A stretch of DNA of 33,525 nucleotides from NCBI GenBank assembly GCA_937930655.1, contig CALHBU010000009.1, positions 1 through 33,525 of the forward strand, given 5' to 3'. Numbering within the stretch: the stretch's first letter is position 1; the number at the start of each line of letters is the position of its first letter. The position numbers and the translations under genes are program-made. Source of the DNA: an uncultured Acidimicrobiales bacterium (GTDB lineage: Bacteria; Actinomycetota; Acidimicrobiia; Acidimicrobiales; SZUA-35). The notes beneath the pieces are model-generated. The model saw only the letters and a list, made by a program, of their open reading frames with translations, was not told the origin of the DNA and did no database searches. Shown in pieces: positions 1-33,525 of this stretch.

Positions 1-492
1 GTGGTCCCAACCTTCGGGAGCCCAGCCGATTCGATACTGGCGAACGATGTCGCCGTCGTAGCCCCGTTGCCGTAGATAGCTCCTGGCTCCGGCGGCATCG
101 GAACCGGTCATGAGCCGTTGGTGATAAAAATCGACCGACCGTTCGATGGCATCGTGCAGCTTGGCCCGCCGCTTCCGGTCCTCGCCCTCGTTCTTGTCGG
201 TGTAACTGATCTGCACGCCGAACTTGTTGGCCAGCCATTCGACGGCCCCAACGAAGTCGAGCTGTTCCTTCTCTCGAACGAAGGTGATGGCGTCGCCGCT
301 CACCTGACAGCCGAAGCAGTAGTAGAGGCCTTCCTCGGAATTCACCGAGAACGACGGTGACTTCTCGCCGTGGAAAGGGCACAGGCCGCTGAAACGCCGA
401 CCAACCCGTTTGAGTTGGGTGTATTGGGAGATGACCTGGACGATGTCAGCGGCGTCCCGGACTCGCCCAATGTCTTCGTCCACGATCCCCAC
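1..492 (-). CDS. dnaG: DNA primase DnaG, N-terminal part (runs off left edge)
   Basis: Primase that makes RNA primers for the replication fork. The visible 164 codons encode the CHC2-type zinc-binding domain: CPFHGEKSPSF followed by YYCFGC gives the Cys-His-Cys-Cys ligand set at about residues 37-65. The start of the next (TOPRIM-preceding) region follows. The TOPRIM catalytic core and helicase-binding domain lie outside the window. The GTG at 492 gives the N-terminus VGIVDEDIGRVRDAAD, which I recall as typical for acidimicrobial DnaG; a GTG at 483 is the alternative. It is the last gene of an apparent glyS - PPDK-like - dnaG run, 48 bp after the PPDK-like stop. Identity is secure; only the C-terminal truncation by the window edge limits the call. 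Confidence 0.95.
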   Translation of the reverse strand, partial: MGIVDEDIGRVRDAADIVQVISQYTQLKRVGRRFSGLCPFHGEKSPSFSVNSEEGLYYCFGCQVSGDAITFVREKEQLDFVGAVEWLANKFGVQISYTDKNEGEDRKRRAKLHDAIERSVDFYHQRLMTGSDAAGARSYLRQRGYDGDIVRQYRIGWAPEGWDH

Positions 493-540
493 CCGTGGGA
501 GCCTACCGGTCGCCTGAAGTGGCAGACGCTCGCTTCTGGG

Positions 541-2160
541 TCAGGACTGGCGAAGAACGGCCTGGGCAGCTGCCAAGCGGGCTACCGGTACCCGGAAAGG
601 CGAACACGACACGTAGTCGAGGCCCACCGAAGCGAAGAAGTCGATGGACGCCGGATCGCCACCGTGCTCTCCGCACACGCCAAGTTTGAGATCGGGACGA
701 CGGGCTCGACCGTTCTCGACTGCGGAACGAACAAGAGCACCGACGCCACTGGTATCGAGCGACTCGAACGGGTTGGCGACGAGCAGGTCGAGACGGAGAT
801 ACTCCGGCACGATTTTCGACTCGACATCGTCTCGGCTGAAACCGAAGGTCATCTGGGTGAGATCGTTGGTACCGAAACTGAAGAAGTCACTTGCGTCGGC
901 TATCTCGCCCGCCAGGAGGGCGGCCCGGGGGGTTTCGACCATCGTCCCGACCAACACGTCGAGAGGGTCGGCGACGAGCCGATTGGCCGCAGTGATCTCA
1001 TCGTCGATCCATTTCCGGACCAGATCGAGTTCTGAGCGATCCACGATGAGGGGAACCATCACCTCAACGATTGGTTGGCCGCCGGCCCGGCGTCGTTCGA
1101 CGGCAGCCCAGAGAATGGCTTCGACCTGCATCTGATAGAGGCCCTGGCGCAAGATCCCCAGCCGGACCCCCCTGGTACCCAGCATGGGGTTGGTTTCCTG
1201 CCACTTCCGTCCAGCATCAAGGAGTACGTGGTCGTCGGAAGCGAGGTCGCCAGTCGCCGCCGAGACGGCCAAGCCTTCAGTGTCAGGAAGAAACTCGTGC
1301 AACGGCGGGTCGAGGAGCCTGACCGTGACCGGGAGCCCGTCCATTGCTTCGAACAACGCAAGAAAGTCCTGGCGCTGCACGGCGGCCAACGCATCGAGAG
1401 CCTTGGCTTCATCATCGGGTGAGTCGGCCACGATGAACTGCCGAATCAAGGGCAGGCGTTCTCCCAAGAACTGATGCTCCGTGCGACACAAACCAATGCC
1501 CTCTGCGCCGAATGAGCGGGCCCGAAGGGCATCGTCGGCGTTGTCGGCGTTGGCCCGGACCGCCAGTGTTCCTGCCCTGACGTCGTCGGCCCAGCCAAGC
1601 AGAATGCCGAGCTCGTCGGGCACATCGTCCTCGGGGGCACCGTCGCCCCGATCCACCGCGCCGAGAAAGACCTCGCCGCTCGCCCCGTCGATGCTGATGA
1701 CGTCGCCGACTCGGACGATGTGGTCGCCAATGGTGAACTGGTCTGCACCGAGTGAGATGGCCTCGACTCCGCAGACTGCAGGTTTTCCCCAACCTCGTGC
1801 CACCACCGCGGCATGGCTGGCCAAACCGCCGCGTGTTGTCAGGATTCCTTCAGCAATTGCCATTCCGTGGACATCAGCGGGCGATGTCTCGTCTTTGACC
1901 AGAATGACATCGGCACCTGCATCGAACGCCTCGACAGCATCATCAGCGGAGAAACAGACCTGCCCAACGGCGGCGCCGGGCGATGCCCCCAGCCCGATCG
2001 CAACGGAATCACTTTGGCCCGAGAACTGGGCGTGTAGCAGCGCCTCGATGTCCTCGGCGTCAATGGCCAGCAGGGCGTCATGGCGACGCCCGAGATCGTC
2101 GCCTGCTTCCAGGACGAGGTGCTGCACTTTGAGGGCAGCAGTTTCCCTTTGATCGGCCAC
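541..2160 (-). CDS. PPDK-like protein without the ATP-grasp domain (PEP-utilising)
   Basis: 539 aa from a GTG start. Residues about 55-150 are the swivelling phosphohistidine domain of PEP-utilising enzymes (GGLASHAAVVARGWGKP; His116 would carry the phosphate). Residues about 180-539 are the PEP/pyruvate-binding TIM barrel, ending with the PPDK signature GVCGEHGGDP; Cys496 matches the catalytic cysteine of pyruvate phosphate dikinase. Complete PPDK is about 870-900 aa; here the N-terminal ATP-grasp nucleotide-binding domain is absent, replaced by about 50 residues, and glyS lies directly upstream, so it is not a frameshift remnant. The residue two before the catalytic His, usually Thr and the target of PPDK regulatory kinases, is Ala114. 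Similar short PPDK-like proteins are annotated in other actinobacteria. It could phosphorylate pyruvate only with a separate ATP domain, or act as a PEP-binding sensor. It lies 22 bp after glyS, probably co-transcribed. Confidence 0.85.
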   Translation of the reverse strand: MADQRETAALKVQHLVLEAGDDLGRRHDALLAIDAEDIEALLHAQFSGQSDSVAIGLGASPGAAVGQVCFSADDAVEAFDAGADVILVKDETSPADVHGMAIAEGILTTRGGLASHAAVVARGWGKPAVCGVEAISLGADQFTIGDHIVRVGDVISIDGASGEVFLGAVDRGDGAPEDDVPDELGILLGWADDVRAGTLAVRANADNADDALRARSFGAEGIGLCRTEHQFLGERLPLIRQFIVADSPDDEAKALDALAAVQRQDFLALFEAMDGLPVTVRLLDPPLHEFLPDTEGLAVSAATGDLASDDHVLLDAGRKWQETNPMLGTRGVRLGILRQGLYQMQVEAILWAAVERRRAGGQPIVEVMVPLIVDRSELDLVRKWIDDEITAANRLVADPLDVLVGTMVETPRAALLAGEIADASDFFSFGTNDLTQMTFGFSRDDVESKIVPEYLRLDLLVANPFESLDTSGVGALVRSAVENGRARRPDLKLGVCGEHGGDPASIDFFASVGLDYVSCSPFRVPVARLAAAQAVLRQS

Positions 2161-2182
2161 AGGCCGAGAGGTTAGTACCCGT

Positions 2183-3520
2183 TCAGCTCAGGCGTTCGGC
2201 GAGCCAGCCCTGCAGCTGACCGAGGGGAAGACGGACCTGTTCCATCGAATCCCGCTCACGAACGGTGACGGCGTGGTCCTCGAGCGAGTCGAAGTCGTAG
2301 GTGACGCAATACGGCGTTCCGATCTCGTCCTGACGTCGGTAGCGGCGTCCGATGGCCTGGGTCTCGTCGTAGTCGGTCATGAACGAGCCAGCCAGCTCAC
2401 TAAAGAGCTCCTTGGCTGGGCCCGCCAGCTCCGGCTTCTTGCTCAGTGGCAACACCGCCACCTTGTACGGGGCGATGCGGTGGTGCAAACGGAGAACAAC
2501 GCGGGTGTCGTCGTTGACCTGTTCTTCGTCGTAGGCGGCCATCAGGAATGCCATCATGGTGCGGGTGGCACCAGCTGCCGGCTCGATCACATGAGGGACG
2601 TAGCGTTCGTTGGCCGCCTGGTCGAAGTACTCGAGCTTCTCCCCCGAGTGGGTTGCATGTTGGGTGAGGTCGAAGTCGCCGCGGTTGGCGATGCCCTCGA
2701 GCTCGTCCCAACCCCAGGGGAAGAGAAACTCAACGTCGCTGGTATCTGACGAATAGTGGCTGAGCTCGTCGTCTTCGTGGGCCCGGAGTCGAAGTTTGTC
2801 CTCTGGTATGCCGTGATCGAGGTACCAGTTGCGACGGGTCTCGCACCAGTACTCGTACCACTGCTGGGCCTCAGCCGGCGGTACGAAGTACTCCATTTCC
2901 ATCTGCTCGAACTCTCGGGTCCGAAACACGAAGTTGCCGGGCGTAATCTCGTTCCGGAAGCTCTTGCCGATCTGGGCGATGCCGAACGGCGGCTTCTTCC
3001 GCCCGGTGTAGAGCACATTGGCGAAGTTGAGAAACATGCCCTGTGCCGTCTCCGGCCGCAGGAAGACCTCGTGGCCTGCACCCTCGACCGGGCCGGCGTG
3101 GGTCTTGAACATCAGGTTGAACTGACGAGGATCGGTGAGTTGGCCTGAGGTCCCGCACTCGGGACAGGTCGTCGGGTCTTCGAGCTTGTCGAGGCGATGC
3201 CGGGTGCCACAACTGCGACAATCGACCAGGGGATCGGTGAAGTTGGCCAGGTGGCCCGATGCCTCCCAAACAGCAGGCGGCGACAGGATGGCGGCATCGA
3301 GCCCAACCACGTCGTGGCGCATCTGTACCATCGAACGCCACCAGGCGTCCTTGACGTTGCGAAGCATGAGAACCCCAACGGGTCCGTAGTCGTAGGTCGA
3401 CCGGAATCCGCCGTAGATCTCGGCCGACGGAAAGACGATGCCGCGTCGTTTGGAGAGGTTGACGATTTTGTCGAAGAGATCGCTGTCGGTCTCATTCGGC
3501 CCTGCGTTCGAGGCTGCCAT
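2183..3520 (-). CDS. glyS: Glycyl-tRNA synthetase, single-chain (alpha2) type
   Basis: Cytoplasmic class II aminoacyl-tRNA synthetase that charges tRNA-Gly with glycine using ATP. The 445-aa length fits the dimeric bacterial/eukaryal type rather than the alpha2beta2 type. Visible features are the N-terminal RRGIVFPSAEIYGG and YDYGPVG segments, a zinc knuckle Cys101-x2-Cys104...Cys119-x2-Cys122, the motif 2 region FRNEITPGNFVFRTREFEQ near residue 188, and the C-terminal anticodon-binding domain (IAPYKVAVLPLSKK onward). The ATG at 3520 has no competing upstream start because the divergent RDD gene begins 79 bp away. First gene of the glyS - PPDK-like - dnaG run. No T-box or other leader structure is evident in the short 5' region. 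Confidence 0.96.
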   Translation of the reverse strand: MAASNAGPNETDSDLFDKIVNLSKRRGIVFPSAEIYGGFRSTYDYGPVGVLMLRNVKDAWWRSMVQMRHDVVGLDAAILSPPAVWEASGHLANFTDPLVDCRSCGTRHRLDKLEDPTTCPECGTSGQLTDPRQFNLMFKTHAGPVEGAGHEVFLRPETAQGMFLNFANVLYTGRKKPPFGIAQIGKSFRNEITPGNFVFRTREFEQMEMEYFVPPAEAQQWYEYWCETRRNWYLDHGIPEDKLRLRAHEDDELSHYSSDTSDVEFLFPWGWDELEGIANRGDFDLTQHATHSGEKLEYFDQAANERYVPHVIEPAAGATRTMMAFLMAAYDEEQVNDDTRVVLRLHHRIAPYKVAVLPLSKKPELAGPAKELFSELAGSFMTDYDETQAIGRRYRRQDEIGTPYCVTYDFDSLEDHAVTVRERDSMEQVRLPLGQLQGWLAERLS

Positions 3521-3599
3521 AGGCGTTGAAGGCTAACGGCCGAATAGCGGGCACTGGGCAATCCGCCGACCAGCCGCCGCTGTAGGCAACAATTGGCTC

Positions 3600-5129
3600 A
3601 TGATCGACCCTGATCTCACTGCGGTCCTCCCCCGTCGCGGCATGGCCTTCGCCATTGACTTCGGCCTGATCAGCCTCCTCACCGCTCTCGTCGCCCGAAG
3701 CCAGTTCGAGGGCTTTCCCGTGGACCCCCAGGCCTGGACCCCCGAGGAGTTCGATCGCCTGGTGACGCTGAAGGACGACCGGTTCCACAGGATGCAGGAG
3801 ATCGGCGACACCCAGCACGTCATCAGCGGCGCCGGCCTGCTGATTACCCTCGCCGTTGGACTGGTGTTTTTCACCATCTTGTTTGTCCTCCTGCCAGCGA
3901 TCACCGGTTGGAGCCCAGGAAAGAAGCTTCTCGGCATTCGTGTTGCTGGCATCGACGGCTCGACACCGAGCCTCGGTCAGCTCATCACTCGATCGGTGGC
4001 CTTGGTGGTGGACCTGCTGCCGTTTGTCATTCCCGGCCTCTTGGGCCTGATCCAGGCAGTCCCGTCAAAACACCATCAACGGTTTGGCGATCGTGTGGCC
4101 GGAACCGTCGTGGCCGACGCCGCACAGCTTACGGCTCGGGCAGCCATCAACCTTGATGTGGACGAGCGGCTTCGCACCGGCGAGCAGTCGGCACCCTCGA
4201 CTGGGAAGCCTGCGCCCGAGGACTCCACGACTCAGGACTCCACGACTCAGGACTCGGCTGCGGCCGAACCAGCCTTGCCAATAGCACCCGGCAGCTCCAC
4301 CCCCGGCCAAGCCCCTCCGCCACCAGACCACAAGAAAATCGACGCCTCCGAATTTCTCGATCCGCAGCCTGTCGATCCCGAATCCCTTAAGCGGAACCCG
4401 GCTCTCGCGGGGCCGCCCTCGGCCGACGACCTGGTTGAAGCCACCAACAATCCGGCCCCGTCGGTGGAACCGATGCTGTTCGACGAGCCACTGGCCGGGG
4501 AGTCGTTGGCCCTTGAAGATGTCGGACTCAACCAACCAAAGGCTGCCAAAGCTCCCATAGAACCCCCCGCTTCACTGGCCGGGCCACCGAGCGCCAGCAG
4601 CGAGGTGCCGTCGGGCAATCCCGATGATCGAAACATCGACTTTGCCCTCGACCCTGAACCGACCAACCCGCCGACACCGGTAACCCCTGCGATAAAAGAG
4701 TCGGAACTTTCCCGGGACGAAGACCAACTCCCGGACAGGGACTCCATGTTCTCGGCATCGTCCAAGCCGAACCCCGAAGTCCAGACATCCAAAGTTGCCC
4801 ATCCCCCGCCCGCCCACCGCAGGGAACAGCCACGGCCCGACGATGCCACCAAGCCTGCCGCTGCCGCTCAGTGGGATCGCCCGAAAGCCGAGCCAGCTCC
4901 GGTCTGGCGGCCCGAAGGTGACGGTGTCGAACCGGCGTCCACGAAACCAGCGGGTCAACCCGCGCACCGCGATACTCAACCAGCACAATCCACCGCAGCT
5001 GCGTCCAGCAGCGAACCCGTCGACCCGGTGTGGAGCGACGACTGGCAAGCCTGGCTTTATTGGGATGCCAAGCGAAAGCGATGGCTACGTCACGATGTCG
5101 ACAACAACAAGTGGATCTCCATCAGCTGA
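3600..5129 (+). CDS. RDD-family membrane protein with long disordered tail and Trp-rich C-terminus
   Basis: 509 aa. Residues 1-175 form an RDD domain: Arg12-Arg13 with Asp20 in the first helix, membrane segments near 16-34, 76-102 and 131-152, GWSPGKKLLGIRV at 103-115 and RFGDRVAGTVV at 161-171. RDD proteins are polytopic membrane proteins of mostly unknown function, some linked to ion transport. Residues about 180-470 are Pro/Ala/Ser/Glu-rich and probably disordered, with a tandem DSTTQ repeat. The last 36 residues contain six tryptophans (478, 482, 485, 488, 495, 505) mixed with Lys/Arg, resembling the short WW-like or DUF2510-like caps of actinobacterial membrane proteins. Divergent from glyS; no clear Shine-Dalgarno precedes the ATG, so it may be leaderless. 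RDD identity is firm, function unknown. Confidence 0.85.
   Translation: MIDPDLTAVLPRRGMAFAIDFGLISLLTALVARSQFEGFPVDPQAWTPEEFDRLVTLKDDRFHRMQEIGDTQHVISGAGLLITLAVGLVFFTILFVLLPAITGWSPGKKLLGIRVAGIDGSTPSLGQLITRSVALVVDLLPFVIPGLLGLIQAVPSKHHQRFGDRVAGTVVADAAQLTARAAINLDVDERLRTGEQSAPSTGKPAPEDSTTQDSTTQDSAAAEPALPIAPGSSTPGQAPPPPDHKKIDASEFLDPQPVDPESLKRNPALAGPPSADDLVEATNNPAPSVEPMLFDEPLAGESLALEDVGLNQPKAAKAPIEPPASLAGPPSASSEVPSGNPDDRNIDFALDPEPTNPPTPVTPAIKESELSRDEDQLPDRDSMFSASSKPNPEVQTSKVAHPPPAHRREQPRPDDATKPAAAAQWDRPKAEPAPVWRPEGDGVEPASTKPAGQPAHRDTQPAQSTAAASSSEPVDPVWSDDWQAWLYWDAKRKRWLRHDVDNNKWISIS
4221..4250 (+). repeat. 15-bp tandem repeat inside RDD gene
   Basis: Two exact copies of GACTCCACGACTCAG lie head to tail, followed by a partial third (GACTC). 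In frame they encode DSTTQ-DSTTQ-DS in the disordered linker. This looks like slippage-prone low-complexity coding sequence. Confidence 0.9.
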
Positions 5130-5185
5130 CCCAAGATCTGCTTGCTCACCGGTTGAGGGCCGAAACGGCATAACTGCGGCACGCC

Positions 5186-5911
5186 TCAGCTCTGGAGATG
5201 TTCGGCGAACACCGTCGACGATTTGAGTCGACGCTCGAGATGCTGCTCGATCATGCGGGAGGCCAGCCTCTCCATTTCGACGGCAATGGCGTCGGGGGTC
5301 GTGTCCAGTACTCGGCGCACCTGATTGCCAAAAACCAGTCTGAACGCTTCTCGGGTGGCCTCGGAAATCGGCTCACCACGTCGATCTGCCCGGCACAGCA
5401 CCCCACCCTCCGACAGATCGATAGACACGAGATCGTCTTCGGTTCCGCAGCGGACGCATGCATCGAGCAGCGGCTGCACTCCTTCCAAGACCAGAACTTT
5501 CGCCACAAAGGCCGGGACAACCAGCGGGTTACCCTCCCGGTCCAGTTCCGAGAGGGCGCCGGTGAGCACGTTGAAAAGCGCAGGATTGGCCTCGCCCTCA
5601 ATGGCCACCTGGTCGATGATCTCCAGAAGCACTGACGCTCGGCCAAACCGGTCAAGGTCGCTGCGGAGGTTGGAATAGACCGTTGCCGTTTCGGCCTGGG
5701 TCACGATGTCCAGGTTGCGTCCTTCGTACAGCTGAAGGTGCACCGTCGAGGCGGGTTCCAGCCGGGCGCCGAACTTGCTCTTTGTGCGCCGGACTCCCTT
5801 GGCTACAGCCCGAACCTTTCCTCGATTTCGGGTGTAGAGGACAACGATCCGATCGGCCTCCCCCAGTTTGTAGGTCCGCAAGACAACCGCGTCATCGCGG
5901 TAGAGACTCAC
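5186..5911 (-). CDS. recO: DNA repair protein RecO
   Basis: 241 aa, normal length. RecO binds ssDNA and SSB and, with RecR, loads RecA at gaps and in RecF-pathway recombination. The N-terminal OB fold carries VVLRTYKLGEADRIVVLYTR and GKVRAVAKGVRRTKSKFG (residues 9-48), the classic RecO signature, followed by the helical domain. A zinc-finger region holds Cys152-x2-Cys155 and Cys173, but the fourth expected cysteine (176) is Asp, so the site is incomplete. GTG start at 5911, six bases after the uppS stop, so translation is probably coupled to uppS. It converges with the RDD gene; the 56-bp gap holds only a 4-bp GCCG/CGGC hairpin at 5159-5169, too weak to call a terminator. Confidence 0.93.
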   Translation of the reverse strand: MSLYRDDAVVLRTYKLGEADRIVVLYTRNRGKVRAVAKGVRRTKSKFGARLEPASTVHLQLYEGRNLDIVTQAETATVYSNLRSDLDRFGRASVLLEIIDQVAIEGEANPALFNVLTGALSELDREGNPLVVPAFVAKVLVLEGVQPLLDACVRCGTEDDLVSIDLSEGGVLCRADRRGEPISEATREAFRLVFGNQVRRVLDTTPDAIAVEMERLASRMIEQHLERRLKSSTVFAEHLQS

Positions 5912-5917
5912 GGTGAG

Positions 5918-6631
5918 TTACTCACTGAGTCCGCCGAAACGCCGATCACGACGTTGATATTCGGCAACGGCGTCAGCCAGATGCTGTCGTCGGAAGTCGG
6001 GCCAAAAGGTGTCGAGGAAGACCAGTTCGGCATAGGCCGCCTGCCAGATAAGAAAGTTGGAGATCCGGTACTCGCCCGACGTTCGAACCCAGAGGTCGAC
6101 TTCAGGCATCTCCGGGTCGTACAGCCGTGCCTCGATGTTCTCTTCGGTCAGAGCGAGACCTTCGTCGGAAAGCTGCTGCACGGCGTCGACGAGTTCGGCT
6201 CGACCTCCGTAGTTGAAGGCAATGGTGAGCGTGAGCTTGGTGTTGTCCTTGGTCAGCTCGATGGTTTCATCCATTCGCCGCAACAAGCGCTTTGGTACCC
6301 GCCAGTCGCGCCGACCAACGAACCGCACTCGCACACCCAGTTCGTGTAGTTCGTCGCGACGACGAACCAGCAGTGACTCGTTGAATCCCATGAGGAACCG
6401 AACCTCATCGGTCGGGCGTCGCCAGTTCTCTGTTGAGAAGGCGTAGACCGTCAGCCAACCAACGCCCAGCCCCAGTGCTCCATGCACGGCGTCGAGAAGA
6501 GCCTCCTCGCCGGCAGCATGCCCGTCAGTGCGCTTCAGTCCACGTTCGGTTGCCCATCGGCCGTTGCCGTCCATGACGCAGGCAACATGCTCGGGAACTC
6601 GCTCGAGATCGATGCCGTCGAGATTCATCAC
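5918..6631 (-). CDS. uppS: Isoprenyl (undecaprenyl/decaprenyl) diphosphate synthase, cis type
   Basis: 237 aa cis-prenyltransferase that extends FPP/GGPP with isopentenyl diphosphate to make the polyprenyl carrier for cell-wall synthesis. Visible motifs: HVACVMDGNGRWA with catalytic Asp21, the TVYAFSTENWRRP segment at 61-73, IAFNYGGRAEL, and the C-terminal RTSGEYRISNFLIWQ (from Arg183) that binds IPP diphosphate. Chain length of the product cannot be read from the sequence. The first two codons are GTG (6631) and ATG (6628); no good ribosome site favours either. It lies 64 bp downstream of the Thr/Pro-rich membrane protein gene and six bases before recO, a uppS-recO pair conserved in Actinobacteria. 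Confidence 0.96.
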   Translation of the reverse strand: MMNLDGIDLERVPEHVACVMDGNGRWATERGLKRTDGHAAGEEALLDAVHGALGLGVGWLTVYAFSTENWRRPTDEVRFLMGFNESLLVRRRDELHELGVRVRFVGRRDWRVPKRLLRRMDETIELTKDNTKLTLTIAFNYGGRAELVDAVQQLSDEGLALTEENIEARLYDPEMPEVDLWVRTSGEYRISNFLIWQAAYAELVFLDTFWPDFRRQHLADAVAEYQRRDRRFGGLSE

Positions 6632-6695
6632 CCGGGAACGCTACCCGAGGGGCCACGGCGACCGGCGCCATGGCTTCAGCTACGTCGAGCGGTGG

Positions 6696-7841
6696 CTACT
6701 CGTCGGCGGCCGGAGCGGCCGAGGTCGCTGGCGCCGCGGTGGGAGCCGGTGTGGTCGCAGGAGCGGCGGTTGTGGCCGTCCATGTGGGCGGAGCGAAGGT
6801 GACTTCGGGTTCCGGCGCAGTTGTGGGAGCCGGTGTCGTGGGGGCCGCGGTAGCCGGAGCAGCTGTGGTGGCCGGACGCCGAGTGGTGGCAGGTCGGCGG
6901 GTGGTGGCAGGTCGGGTGGGGGCCGGAGCTGCGGTTGTCGGCACTGCAGTCGTTACCGATTCCTCGGTAGTCGACTGAGTTGCCGACGTTGTGCTGGCCC
7001 GAGCAGTGGTGCTCGGGGTGGCGGTCGTAGGTACAGGCGTTGTGGCGGTCGCCGAGGTCGGGGGCGAAACAGCAGTCGAAGGCACGATGTCGGTTGTCGG
7101 CTCATCGTCGCCATCAGTCGAAACAAGAAACGCTACGAACAAAGCGAACAACAGAGCCAGTAGCCCGACAAGGGCAAGACGACGGCGGCGGTTGTCAGGC
7201 TCCTCGTCGACTGGAACAAAGGGAACCGAGCGGGCGATGTTGGTGTCATCGGAGACTCTGGCCGTGGCAATAGCGCCACCGAAGAGTGCGGGGCGATCGG
7301 GATCGGGCTCAGGCTCGTCGTCGGCTACGGCCGGAAACAGCGCACCGCTGTTCTCGAGATCATCCTCAGGGGTCTGTGGGGCAGCCGGCCTCTTGGTGCT
7401 CGGACGAGGGGGGAAGACCCTGTCGGCACGATCCGCCGATGGTGCCTCGGCTTTTGCCCCTCCGGCTTTCGCCGACCGAGCCCTCCCGTTGGTGGCCGGT
7501 GTGGCGCATGTCTGCCCGTTGTTGGTCGATGGAACGAACAGGGGAACCTGATCGGCCTCGATGATGGTGATCTCGTCACGAACGTCAATGACCGGACCGA
7601 ACAGCGACTCGCCGTTCTGAAGTTCGACAGTTTTTTCCGAACCGGCCTTTTCTGAACCGGCCTTGTTTGAACGAGCAGCACGGAAGAGAGCCACGTTGTC
7701 GGTGGCCACTGCCTCATCGGGCAGGTCGGTGGCAGCTGGCTGATGAGGGGCCGATGTCGGTCCCAGCAGAAGGCGGGCAAGCGCTTCTGCTTCATCTTCG
7801 CCAAGTTGCTGATGCTCAGTCTTTGCGGAATCGTCGATCAC
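6696..7841 (-). CDS. Single-pass membrane protein with Thr/Pro/Ala-rich outer domain and repeated xLF motifs
   Basis: 381 aa from a GTG start; I do not recognise a family. Residues 1-217 are acidic, Pro/Ala-rich and probably disordered; 218-221 are four Arg; 222-240 is one hydrophobic membrane segment; 245-381 are almost only Thr, Pro, Ala and Ser, with a three-fold RPATTR repeat, like a mucin-type or glycosylated stalk. By the positive-inside rule the N-terminal part is cytoplasmic. That part repeats a short Leu-Phe motif: ALF at 51-53, SLFG at 79-82, QVPLFV at 98-103, ALFP at 167-170, ALFG at 185-188, and a weaker VPFV at 206-209. The outer part might anchor in the envelope or be O-mannosylated. 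Divergent from dinG with about 107 bp between starts; upstream of uppS-recO in the same direction. Coding is supported by the regular amino-acid bias and lack of interruptions. Confidence 0.75.
   Translation of the reverse strand: MIDDSAKTEHQQLGEDEAEALARLLLGPTSAPHQPAATDLPDEAVATDNVALFRAARSNKAGSEKAGSEKTVELQNGESLFGPVIDVRDEITIIEADQVPLFVPSTNNGQTCATPATNGRARSAKAGGAKAEAPSADRADRVFPPRPSTKRPAAPQTPEDDLENSGALFPAVADDEPEPDPDRPALFGGAIATARVSDDTNIARSVPFVPVDEEPDNRRRRLALVGLLALLFALFVAFLVSTDGDDEPTTDIVPSTAVSPPTSATATTPVPTTATPSTTARASTTSATQSTTEESVTTAVPTTAAPAPTRPATTRRPATTRRPATTAAPATAAPTTPAPTTAPEPEVTFAPPTWTATTAAPATTPAPTAAPATSAAPAADE
6865..6918 (-). repeat. 18-bp tandem repeat, three units, in Thr/Pro-rich gene
   Basis: Units at 6865-6882 (imperfect), 6883-6900 and 6901-6918 share GTGGTGGCAGGTCGG on the plus strand. 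On the coding strand each unit encodes six residues of the RPATTR type in the extracellular stalk. Confidence 0.85.
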
Positions 7842-7948
7842 GTTGTGAATTACCTGGTGTTTTCGGCGGGAAGGGTCGCGTAGTCAGCCCACGTGAGACT
7901 GTTCCCCACACCACCGCGCTCGTCAGGGTAGTGCCTAGGATCCGGATC

Positions 7949-9817
7949 ATGTCCAGCACGATCACCCAGTTGGGTAGGGTAACCCAGGCTCTTCCCAGCG
8001 GTGGAGAGCACCGTCCTGGTCAAGAAAAAATGGCGGAAGAAGTAGCGGTTGCACTGGAAACCGGCACTGCGGTGTTCATCGAAGCCGGCACCGGCACCGG
8101 CAAATCTCTGGCTTATCTGACCCCCATTATCGACGCCGGCAAGCGGGCCGTTGTGGCTACCGCCACCATCGCCCTTCAGGGACAACTCGTCGACAAAGAC
8201 ATTCCGCTGGTCGCGGCGGGACTGGACACCGCCGTCTCAGCCGCCATTCTCAAGGGTCGAAACAACTATCTGTGCAACCAGCGGATGCAGGAACTGGATC
8301 GGGCCAGCCGCACCGAGCAGTTGGATCTTCTTCGAGGATCGAGCCCCGATGACCACCTCGAGGGCATCAAAGAATGGGCTCAGACCACCCAGACTGGCGA
8401 CAAGGAGGAACTCGATCCCGCCCCACCCTCCGATGTGTGGCAAGCCATCAGCGTTGGCGCCGACGAATGCCCGGGCGCCAGTCGCTGTCCTTCGGGTGAG
8501 GGCTGCTTTTCGGAGCTGGCCCGAGCTTCAGCCAGGGAAGCCGACATCATCGTCACCAACCACCACTACTACGGGCTGAACGTGGCCTCTGATGGTGCTC
8601 TTCTACCCGAGCATGATCTCGTCGTTTTCGACGAGGCCCACCACCTGCCGGAAGTTCTCAGCTCAACATGCGGGACCGACCTCAGTGGCGGCCGGCTCCG
8701 CTCGCTGTCGCGACGTGTTCGTGGTGTATTGACCGACGACGAGTTGGGTCGTGGTCTCGATGTCTCGGCCATGGAGCTCGACAACCTGCTCCGAGACGAG
8801 GTCGGCAATCAAATCTCCAATGGCGCAGATCTCGTTGAGGTGCTGGTCACGGTGCGAGATCGATCCGACCAGGTTCTGGCTGGGCTTCGTAAGACCAATC
8901 CGAAAGAGGGCTCCGATGCCTCGGCCCGGGTTGAGCGAGCCACCCTGGCCGCGACCTCCCTCATCAACGACATCGACTCAGTCATCGAATCGGACGAGAG
9001 TGACGTGCTCTGGATTGACGGATCGGACAACAATCCGGTTCTTCGTCGGACCCCGCTCGATGTTGGCCAGATCCTCATAGATCAACTGTGGGACGAACGT
9101 GGAGCCGTACTCACCAGCGCCACACTCCCCCAGGCGCTGCCCTCCCAATTGGGGCTCCCCGACAACGAGGTCGAACGGGTCGGCTCGCCGTTCGACTACG
9201 AGAAGCTCGGGCTTCTCTACTGCGCAGCGCATCTTCCTGACCCCCGGCAAGCGGGGTCCCGGGATGTCGTTCACGCCGAAATGGCTCAGCTGATAACGGC
9301 AGCTGGCGGCCGAACGCTGGGGCTGTTCACCAGCTACCGGGCCATGCAGGAAGCCGCCGACTATCTCCAGGAAGACCTCGATACTCCGGTAATGGTTCAG
9401 GGCGAGGCTTCACGATCGGTCCTGATCGAGAAGTTCACGGCCAACCCTGAGAACACACTGCTGGCGACGCTGTCGTTCTGGCAGGGCGTCGACCTACCGG
9501 GCGACACCCTCACCCTCGTCACCATCGACCGACTCCCCTTTCCCCGCCCCGACGATCCAGTGCTCCAGGCTCGCCGACGGCTGGCCGGCCCCAGCGCGTT
9601 TCGCACCATCGACCTCCCGCGAGCCCAAATGCTCCTGGCCCAGGGGGCCGGTCGGCTCATTCGCCGGTCGGACGATCGGGGGGTGGTCGCGGTTCTCGAT
9701 GCCAGGCTGGCCAACAACAAGTCCTACCGATGGGACCTGATCTCAGTCCTTCCTCCGCTTCGCCGCACCAAGGACCTCGACGAAGTACTCGACTTCCTGG
9801 AAGAGCTCGACAGTTGA
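7949..9817 (+). CDS. dinG: DinG-family ATP-dependent DNA helicase (XPD-like, Fe-S)
   Basis: 622 aa superfamily 2 helicase, 5'-3' polarity in the family, acting on forked DNA, D-loops and R-loops. Walker A EAGTGTGKS is at 45-53 and the DEAH box VVFDEAHHLPE has DEAH at 228-231. Four cysteines placed for an Fe-S cluster are visible: Cys109 (NYLCNQR), Cys174, Cys180 and Cys186 (DECPGASRCPSGEGC). C-terminal motifs WQGVDLPGDTL and QGAGRLIRRSDDRGVV are the helicase motifs V/VI. The frame stays open upstream to 7667, but that would overlap the divergent gene; the ATG at 7949 has AGGA (7937-7940) eight bases ahead and starts the conserved part. No recognisable actinobacterial LexA box lies in the 107-bp upstream gap, so SOS control is not supported here. 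Confidence 0.93.
   Translation: MSSTITQLGRVTQALPSGGEHRPGQEKMAEEVAVALETGTAVFIEAGTGTGKSLAYLTPIIDAGKRAVVATATIALQGQLVDKDIPLVAAGLDTAVSAAILKGRNNYLCNQRMQELDRASRTEQLDLLRGSSPDDHLEGIKEWAQTTQTGDKEELDPAPPSDVWQAISVGADECPGASRCPSGEGCFSELARASAREADIIVTNHHYYGLNVASDGALLPEHDLVVFDEAHHLPEVLSSTCGTDLSGGRLRSLSRRVRGVLTDDELGRGLDVSAMELDNLLRDEVGNQISNGADLVEVLVTVRDRSDQVLAGLRKTNPKEGSDASARVERATLAATSLINDIDSVIESDESDVLWIDGSDNNPVLRRTPLDVGQILIDQLWDERGAVLTSATLPQALPSQLGLPDNEVERVGSPFDYEKLGLLYCAAHLPDPRQAGSRDVVHAEMAQLITAAGGRTLGLFTSYRAMQEAADYLQEDLDTPVMVQGEASRSVLIEKFTANPENTLLATLSFWQGVDLPGDTLTLVTIDRLPFPRPDDPVLQARRRLAGPSAFRTIDLPRAQMLLAQGAGRLIRRSDDRGVVAVLDARLANNKSYRWDLISVLPPLRRTKDLDEVLDFLEELDS
9799..9805 (+). promoter_or_regulatory. Ribosome binding site fixing the TTG start of the PlsY-like gene
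   Basis: GGAAGAG lies within the end of dinG, eight bases before TTG at 9814. That TTG overlaps the dinG stop as TTGA, so the downstream gene is most likely translationally coupled. This site argues against the in-frame ATG at 9730, which would overlap dinG by 88 bp. Confidence 0.65.
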
Positions 9818-10458
9818 GGACCACTGGTTGGATCACGCTCTACGCCGGTTTGTTGATCGGCTCAGGTTATGTGATCGGTTCGATGCTTCATCGTCGACTC
9901 CCCGGAGGTCAGCTGCTGAAATCCGGTGTCATCGAAGCAGCGGCCGCAGTGTTGTGGGCCTACCTGGCGTTTCGGCTTATCGACTGGATAGCACCCGGCA
10001 CCAGCCAGTTCCGGGAGTTCTCGGCGGTAGGAATCCTCTCACCCCGGGCGCTGACCATTTGGGAGGCAGTGGCGCTGTGGTCGGGGTTGGCCGTCATTGT
10101 CGGCCTCATCGCCCCGTTTGATCGAGGCTTTCGCACCGGCGGAAACGGACTGGCCGCCGGGGCTGGCCTTGTGCTGGTCTTCTCGCCCTTTCCGCTGTTC
10201 GCTGCAGCCTTCGCCTGGGCCGGAGCCCAATGGCTCGTGAGGCCCCGAACCGCAGTTCTGGTGTCCCTCTTTGCCCTCGTCACCAGCGAATGGTTGTTAT
10301 CCATGCTCTCAACCTCGGTTACGCCCCGAGCGTGGGGCTTCGTCCACGGACCAGAAACAACGCTGTGGCTAGCCGGCTTGGCCGGAGCGCTCGCAGCCCG
10401 CCAATCGCACGCAGCACCTGGCGAGCCGCCGCAACAGCAACGGCCGGGGGCTCAGTAA
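9814..10458 (+). CDS. Polytopic membrane protein, degenerate PlsY (glycerol-3-phosphate acyltransferase)-like
   Basis: 214 aa from a TTG start, with about five to six hydrophobic segments (near 7-27, 40-60, 83-102, 114-136, 142-162, 183-196). The stretch GLIAPFDRGFRTGGNG (97-112) followed by a small-residue helix ending in SP closely recalls the PlsY segment with the pattern G-H-x-F-P-x-F-x-x-F-x-G-G-K-G. Here the His is Leu and the G-G-K-G lysine is Asn, and the PlsY motif 1 (GSGNxGxTN) is missing. So the fold may be PlsY-like, but acyl-phosphate-dependent acylation of glycerol 3-phosphate looks unlikely. It is coupled to dinG by a TTGA stop/start overlap, and its 3' end overlaps the convergent era stop by 7 bp. 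Alternative: an unrelated actinobacterial membrane protein with chance similarity. Family call moderate, function unknown. Confidence 0.6.
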   Translation: MRTTGWITLYAGLLIGSGYVIGSMLHRRLPGGQLLKSGVIEAAAAVLWAYLAFRLIDWIAPGTSQFREFSAVGILSPRALTIWEAVALWSGLAVIVGLIAPFDRGFRTGGNGLAAGAGLVLVFSPFPLFAAAFAWAGAQWLVRPRTAVLVSLFALVTSEWLLSMLSTSVTPRAWGFVHGPETTLWLAGLAGALAARQSHAAPGEPPQQQRPGAQ

Positions 10459-11333
10459 CCCAGACGTTCGATGGCCGAAAGATCGTGGTGCCAGTCCCTG
10501 TCGACAGACACCACCAGATCGATTCGGGATCCGGCTGGCAGCTGCCGACGCACGTTGGTCCCAACCTTCTTGAGGACCTCGCCACCCTTGCCGATGACGA
10601 TGCCCTTCTGCGATTCCCGTTCGACCAGGATCTCGACCTTGATGCGAGGACCCTTGTTGGTTTCTTCCCATTCGGTCACCCTGGTGGCGACGGAATGGGG
10701 CACTTCTTCTCTGGTCGTGCGCATCAGCTGTTCTCGGACCAGCTCGGCAACCCAGCGGGTTTCCGGCATGTCTTTGACCTGGTCGTCGGGGTACCACAGT
10801 GGGCCGACCGGGACCCGGGCCCGGAGGTGTTCGATGAGGTTTGGGATGCCATCGCCGGTCTGAGCGGAAACCGGGAAGTAGGCCTCGGCGCCGAGATCCG
10901 ACACCGCAGTGAGTTGGGAGAGGATTCTGCGCTGGGGCAGGCCGTCGATCTTGTTGATCACAACAACGGCTCGGGCCAGGTCAAGTTGTTGTGCCAAGAA
11001 TGCGTCGCCCTTGCCGTAGCCGCTGTTTGCATCGACAACGAAACAGACCACGTCGACGTCGCCGTTGGCTTCGTTGGCTGTTTTGTTGAGCCGGCGACCG
11101 AGCTCACTCCGTGGCTTGCCGACGCCGGGAGTATCAACGAACACCAGCTGGTGGGTGTCGTTGGTGAGGACACCGCGAACCTGGTTCCTGGTGGTCTGTG
11201 CCTTGTCCGAGGTGATGGTGACCTTGTGGCCAAGAATCTTGTTGAGCAGGGTCGACTTGCCAACGTTAGGACGACCGAAGAGGGTCACGAAGCCGCTTCG
11301 GAAGCCGTCGGCGTTCGCTGGTGCATCGCTCAT
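10452..11333 (-). CDS. era: GTPase Era
   Basis: 293 aa, normal length. Era binds the 3' end of 16S rRNA and helps late 30S assembly. The GTPase domain has G1 GRPNVGKST at 20-28, switch I with TTRNQVRGV, G3 FVDTPGVGKP, G4 NKID and G5 VSAQTGDG. The C-terminal KH domain carries GIVIGKGGEVLKKVG (about 246-260). The ATG overlaps the corC stop by 4 bp (ATGA). It is the last gene of phoH-ybeY-corC-era; its own stop overlaps the tail of the convergent PlsY-like gene, leaving no room for an independent terminator. Together with YbeY and RsmE it points to a ribosome-maturation operon. Confidence 0.97.
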   Translation of the reverse strand: MSDAPANADGFRSGFVTLFGRPNVGKSTLLNKILGHKVTITSDKAQTTRNQVRGVLTNDTHQLVFVDTPGVGKPRSELGRRLNKTANEANGDVDVVCFVVDANSGYGKGDAFLAQQLDLARAVVVINKIDGLPQRRILSQLTAVSDLGAEAYFPVSAQTGDGIPNLIEHLRARVPVGPLWYPDDQVKDMPETRWVAELVREQLMRTTREEVPHSVATRVTEWEETNKGPRIKVEILVERESQKGIVIGKGGEVLKKVGTNVRRQLPAGSRIDLVVSVDRDWHHDLSAIERLGY

Positions 11334-12601
11334 GTTGCTGGCTCGGCGGCCGCGTTGACGTAGACCAGCACCCGAGTGATCCGACGGCCTTGAACCTTCT
11401 CCACTCGGAGTCGGTAACCCTCCAGCTCGCAGCTTTCACCTTCGAGCGGTATTCGACCGAAGCAGTCGAATACCAGACCTCCGACGGTGTCCCAGTCGCC
11501 CTCCGGTAGTTGGAGGCCAGCCAGGTCGTTCAGTTCGTCGATGAGCATCCTGCCATCCACTCGCAAATTGCCATCTCGCTGGCGCTCGATGAGTGGTTCC
11601 TCGACATCGTATTCGTCGACGATCTCGCCGACGATCTCTTCCACCAGGTCCTCAAGCGTCACGAGCCCAGCGATGCCGCCGTATTCGTCGACGGCAACTG
11701 ACATGTGGAAGCTGTCCCGCTGCATCTCTTTCAGAAGTTCGGAGACTCGCTTGGTTTCCGGCACAAAGTGAGCCGGTCGAAGGAAGTCCCCAACCTTCTC
11801 GTGTTCCCGATGATCCAGCTCGGCCCGTATGAGATCCTTCACATAGACCAGTCCCACGACGTCGTCGATGTTCTCGCCAACGACCGGCACCCGAGAGAAG
11901 CCGGCCTCAGAGGTGACCTCCAGCGCTTCGTCGATGGTCAGCACCTGTTCGATGGTTGTCATGTCGGTGCGGGGCACCATGACCTCGCGGACAACGGTGT
12001 CGCCGAACTCGATGACCGACTCGATCAGATCCCGCTCGTCTTCGTCGATCACATCGTCGTCGAGAGCCGCATCGGCGAGGGCAATGATGTCTTCCGGAGT
12101 CCCGAACGGTCCTCGACGGAGTCCCTCACCGGGGAGGACGATGTTGGCCACGCCAATGAGAGCGTTGGCCAACGGCCGAACCGGAGGTGCCGCGGTAAGC
12201 AACGAAGCGGGTCCGACAAGGCGAATGGCCACCTGCTCGGGCTGGAGAACGCCGAGGGCCCGCGGTGCAGTCTCGGCTGCCACGAAGACCAGACAAATGT
12301 TGATCGCTGAGACCAACACCACCCACGGCGTATCAACCCACCGGGCGGCCAGGAGGGTCACGGTGGTGGCTTCGGCCAGGAGCAAAATGACAATGAGTAG
12401 CCGGAGCGGATTAAGCACCGACTCGGGGCGGGAAAGCAGTTCGAGGACTCGACGGGCCTTTGGCTCGTCGTCGACCATCGCTTCCAGACGAGTCAGGCTG
12501 GCATGTCCCAGGGCTGACTCAAACGCAACAAGTAGGGCGGCGATCAGAAGAAGCACGACGGCTGCAATGCCAGCGGCTACGTCACCAACACCAAGGGTCA
12601 C
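11330..12601 (-). CDS. CNNM/CorC-family membrane protein with CBS domains (HlyC/CorC)
   Basis: 423 aa. An N-terminal CNNM transmembrane domain has segments near 8-30, 66-88 and 92-112. Next come a cytoplasmic CBS pair (about 205-325, including EVMVPRTDMTTI and SVAVDEYGGIAGLVTLEDL) and a C-terminal CorC_HlyC domain (about 335-420, with DTVGGLVFDCFGRIP). Family members are implicated in Mg2+/Co2+ export or homeostasis; the old hemolysin name is not informative. GTG start overlapping the ybeY stop as GTGA, and an ATGA overlap with era, so it is translated within the phoH-ybeY-corC-era unit, the usual place for this family in Actinobacteria. Confidence 0.92.
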   Translation of the reverse strand: MTLGVGDVAAGIAAVVLLLIAALLVAFESALGHASLTRLEAMVDDEPKARRVLELLSRPESVLNPLRLLIVILLLAEATTVTLLAARWVDTPWVVLVSAINICLVFVAAETAPRALGVLQPEQVAIRLVGPASLLTAAPPVRPLANALIGVANIVLPGEGLRRGPFGTPEDIIALADAALDDDVIDEDERDLIESVIEFGDTVVREVMVPRTDMTTIEQVLTIDEALEVTSEAGFSRVPVVGENIDDVVGLVYVKDLIRAELDHREHEKVGDFLRPAHFVPETKRVSELLKEMQRDSFHMSVAVDEYGGIAGLVTLEDLVEEIVGEIVDEYDVEEPLIERQRDGNLRVDGRMLIDELNDLAGLQLPEGDWDTVGGLVFDCFGRIPLEGESCELEGYRLRVEKVQGRRITRVLVYVNAAAEPAT

Positions 12602-13128
12602 GCTGGCTCCGGGTGCCGAATACCGAGTCGGTCAAGATGAGCCCGTTCTCGTGATCGCATCAGCGCTGTCTCGTCCGGTTCGGCATGGTCATGCCCTAAC
12701 ACGTGGAGAACACCGTGAATCACCAGAAGTTGGAACTCACCGTCAATGGAGCCGACGTGGCTGGAAGCTTGGGCTTCGGCCACTTCGGGGCAAAGGACAA
12801 CATCACCAAGCATGGGCTCACCATCGAGCTCATCCCATTTGAATCCGCTGTCGGGCTCGGCACCGGCCAATGGGCCGGTTGCATCCAGCGGAAACGACAG
12901 GACGTCGGTGGGGCCGGTATGCCCCATGTGCTCCTCGTTGAGCTCGGCCATCGCCTCTTTGTCGACCAGGTGAAGGTCGAGCTGACCGGCGGAAACACCT
13001 TCGCCAGTCAGGACCGACAGTGCCAACTCACACAGTGAGTGGAGATCGATGTCTGAGTCGGCGGCGTCGCGGTTCTCGGTACCGGTGACGGTGACCTTGC
13101 CGCTGGTTGCTGATGGAGGCTCGCTCAT
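12598..13128 (-). CDS. ybeY: Endoribonuclease YbeY (16S rRNA 3' maturation)
   Basis: 176 aa. YbeY is a zinc-dependent endoribonuclease involved in 16S rRNA 3'-end processing and ribosome quality control. The signature HGVLHVLGHDH gives the three zinc-ligand histidines His138, His142 and His148. Upstream motifs include LNEEHMGHTGPTDVLSFP (64-80) and LGDVVLCPEVA. A 25-residue Ser/Thr/Asp-rich N-terminal extension precedes the conserved fold. Its ATG overlaps the phoH stop and its stop overlaps the corC start, each by 4 bp, so translational coupling is likely. Confidence 0.96.
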   Translation of the reverse strand: MSEPPSATSGKVTVTGTENRDAADSDIDLHSLCELALSVLTGEGVSAGQLDLHLVDKEAMAELNEEHMGHTGPTDVLSFPLDATGPLAGAEPDSGFKWDELDGEPMLGDVVLCPEVAEAQASSHVGSIDGEFQLLVIHGVLHVLGHDHAEPDETALMRSRERAHLDRLGIRHPEPA

Positions 13129-14075
13129 TTGGAGGGCAGGTCTTCGTGCCGGGAGTAGGCGTCAACGATGTCCTGAACAATCCGATGACGCACGACATCC
13201 TTGCTACCCAACTCGATGTAGCCCATGCCATCGATCCCCTCGAGGATCTTCCAGATCCCGCGCAGACCACTGCGGCCCCCGGGCACGTCGACCTGGGTTT
13301 GATCACCGGTGACAACGACTTTGGAGTTAAAGCCGATGCGGGTGAGGAACATCTTCATTTGTTCCGGGCTGGTGTTCTGAGCCTCGTCGAGAATGATGAA
13401 GCTGTCGTTGAGCGTGCGGCCACGCATGAAGGCCAAGGGAGCGACTTCGACCGCGTTTTTCTCGAACAGCTTCGCCATACCTTCGGCGCCAACCATGTCG
13501 TGCAGGGCGTCATACAACGGCCGCAGGTAGGGGTCGACTTTGGACATGAGATCGCCGGGCAGGTAGCCCAGCCGTTCGCCGGCCTCCACCGCGGGCCGGG
13601 TGAGAAGAATCCGCTCGACTTCCTTGGCCTGAAGTGACCGGACGGCGGTGGCCACTGCCAACCAGCTCTTGCCAGTACCGGCGGGGCCAACACCGAAGGT
13701 GACGATGTTCTTGCGGATGGCGTCGATGTAACGCTTCTGGCCCGCGGTTTTGGGACGAACAGCTTTGCCCCTGGAGGTGGTGAGGATGCGATCGGTGAGG
13801 ACCTCGGACGGGCGAACGTCTGCCCCCACCATCTCGACAGCACGGCGAACGGTGGCCGATTCGATGGCTTGTCCCCGCTCGACCACGAGCACCAACTCTT
13901 CAATGACTTTGGATGCCTGGATCGCCTCGGGACCATCGACGGTGATCTGGTTGCCCCGAACATGGACAGTGGCATCGAACGCGCCTTGCACAACCCGCAG
14001 GTACTCGTCCCGTTCGCCGAGCAGGCCAACCATCGTCTGGTTGCTGGGAACGCTGATCTTCACCGGTGATGTCAT
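13125..14075 (-). CDS. PhoH-like ATPase (YbeZ type)
   Basis: 316 aa. Cytoplasmic P-loop ATPase of the PhoH family; the YbeZ type usually sits next to ybeY and is thought to act with it in RNA metabolism. An N-terminal KH-like region (about 1-100) is followed by the ATPase domain with Walker A GPAGTGKS (130-137), LLTRPAVEAGERLGYLPGD and Walker B FIILDEAQN (226-234). The ATG at 14075 has GAGG five bases ahead. It is the first gene of the phoH-ybeY-corC-era operon, so the operon promoter probably lies in 14076-14182, shared with the divergent pseudokinase gene; I could not assign -35/-10 boxes there with confidence. Confidence 0.93.
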   Translation of the reverse strand: MTSPVKISVPSNQTMVGLLGERDEYLRVVQGAFDATVHVRGNQITVDGPEAIQASKVIEELVLVVERGQAIESATVRRAVEMVGADVRPSEVLTDRILTTSRGKAVRPKTAGQKRYIDAIRKNIVTFGVGPAGTGKSWLAVATAVRSLQAKEVERILLTRPAVEAGERLGYLPGDLMSKVDPYLRPLYDALHDMVGAEGMAKLFEKNAVEVAPLAFMRGRTLNDSFIILDEAQNTSPEQMKMFLTRIGFNSKVVVTGDQTQVDVPGGRSGLRGIWKILEGIDGMGYIELGSKDVVRHRIVQDIVDAYSRHEDLPSK

Positions 14076-14182
14076 TGGTGCCTCAACGATACCCTCAGAC
14101 TGGTTCGGGTGCGTTACCCCTTTCAGCGTTCGATAGCCGGGCTAGACGGCCGGCAGGGCCGAGTTAACGGCCAGGGGTTTCA

Positions 14183-15241
14183 GTGGACAAGCCAAGAGGC
14201 ACCGGATTTCAGCAAGAGCAGGGCCAGCAGGCGGTGACCATGGGATTGACCGAGCATGGTCAACCGGTGGTAGTCAAGCGATTCGACTCGGCGGTCGGTG
14301 ACTCCGGCCAAGGCGAGGCTCGGTGGTTGGGGGCGGCCAATCACCCGGGGATCGTGCGCCTGGTCAAGCGGGTCAACGATCCGCCGCTCACCGTCACCGA
14401 ACATGTGGCGGGCCCGACCCTTCGCACTGCGAGCCTCGAACCGGGCCGGGCGGCGCATGTCCTTTCGGTGGTGGCAGACACCCTGGCCGATCTCCACCAG
14501 ATGGACATGTTTCACGGTGCGGTCAATCCGGATCACATTCTGGTAACCACAGACCAGCCGGACCAGGCCGGTGCTGTCCTCTGCTCCCCGCTTCCCTCCG
14601 ACGACCGCACCGCCGATGCGAACGGTCTCGGTCGGTGCATCGAGTGGCTGGTTGCCGAGTGGGAGGCACAGAAGCTCAGCGTTGCCGCAGACTGGTCCCG
14701 GCTTGCCGCCAAACTCGCATCCGAACCACCCCTCGACCTGCGCCGGGCGGCCCATCAGCTCGGGGCGCTCGCTCCACCACTCTCGCCTTCTCCAACACGG
14801 TCGCCTTCTGCAACACGGTCCCCAACAGCTTCCCCAACACCGCCGTCGGTCGACGAGCAACGACCAGCCCGCCTCCAGAAGCTGGCGGCACTTGTGATCT
14901 TGGCCCTAGCTCTTCTGCTGGTCGGTCGAATGGTGGTGAGTGGCCAGGAAGGGGCGGTGGCCGGTGCTCGCCTCCCGGCTGATCAGGGCGTCTTTGCCGT
15001 TGGCCAAGCGGCGGACGTCGTGGTCGCCCTCCCCCTTCCATGCCCCGGTCAACCACACGCACTGCTCCTCGATCGAGCGACCGACACCGTCTGGACCTTC
15101 GAGGCGATCCACGACGGCGCGATGGGCTCACCAATGACCCGGGTATCGGGGGCGACGATGCTGGTGGTGGAAGCGGCGTCGCCCTGCCCTCGGGCATGGG
15201 TCAGCGGCCCGGCAGGAGCAATCGAGCTCGACTGGCCCTAG
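14183..15241 (+). CDS. Membrane pseudokinase-like protein with extracytoplasmic domain
   Basis: 352 aa from a GTG start with AGGGG just upstream. Residues about 20-195 look like a worn-down Ser/Thr protein kinase: VVVKRFD (Lys32), a helix with Glu45, NHPGIVRL, the hinge-like LTVTEHVAGPTL, and HGAVNPDHIL at 111-120 where kinases have H-R-D-x-K-P-x-N-I-L. The catalytic Asp is Ala113, the Lys is Asn115, and no DFG motif follows, so phosphotransfer is unlikely. A Ser/Pro/Thr linker (200-222), one membrane helix (234-252) and an outer domain of about 100 residues with two cysteines (287, 335) follow. The layout recalls PknB-type receptors and the MviN/FhaA pseudokinase system of actinobacteria. 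It sits between phoH (divergent) and bldD (convergent, 7 bp apart). A regulatory scaffold or sensor is my inference. Confidence 0.7.
   Translation: MDKPRGTGFQQEQGQQAVTMGLTEHGQPVVVKRFDSAVGDSGQGEARWLGAANHPGIVRLVKRVNDPPLTVTEHVAGPTLRTASLEPGRAAHVLSVVADTLADLHQMDMFHGAVNPDHILVTTDQPDQAGAVLCSPLPSDDRTADANGLGRCIEWLVAEWEAQKLSVAADWSRLAAKLASEPPLDLRRAAHQLGALAPPLSPSPTRSPSATRSPTASPTPPSVDEQRPARLQKLAALVILALALLLVGRMVVSGQEGAVAGARLPADQGVFAVGQAADVVVALPLPCPGQPHALLLDRATDTVWTFEAIHDGAMGSPMTRVSGATMLVVEAASPCPRAWVSGPAGAIELDWP
14786..14821 (+). repeat. 18-bp tandem repeat in pseudokinase linker
   Basis: Two units, 14786-14803 and 14804-14821, share CCTTCT-CAACACGGTC with two mismatches. In frame they encode the repeated SPT/SAT-R linker just before the membrane helix. 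Confidence 0.85.
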
Positions 15242-15248
15242 TCGAAGG

Positions 15249-15776
15249 TCAGCGAGGAGCGGGAGAGCTCGTCAGACCAAGATCGGAGAGACGGTCGACG
15301 GCGCTGTCGAAGTCGACGCCAAGGATGCAGGCGACGGCCCGAAGATCGTCCTGGCGTACGGTGAGAACCCGTCCGTTGAAGTCCTGGCGCTGCACCTGAA
15401 TCATCGCCAGGTAACGGCCCAGCATCTCGCCTTCGGGTCCGGCGACCGAATCCAGCTGGGTGAGGTCCAGTGAGACACCGGCACGACCCGTCTGTTCGGT
15501 GAGATCGACCGTGCCAGGGGTGATGCCAACGGTGGTGGCACGGGGCAGGAGTTGGTCGACGGGCACGCTGTAGAACAGCGCCAGCCGCTCGAGGCGGGGG
15601 ACGGAGATGGCCCGTTCGCCACGCTCGTAGGCGCCAAGCACCGATGCTTTGAATTCTTGATCTGAGGTGGCTTCGACGTCCTGCAGGGACAGTCTCTTCT
15701 GACGACGTATAGCCCGAAGCCGTTCGCCTACGCGTCTTCCGTAGGCGGAGCTGGCCTCGTTTTCGTCCTCGCCCAT
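15249..15776 (-). CDS. bldD: BldD-type c-di-GMP-responsive XRE-family transcriptional regulator
   Basis: 175 aa. The N-terminal helix-turn-helix (about 12-72, with RLRAIRRQKRLSLQDVE, GAYERGERAISVPRLERLA and FYSVPVDQLLP) matches Streptomyces BldD throughout. The C-terminal domain carries LGRYLAMIQVQRQDFNGRVL and the c-di-GMP signature R-x-D-x8-R-x-x-D: Arg130-Gln131-Asp132, eight residues, then Arg141-Gln142-Asp143-Asp144. In Streptomyces, BldD bound by tetrameric c-di-GMP represses sporulation genes; here the targets are unknown, since no developmental genes are in the window. The ATG has AGGGAG four bases upstream. It converges on the pseudokinase gene with only 7 bp between stops. A TAGATA -10-like box lies at 15890-15895 (minus strand) but has no matching -35. 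Confidence 0.88.
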   Translation of the reverse strand: MGEDENEASSAYGRRVGERLRAIRRQKRLSLQDVEATSDQEFKASVLGAYERGERAISVPRLERLALFYSVPVDQLLPRATTVGITPGTVDLTEQTGRAGVSLDLTQLDSVAGPEGEMLGRYLAMIQVQRQDFNGRVLTVRQDDLRAVACILGVDFDSAVDRLSDLGLTSSPAPR

Positions 15777-16068
15777 TGTTCTCCCTCTTCAGGTAGTGGT
15801 TACTGGAGGTGTACTGCCTGGCGTCGGACCAAACAGAACGGAGGGAGATGCACGGGTACCTCGCTCGAAACAACCAGTTGGGTTTTCGTTATCTATGGTG
15901 AAAATCTTGCGACTTTGCTGATCTTGCTCACGGACTATCGCTGAAGTTCCGGTTCTGGAGCAAATGTGACGAACCGTGGTCGACAACTTCGCGCAGTGCA
16001 TGGAACCCCGGACAACCTAGACGTCACGGAGCGCAGCATCAACCCACGGAAGGTGATGTTTCTCGCCG
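15777..16068. other. 292-bp gene-free region upstream of bldD
   Basis: Largest non-coding gap in the window, between the rsmE stop and the bldD start. Both short open frames across it lack a ribosome site and conserved features. The part near 15885-15920 is visibly AT-richer than its surroundings and probably holds the bldD promoter. I looked for a BldD box matching the published pattern (AC-n-C-W-G-n-GT core) and for a hairpin with a T tract after rsmE, and found no convincing example of either. Confidence 0.4.
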
Positions 16069-16758
16069 TCAACCCGCATCCCGGAGGCCGACCAACATGG
16101 CGGCCCCGACAACGCAGGCTGTTTCCGCTCGTAGGACTCCTCCCGGGAGAGAAACAAGCGGCTGTTCGGCCCGCTCGTCGTCGCTCCAGCCACCCTCCGG
16201 TCCGATCATCAGGGTACGGACGGCCGCGGTGGGAACCGATCCTGCCGGGTCAGCAGCATGAGCTGCCGGGTGACCGGTGACGAAGTCGCTGAATGTTTGC
16301 AGGGCATCAAAGTTCGGCAGCCGGACGCTGCGGCTTTGCATTCCGGCTTCTCGAACAATGCGGTTCCAACGCTGTTGTTGCTTTTCAGCCCGTTGGGCGT
16401 CCCACCGCACAATCGACCGATCAGTGACCAACGGAACGATGCGATCGATGCCCAATTCGGTGAGTTTCTGGACAATCCACTCTGGTTTCTGTGTCTTGGT
16501 GGGGGTAAACGCCAAGGTCAATGACCACGGCGGCGGCGCAACCAGCTGCACATCGGCCACCGGCTCCGGACGTTCGCCGAACCGGGCAGGCAGCCACCGA
16601 CCTTCGCCGTCGCTGATGCTGATTGGGTCTCCAACCGGCACCCGGAGAGACCGGTGTAGGTGGTGGTAGTCGTCGTCGGCGAGTTCCGGTGCTTCAAGAT
16701 CGGCGACGTAGACCATGGGATTGGACCGACGCCATTCGGTCAGTGACGCGTTGTCCAT
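16069..16758 (-). CDS. rsmE: 16S rRNA (uracil1498-N3)-methyltransferase RsmE
   Basis: 229 aa SPOUT-class methyltransferase that uses SAM to methylate U1498 of 16S rRNA in the 30S subunit. An N-terminal PUA-like part (residues about 10-75) precedes the knotted domain with KTQKPEWIVQKLTELGID, REAGMQSRSVRLP, the SAM-binding IGPEGGWSDDE and the C-terminal LRAETACVVGAAML. ATG at 16758; the alternative Met15 would trim 14 residues, and neither has a clear Shine-Dalgarno. The gene follows dnaJ in the same direction with 33 bp between them, a pairing typical of Actinobacteria. Confidence 0.95.
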   Translation of the reverse strand: MDNASLTEWRRSNPMVYVADLEAPELADDDYHHLHRSLRVPVGDPISISDGEGRWLPARFGERPEPVADVQLVAPPPWSLTLAFTPTKTQKPEWIVQKLTELGIDRIVPLVTDRSIVRWDAQRAEKQQQRWNRIVREAGMQSRSVRLPNFDALQTFSDFVTGHPAAHAADPAGSVPTAAVRTLMIGPEGGWSDDERAEQPLVSLPGGVLRAETACVVGAAMLVGLRDAG

Positions 16759-16791
16759 CAGTAGTCGGCTACCGCACGCCAGGAACGGGGC

Positions 16792-17913
16792 CTAGGAGAA
16801 GGCCGAGCGGATCTTCTTGAACAGGCCGGCCTCTCCCGGTTCCTTGACCGATTCCCCCCGGAGTTCAGCCAGCTGCCGCAGCAACTCGGCTTGTTCCTCG
16901 TCGAGCTCGGCCGGTGTGTCGACGATGAGGGTGAGCACCAACTGGCCGCGACCCCGACCTCGCAACTGTGGAATGCCACGATCACGGACTTTGAACACCT
17001 TGCCGGTCTGCGAACCGGGAGGAATATCAACGTCGATGGCGCCATCGATGGCTTCGAAGCTGACTTCGGCGCCTAGGGCGGCCTGAGTGGCAGCCACATG
17101 GAGCTCGGCCAGAAGATGCTCGCCATCGCGGACGAACACCGGATGCTTGCGAATTCGGACCTCAACGTAGAGATCGCCGGCCTGTCCGCCCCGTGGACCT
17201 ACTGCGCCCCGGCCGGTCAACCGCAGGGTGGTGCCGTGGGCGACCCCGGGTGGGATATCGACGGTGTAGGTCCGATCCTCGACCTTGCGACCCTCACCGT
17301 TGCACTCGGTGCAGGGGTCGGTGACGATTCGGCCCTCACCGGCGCACACAGGGCACACCGATGTGGTGACCATCTGGCCCAGGATCGACTGGCGCACCTG
17401 ACGGACCTGACCGCTGCCACTGCAATGCTCGCAACCCGACGACTTCGACCCGGCGCTGGCCCCGGTGGCATCGCAAGGCTCGCAGGAGACAGCGGTCCGA
17501 ACCGAGACATCTCGAGCCACCCCGGCGACGGTGTCTTCCAGATCGAGCTCGGCGACGACCTCGAGGTCGACTCCCTGATTGGTTGGGCCCCGACCACCGC
17601 CGCCACCCTGGCCACCCATATTGAAGAACGCGTCGAAGAGGTCGCCCAGTCCCGCACCACCACCGAAGGGGTCGCCGGCTCCGCCCATACCGGGGCCACC
17701 GGCCGAGCCAAAGCGGTCGTAGTGCGACCGCTTGTCGGCGTCGCTGAGCACCTCGTAGGCCTCGGCTACCTGTTTGAACTCGGCCTCGGCAGCAGGATCG
17801 TCGGGGTTGGCATCGGGATGAAGCTCCCGAGCCCGCTTGCGGTATGCCTTCTTGATGTCGTCGGCCGATGCGTTTCGCTCGACGCCGAGCAGATCGTAGA
17901 AGTCCTCAGCCAC
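16792..17913 (-). CDS. dnaJ: Chaperone DnaJ (type I Hsp40)
   Basis: 373 aa. Co-chaperone that delivers substrates to DnaK and stimulates its ATPase. Domain order is complete: J domain with HPD at 32-34, a Gly/Phe-rich region (about 70-110), a zinc-binding domain with four CxxCxGxG-type repeats (Cys144/147, 161/164, 187/190, 201/204; the first reads CEPCDATG), and the C-terminal substrate-binding domain. GTG start at 17913, nine bases after the hrcA stop, so hrcA-dnaJ form one unit. In Actinobacteria this copy is the HrcA-linked one (often called dnaJ2); dnaK and grpE are not in the window. Confidence 0.96.
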
Positions 17914-17922
17914 CTGTGGTCA

Positions 17923-18930
17923 TCATCCTTCGCTTAGTCGCTTGCCCAATTGTCGGCTGACGGCGGCGACTGCCGCCATGGCCTGGGGATAGTGCATTCT
18001 GGTCGGCCCGAGGACGGCAATGGAGCCAACCGGTTCCCCTTCTATCTCGTAAGGAGCCACTACCACACTGCAGTCTTCCAACCGGTCAACGCCGGTTTCG
18101 GTACCGATGGCCACATTCAACCCACGGTCGAGCACATCAGTGAGGACGTTCACCACCACCAGCTGCTGCTCGAGAATGGTGAGTACCCGATGAACGGAGT
18201 CGACGGCGTCGAAGGAGCCCGCAACACGGGATGCTCCGTCGACGTAGACCCGGTCGGCATCGACGGTGGCCACCAGGGAGTCGAGAATTCGTTCGATCAG
18301 CGCATTGCGCCGAGCGTTGTCGGTGGTGGGGGCCTTCATCGGCTCTCCCGGTTGGAGCCCAACCAGCACCGGACTCACGATGGCCAGAAGGTTGGCGATC
18401 TCGTCGTCGGTTACGTCGGTGTCGAACTCGACGGTGTACTTGTCGACGACACCGGTGCTGAGAACCACCACCGCCAGCACCACGCGAGGTGCCATGACAA
18501 CAAGTTGCACGCTGCGGATCACGGCCGCCTCGGTGGTGTTGTCGATGACGACAGCAGCGTGATTGGTGAGGTTGCTGAGCAGACTGGCGGTGTCGCGCAT
18601 CATGTGCTCGATCTCACCCTGCATCTGCTTGAAGAAGTCGGTGACCTGGCGCCGATCGGGTCGATTGAGGGTGCCTTGGCCGACCTCGTCGACGAAATAC
18701 CGGTAGGCCTTCTCGGTTGGAACCCGACCGGCTGACGTGTGCGGCTGGGTGAGGTAGCCCTCGGACTCGAGTGCTGCCATCTCGGCTCGAACGGTTGCCG
18801 AGGACACTGCGAGCGCCCCGGCGCCAGTAACCGACGAACTTCCGACCGGTTGCGCCGTCTCGATGTATTCCTCAACGACCGCGGTCAGAATGGCCGCCTT
18901 TCGTTCGTCGAGGTCTCGGAGATCGGACAT
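17923..18930 (-). CDS. hrcA: Heat-inducible transcription repressor HrcA
   Basis: 335 aa. Represses groE/dnaK-type chaperone genes by binding CIRCE elements and needs GroEL for activity. The N-terminal winged helix (about 1-75) shows LDERKAAILTAVVEEYIETA, QPVGSSSVT, SSATVRAEMAALE and GYLTQPHTSAGRVPTEKAYR; the central and C-terminal parts include NVAIGTETG and SIAVLGPTRMHYPQAM. The frame stays open to 19281, but everything upstream of ATG 18930 overlaps the photolyase gene and lacks similarity, so 18930 is the start. It lies 11 bp after the photolyase stop with no room for a separate promoter. No CIRCE inverted repeat is visible near it. Confidence 0.95.
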   Translation of the reverse strand: MSDLRDLDERKAAILTAVVEEYIETAQPVGSSSVTGAGALAVSSATVRAEMAALESEGYLTQPHTSAGRVPTEKAYRYFVDEVGQGTLNRPDRRQVTDFFKQMQGEIEHMMRDTASLLSNLTNHAAVVIDNTTEAAVIRSVQLVVMAPRVVLAVVVLSTGVVDKYTVEFDTDVTDDEIANLLAIVSPVLVGLQPGEPMKAPTTDNARRNALIERILDSLVATVDADRVYVDGASRVAGSFDAVDSVHRVLTILEQQLVVVNVLTDVLDRGLNVAIGTETGVDRLEDCSVVVAPYEIEGEPVGSIAVLGPTRMHYPQAMAAVAAVSRQLGKRLSEG

Positions 18931-18941
18931 GAGCTGACAGT

Positions 18942-20300
18942 TTACTGCCAGGACGCCTTTAGCTCGTCGTAGCGACGGAGGGACTCTTTCCGCTCCTTGC
19001 CATGGTCGACCATTGGACCGGGGTAACCGGCTGGCGCTCCGACTGGATCGGTCCACGGTTCGTGGATCTGTTTGTTGGACAAGTGGGCCAATTCTGGCAG
19101 CCACCGGCGGAGATACTCTCCCTCCGGATCGAACTTCCGACTTTGGGTGATGGGGTTGAACACTCGAAAGTAGGGCGAGGCATCGGTGCCGGTGCCGGCC
19201 ACCCATTGCCAACCATGGCTGTTCGAGGCAAGGTCGCCATCGACCAGATGTTTCATGAACCACCGTGCCCCTCGCTGCCAATCAAGATGGAGGTCTTTGA
19301 CTAGGAAGCTGGCGACGATCATTCGGACCCGGTTGTGCATCCAGCCCTCGGCCAGCAGCTGGCGCATGCCGGCATCGACGATCGGGTAACCGGTCTGGCC
19401 CTGACACCAGGCGGAGAAGTGTTGGTCGGTGTTCGGGCCGCTGTCGACCTCGATGCCACTCATCTTCGGGACGAAGGAGGCCCGGGCCGAGTCGGGCCGC
19501 TGAAAGAGCACCTCGGCGTAGAATTCCCGCCACGCCAACTCGCTGCGGAAGACGTCCTCGGCCGGATCGGGACCGAGCCGGGCCAACAGCTGTCGGGGGT
19601 GGATAGTTCCCCACTTGAGATAGGGCGACAACCGGCTGGTGCCGTCCACCCCCGGTCGGTCCCGGCCCACGCTGTAGTCGAACACCGGACCTTCGAGGAA
19701 CCACTCGGCCCGATCCCATGCCGCCTGCTCCCCCGCCACCGGCAACTTGGCGGCGGTCGGGGCCGAGCTGGGGAACGGTTCGCTCGTGACGCCGTCGAGC
19801 CAGTCGGCGGCAACGGGGCCGGCCGGGTCAAGCCAACCGTGGCTCTTCCATGCCTTGAAGAAGGGAGTGAAGACCTTGTAGGAGGTCCCGCCACCGGTGA
19901 CCACTGATCCCGGAGGGACGGCGTAGACGGCGTCTCGGTAGTGAGTGCTGATACCGGCAGCAGCCAGCGATTCACCGACCGCAGTGTCGCGGCCTCGGCC
20001 ATAGGGGCCATGATCGTCGGTGGCATAGACCGTGTCGGTCCCAACCTCGGCGGCTAGTTCACGAAGAACAACAGCCGGCGATCCCTGCCGATGGACAAGC
20101 GCTCCCTCGGTTGCATCACGGAGCCAGTCCAGGGTCTCAGCCAGGAAGGTCAGCCGGTTTTCCCCCGATGGATTCCGCAGCGCTGGATCGCTGATGAAAA
20201 CCGGGAGGACGGGCCGACCATCGGCCGCCGCCTCGTCAAGGGCCGGATGGTCGGTGAGCCGAAGATCCCGCCGAAACCAGAAAATGGCCGGCTTAGTCAT
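18942..20300 (-). CDS. phr: Deoxyribodipyrimidine photolyase (class I type)
   Basis: 452 aa flavoenzyme of the cryptochrome/photolyase family that splits UV-made pyrimidine dimers using blue light. The N-terminal antenna domain begins IFWFRRDLRLTDHPAL. The FAD-binding helical domain includes SRLSPYLKWGTIHPRQ, ELAWREFYAEVLF, TGYPIVDAGMRQL, GWMHNRVRMIVASFLVKDLHLDWQRGA (written here as adjoining parts of one region) and GWQWVAGTGTDASPYFRVFN, all typical of class I CPD photolyases. A cryptochrome role cannot be excluded from sequence alone. It sits directly upstream of hrcA (11 bp), so heat-shock repressor and light repair enzyme may share a transcript. It follows lepA with 24 bp of repeated sequence between. 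Confidence 0.94.
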   Translation of the reverse strand: MTKPAIFWFRRDLRLTDHPALDEAAADGRPVLPVFISDPALRNPSGENRLTFLAETLDWLRDATEGALVHRQGSPAVVLRELAAEVGTDTVYATDDHGPYGRGRDTAVGESLAAAGISTHYRDAVYAVPPGSVVTGGGTSYKVFTPFFKAWKSHGWLDPAGPVAADWLDGVTSEPFPSSAPTAAKLPVAGEQAAWDRAEWFLEGPVFDYSVGRDRPGVDGTSRLSPYLKWGTIHPRQLLARLGPDPAEDVFRSELAWREFYAEVLFQRPDSARASFVPKMSGIEVDSGPNTDQHFSAWCQGQTGYPIVDAGMRQLLAEGWMHNRVRMIVASFLVKDLHLDWQRGARWFMKHLVDGDLASNSHGWQWVAGTGTDASPYFRVFNPITQSRKFDPEGEYLRRWLPELAHLSNKQIHEPWTDPVGAPAGYPGPMVDHGKERKESLRRYDELKASWQ

Positions 20301-20336
20301 CTAGCGAGGCAGTCATCGAGGCAGTCAGTCATCGAG
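20295..20336. repeat. Short direct repeats at the lepA-phr junction
   Basis: Three copies of AGTCAT(CGAG) occur on the plus strand (20295, 20311, 20327), two of them followed by GC and a 12-bp period. On the coding strand this duplicates the last codons of lepA (CTCGATGACTG) between the lepA stop and the phr start, creating an extra ATG ahead of the phr ATG. Confidence 0.75.
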
Positions 20337-22127
20337 CCGGAGCGCTCTGATGAAGGTGTCGGGCGGGATCTCGACCCGTCCGATGTTCTTCATTTTCCGC
20401 TTGCCTTCTTTCTGCTTCTTCAGCAGCTTGTTCTTTCGGGTGATGTCGCCCCCGTACAGCTTGGCGGTGACATCTTTGCGGAAGGCCTTCACCGTCTCCC
20501 GGGCGATGATCCGGCCACCGATGGCAGCCTGGATCGGCACTTCGAATTGCTGGCGAGGAATGATCTCCTTGAGTTTCTCGGCGGTGCGGCGCCCGTACTC
20601 ATAGGAACTGTCCCGGTGGACAATGGTGGAGAAGGCATCGACCTGTTCGCTGTTGAACAAGATGTCGACCCGGACCAGATCGCCCGGTTCATAGCCGATT
20701 GGCTCGTAGTCGAGGCTGGCGTAGCCCTGGCTCCGGCTCTTCAGCTGGTCGAAGAAGTCGATGACTACCTCGGCCAGCGGCATGTTGTAGACCAGCTCCA
20801 TTCGCTCGGGAGAGAGGTATTCCATCCGTTGGAGCTGGCCTCGTTTGCTCTGACACAACTCCATCAAAGTGCCGGTGTAGTCCGACGGGGTGATCATGGA
20901 GGCCTTGAGATAGGGCTCCTCGATGGAACTCCAGTCGCCACTGGCCGGAAGGTCAGACGGGTTGTCGATCTGTCTCTCCTCACCGCCGATCATGGTGATC
21001 CGGTACTCGACCGAGGGTGATGTGGCGATCAGATTGAGATCGAACTCGCGCTCGAGTCGCTCCCGCACGATCTCCATGTGGAGTAGGCCGAGAAAGCCGC
21101 AGCGGAAACCGAAGCCGAGAGCAGTTGAGGTCTCGGGTTCGAAGGTAAAGCTGCCGTCGTCGAGCTGCAGTTTGTCGAGCGCGTCCCGGAAGTCCTCGTA
21201 GTCGTCGCCGTCCACCGGATAGAGCCCGGCGAACACCATGGGCTGCGGTTCTCGGTAGCCCTCGAGCGCACCATCGGCCGGATTAGATGCCTCGGTGATG
21301 GTTTCTCCCGAACGGGCTTCGCGAACGTCTTTGATGCCGGCCACCAGATAACCGACCTCGCCCGTTCCCAACCGATCGACCGGCTTGTTGTCAGGGGTTC
21401 GGATTCCGACCTCGTCGGCCTCGTGGACCGCGCCGGCCTGCATGAACTTGATCTTGTCGCCGGTTCGGAGCGATCCGTTCATGACCCGCACGCTCGACAC
21501 CACACCGCGGTAGGTGTCGAAATGGGAGTCGAAGATAAGGGCCTGCAGCGAAGCCTCGGGATCGCCGGCCGGAGGAGGAATGCGCTCGACGATGGCGTCG
21601 AGGAGGTCGGGCACGCCCTCGCCGGTCTTGGCCGAGATCCGGAGCACGTCCTCGGCAGGGATGGCCAGGATGTTCTCGATTTCCTGGGCGTAGCGGTCGG
21701 GATCGGCCGCCGGCAGATCAATCTTGTTGAGACACGCCACCACTTCGAGGTTGTTGTCGAGGGCCAGGTACATGTTGGCCAGGGTCTGGGCCTCGATGCC
21801 CTGGGCTGCGTCGACCACCAGCACAACCCCTTCGCAGGCGGCCAACGAGCGGCTCACCTCGTAGCCAAAATCGACGTGCCCGGGGGTGTCGATGATGTTG
21901 ATCTGATGGTCGGCGTAGTTGAGAGCCACGCTCTGCAATTTGATGGTGATGCCCCGCTCTCGCTCGATATCCATGGAGTCGAGGTACTGCTCACGCATCT
22001 CCCTTTCTTCGACGGCACCACACAACTCCAGCATCCGGTCGGCCAGCGTCGATTTCCCGTGGTCGATGTGGGCGATGATGGCGATGTTGCGAATGATGTC
22101 GAGAGAGTGAGTTTGCGAAGCAGGCAT
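20325..22127 (-). CDS. lepA: Elongation factor 4 (LepA), ribosome-associated GTPase
   Basis: 600 aa, full length. LepA binds ribosomes and acts in translation initiation/30S biogenesis or back-translocation. G1 [13 protein letters not shown] lies at 19-31, followed by [14 protein letters not shown]3 [13 protein letters not shown]4 NKIDLP, then EF-G-like domains II, III and V and the LepA-specific C-terminal domain ([17 protein letters not shown] near the end, closing FIRALRLDD). ATG at 22127. It is divergent from rpsT with 79 bp between starts, a common bacterial arrangement, and is followed by phr on the same strand. Confidence 0.97.
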
Positions 22128-22145
22128 GTGTCGCCAAATCTACCG

Positions 22146-22174
22146 TTGGTTGGTTGTCGACGGGGCGCTATCCT
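22146..22174 (+). promoter_or_regulatory. Candidate rpsT promoter (-35 TTGGTT, -10 TATCCT)
   Basis: TTGGTT (22146-22151) and TATCCT (22169-22174) are separated by 17 bp; the -10 keeps the TAnnnT pattern of actinobacterial housekeeping promoters. Transcription would start near 22181, about 26 bases before the rpsT GTG, leaving room for its GAGG ribosome site. Confidence 0.45.
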
Positions 22175-22206
22175 CACCAAGTCCGATCAGCTGTCCGAGG
22201 TTTCAC

Positions 22207-22467
22207 GTGGCCAACATCAAGAGCCAGATCAAACGCAACCGCCAGAACGAGAAACGTCGTCTGCGTAATCGCGCCGTCCGGTCCGAGCTCAACACCAGGG
22301 CCAAGGTCGCAACCGCAGCGGCTGGCACCGAGGATCAGGAAGACGCATTGCGCCTCGCCATCCAGCGAATCGATCGTGCTGCGGCCAAGGGCATCATGCA
22401 CAAAAACGCTGCTGCCAGGCAGAAGAGCCGCTTGATCAAGCGGGTCCGAGCCGCAGCCTCTTCCTAA
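22207..22467 (+). CDS. rpsT: Small ribosomal subunit protein bS20
   Basis: 86 aa basic helical protein that binds 16S rRNA early in 30S assembly. The sequence begins ANIKSQIKRNRQNEKRR and contains NRAVRSELNT and GIMHKNAAARQKSRL, the typical bS20 pattern and length. The frame is open back to 22126, but the real start is GTG at 22207: it has GAGG (22197-22200) six bases upstream and begins exactly at the conserved N-terminus. Monocistronic, divergent from lepA, and closed by a strong hairpin terminator. Confidence 0.97.
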   Translation: MANIKSQIKRNRQNEKRRLRNRAVRSELNTRAKVATAAAGTEDQEDALRLAIQRIDRAAAKGIMHKNAAARQKSRLIKRVRAAASS

Positions 22468-22481
22468 ACTTCCCACCCCCG

Positions 22482-22539
22482 GAACTGTGAGTTGAGCGTG
22501 CCGAAAACGGCACCCTGCACTCACGGTTCTTTGCTTTTT
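22482..22539 (+). terminator. Two-tier hairpin terminator after rpsT
   Basis: The outer stem GAACTGTGAGT (22482-22492) pairs with ACTCACGGTTC (22519-22529) with one T-G wobble. Inside, GTGCCG pairs with CGGCAC around an AAAA loop. TTTGCTTTTT (22530-22539) follows directly, as expected for an intrinsic terminator reading rightward. The T tract runs into the TAA of convergent holA. The leftward side has no T tract after the hairpin, so it probably serves rpsT only. Confidence 0.88.
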
Positions 22540-23542
22540 AGCGACTGAGCCTGGCGAGGCGAGCCACCAGTACTTCCATCAGCGCATCTTCCGGTGTGGC
22601 GCTGGCACCCCGCACCTCAAGATCAGCCGTGCGCAGAAGAAGAATGACGTCGCGAAGGCGATCGTGTCCCATCCGGCGGGAGAGGGTAAGAGCTTTCTTG
22701 GCGGGAAAGGTCGAACCCTTCATTCCCAGCAACGCAGCGGCGTCGCGGTCGTCGCCAACCGGTGCTCCGTCAAGGGCCAGGGCCCGCTGGTAGTGACCAT
22801 GCAACGTGGCCAGGATCTGAAGCGGGTGACGGTCGCCAGCTCCCATCATCCGATGAAGTCGGTTGAGTGCGGTGCCGATATCGCCGCTATCGATGGCGTC
22901 GGTGAGCTCCCATGGCGGAACATCCGACGCCACGCCAAGGAATGGCTCGACCTCGGTTGCGGTGAGGTTGGCTCCTTCGCCAAAGGTGCTCACGAGTGCT
23001 TCGATGATCGATTGGGCTCGTCCGACGTCGTCGCCCAGTCGATCGGCGATGAGGTTCCTGGCGGTCGGGTCGAGCCTGACCGGTGCGTCCTTCATGCGAT
23101 CGTCGAGGAGGGCCTTGCGGCCCTTGCCCTTTGGGGCGGCGTCGATCTCCCGGGCCCCCGCCTTCTTCAGCGCTTCCTTCAGCGCTTTCGGCACTTGACC
23201 GAGCCGACTGGTGTTTGCTCCCTTTTCCCACACCAGGATGAGGTCGGTGGTGTCCAGTGGACTCTCGAGCCATTCGACCAGGCCAGTCACTTGTTCGCCT
23301 CTGGTGAACAAACCAAGGTTTCGGCCAACCACGATTCGTTTGTCGGTGAGAAACGGGGGCGTGTGGGCCGCATTGACCAGCGGGGTGATCTCGGGGTCGC
23401 CGTCGACGCCGTAGTGCTCCTCGATGACCTCTTCGACCATCAGTGAGCGGTCGCCGCCACCGAGAAGGTCGTTGACCGAGGCCTGCACAACTTGCGCCAC
23501 CAGGGTGGGGTCGTCGCCCTTGATCAACAGAACTTCTGCCAC
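22538..23542 (-). CDS. holA: DNA polymerase III delta subunit
   Basis: 334 aa clamp-loader subunit that opens the beta clamp. The N-terminal part starts LLIKGDDPTLVAQVVQA with later TPPFLTDKRIVVGRNLG and ILVWEKG; the middle DRLGDDVGRAQSIIEAL and the C-terminal helical domain LTDAIDSGDIGTALNRLHRM and HPLQILATLHGHYQR are typical of HolA. GTG start at 23542. It converges with rpsT and overlaps the end of that gene's terminator. The upstream comEC stop lies 68 bp away on the same strand, so holA may be read from the comEA-comEC transcript, a neighbourhood kept across Actinobacteria. Confidence 0.92.
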   Translation of the reverse strand: MAEVLLIKGDDPTLVAQVVQASVNDLLGGGDRSLMVEEVIEEHYGVDGDPEITPLVNAAHTPPFLTDKRIVVGRNLGLFTRGEQVTGLVEWLESPLDTTDLILVWEKGANTSRLGQVPKALKEALKKAGAREIDAAPKGKGRKALLDDRMKDAPVRLDPTARNLIADRLGDDVGRAQSIIEALVSTFGEGANLTATEVEPFLGVASDVPPWELTDAIDSGDIGTALNRLHRMMGAGDRHPLQILATLHGHYQRALALDGAPVGDDRDAAALLGMKGSTFPAKKALTLSRRMGHDRLRDVILLLRTADLEVRGASATPEDALMEVLVARLARLSR

Positions 23543-23610
23543 CGCTTCAACCTAGCGGCGTCAGTCAGCTCGCAGTCGAGGGTGGTTGTCGCACCCGCCG
23601 GGACGATTAG

Positions 23611-25350
23611 TCAGCTCGGTTCGACGTCAACTTGAAGCGTGGTGCCATCGGGGGTGAAGGTCAGCACCCCGTTGGCCACTCCGACAGTGACTGCATCGCT
23701 GACCCGGCGGGCACCGACCAGAGAATGCTGCGGCGGAGCCAACACCAAACCAGGCCCCACCACCTCCACCACCGCCCCCGCCAACCGCCGCTGACTCCGA
23801 CCAGCCCGTTCAAAAACAACGACATCAGACGTCATCCGCTGATCCACCAACTGCTCAACCAGCCGAAGAGACGCATCAGCCGACACAACCAGTACCGACA
23901 CAGAACCCTCCTCACCGGCATAGAAAACTGCCCCATCCAGATGTAGGACACCGACGACTGGCCCCGGCGACGAGAACACTGCGAGCAGCGCCACGACGGC
24001 CACCATCACCGGCCAACGAACCCGTGCCCACACCAGCCACCCAACAACAACCATCCCCGCCAACACCAACGACTCAGCTCCACCCAAAAACGGAGCCGGC
24101 ACCCGAGCCGCCCACACCGCCACCCCATCCAACCACCCCAACAACAAACCAACCGGCCACTGCAACCACTCCCCACCCGGCACCACGCCAGCCACCAACC
24201 CAACCGACAAACCCCACACCATCACCAAACCAGCCGCCCACCCAGCCAGCAGATTGGCCGGCACCGCCACCAACGACACCGGACCAAACGTCCCAATCAA
24301 CAACGGCATCACAAACACCTGCGCCGACACCGTGATCGCCACCGCCGCCGCCAACGGCCGAGGACCCCGAATCCGCTCCAACAACACCGGACCGAGCACC
24401 AAAATCCCCGCCGTCGCCGCCACCGACAAACGAAACCCCACCGAATCCACCAAAAACGGATCGACCAACACCAACCCCGACACCGTCAAACACAACGTCC
24501 TCACCCCACTAGCCGGCCTACCCAGCAACACAGCAGTCGCCGCCACACCAGCAGTCACCGTCGCCCGCACCACCGACGGCTCCAACCGAGTCGCCAACGC
24601 AAACACAAACAACGCAGCGCCCACAACCAACAACCGCCCCAAACCCTCGAACCGACGAGCAAGCGGCCACAACACCGCCAACGCGAACGCCACGTTCTGG
24701 CCCGAGACCGCCAAGAGATGACTAAGGCCAGCGCTACGGAAGCGAGCCTGCTGAGCGGATGACTGTTCTCGATCGTCGCCGATGACCAGTCCGGTGTACA
24801 GAGCAGCCTCATCGGGATCGAACACGCTGGCCCCATCGGCAACCAATCGCCGCAACAACTCCGAAGGCTGCTGCCACCATGGCGGACCAGCCGACCACAC
24901 CGACGACACCACCTTCAGCTCACCAACAAGATGCCGGGACCGCAACCACGGCTGATCCTCCAGGGGAGCAAGCCGACCGGAGACCAACAAGGTCGAACCG
25001 GCCACAGCCCGATCGAAACCAGACGCCGCTTGCCCCGACGCCGACAGCCGAACCCGTCGACCATCATCCAACCGGCCCTCCGCGCTCACACCAAACGACC
25101 AACGCTCAGGATCGGTCACCATCTGCACCGGACCGTCGTAGGACGCGGGAACAACCGGCTGGTAGCCCCGGTCAGCTGCCGCCCCGAGTGACAGGGCAAT
25201 GGCTCCACAAGCCACCACAAAGACTCGTTCCCATCGCAACACAAGAGCAAGCGCAACACCACCAACCGCTGGAAGCAACGGAACCGGCCACGCCAACGTC
25301 GCCCCCAGCCACACTGCGGCCAACAGTAGAACCAGACGCCCCTCACTCAT
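23611..25350 (-). CDS. comEC: ComEC/Rec2-family DNA-uptake membrane channel, short form
   Basis: 579 aa. ComEC moves single-stranded DNA across the inner membrane during transformation. An N-terminal DUF4131-like part (about 1-170) is followed by the Competence domain, recognised from ALYTGLVIGDDRE, FRSAGLSHLLAVSGQNVAF, the TRLEPSVVRATVTAG segment and a series of membrane helices to about 475. Full-length ComEC (700-850 aa) ends in a metallo-beta-lactamase-like domain; here the last roughly 100 residues have no HxHxDH motif and are too short for it. The ATG overlaps the comEA stop by 4 bp. Base use shifts inside the gene: about 23750-24690 has a strikingly G+T-rich coding strand with GTG/GGT/TTG/GCG codons, unlike its ends and neighbours. 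Confidence 0.88.
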   Translation of the reverse strand: MSEGRLVLLLAAVWLGATLAWPVPLLPAVGGVALALVLRWERVFVVACGAIALSLGAAADRGYQPVVPASYDGPVQMVTDPERWSFGVSAEGRLDDGRRVRLSASGQAASGFDRAVAGSTLLVSGRLAPLEDQPWLRSRHLVGELKVVSSVWSAGPPWWQQPSELLRRLVADGASVFDPDEAALYTGLVIGDDREQSSAQQARFRSAGLSHLLAVSGQNVAFALAVLWPLARRFEGLGRLLVVGAALFVFALATRLEPSVVRATVTAGVAATAVLLGRPASGVRTLCLTVSGLVLVDPFLVDSVGFRLSVAATAGILVLGPVLLERIRGPRPLAAAVAITVSAQVFVMPLLIGTFGPVSLVAVPANLLAGWAAGLVMVWGLSVGLVAGVVPGGEWLQWPVGLLLGWLDGVAVWAARVPAPFLGGAESLVLAGMVVVGWLVWARVRWPVMVAVVALLAVFSSPGPVVGVLHLDGAVFYAGEEGSVSVLVVSADASLRLVEQLVDQRMTSDVVVFERAGRSQRRLAGAVVEVVGPGLVLAPPQHSLVGARRVSDAVTVGVANGVLTFTPDGTTLQVDVEPS

Positions 25351-26009
25351 CCGGCAACCACCAGATCGGCCAGCGCAGCTAACTTGGCGGGACCGATACC
25401 GGGGACATCGAGCAGCCCATCGGTCGACGAGAACGGTCCGTGCTCGTCCCGCCAGGCCACGATGGCTGCCGCCGTTGCCGGCCCAATACCCGGCAGATCA
25501 TCAAGTTGACCTTCACTGGCTCGGTTGATGTCGATCGGCCCGTCAGCCGAATCGGGCGAGCTGAGCGAGGGTGCTGCGGCCAGCACCTCGCCAACGAGCG
25601 GAACCTTGATCTGCACGCCATCAGGTAGCGGCGCAGCAAGGTTCAGCTGGTCGAGATCCGCACCGGCCAGCGCTCCCCCCGCCGCGTCCAATGCGTCTTC
25701 GACCCTGGCATCAGCCGGGAGCGAATAGACCCCTGGCGAACGGACCGCGCCGGCAACGTGCACCACAACAGGTACCGGAGGATCCGTCGTTGGCACCGTT
25801 GTCTCCAACTGGACGTGAGGAATCAGCTCCTCGACCGGCCGGGTCTCCGATGGCCGACCCATCCACCAGCCAACAATCACCAGGGCAAGCAACGCCACCG
25901 ATCCGGCCACCACAACGCCGGGCCGGCCGCGCCACCGGTCGAGCGTGAGCATTGCCTGGTCGAGTCGTTCGGCCAACGAGCCCGACCCGATATCTGTTCG
26001 TTCGTCCAT
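25347..26009 (-). CDS. comEA: ComEA-type DNA-binding competence protein
   Basis: 220 aa from ATG 26009; an in-frame TTG at 26024 is possible, but GAGG nine bases ahead of the ATG favours it. ComEA binds incoming double-stranded DNA outside the membrane and hands it to ComEC. Visible parts: a membrane anchor (32-50), an extracytoplasmic Pro/Thr linker, an SLBB domain (about 78-137, with VVVHVAGAVRSPGVYSLP) and a C-terminal double helix-hairpin-helix (about 159-216, DINRASEGQLDDLPGIGPAT and DVPGIGPAKLAAL). Its stop overlaps the comEC ATG as ATGA. No pilus genes are in the window, so competence itself is not shown. Confidence 0.92.
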   Translation of the reverse strand: MDERTDIGSGSLAERLDQAMLTLDRWRGRPGVVVAGSVALLALVIVGWWMGRPSETRPVEELIPHVQLETTVPTTDPPVPVVVHVAGAVRSPGVYSLPADARVEDALDAAGGALAGADLDQLNLAAPLPDGVQIKVPLVGEVLAAAPSLSSPDSADGPIDINRASEGQLDDLPGIGPATAAAIVAWRDEHGPFSSTDGLLDVPGIGPAKLAALADLVVAG

Positions 26010-26097
26010 CCCGACGCGCCTCAACCATGAGGATCTTCAGGGGGAAGAAGAGGCCGGGGGAAGAGCTAACGGGGTGGCCGGAAAGCGGCGAGGCAAC

Positions 26098-26829
26098 CTA
26101 GAAGATGCGGTTGGAGAGCTTTTTGCGCCAGGCCGAAAGGTCAGGGTGATCGGGCCCAAGAACGGCAAGAAGATCGACGTACTCCGACCGAGCGTCTTCG
26201 TCGGCCTTCACCGAATCGAGAAGTTCCTCGAGACGCTCCTCGACCTTGGCGTGCTCGACCGCTTGTTCACTGACGCCGGTGCGGGCCAGCGCAGCGATCC
26301 GACGGGTGTCTTCGGTCTCGGGGATCCGAGCCAGAAGATCGAGAGCGGCTTGGTTGCGGGAAGCGTCGAGGTAGATCTGAGCGAGCGCCGGCACCGCCAC
26401 CGGGTGCCCGGGGTCGACCTCGAGCACCTTGTTCAGGGAATCTTCATCGCCGGCTTCGAGCCAGGCAGCAACTTCGAGTTGGGATTCGTCAGGCAGCTGC
26501 TTGTCGACGAATGCCTTCACCTCGTGTTCGGGCTGTGCTCCGAGGAAGTTGTCGGCGACCTGACCGTCCTTGAGAGCAAAGACAGCTGGAATCGACTGCA
26601 CCTGAAAGGCCTGAGCGGCCTGTGGGTTCTCGTCGATGTTGATCTTGGCCAACACCACCCGTGGCTCAGCGGCACCGGCGTTGGCGTCGTTGACAACCTT
26701 CTCGATGATTGGTGTGAGTGACTTGCACGGTCCACACCACGGTGCCCAGAGGTCGACGACAACCACGGCGCCCTGCGAGCGTTCGAGCACATCGGTCTGG
26801 AAGGTCTGGTCAGTGACGTCAAGAATCAC
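26098..26829 (-). CDS. Thioredoxin-TPR protein (CnoX/YbbN type)
   Basis: 243 aa from a GTG start. Residues 1-112 are a thioredoxin fold with the active site WAPWCGPCKSLTP (Cys32 and Cys35), LAKINIDENPQAAQAFQV and the cis-Pro segment SIPAVFALKDG. Residues about 115-243 are helical TPR-like repeats ending LSAWRKKLSNRIF, as in YbbN/CnoX chaperedoxins, which protect proteins from over-oxidation and pass them to GroEL/DnaK; mycobacterial homologues of this layout exist. Divergent from the F420-dependent LLM gene (98 bp between starts). The comEA gene follows on the same strand, with no clear terminator in the 88-bp purine-rich gap. Confidence 0.9.
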   Translation of the reverse strand: MILDVTDQTFQTDVLERSQGAVVVVDLWAPWCGPCKSLTPIIEKVVNDANAGAAEPRVVLAKINIDENPQAAQAFQVQSIPAVFALKDGQVADNFLGAQPEHEVKAFVDKQLPDESQLEVAAWLEAGDEDSLNKVLEVDPGHPVAVPALAQIYLDASRNQAALDLLARIPETEDTRRIAALARTGVSEQAVEHAKVEERLEELLDSVKADEDARSEYVDLLAVLGPDHPDLSAWRKKLSNRIF

Positions 26830-26927
26830 AGTTCGAATCTACCGGCATTCTCACGGGGTGGTCGCCGAGCGAGGCGGTTCGCTAGGTTCGGTCGCATCAG
26901 CACCCCTACAACACGTGGAGCAGCAGC

Positions 26928-27959
26928 ATGAAGGTCGACGGAGGATTCGGAATGGGTTCGGCCGGTCTGGCTTCGGCCGGGGCGTCGGCCAAGGAGCAAG
27001 AAGCAGCGGGTTACAGCGGCTTTTGGACAGCAGAAACGGCTCATGATCCGTTCTTTCCTCTTGTCTTGGCTGCTGAGCACACCGACACCATCGAGGTCGG
27101 CACCTCCATTGCGGTGGCGTTCGCCCGAAACCCGATGACCTTGGCCAATCAGGGCTGGGATCTCCAGGCTCTCTCGGAGGGTCGCTTCATTCTGGGGCTT
27201 GGCTCTCAGATCAAACCCCACATCACCAAGCGCTTCTCGATGGAATGGTCGAAGCCGGCGGCCCGCATGCGGGAAATGATTCTGGCCATTCGCGCCATCT
27301 GGCACACGTGGGAGACGGGCGACAAGCTTGAGTTCCGGGGCGATTTCTACACCCACACCCTGATGACTCCGTTCTTCGACCCGGGGCCCAACCCCCACGG
27401 CAACGCCAAGATCTTTCTGGCCGGCGTCGGCGAGCTCATGACCGAGGTAGCGGGCGAGGTGGCCGATGGATTCATCTGCCACGGCTTCACCACCGAGAAG
27501 TTCCTGCGGGAAGTCACCATTCCCGCTCTCGACCGAGGCCGAGCCAAGGCCGGCAAGCCAGCGCTGGCCGACTCGGACGACTTCGAGATCGTCGGACCAT
27601 CCTTTGTGGTCACCGGCAACTCCGACGAGGACATCGCCAAGGCGGCTCAGGGCACACGGGAGCAGATCTCGTTCTACGGCTCCACCCCGTCGTATCGGCC
27701 GGTGCTCGACATTCATGGTTGGGGCGGACTCCAGGACAAGCTGAACACCATGTCCAAGGCCGGCAAATGGGTAGAGATGGCCAACCTCATCGATGATGAG
27801 ATTCTCAACACCTTCGCCGTTGTCGGTGGGCCGGAGACGATCGCCCCCGAGCTCACCACCCGCTACGGCGACGTTGTACAGCGCATCAGTTTCTATGCGC
27901 CGTACAAGTCGGAGCCGGCCCGGTGGGCCCCGGTGTTCGATGCGCTCAAAGCCGGCTAA
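26928..27959 (+). CDS. LLM-class F420-dependent oxidoreductase (TIGR03617-like)
   Basis: 343 aa TIM-barrel enzyme of the luciferase-like monooxygenase family; the closest pattern I recall is the actinobacterial F420-dependent group TIGR03617. Visible family features: AAGYSGFWTAETAHDPFFPL near the N-terminus, IEVGTSIAVAFARNPMTLA, LSEGRFILGLGSQIKPHI, the KIFLAGVGELMTEVAGEVAD cofactor-binding segment and VVTGNSDEDIAKA. Such enzymes move hydride between F420H2 or F420 and unknown substrates. ATG at 26928 has GTGGAG seven bases ahead. Substrate cannot be told; F420 rather than FMN use is family inference. Stands alone, converging on the DUF1992 gene. Confidence 0.88.
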   Translation: MKVDGGFGMGSAGLASAGASAKEQEAAGYSGFWTAETAHDPFFPLVLAAEHTDTIEVGTSIAVAFARNPMTLANQGWDLQALSEGRFILGLGSQIKPHITKRFSMEWSKPAARMREMILAIRAIWHTWETGDKLEFRGDFYTHTLMTPFFDPGPNPHGNAKIFLAGVGELMTEVAGEVADGFICHGFTTEKFLREVTIPALDRGRAKAGKPALADSDDFEIVGPSFVVTGNSDEDIAKAAQGTREQISFYGSTPSYRPVLDIHGWGGLQDKLNTMSKAGKWVEMANLIDDEILNTFAVVGGPETIAPELTTRYGDVVQRISFYAPYKSEPARWAPVFDALKAG

Positions 27960-27977
27960 CCAACCACGCCGGGTCTG

Positions 27978-27997
27978 CTACCTCCGACTACCTCCGA
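27978..27997. repeat. 10-bp tandem duplication covering the DUF1992 stop codon
   Basis: CTACCTCCGA occurs twice in a row (27978-27987 and 27988-27997). The second copy contains the TAG stop of the minus-strand DUF1992 gene, so stop-codon sequence is duplicated just beyond the gene end. Confidence 0.8.
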
Positions 27998-28353
27998 CGA
28001 CGGTGTGCCTCCAACTCAGCGGTCAATGACAGTTCATCGACACGTTGGATCTCGGTATCGCGTGACAAACGGTTGTGTTCGGCGATCTCGCCGTTGATTT
28101 GTTCGACCAACCTGGTCACCGACTGCTCATCAGCGGCCCGCCTTAGCTGACCACGAACCAGACGGATCCGGTCGGCCAGATCTTCATCCCGCACTCTGGC
28201 TCGCTCATTTCGGACGAATGAATCAGCCCACCATCCAGGCTCTCGGCGCCGTCCGAGGTCGGCAATCGGTTTGCCGTGGCCCGGTAGATCGTCGAACAGG
28301 CCTTGGCGTAGTCCTTTATCGATCTGTCGGTCGACAATGTCCCTGAAACTCAC
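27988..28353 (-). CDS. DUF1992 (DnaJ-homologue subfamily C member 28-like) protein
   Basis: 121 aa from a GTG start. The N-terminal half carries the DUF1992 pattern: DRQIDKGLRQGLFDDLPGHG followed by KPI, then a Trp-Trp pair (residues 41-42) and the helical RNERARVRDEDLADRIR. The C-terminal half is charged and probably coiled, ending in four Arg. No J domain is present despite the family name. Function is unknown; animal members are linked to Golgi proteins and bacterial ones are uncharacterised. Convergent with the LLM gene (28 bp apart) and divergent from the unrecognised gene at 28517. Confidence 0.85.
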   Translation of the reverse strand: MSFRDIVDRQIDKGLRQGLFDDLPGHGKPIADLGRRREPGWWADSFVRNERARVRDEDLADRIRLVRGQLRRAADEQSVTRLVEQINGEIAEHNRLSRDTEIQRVDELSLTAELEAHRRRR

Positions 28354-28504
28354 GATGGCACGCTAACACCAGCCCTCATCCGTCTCCCGACCCGTTCGAC
28401 GGCAACGAGATTTGAACCGTGTAGTCGGTCCAGTTTCACCCGCCTGCCGCGGCTTCAGTCTTCGCCTCTGACCGCCGATGAAAAGCCTGTCACTTCGTTG
28501 TCTC

Positions 28505-28511
28505 AGAGGAG
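28505..28511 (+). promoter_or_regulatory. Strong ribosome binding site fixing GTG start at 28517
   Basis: AGAGGAG lies five bases ahead of GTG 28517, close to ideal. It supports this start over the in-frame ATG at 28478, which has no such site and would add a 13-residue basic stretch. Confidence 0.65.
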
Positions 28512-28516
28512 TTGCC

Positions 28517-29047
28517 GTGCCCGTTCCAGTCGTCAGCCGCGCTATCGAGGGAGCCCGCGGGGTGTACACCCCGGATGACTACGGGGTGCTGCAACTGATG
28601 GCGGAGGTTGGCGAAAGCGACGCCGACGATCTGGTCGCAGTCGGGGCGTACGCCTTCTTCCAAATGTACGTCGGGGCTCTCGGTTACTGGACCTACGAAG
28701 GCGGCACGCCGTTCATGGGGTTGTCGAATCTTCCGCCGTTGATCGACTTTGTTCGAAGCTTCGGCTGGCCGGAATTCGAGGCCGAGCTGGAGTTGGTTGC
28801 CGGCCAACTCCAGCCGTTCAGCCCCGAGCAGGTTGCGGCCTACGAGGCGATGACCATCGACTCGGAAACGCACGGCATTCTCGATGCCATCGCGTTTCGC
28901 GAATCACTTACGCGCCTGATGGCCGAGGACCACAACGCGGGAGGTGTGAAGTTTCGCGCCGCAAGCGAGTACCTCGAGGCAACGGTCGAGTTCCTTCTCT
29001 TCGACGACGGTCAGTCGCTGCGGGAGTGGCGCAGCCACCAAGGCTGA
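28517..29047 (+). CDS. Uncharacterised 176-aa acidic protein
   Basis: I do not recognise a family. 176 aa, acidic and apparently all-helical, without signal peptide, membrane helix or cysteines. An aromatic/Gly stretch (YAFFQMYVGALGYWTYEGG, about residues 45-63) is followed by NLPPLIDFVRSFGWPEFEAE and an amphipathic tail. The start is set by a strong ribosome site. Codon use and frame integrity match the neighbours, so it is very likely expressed. It lies alone between the divergent DUF1992 gene and a co-directional LLM oxidoreductase 69 bp downstream; a two-gene unit with that enzyme is possible. Confidence 0.75.
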   Translation: MPVPVVSRAIEGARGVYTPDDYGVLQLMAEVGESDADDLVAVGAYAFFQMYVGALGYWTYEGGTPFMGLSNLPPLIDFVRSFGWPEFEAELELVAGQLQPFSPEQVAAYEAMTIDSETHGILDAIAFRESLTRLMAEDHNAGGVKFRAASEYLEATVEFLLFDDGQSLREWRSHQG

Positions 29048-29116
29048 GTAGTTGGCCCTCAACCGGATTGAAGGGCAAGGCTCGCCGAAGCCACGCCAAC
29101 CGGGCATGCTGGTGAC

Positions 29117-30127
29117 GTGACTAGCTCCTCGAACAACCAGCCGAGACCGCTGTCCATTCTCGATCTCGCCATCGTCGGCCGAGACGAACGACCTGGGGAT
29201 GCCTTCGCCAACAGCGTTGCGGTCGCCCAGCGGGCAGAGGAACGCGGCTACCACCGCATCTGGTACGCCGAGCACCACAACATGGCGTGCATCGCATCAT
29301 CGGCAACCAGTGTATTGATCGCCCACGTCGCGGCTCAGACCACCAGCATCCGTCTCGGTTCGGGAGGCGTGATGCTGCCCAACCACTCGCCGCTGGTGAT
29401 CGCCGAGCAGTTCGGCACCCTGGCCGAGCTTCATCCGGGTCGGATCGACCTTGGACTGGGCCGAGCCCCCGGCACCGATCAGCAAACCATGCGAGCCATG
29501 CGCAGCGATCCAATGTCGTCCGAGCGTTTTCCTCAGGACGTGCTGGAGCTGAAGGGCTATCTGCAAGGCGAATCTCACATCCCGGGTGTTCAGGCCGTGC
29601 CGGGTGCGGGCACCAACGTGCCGCTCTACATTCTCGGCTCGTCACTGTTCGGGGCTCAGTTGGCGGCCAAATTGGGCCTGCCCTACGGCTTCGCCTCTCA
29701 CTTCGCTCCCGACCAACTGCTCAATGCGGTCGCCCTCTACCGACGCGAGTTCGAACCGTCAGATCAACTGGCCGAGCCCTATGTGCTCGCTGGTGTCAAC
29801 GTGATCACCGCCGACTCCGAAGAAGACGCAGCCCAGCAACACCGTCAGGTCAGCCGTCGCCGAGTCGCCCGGTTCCTCAGTGTTCCCCGGGAGCTCACCG
29901 ACGACGAAGCCGACCATGTGCTCGACTCGCCGCAGGGCCGCCAGATTGCCCAGATGATGCACTACACGGCGGCCGGCACCCCCGAACTGGTGGCCAAGTA
30001 CCTCGACACCTTTGCCCGCGAAGCCGAGGTCGACGAGCTCATGACGGTGCATCCGTCGTTGACCCTCGACGAGCGCCTCCGCTCCATCGATCTGTTGGCC
30101 GACGTCTACGTTCCTGCCGCCGCATAA
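29117..30127 (+). CDS. LLM-class flavin-dependent oxidoreductase (MsnO8-like, luciferase group 1)
   Basis: 336 aa luciferase-like TIM barrel. The pattern [73 protein letters not shown] and PGTD is that of the MsnO8/luciferase-family group 1, a set of FMN-using enzymes of mostly unknown substrate that are widespread in Actinobacteria and Proteobacteria. The first LLM gene in this window belongs to another branch. GTG start at 29117 with only a weak GGTGA nearby, so the exact start is uncertain. It ends 23 bp before the convergent acyl-AMP ligase stop. Confidence 0.88.
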
Positions 30128-30150
30128 GAACGCGCCACCGCTACCTCTGG

Positions 30151-31809
30151 CTAGCTGACGAGTTCGAGCGAGCCAGATAGATACTGCTGCTTGCAATGAG
30201 CCCGCTGCAGCTTGCCCGAGCTGGTCTTTGGCAAACTTCCGGCTCGGACCAGCACAACATCTCGGCACGGCACACCCACCGCGTCGATGACACTGCTGCC
30301 GATGGAGCTCCTCAGCTCGTCATGGCTCTCAACCTTGGTTTCGGCCACCACGACAACGGCCTCCTTGCCCTGCCGGCCGGGAACACCGAACGCAATCACG
30401 TTGCCGGCCCGGACGCCTTCGATCTCACCGACATTGCGTTCGATGTCCTGGGGATAGACATTGCGACCCCCGACGATGATGACGTCCTTGATTCGGCCGC
30501 ACATGACCATTTGGTGATCGACCAGGTAGGCCAGATCACCGGTGCGAAGCCACTCGCCATCAAAGAGCTCGGCATTGGCTTCGGCGTGTTGGTAGTAGCC
30601 GGGAGTCACTGAGGTGCCAGCGATTTGAAGCTCACCGACTTCTCGCTCGGCCAGCACCTCGGTCATGCCGGGACGAACAATGCGGAAGCTCAGCCCAGGG
30701 ACTGGAGTACCCAGCTTGACCAACTCTCGAGCGTTGGTGTGATCGGTGTCGACGGGCACCGCTAGTCGGTCCTGCTCCAATCGATCGCCGTCGATGACAT
30801 CGACGGCCAGCCCGGTGAGAGGCACAGGGAAACAGCCGGCAATGGCCACCTCGGCCATGCCGAACGCGGGGAAGACGGCACCGGGCCGCATGCCATGACG
30901 CTCGCCCGCTTCGACGAACGCCCGTACCGATGCCGGGTCGACCGGTTCGGCACCGTTGAGAGCGATCCGGAGACGGGAGAGATCGAGTGTCTCGGGAGAC
31001 CGTCGCAGTGCCCGGGTGGCCAGCACATAGCTGAAGTTCGGCCCGGCAGTGGCGGTGCCCCCATACTCCGACAGCCATTGCATCCACCGGCCCGGCGATG
31101 CCAGGAAATCCTGGGGGGCGCCGAGCACCAGATCGAGGCCGGCCGACATCGGAAGAATCAGAAAGCCGACCAACCCCATGTCGTGGTAGAGCGGCAGCCA
31201 CGACACCATGACGTCGTCGTCACCATCTACCTCACCGGCTTCCAGGATGGCGTCGAGATTGGCCGCCACCGTGTGGTTGGGCAGCATGACGCCTTTGGGC
31301 TCGGAGGTCGAACCGCTGGTGAACTGCAGGACGAACAAATCGTCCTCGTGATAGTCCGGTCGGATGAAGTCATCGGCCGTCGGCCGTCCCGGGGCTGGCA
31401 ACAGATCGACGATGGAGTGAAGCGGCGGGTCCTCGGGCGTGATCTCTACGAACGGTGCGAGGTCTGGGTCGACCAGAACGGCGACGCAGCCAGCATTGGC
31501 TATTCGACCTTTGGTTTCCTTGGCGAACTCCTCAAGCGAGGCCAACCGCATGGGCAGCGGGAGCATGACCAAGGTGGCCCCGCACAGCCAGATGGCCTGG
31601 GTGGCGGTGACCAGGTCCGCGGTAGTGGGGCCGAGCAATGCAACGTGGTCGCCTCGCTCGATCCCGTGGGATTGCAGGTTGGCGGCCATCGCCCGGGCTT
31701 CGTCGTGGAGCTGAGCCCACGACTTCGTGACCGGATCGTCACCGGTGACGAAGGTGACGGTGCCGTCACCCTTGGCCGCCTCTTCGATTCTGCTGACGAT
31801 GGTTTGCAC
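30151..31809 (-). CDS. Fatty-acyl-AMP ligase-like adenylating enzyme
   Basis: 552 aa from GTG 31809; an upstream in-frame TTG at 31860 would add 17 residues without a ribosome site. Class I adenylate-forming enzyme: P-loop TSGSTSEPKG at 164-173, SWLPLYHDMGLVGFLILPM and the ATAGPNFSYVLATRAL, ALNGAEPVDP and FPAFGMAEVAIAG segments that typify fatty-acyl-AMP ligases (FadD32/FAAL group), then LRTGDLAYL, GRIKDVIIVGGRNVYPQDIE and the C-terminal catalytic Lys533 (KTSSGKLQR). Members activate acyl chains as acyl-AMP for transfer to carrier proteins or CoA. No carrier protein or polyketide synthase is seen nearby. Divergent from the MBL-fold gene, which suggests a shared pathway. Confidence 0.88.
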   Translation of the reverse strand: MQTIVSRIEEAAKGDGTVTFVTGDDPVTKSWAQLHDEARAMAANLQSHGIERGDHVALLGPTTADLVTATQAIWLCGATLVMLPLPMRLASLEEFAKETKGRIANAGCVAVLVDPDLAPFVEITPEDPPLHSIVDLLPAPGRPTADDFIRPDYHEDDLFVLQFTSGSTSEPKGVMLPNHTVAANLDAILEAGEVDGDDDVMVSWLPLYHDMGLVGFLILPMSAGLDLVLGAPQDFLASPGRWMQWLSEYGGTATAGPNFSYVLATRALRRSPETLDLSRLRIALNGAEPVDPASVRAFVEAGERHGMRPGAVFPAFGMAEVAIAGCFPVPLTGLAVDVIDGDRLEQDRLAVPVDTDHTNARELVKLGTPVPGLSFRIVRPGMTEVLAEREVGELQIAGTSVTPGYYQHAEANAELFDGEWLRTGDLAYLVDHQMVMCGRIKDVIIVGGRNVYPQDIERNVGEIEGVRAGNVIAFGVPGRQGKEAVVVVAETKVESHDELRSSIGSSVIDAVGVPCRDVVLVRAGSLPKTSSGKLQRAHCKQQYLSGSLELVS

Positions 31810-31868
31810 GGTGCGCTCTTGCTTCCTCCGGCCGACTGCTGGGTTACGGGCCGGTAACAACAGGGCAC

Positions 31869-31889
31869 GATGGTAGATGGGAGATGGGT
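31869..31889. repeat. Three 7-bp tandem units in ligase/MBL intergenic region
   Basis: GATGGTA, GATGGGA and GATGGGT follow one another on the plus strand between the divergent acyl-AMP ligase and MBL-fold genes. Their place fits an operator or simple slippage; nothing else supports either. Confidence 0.5.
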
Positions 31890-31925
31890 AAATCTCCGCA
31901 ATTGGTCGAAAACTGGCTCAAACGC

Positions 31926-31954
31926 TTGGCAAAACCGCCGACAGCATGCACTAT
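31926..31954 (+). promoter_or_regulatory. Candidate promoter of the MBL-fold gene (-35 TTGGCA, -10 CACTAT)
   Basis: TTGGCA (31926-31931) matches five of six -35 positions and is 17 bp from CACTAT (31949-31954), which keeps the A at position 2 and the final A-T of a -10 box. Transcription would start near 31961, about 44 bases before the ATG. Confidence 0.4.
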
Positions 31955-32004
31955 CGGTGCAGGCGGTCTCGGCGGATCGCATGCCTTTGGAAGGGACAGC
32001 CGAC

Positions 32005-33342
32005 ATGCGAACCACCCTGATTTCTCATTCTTCTGTTTTGATTGAAGCCGGCGGCTTATCGATCTGGTGCGACCCCTGGCTCGACGGCAAAGTCTTTGCC
32101 GAGTCCTGGGCCCTTCTCGACAAGCCAGCAGATCTCACCGAGGTGTACGAGCGGGTTACCCACATCTGGGTGTCCCATGAACACCCCGATCACTTCCACC
32201 TCGGCTCACTGCGGGATCTGCCCCAGGAGGTCAAGGATCGCGTGGTGCTCCTCTTCCAGGACGATGGTTCGCCAAAGATGCCCGACGCGTTCACCAAGCT
32301 CGGCTTTCCAACCATCCAACTGCTGCCCCATCGGCAGACGGTCACCCTCGACTCACCCAACGAGTCACTCCCCGGAAGCGGCGTCGAGGTCTACTGCTAT
32401 CAGCAGGGTCTGATGAACTCGGCCCTGGCTGTCCGTCACGATGGCACCACCACTATCAACATCAATGACTGCGAACTCACCAACACCGATGCTCGGCTCA
32501 TCAAGGCCGATCTGGGCTCGATCGACATCACCCTCAATCAGTTTTCGCTGGCTGGCTACAACGGAAGCAACGATCCGGCCGGCTGGTCCAAGGCCTTTGC
32601 GACCCGAATCATCGAAGACCTTCTCCAGGCTCACGAGCGTCTCGACGCCGGCGTCACCATCCCGTTTGCGTCGTTCATCTACTTCTGCCGGGAGGACAAC
32701 AAGTTCCTCAATCAGTACGGCAACCGGCCCTGCGACGTCGTAGCTGCGGCCCAGAAGCGAAACATCGAGATTGCGGTGTTGGCCAACGGCGACTCGTACG
32801 ACACAGAAGCCGAGGACCCAGCAAGCGATACCGAGGCGGCGTTGAAGCACTGGGACGACATCTTCGACGGCATCGACTCTCTACCCATCGATACGCTCGA
32901 ACCGGTCGCCCTTAGCACCATTGCCGCCACCGTCGCATCGCGCAGCCGCCAGCTTCATGATGCCTATCCGAAGCCGGTCATGAAGCTTCTTCCGTCCATC
33001 GTGGCCGACATCCCCGACCTTGGCATCCGGGCCACGCTCGATCTCTGCGGCGGCACCCTCACCGAGACCACAGATGAGCCGGAGATTCGAATCCACTCCG
33101 AGGCTCTCGACTTTGCCTTCAAGACGCCATTCGGTCTTCAGTCGGTTGGGGTGGGCGCCCGCTACATCAACCTCTGCCACGACGAGAAGTGGCGGCGCTA
33201 CCGGATGCTGCTTTCGTTGAACAACGCTGGCATCTCCCTGCGCCCGTCGAAGATCTTGAACCGGGAGTTCGTGGGCACCATGGCACCCCGAGCCCGGGGA
33301 GCGGCCTCCCAGCTAATCTCTCAGCTCGACCTCATTCGCTAG
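32005..33342 (+). CDS. MBL-fold metallohydrolase, CMAH/UlaG-like, with C-terminal extra domain
   Basis: 445 aa. The N-terminal metallo-beta-lactamase fold has TTLISHSSVLIEAGG, IWCDPWLDG and the metal motif HEHPDH (His58, His60, Asp62, His63) in WVSHEHPDHFHLGSL, which reads like the MBL domain of CMP-Neu5Ac hydroxylase (CMAH) without the Rieske part. TTTININDCELTN and LGSIDITLNQFSLAGYNG continue the fold; later Cys and aromatic residues (FIYFCREDNKFLNQYGNRP) and a C-terminal domain of about 120 residues (after 320) are not assignable by me. The frame is open to 31870, but ATG 32005 has GGAAGGGA (31989-31996) eight bases ahead and begins the conserved fold. Divergent from the acyl-AMP ligase and upstream of a thiolase. 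Substrate unknown; sialic acid chemistry is not implied. Confidence 0.8.
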   Translation: MRTTLISHSSVLIEAGGLSIWCDPWLDGKVFAESWALLDKPADLTEVYERVTHIWVSHEHPDHFHLGSLRDLPQEVKDRVVLLFQDDGSPKMPDAFTKLGFPTIQLLPHRQTVTLDSPNESLPGSGVEVYCYQQGLMNSALAVRHDGTTTININDCELTNTDARLIKADLGSIDITLNQFSLAGYNGSNDPAGWSKAFATRIIEDLLQAHERLDAGVTIPFASFIYFCREDNKFLNQYGNRPCDVVAAAQKRNIEIAVLANGDSYDTEAEDPASDTEAALKHWDDIFDGIDSLPIDTLEPVALSTIAATVASRSRQLHDAYPKPVMKLLPSIVADIPDLGIRATLDLCGGTLTETTDEPEIRIHSEALDFAFKTPFGLQSVGVGARYINLCHDEKWRRYRMLLSLNNAGISLRPSKILNREFVGTMAPRARGAASQLISQLDLIR

Positions 33343-33415
33343 GCCAATTGCACTTTCTTCGTCTGTCCGTGCGGTCGACGGCGCCGGGACCGATTATGTT
33401 TGGCGTTAGAAGCAC

Positions 33416-33428
33416 CTGTCCCTGACAG
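33416..33428. promoter_or_regulatory. Small perfect inverted repeat upstream of thiolase gene
   Basis: CTGTC-CCT-GACAG lies 18 bases before the thiolase ATG. The arms are only 5 bp with no T tract, so it is not a terminator; an operator half-site pair is possible but unsupported otherwise. Confidence 0.25.
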
Positions 33429-33446
33429 CTCGACTGGAGAGTTTTA

Positions 33447-33525
33447 ATGAGAGAAGCGGTATTCGTTTCATACGCCCGAACCGGACTGGCAAAGGCCGGC
33501 CGCGGCGGGTTCAACATGACCCCGA
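33447..33525 (+). CDS. Thiolase (acetyl-CoA C-acyltransferase), N-terminal fragment cut by window edge
   Basis: Only 26 codons are visible, but MREAVFVSYARTGLAKAGRG followed by GFNMTP is the standard thiolase N-terminus (compare the family pattern REAVIVSxxRTPxGxxxxG). Thiolases cleave or form 3-ketoacyl-CoA. ATG 33447 has GGAGAG five bases ahead. The active-site cysteine and histidines lie outside the window, so activity and chain-length class cannot be judged. Same strand as the MBL-fold gene, 104 bp downstream. Confidence 0.8.
   Translation, partial: MREAVFVSYARTGLAKAGRGGFNMTP

Follow-up and report, generated by a model that had tools for sequence, protein, structure and literature searches.

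The membrane protein MapZ (LocZ) of the Streptococcaceae is the nearest known working model for the layout of the protein described here, the likeness that is shown being one of layout and not of homology. MapZ has a single membrane helix, a largely disordered N-terminal cytoplasmic domain and a C-terminal part outside the cell (PMC7055233). Its cytoplasmic domain is largely disordered, contains amphipathic helices and binds FtsZ through a conserved N-terminal stretch (PMC7055233). The same single-pass layout is found in the present protein, which has one membrane helix, a disordered model and, as judged from an Arg-rich stretch, an N-terminal part that should lie in the cytoplasm. A predicted N-terminal helix is a further likeness to the amphipathic helices and the conserved stretch reported for MapZ. 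The protein differs from MapZ in lacking a folded extracellular domain, in place of which it has only a Thr/Pro/Ala stalk without a Pfam family. It also differs in its LF and FVP motifs, and its sequence matches neither solved structures nor Pfam.

We tentatively propose, with somewhat less than even confidence, that the gene encodes a lineage-specific single-pass membrane protein with its tail inside and its stalk outside the cell, which acts as a tether or hub. On either side of its single membrane helix the family has motifs that can be counted and have statistical support. They provide two clear bait sequences and turn the search for partners within and beyond the cell into an ordinary experiment. 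To our knowledge, bacterial short linear motifs are little catalogued, and the division and envelope biology of this lineage is largely unstudied.

The gene, its product and its orthologues

The window, which is the whole stretch of 33,525 nucleotides analysed here, corresponds to contig 9 of an assembly that is still incomplete (81% complete, 464 contigs) and comes from an uncultured member of the Acidimicrobiales. The gene is located at 6696..7841 on the minus strand and starts with a GTG codon. The open reading frame and its orthologues define a product of 381 amino acids, composed of a disordered tail, a membrane helix and a Thr/Pro stalk. This architecture agrees with the original prediction of a disordered acidic tail followed by a single membrane helix and a Thr/Pro stalk. 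Acidic residues moderately outnumber basic ones in the tail (39 Asp and Glu against 24 Lys and Arg), which is predicted to be disordered. The AlphaFold model has a mean pLDDT of 56.9 and only two helices, the tail being disordered apart from helix 15-26; a model with such low values agrees with disorder but is weak proof of it. The membrane helix has its core at residues 222-240 (7122..7178, minus strand) by hydropathy and spans residues 215-241 in the model. The Arg-rich stretch preceding it suggests that the tail faces the cytoplasm and the Thr/Pro/Ala stalk (residues 243-381; 6699..7115, minus strand) the outside. Searches with the window protein gave no Pfam family at E<=0.01 and no match in the genome contigs, the plasmid search or the solved-structure sequence search, and the best NCBIfam hit, GspB, reached 15.4 bits against a cut-off of 100. 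Six orthologues likewise matched no Pfam family at E<=0.1. None of the top-ranked literature results describes this dinG-adjacent tail/stalk family.

The divergent neighbour of the gene, at 7949..9817 on the plus strand, encodes a dinG-like helicase according to Pfam. Downstream on the minus strand, and thus in the orientation of the gene, follow uppS (5918..6631; Pfam and gene order in relatives) and recO (5186-5911; Pfam). A functional link to dinG had been suggested originally, but since dinG is divergently oriented, the adjacency is weak evidence. Of the 31 loci in which uppS was readable, 27 have it next and co-oriented with the gene, which would suit an envelope role. In the four readable loci of genus g19 (L127, L128, L129 and L132) the uppS-recO block has the opposite orientation to that in the other genera, and the order of uppS is therefore given no weight.

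A search with dinG gave as the 15 closest named relatives (L025-L039) metagenome-assembled genomes of Acidimicrobiales or Acidimicrobiia, two of them labelled Actinomycetes. Orthologues were found by locating dinG in the 39 genomes of the family and reading the DNA upstream of it. A divergent open reading frame of this kind lies beside dinG in 35 of them, the window included. In 34 of these the product has a single membrane helix with a Thr/Pro/Ser/Ala stalk; in the exception, G003, the contig end cuts the frame before the membrane helix. The gene is absent from G006 and G033, where uppS adjoins dinG, and from G008, where dinG lies in a different setting, while in G038, the fourth genome without a counted orthologue, dinG is cut. 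A profile search of these four genomes gave no convincing match (G033 at E 0.19, judged to be chance). The gene is thus dispensable at least in G006, G033 and G008.

Seven dinG-bearing relatives from the order but outside the family had the gene in none of the available flanks, that of L021 being too short for a judgement. Profile A1, built from 15 of the 35 orthologues, which weak or very diverged relatives elsewhere could escape, was run against 99 genomes of the order, three of them from the family and 96 from outside it. It matched only G000 and G005, apart from three marginal matches that were judged to be chance on reading. Because the profile matches are confined to the family and the flanks of outside relatives lack the gene, it appears to be limited to one family of the Acidimicrobiia. 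The start [V/L/M]IDD recurs across several genera, and substitutions are concentrated at codon position 3 in all eight pairs compared. Together with the 35 syntenic orthologues, this indicates that the frame is coding.

Short motifs of the tail

The motifs listed originally were all confirmed at their residues: ALF 51-53 (7683..7691), SLFG 79-82 within SLFGPVID 79-86 (7584..7607), QVPLF 98-102 within QVPLFVP 98-104 (7530..7550), ALFP 167-170 (7332..7343), ALFG 185-188 (7278..7289) and VPF 206-208 within the juxtamembrane VPFVP 206-210 (7212..7226), all on the minus strand. VFP 142-144 (7410..7418, minus strand) is of the same kind and was missing from that list. The spacing, which had been called regular, is irregular, as its given range of 20-65 residues already implies.

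The 220-residue tail contains five LF pairs against 0.42 expected, a number reached in 0 of 1000 residue shuffles. The other disordered-like segments of the genome, with those of this protein left out, contain four against 3.2 expected. This background was sampled from 40 other contigs and the window (324 kb, 299 predicted proteins) and comprised, with the protein's own segments, 64 disordered-like segments, each 50 residues or longer (4849 aa); its genes were called by a crude choice of open reading frames, some surely in wrong frames. Since the background is near expectation, the LF excess is a feature of this protein and not of the genome's disordered segments. Over the 35 tails, LF occurs 60 times against 15.6 expected (highest of 1000 shuffles, 29), a mean of 1.7 per tail. 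SLF occurs 16 times against 1.5, [LIV]F[GAPSD] 73 times against 18.7 and FVP 15 times against 1.7. The shuffles count related tails as independent, and the true weight of these statistics is therefore less than the raw counts, the gene being carried by ten genera.

Across the orthologues the motif has the consensus S/G-[L/I/V]-F-G/P. SLFGPV is kept in four of four orthologues of the window's genus, g1. In g7, GLF[GD] and, before the helix, IF[GA] stand at corresponding places in five of five, with GLFG in four of them. In g1, g7, g9 and g5, though not in g19 as a whole, Phe ranks with the most conserved residues of the tail. The number and position of LF vary between orthologues, and the tails of g5, g19, g4 and several g10 members lack it; g19 keeps a single SVFGxPEP in five of five instead. 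A search of the 39 genomes for LFGPVxD gave 12 matches and no convincing one in another protein: four are the g1 orthologues, and the remaining eight were judged to be chance after translation.

The tail might be a fast-evolving spacer of a surface protein that works outside the cell, carrying docking remnants of little importance. Its low identity (37-44% between g1 members) and the variable LF counts are consistent with this, as is the use of the same kind of stalk by other envelope proteins. The LF excess and the third-position pattern of substitutions nevertheless show that selection acts on the protein sequence of the tail, and we regard the spacer explanation as rather unlikely.

Proteins of the FG-repeat nucleoporin type carry many FG repeats in one disordered region. 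By analogy, the Phe motifs could be mutual stickers through which neighbouring tails cluster under the membrane without a folded partner. Spaced [LIV]F(G/P) motifs in a disordered tail would suit such a role, and so would the GLFG of g7 and the excess of FG (40 over the 35 tails against 17.8 expected). This excess, however, amounts to about one FG per tail, which together with the low mean of LF falls short of a repeat protein, and pure stickers would not need motif places that recur within genera. Clustering of this kind is quite improbable.

The tether reading includes the multivalent docking proposed originally, which the LF excess and the conservation of Phe in several genera fit. Conservation in the tail is not confined to the LF motifs: two other elements are conserved at least as steadily in many members, and several genera lack LF. 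The pattern originally named as a refutation, in which LF positions vary freely while other tail residues are kept, was found in part between genera and not within g1 or g7. The first of the two elements is the predicted N-terminal helix (residues 15-26, DEAEALARLLL; 7764..7799, minus strand). A profile of it was trained on g1 and g7, omitting row G001, whose anchor lies too near the end. Of the 27 held-out tails it matched 10 at P<0.01, in one case (G039) at another place in the tail. Judged by place, 13 of the 27 match within their first 30 residues at P<=0.016. The profile found no match in g2, g4, g9 and several other tails. The second element is an FVP in the 25 residues that precede the membrane helix, present in 12 of 34 orthologues against 0.15 by chance.

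The helix, LF and FVP segments could instead serve chiefly as reversible contacts that keep the tail against the cytoplasmic side of the membrane, without a protein partner. Segments such as an amphipathic helix or short hydrophobic pairs are of a lipid-binding kind, and the cytoplasmic helices of MapZ are reported to bind liposomes (PMC7055233). Against this, the S/G before and the G/P after the motif and the invariant SLFGPV of g1 exceed what hydrophobicity needs, and the helix, DEAExLAxLL, is acidic. On balance we consider membrane contact unlikely as the main function.

QVPLF had been compared with the sliding-clamp binding consensus, given as QLxLF (PMC4549789). Recruitment of the replication clamp, linked to the neighbouring dinG, would follow from this resemblance. 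The Gln is not conserved: QxxLF occurs at 2 of 60 LF sites, where about 1.5 are predicted from a Gln frequency of 2.5%, and the other three g1 orthologues lack QVPLF at that place. The protein also differs from clamp-binding proteins in being membrane-anchored. In sequence, QVPLFVP of the window protein resembles its juxtamembrane VPFVP more than a clamp motif. A Gln in any of the three positions ahead of [LM]F is present in 3 of 35 tails. With the Gln of QxxLF at chance level, the clamp motif was rejected, and such recruitment is extremely unlikely.

The stalk and a possible tether

The stalk of the window protein has its sole aromatic residues in a distal VTFAPPTW (6780..6803, minus strand), and in the orthologue stalks aromatic residues are scarce outside the tip region. 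A TFxxPTW-type tip is present in 10 of 34 stalks (g1, g3, g8 and g19), and PT[WF] or ATW in 17 of 34. The tip motif is missing from most g10 stalks and from both g2 stalks. Searching the 39 genomes for F[AS]PPTW gave 27 matches, against 8 for a reversed control. Six of them are orthologues and four belong to a second stalk protein. The remaining 17 comprise three in AAA-type ATPases (by sequence reading), one in another long open reading frame and others that look like chance frames. Judged by its sequence, the TFxxPTW tip is common to the protein and an unrelated stalk protein.

The conserved motifs inside and the one conserved stalk-tip motif outside suggest that the protein probably ties something cytoplasmic to the cell surface. 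We propose that the N-terminal amphipathic helix, the variable S/G-[LIV]-F-G/P motifs and the juxtamembrane FVP probably serve as docking sites for a cytosolic partner or a small number of them, for which several weak motifs would build up affinity by avidity. On the other side, the Thr/Pro stalk would bring the TFxxPTW tip into the cell wall or across it, and there the tip may bind an envelope component. The cytosolic partner would thereby be tethered to the envelope, possibly with a role in placing machinery there. The hub reading is supported by the motif excess over shuffles, which other disordered-like segments of the genome lack, the recurrent motif places in g1 and g7, the conservation of Phe, the N-terminal helix and FVP, the disordered model, the tip on the second stalk protein, the retention of the gene beside dinG in 35 of 39 genomes and the precedent of MapZ. 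The absence of LF, the N-terminal helix and the tip, each from some genera, the dispensability of the gene in some genomes and the lack of a convincing LFGPVxD match in other proteins of the 39 genomes count against it.

The presence of the stalk-tip motif in at least two proteins hints at a putative wall receptor. A bolder version, which is rather doubtful, would be an envelope-organising system of this one family's own. A cytoplasmic SLFG/FVP docking code would gather a partner beneath the membrane, and the TFxxPTW tip, common to unrelated stalk proteins and faintly to a kinase, would anchor all of them to one receptor in the outer wall.

Other proteins with similar stalks or motifs

Similar Thr/Pro stalks are carried by four other proteins of the window's own genome, none of which shows the dense LF tail. 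One of them has a catalytic domain, one a kinase domain and one an LPRTG segment, while the tail of the fourth is short. The second stalk protein (L253:1387-2019, minus strand) has a short tail, a membrane helix, a Thr/Pro stalk and the same TFAPPTW, without LF. It was also found in g19 (L250, L251 and L238), and it is convergent with an adjoining conserved protein that has no Pfam family. L002:1384-2505 (plus strand) encodes an Rpf-like transglycosylase (PF06737) with a similar stalk and a cytoplasmic tail. In L004:1327-1884 (minus strand) the stalk is followed by LPRTG and a membrane helix, and the product is a possible sortase substrate. L148:607-2412 (minus strand) encodes a Ser/Thr kinase with QPALFQ...IAFVRAEP...WRRR before the membrane helix and a Thr/Pro stalk ending in CPTWKPDCP.

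The tail could also serve docking or regulation in connection with Ser/Thr kinases; a kinase of this genome shows a comparable LF...AFV...RRR-membrane-stalk layout. The G000:C54 kinase is the genome's second best profile match (E 0.003) and also matches by eye, and a kinase of G004 has RLFHDPVPPPFVPVD. However, 20 kinase linkers, taken from 30 loci read (the others were duplicates, lacked a clear membrane helix or had insufficient length), contain LF 7 times against 3.05 expected (P 0.03) and FVP once against 0.58. The C54 kinase moreover lacks a close counterpart (E<=1e-60) in 19 of the 39 family genomes, among them the three further members of its genus. The kinase relation is a lead only, and as an explanation of the tail it is very unlikely.

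Motifs resembling those of the tail were also seen in two further proteins. At 3600-5129 (plus strand) the window encodes an RDD-family membrane protein (Pfam) with MLFDEP in a long disordered tail and a Trp-rich C-terminal end that by eye resembles DUF2510. L217:4356-5534 (minus strand) encodes a protein with DUF2510 and a membrane helix, the linker of which contains RIFGSSP and NSLFAKT.

Follow-up and report, generated by a model that had tools for sequence, protein, structure and literature searches.

Gene and domain architecture

The window (the whole stretch of DNA analysed, 33,525 nucleotides) carries at 14183-15241 on the forward strand a reading frame that is open throughout and encodes a kinase-like membrane protein of 352 amino acids. 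The start codon is ambiguous, as GTG 14183 is possible and homologues start near GTG 14234 or ATG 14240. The gene converges on bldD, with 8 bp between the two. The features of the locus are the following:

13125..14075, minus strand: phoH, divergent neighbour and one edge of the putative ancestral pilus locus
14183..15241, plus strand: pseudokinase gene, 352 aa, start possibly at 14234 or 14240
14225..14782, plus strand: predicted cytoplasmic kinase-fold domain, residues about 15-200, without activation loop (AlphaFold2 model, Foldseek, profile)
14276..14278, plus strand: Lys32, the beta-3 (VAIK) lysine, kept and invariant in 33 members
14315..14317, plus strand: Glu45, the alpha-C glutamate, kept in at least 90% of members
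14513..14536, plus strand: HGAVNPDH (residues 111-118) replacing HRDLKPEN, with His111 and His118 invariant
14582..14590, plus strand: Cys134-Ser135-Pro136 replacing xDFG, with Ser135 at the DFG Asp position (profile alignment)
14771..14869, plus strand: Pro/Ser/Thr-rich linker, residues 197-229 (composition; pLDDT mostly below 50)
14873..14935, plus strand: single membrane helix, residues about 231-251 (hydropathy, model)
14951..15238, plus strand: outer all-beta domain, residues 257-352 (96 residues), with Cys287 and Cys335 (model, profile)
15249..15776, minus strand: bldD, convergent neighbour and the other edge of the putative ancestral pilus locus

A kinase-like layout had been proposed in a preliminary description of the sequence, and structure prediction followed by fold comparison returned kinases as the best matches. 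The AlphaFold2 model, predicted from a shallow alignment of 7 rows (the window protein and six relatives), had a mean pLDDT of 71.4; in the kinase part the values for ten-residue blocks were mostly 80-97 over residues 40-60 and 80-200, with dips near residues 61-80 and 121-130. When the model was compared with the PDB by Foldseek, the best 50 matches were all protein kinases or kinase-domain-containing proteins, with PknG at the top (E 5.4e-8), and a profile built from 33 members agreed by matching PDB kinases at E 4.2e-13. The prediction and the profile thus support a two-lobed protein kinase fold for residues about 15-200. The HMM search against Pkinase gave a divided answer: the window protein itself stayed at 13.6 bits, under the gathering cut-off of 31.7 bits for PF00069, whereas some family members scored E 9e-9. 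The other Pfam scores of the window protein were also sub-threshold (Kdo 18.9, PK_Tyr_Ser-Thr 16.3 and APH 15.2 bits), and as a single query in a scan of the genome contigs it gave no match.

The linker, single membrane helix and two-cysteine domain of the preliminary description were all found. The 33 residues of the linker include 10 Pro, 7 Ser and 4 Thr, and the helix has a mean Kyte-Doolittle hydropathy of 2.74 over 19 residues, suggesting a bitopic protein with the kinase fold in the cytoplasm and the beta domain outside. The outer domain, modelled as all-beta with pLDDT 80.7 (again from a shallow alignment), is related to the 'GDWxCDGxxTPALLRPSTGEVFVFDxW' domain of relatives that are linked to Tad pilus genes (see below). 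A Foldseek search of this domain against the PDB gave no confident match (best E 0.77). FG-GAP_3 of Pfam was matched weakly by two of 27 members (best E 0.016) and repeats in genome G045 matched the outer-domain profile at E 1.5e-8, which hints at a distant sequence link toward FG-GAP-like repeats.

Catalytic positions

Lys32, Glu45 and the HGAVNPDH motif are present as first described, with Ala113 at the position of the catalytic Asp of HRD and Asn115 at that of the catalytic-loop Lys. To this list can be added the replacement of the metal-binding Asn by His118, which had been omitted. DFG is likewise absent, its Asp being replaced by the Ser that follows Cys134. The activation segment is missing because the alpha-F Asp145 comes only 9 residues after Pro136, and the glycine-rich loop is also missing. 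The protein therefore has none of the HRD Asp, metal-binding Asn, DFG Asp and activation segment of an active Ser/Thr kinase. A sequencing or alignment error would have been the explanation if close homologues had been intact, but in the orthologues of the family the HRD Asp, the metal-binding Asn and the DFG Asp are absent and the activation loop is deleted as well. As the same residues are lost at the same locus in 25 other genomes of the family, the loss is not a matter of chance, and a kinase fold whose catalytic motifs are lost in all close orthologues is that of a pseudokinase. Judged from these residues, the window protein has presumably lost phosphotransfer, while the retained Lys and Glu could still allow nucleotide binding.

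In the alignment of 33 rows Lys32, His111, His118 and Asp145 are invariant, and Glu45, Gly112 and Cys134 are kept in at least 90% of the rows. The conservation of His118, at the position of the metal-binding Asn, and of Cys134 was thus observed next to motifs of a dead kinase. A metal site formed by these two residues was considered and dropped, since in the profile alignment Cys134 stands immediately ahead of the position of the DFG Asp.

The locus within the family

In the family of the window (f1), 29 of the 39 genomes were matched; three of the matches (L027-L029) are ordinary kinases and not orthologues. Besides the window, 25 orthologous loci were mapped, and as far as their flanks can be seen all of them sit between phoH and bldD. 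Full-length intact reading frames occur in at least 18 genomes. Seven orthologues from genera g2 and g9 (L020-L026) stop before the membrane helix and have lost the outer half. The gene is dispensable, because it is absent from four genomes of the family (G002, G025, G026 and G033), where 83-115 bp separate phoH from bldD, and broken in one genome of the same genus as the window (G021, locus L016), where a TGA stop lies inside the match and reflects either decay or an assembly error. At the loci L123, L128, L131 and L133 the gap between phoH and bldD contains no gene at all, so that the loss is clean. In G015 a highly divergent reading frame occupies the gap. Most of the genomes surveyed are drafts, and some contigs end near the locus.

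Between the closest pairs dN was 0.30-0.57 and dS 1.1-3.2; dN well below dS indicates purifying selection, although the ratio is rough because dS is near saturation. In this family the pseudokinase stands alone between phoH and bldD, and the pilus operon and the LysM gene that accompany it elsewhere are gone. A search of f1 for the linked CpaE gave nothing beyond weak matches in five of the 39 genomes, and none of the eight f1 genomes that were tested for the linked CpaF had an orthologue of it (best 173 bits, to other systems). By both markers the lineage of the window itself has no linked Tad operon.

The Tad/Flp pilus operon across the order

In a profile search of 296 genomes of the class, all confident homologues came from the same order, and the loci of the order were mapped with the window, Tad and LysM proteins. 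The sample consisted of 21 loci, with regions of at most 14 kb around 20 of them and 18 kb around L109. Ten of the loci (L061, L062, L066, L067, L070, L074, L078, L079, L080 and L109) lie within or beside a Tad operon, arranged as RcpC, CpaE, CpaF, TadB, TadC and TadE-like genes, the pseudokinase and a LysM protein. Relatives of the window protein are thus encoded in or beside Tad operons. In eight loci the LysM gene comes after the pseudokinase and no Tad genes are adjacent, and in the remaining three (family f13) the CpaE-pseudokinase pair alone is left of the operon. Among the pilus labels, Pfam and NCBIfam support CpaF (T2SSE; TadA family, under NCBI's cut-off) and TadC (T2SSF), support for TadB and TadE is weak, and CpaE and RcpC are named from general P-loop and SAF/FlgA-type resemblance together with gene order. 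The fusion of CpaE and pseudokinase in L054 was left out of account, as there are masked bases at the join.

Genes of the series bldD-rsmE-dnaJ-hrcA flank many loci of the order. The complete layout is seen in L109, where lepA-hrcA-dnaJ-rsmE-bldD is followed by the LysM gene, the pseudokinase and the Tad operon on the opposite strand, and then by phoH-ybeY. The window shares the edges of this locus, minus the operon and the LysM gene. It is because the pilus operon between phoH and bldD was lost that the pseudokinase adjoins bldD in f1. The gene neighbourhood in Acidimicrobiia gave its strongest context outside the window, in the Tad pilus operon and not in bldD as had been suggested.

In 15 loci of the order the gene after the pseudokinase encodes a membrane protein that has a LysM domain at its C-terminus (for example L062 5923-6732, L063 6283-7143 and L067 7844-8548); this gene is missing at the f1 locus.

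Across the order the catalytic residues and the activation loop are also lost, and the membrane helix and outer domain are retained in most orthologues. In families with adjacent Tad genes the linked CpaF has an orthologue that scores 466 to 1034 bits, and in f4, f7, f11 and f12 it is also present, elsewhere in the genome. In f13 it was not found (best 145 bits), and the f13 protein is without the first strands of the N-lobe, including the Lys. Both f1 and f13 have lost the linked CpaF, and so the families without the machine carry the most reduced forms of the protein. The f13 pairs are situated near suf genes (L068 6515-8817, L071 21-2338 and L077 4860-7168), and the pseudokinase copy of L077 still reads HRD.

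Relatives outside the class

When 296 genomes of the phylum were searched with a profile built from the outer domain, 13 were matched, five of them by strong matches outside the class. All five are kinases adjoining the same Tad genes (L103-L107). Their motifs differ in state: HRDVKPSN and DFG in L103, HRDVTPGN and DFG in L105 and HRDVKPAN and DLG in L104, while the HRD Asp is lost in L107 (HGHVKPAN, with DFG) and in L106 (HGGLKPAN, with DLG). In a tree of kinase domains the pseudokinases form one clade (100/99), and a clade with the Tad-linked kinases was neither supported nor rejected (p-AU 0.42). The argument for descent from intact kinases lies in the shared outer domain and operon, and the simplest reading of these comparisons is that a Tad-linked receptor kinase lost its activity in the ancestor of Acidimicrobiales.

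Discussion

It is likely that the window protein is a non-catalytic bitopic scaffold or sensor, a former receptor Ser/Thr kinase of a Tad/Flp pilus locus that was orphaned in this family by loss of the operon. The non-catalytic receptor scaffold of the preliminary description is borne out in so far as the kinase fold is predicted, the catalytic residues and activation loop are lost in orthologues, and the helix and outer domain are mostly kept. The ancestor would have been a receptor Ser/Thr kinase encoded with the pilus operon, and phosphotransfer would have disappeared (with the HRD Asp, catalytic Lys, metal ligands and activation loop) while the relatives were still in that operon. The operon would then have been lost in the family of the window and the pseudokinase alone retained between phoH and bldD. 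That the fold and the pocket residues are retained when the catalytic residues and the activation loop have gone suggests docking rather than catalysis. The kinase fold may thus give a partner in the cytoplasm, in the ancestor a Tad component, a surface to dock on, and the outer domain may contact something beyond the membrane. The best candidate for the ancestral partner would be the CpaE/MinD-like ATPase, because f13 keeps just the CpaE-pseudokinase pair. In the lineage of the window the present partner must be something outside Tad or belong to a different Tad system.

The loss of the outer half in g2 and g9, of the whole gene in four genomes and of an intact frame in G021, together with the absence of the linked CpaF from the f1 genomes tested, could also mean that the protein has had no function since the pilus operon was lost and is a decaying remnant on its way out. 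We consider this unlikely, since the reading frame is intact and full-length in so many genomes of the family, dN is well below dS, and Lys32, His111, His118 and Asp145 are invariant despite low overall identity. It is rather improbable that the protein still binds nucleotide as a ligand-gated switch, or that it even has an unconventional way of transferring phosphate; the conservation of Lys32, Glu45 and the pocket positions His118 and Cys134 would fit such a switch, but the catalytic Asp, the metal-binding Asn, the DFG Asp, the glycine-rich loop and the activation loop are all missing. That the pseudokinase feeds an envelope signal to BldD, as first proposed from the adjacency of the two genes in this family, is very doubtful, since the genes are convergent and adjacent due to operon loss, in most other families a LysM gene, hemW or several kb lie between them, and each of the four genomes from which the pseudokinase was seen to be lost still has bldD.

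Two secretion machines are known to have a membrane pseudokinase as a hub, and the origin of such proteins has so far been obscure. The most similar is EssB/YukC of type VIIb secretion, a bitopic part of the secretion machine with an N-terminal cytoplasmic pseudokinase domain and a shortened activation loop (PMC9600267, PMC12599244), which acts as an interaction hub and does not bind ATP (PMC9600267). Compared by description, the scaffold proposed here shares with it the topology, the pseudokinase domain and the shortened activation loop. The two differ in that the VAIK motif is largely lost in YukC whereas the Lys is kept in the window protein, and neither the partner machine nor the outer domain is alike. 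The neighbours of the pseudokinase are housekeeping or Tad genes and not those of a type VIIb secretion locus. TraF of pIP501 type IV secretion, a membrane pseudokinase with two soluble domains, has been likened to YukC and is essential for conjugation (PMC13037476); it resembles the window protein, again by description, in its topology, while its machine is that of conjugation in Bacillota.

Among actinobacterial proteins, the ActPs3 pseudokinases, including MviN of Mycobacterium tuberculosis, have degraded motifs, a deletion of the activation loop and a helix after the kinase domain (PMC12599244), all of which are found in the window protein. The group is defined by complete degradation of the catalytic motifs, the beta-3 Lys included (PMC12599244). 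In contrast, the window protein keeps this Lys, which is invariant among its relatives, has no MurJ part and derives from a Tad locus, and it is set apart from ActPs3 on this description. Receptor Ser/Thr kinases of the PknB type share the order of kinase domain, membrane helix and outer domain, but their catalytic residues are those lost here and the outer domain of the window protein is not PASTA. TscD and TshM are kinase-like membrane components of type VII secretion variants, and TshM genes lie beside Tad genes (PMC11217815). TscD differs in its retained active site. TshM was set aside as an identity for the window protein, since it has no outer domain (PMC11217815). It is also part of a WXG100 secretion cluster, and no sign of such a cluster was noticed in the loci mapped here.

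In a limited literature search, resting in part on titles and abstracts, we found no paper in which a kinase or pseudokinase is described as belonging to the Tad system, and the nearest was TshM (PMC11217815). The locus suggests that the Tad pilus loci of Actinomycetota include a component that has gone unrecognised. We give an even chance to the broader proposal that actinobacterial Tad machines have an undescribed kinase-fold membrane component, which would have started out as a catalytically active receptor kinase and turned into a structural pseudokinase in Acidimicrobiales. If this is true, Tad would be the third kind of envelope machine with such a part, after T7SSb and the Gram-positive T4SS, and the window would represent a late stage in which the part outlives its machine. 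The genomes present the locus in graded states, from a kinase with intact motifs beside Tad genes through a partly degraded kinase beside Tad genes to a pseudokinase inside the operon, and further to a pseudokinase with only the LysM gene, an orphan, an orphan without its outer half and, finally, a locus from which the gene is gone. These states make the path from enzyme to scaffold testable.

The BldD homologue of the window scored 142.8 bits against the NCBIfam BldD equivalog, under the cut-off of 250. It contains RQD-FNGRVLTV-RQDD, which we take to fit the c-di-GMP signature RxD-X8-RxxD of Streptomyces BldD.
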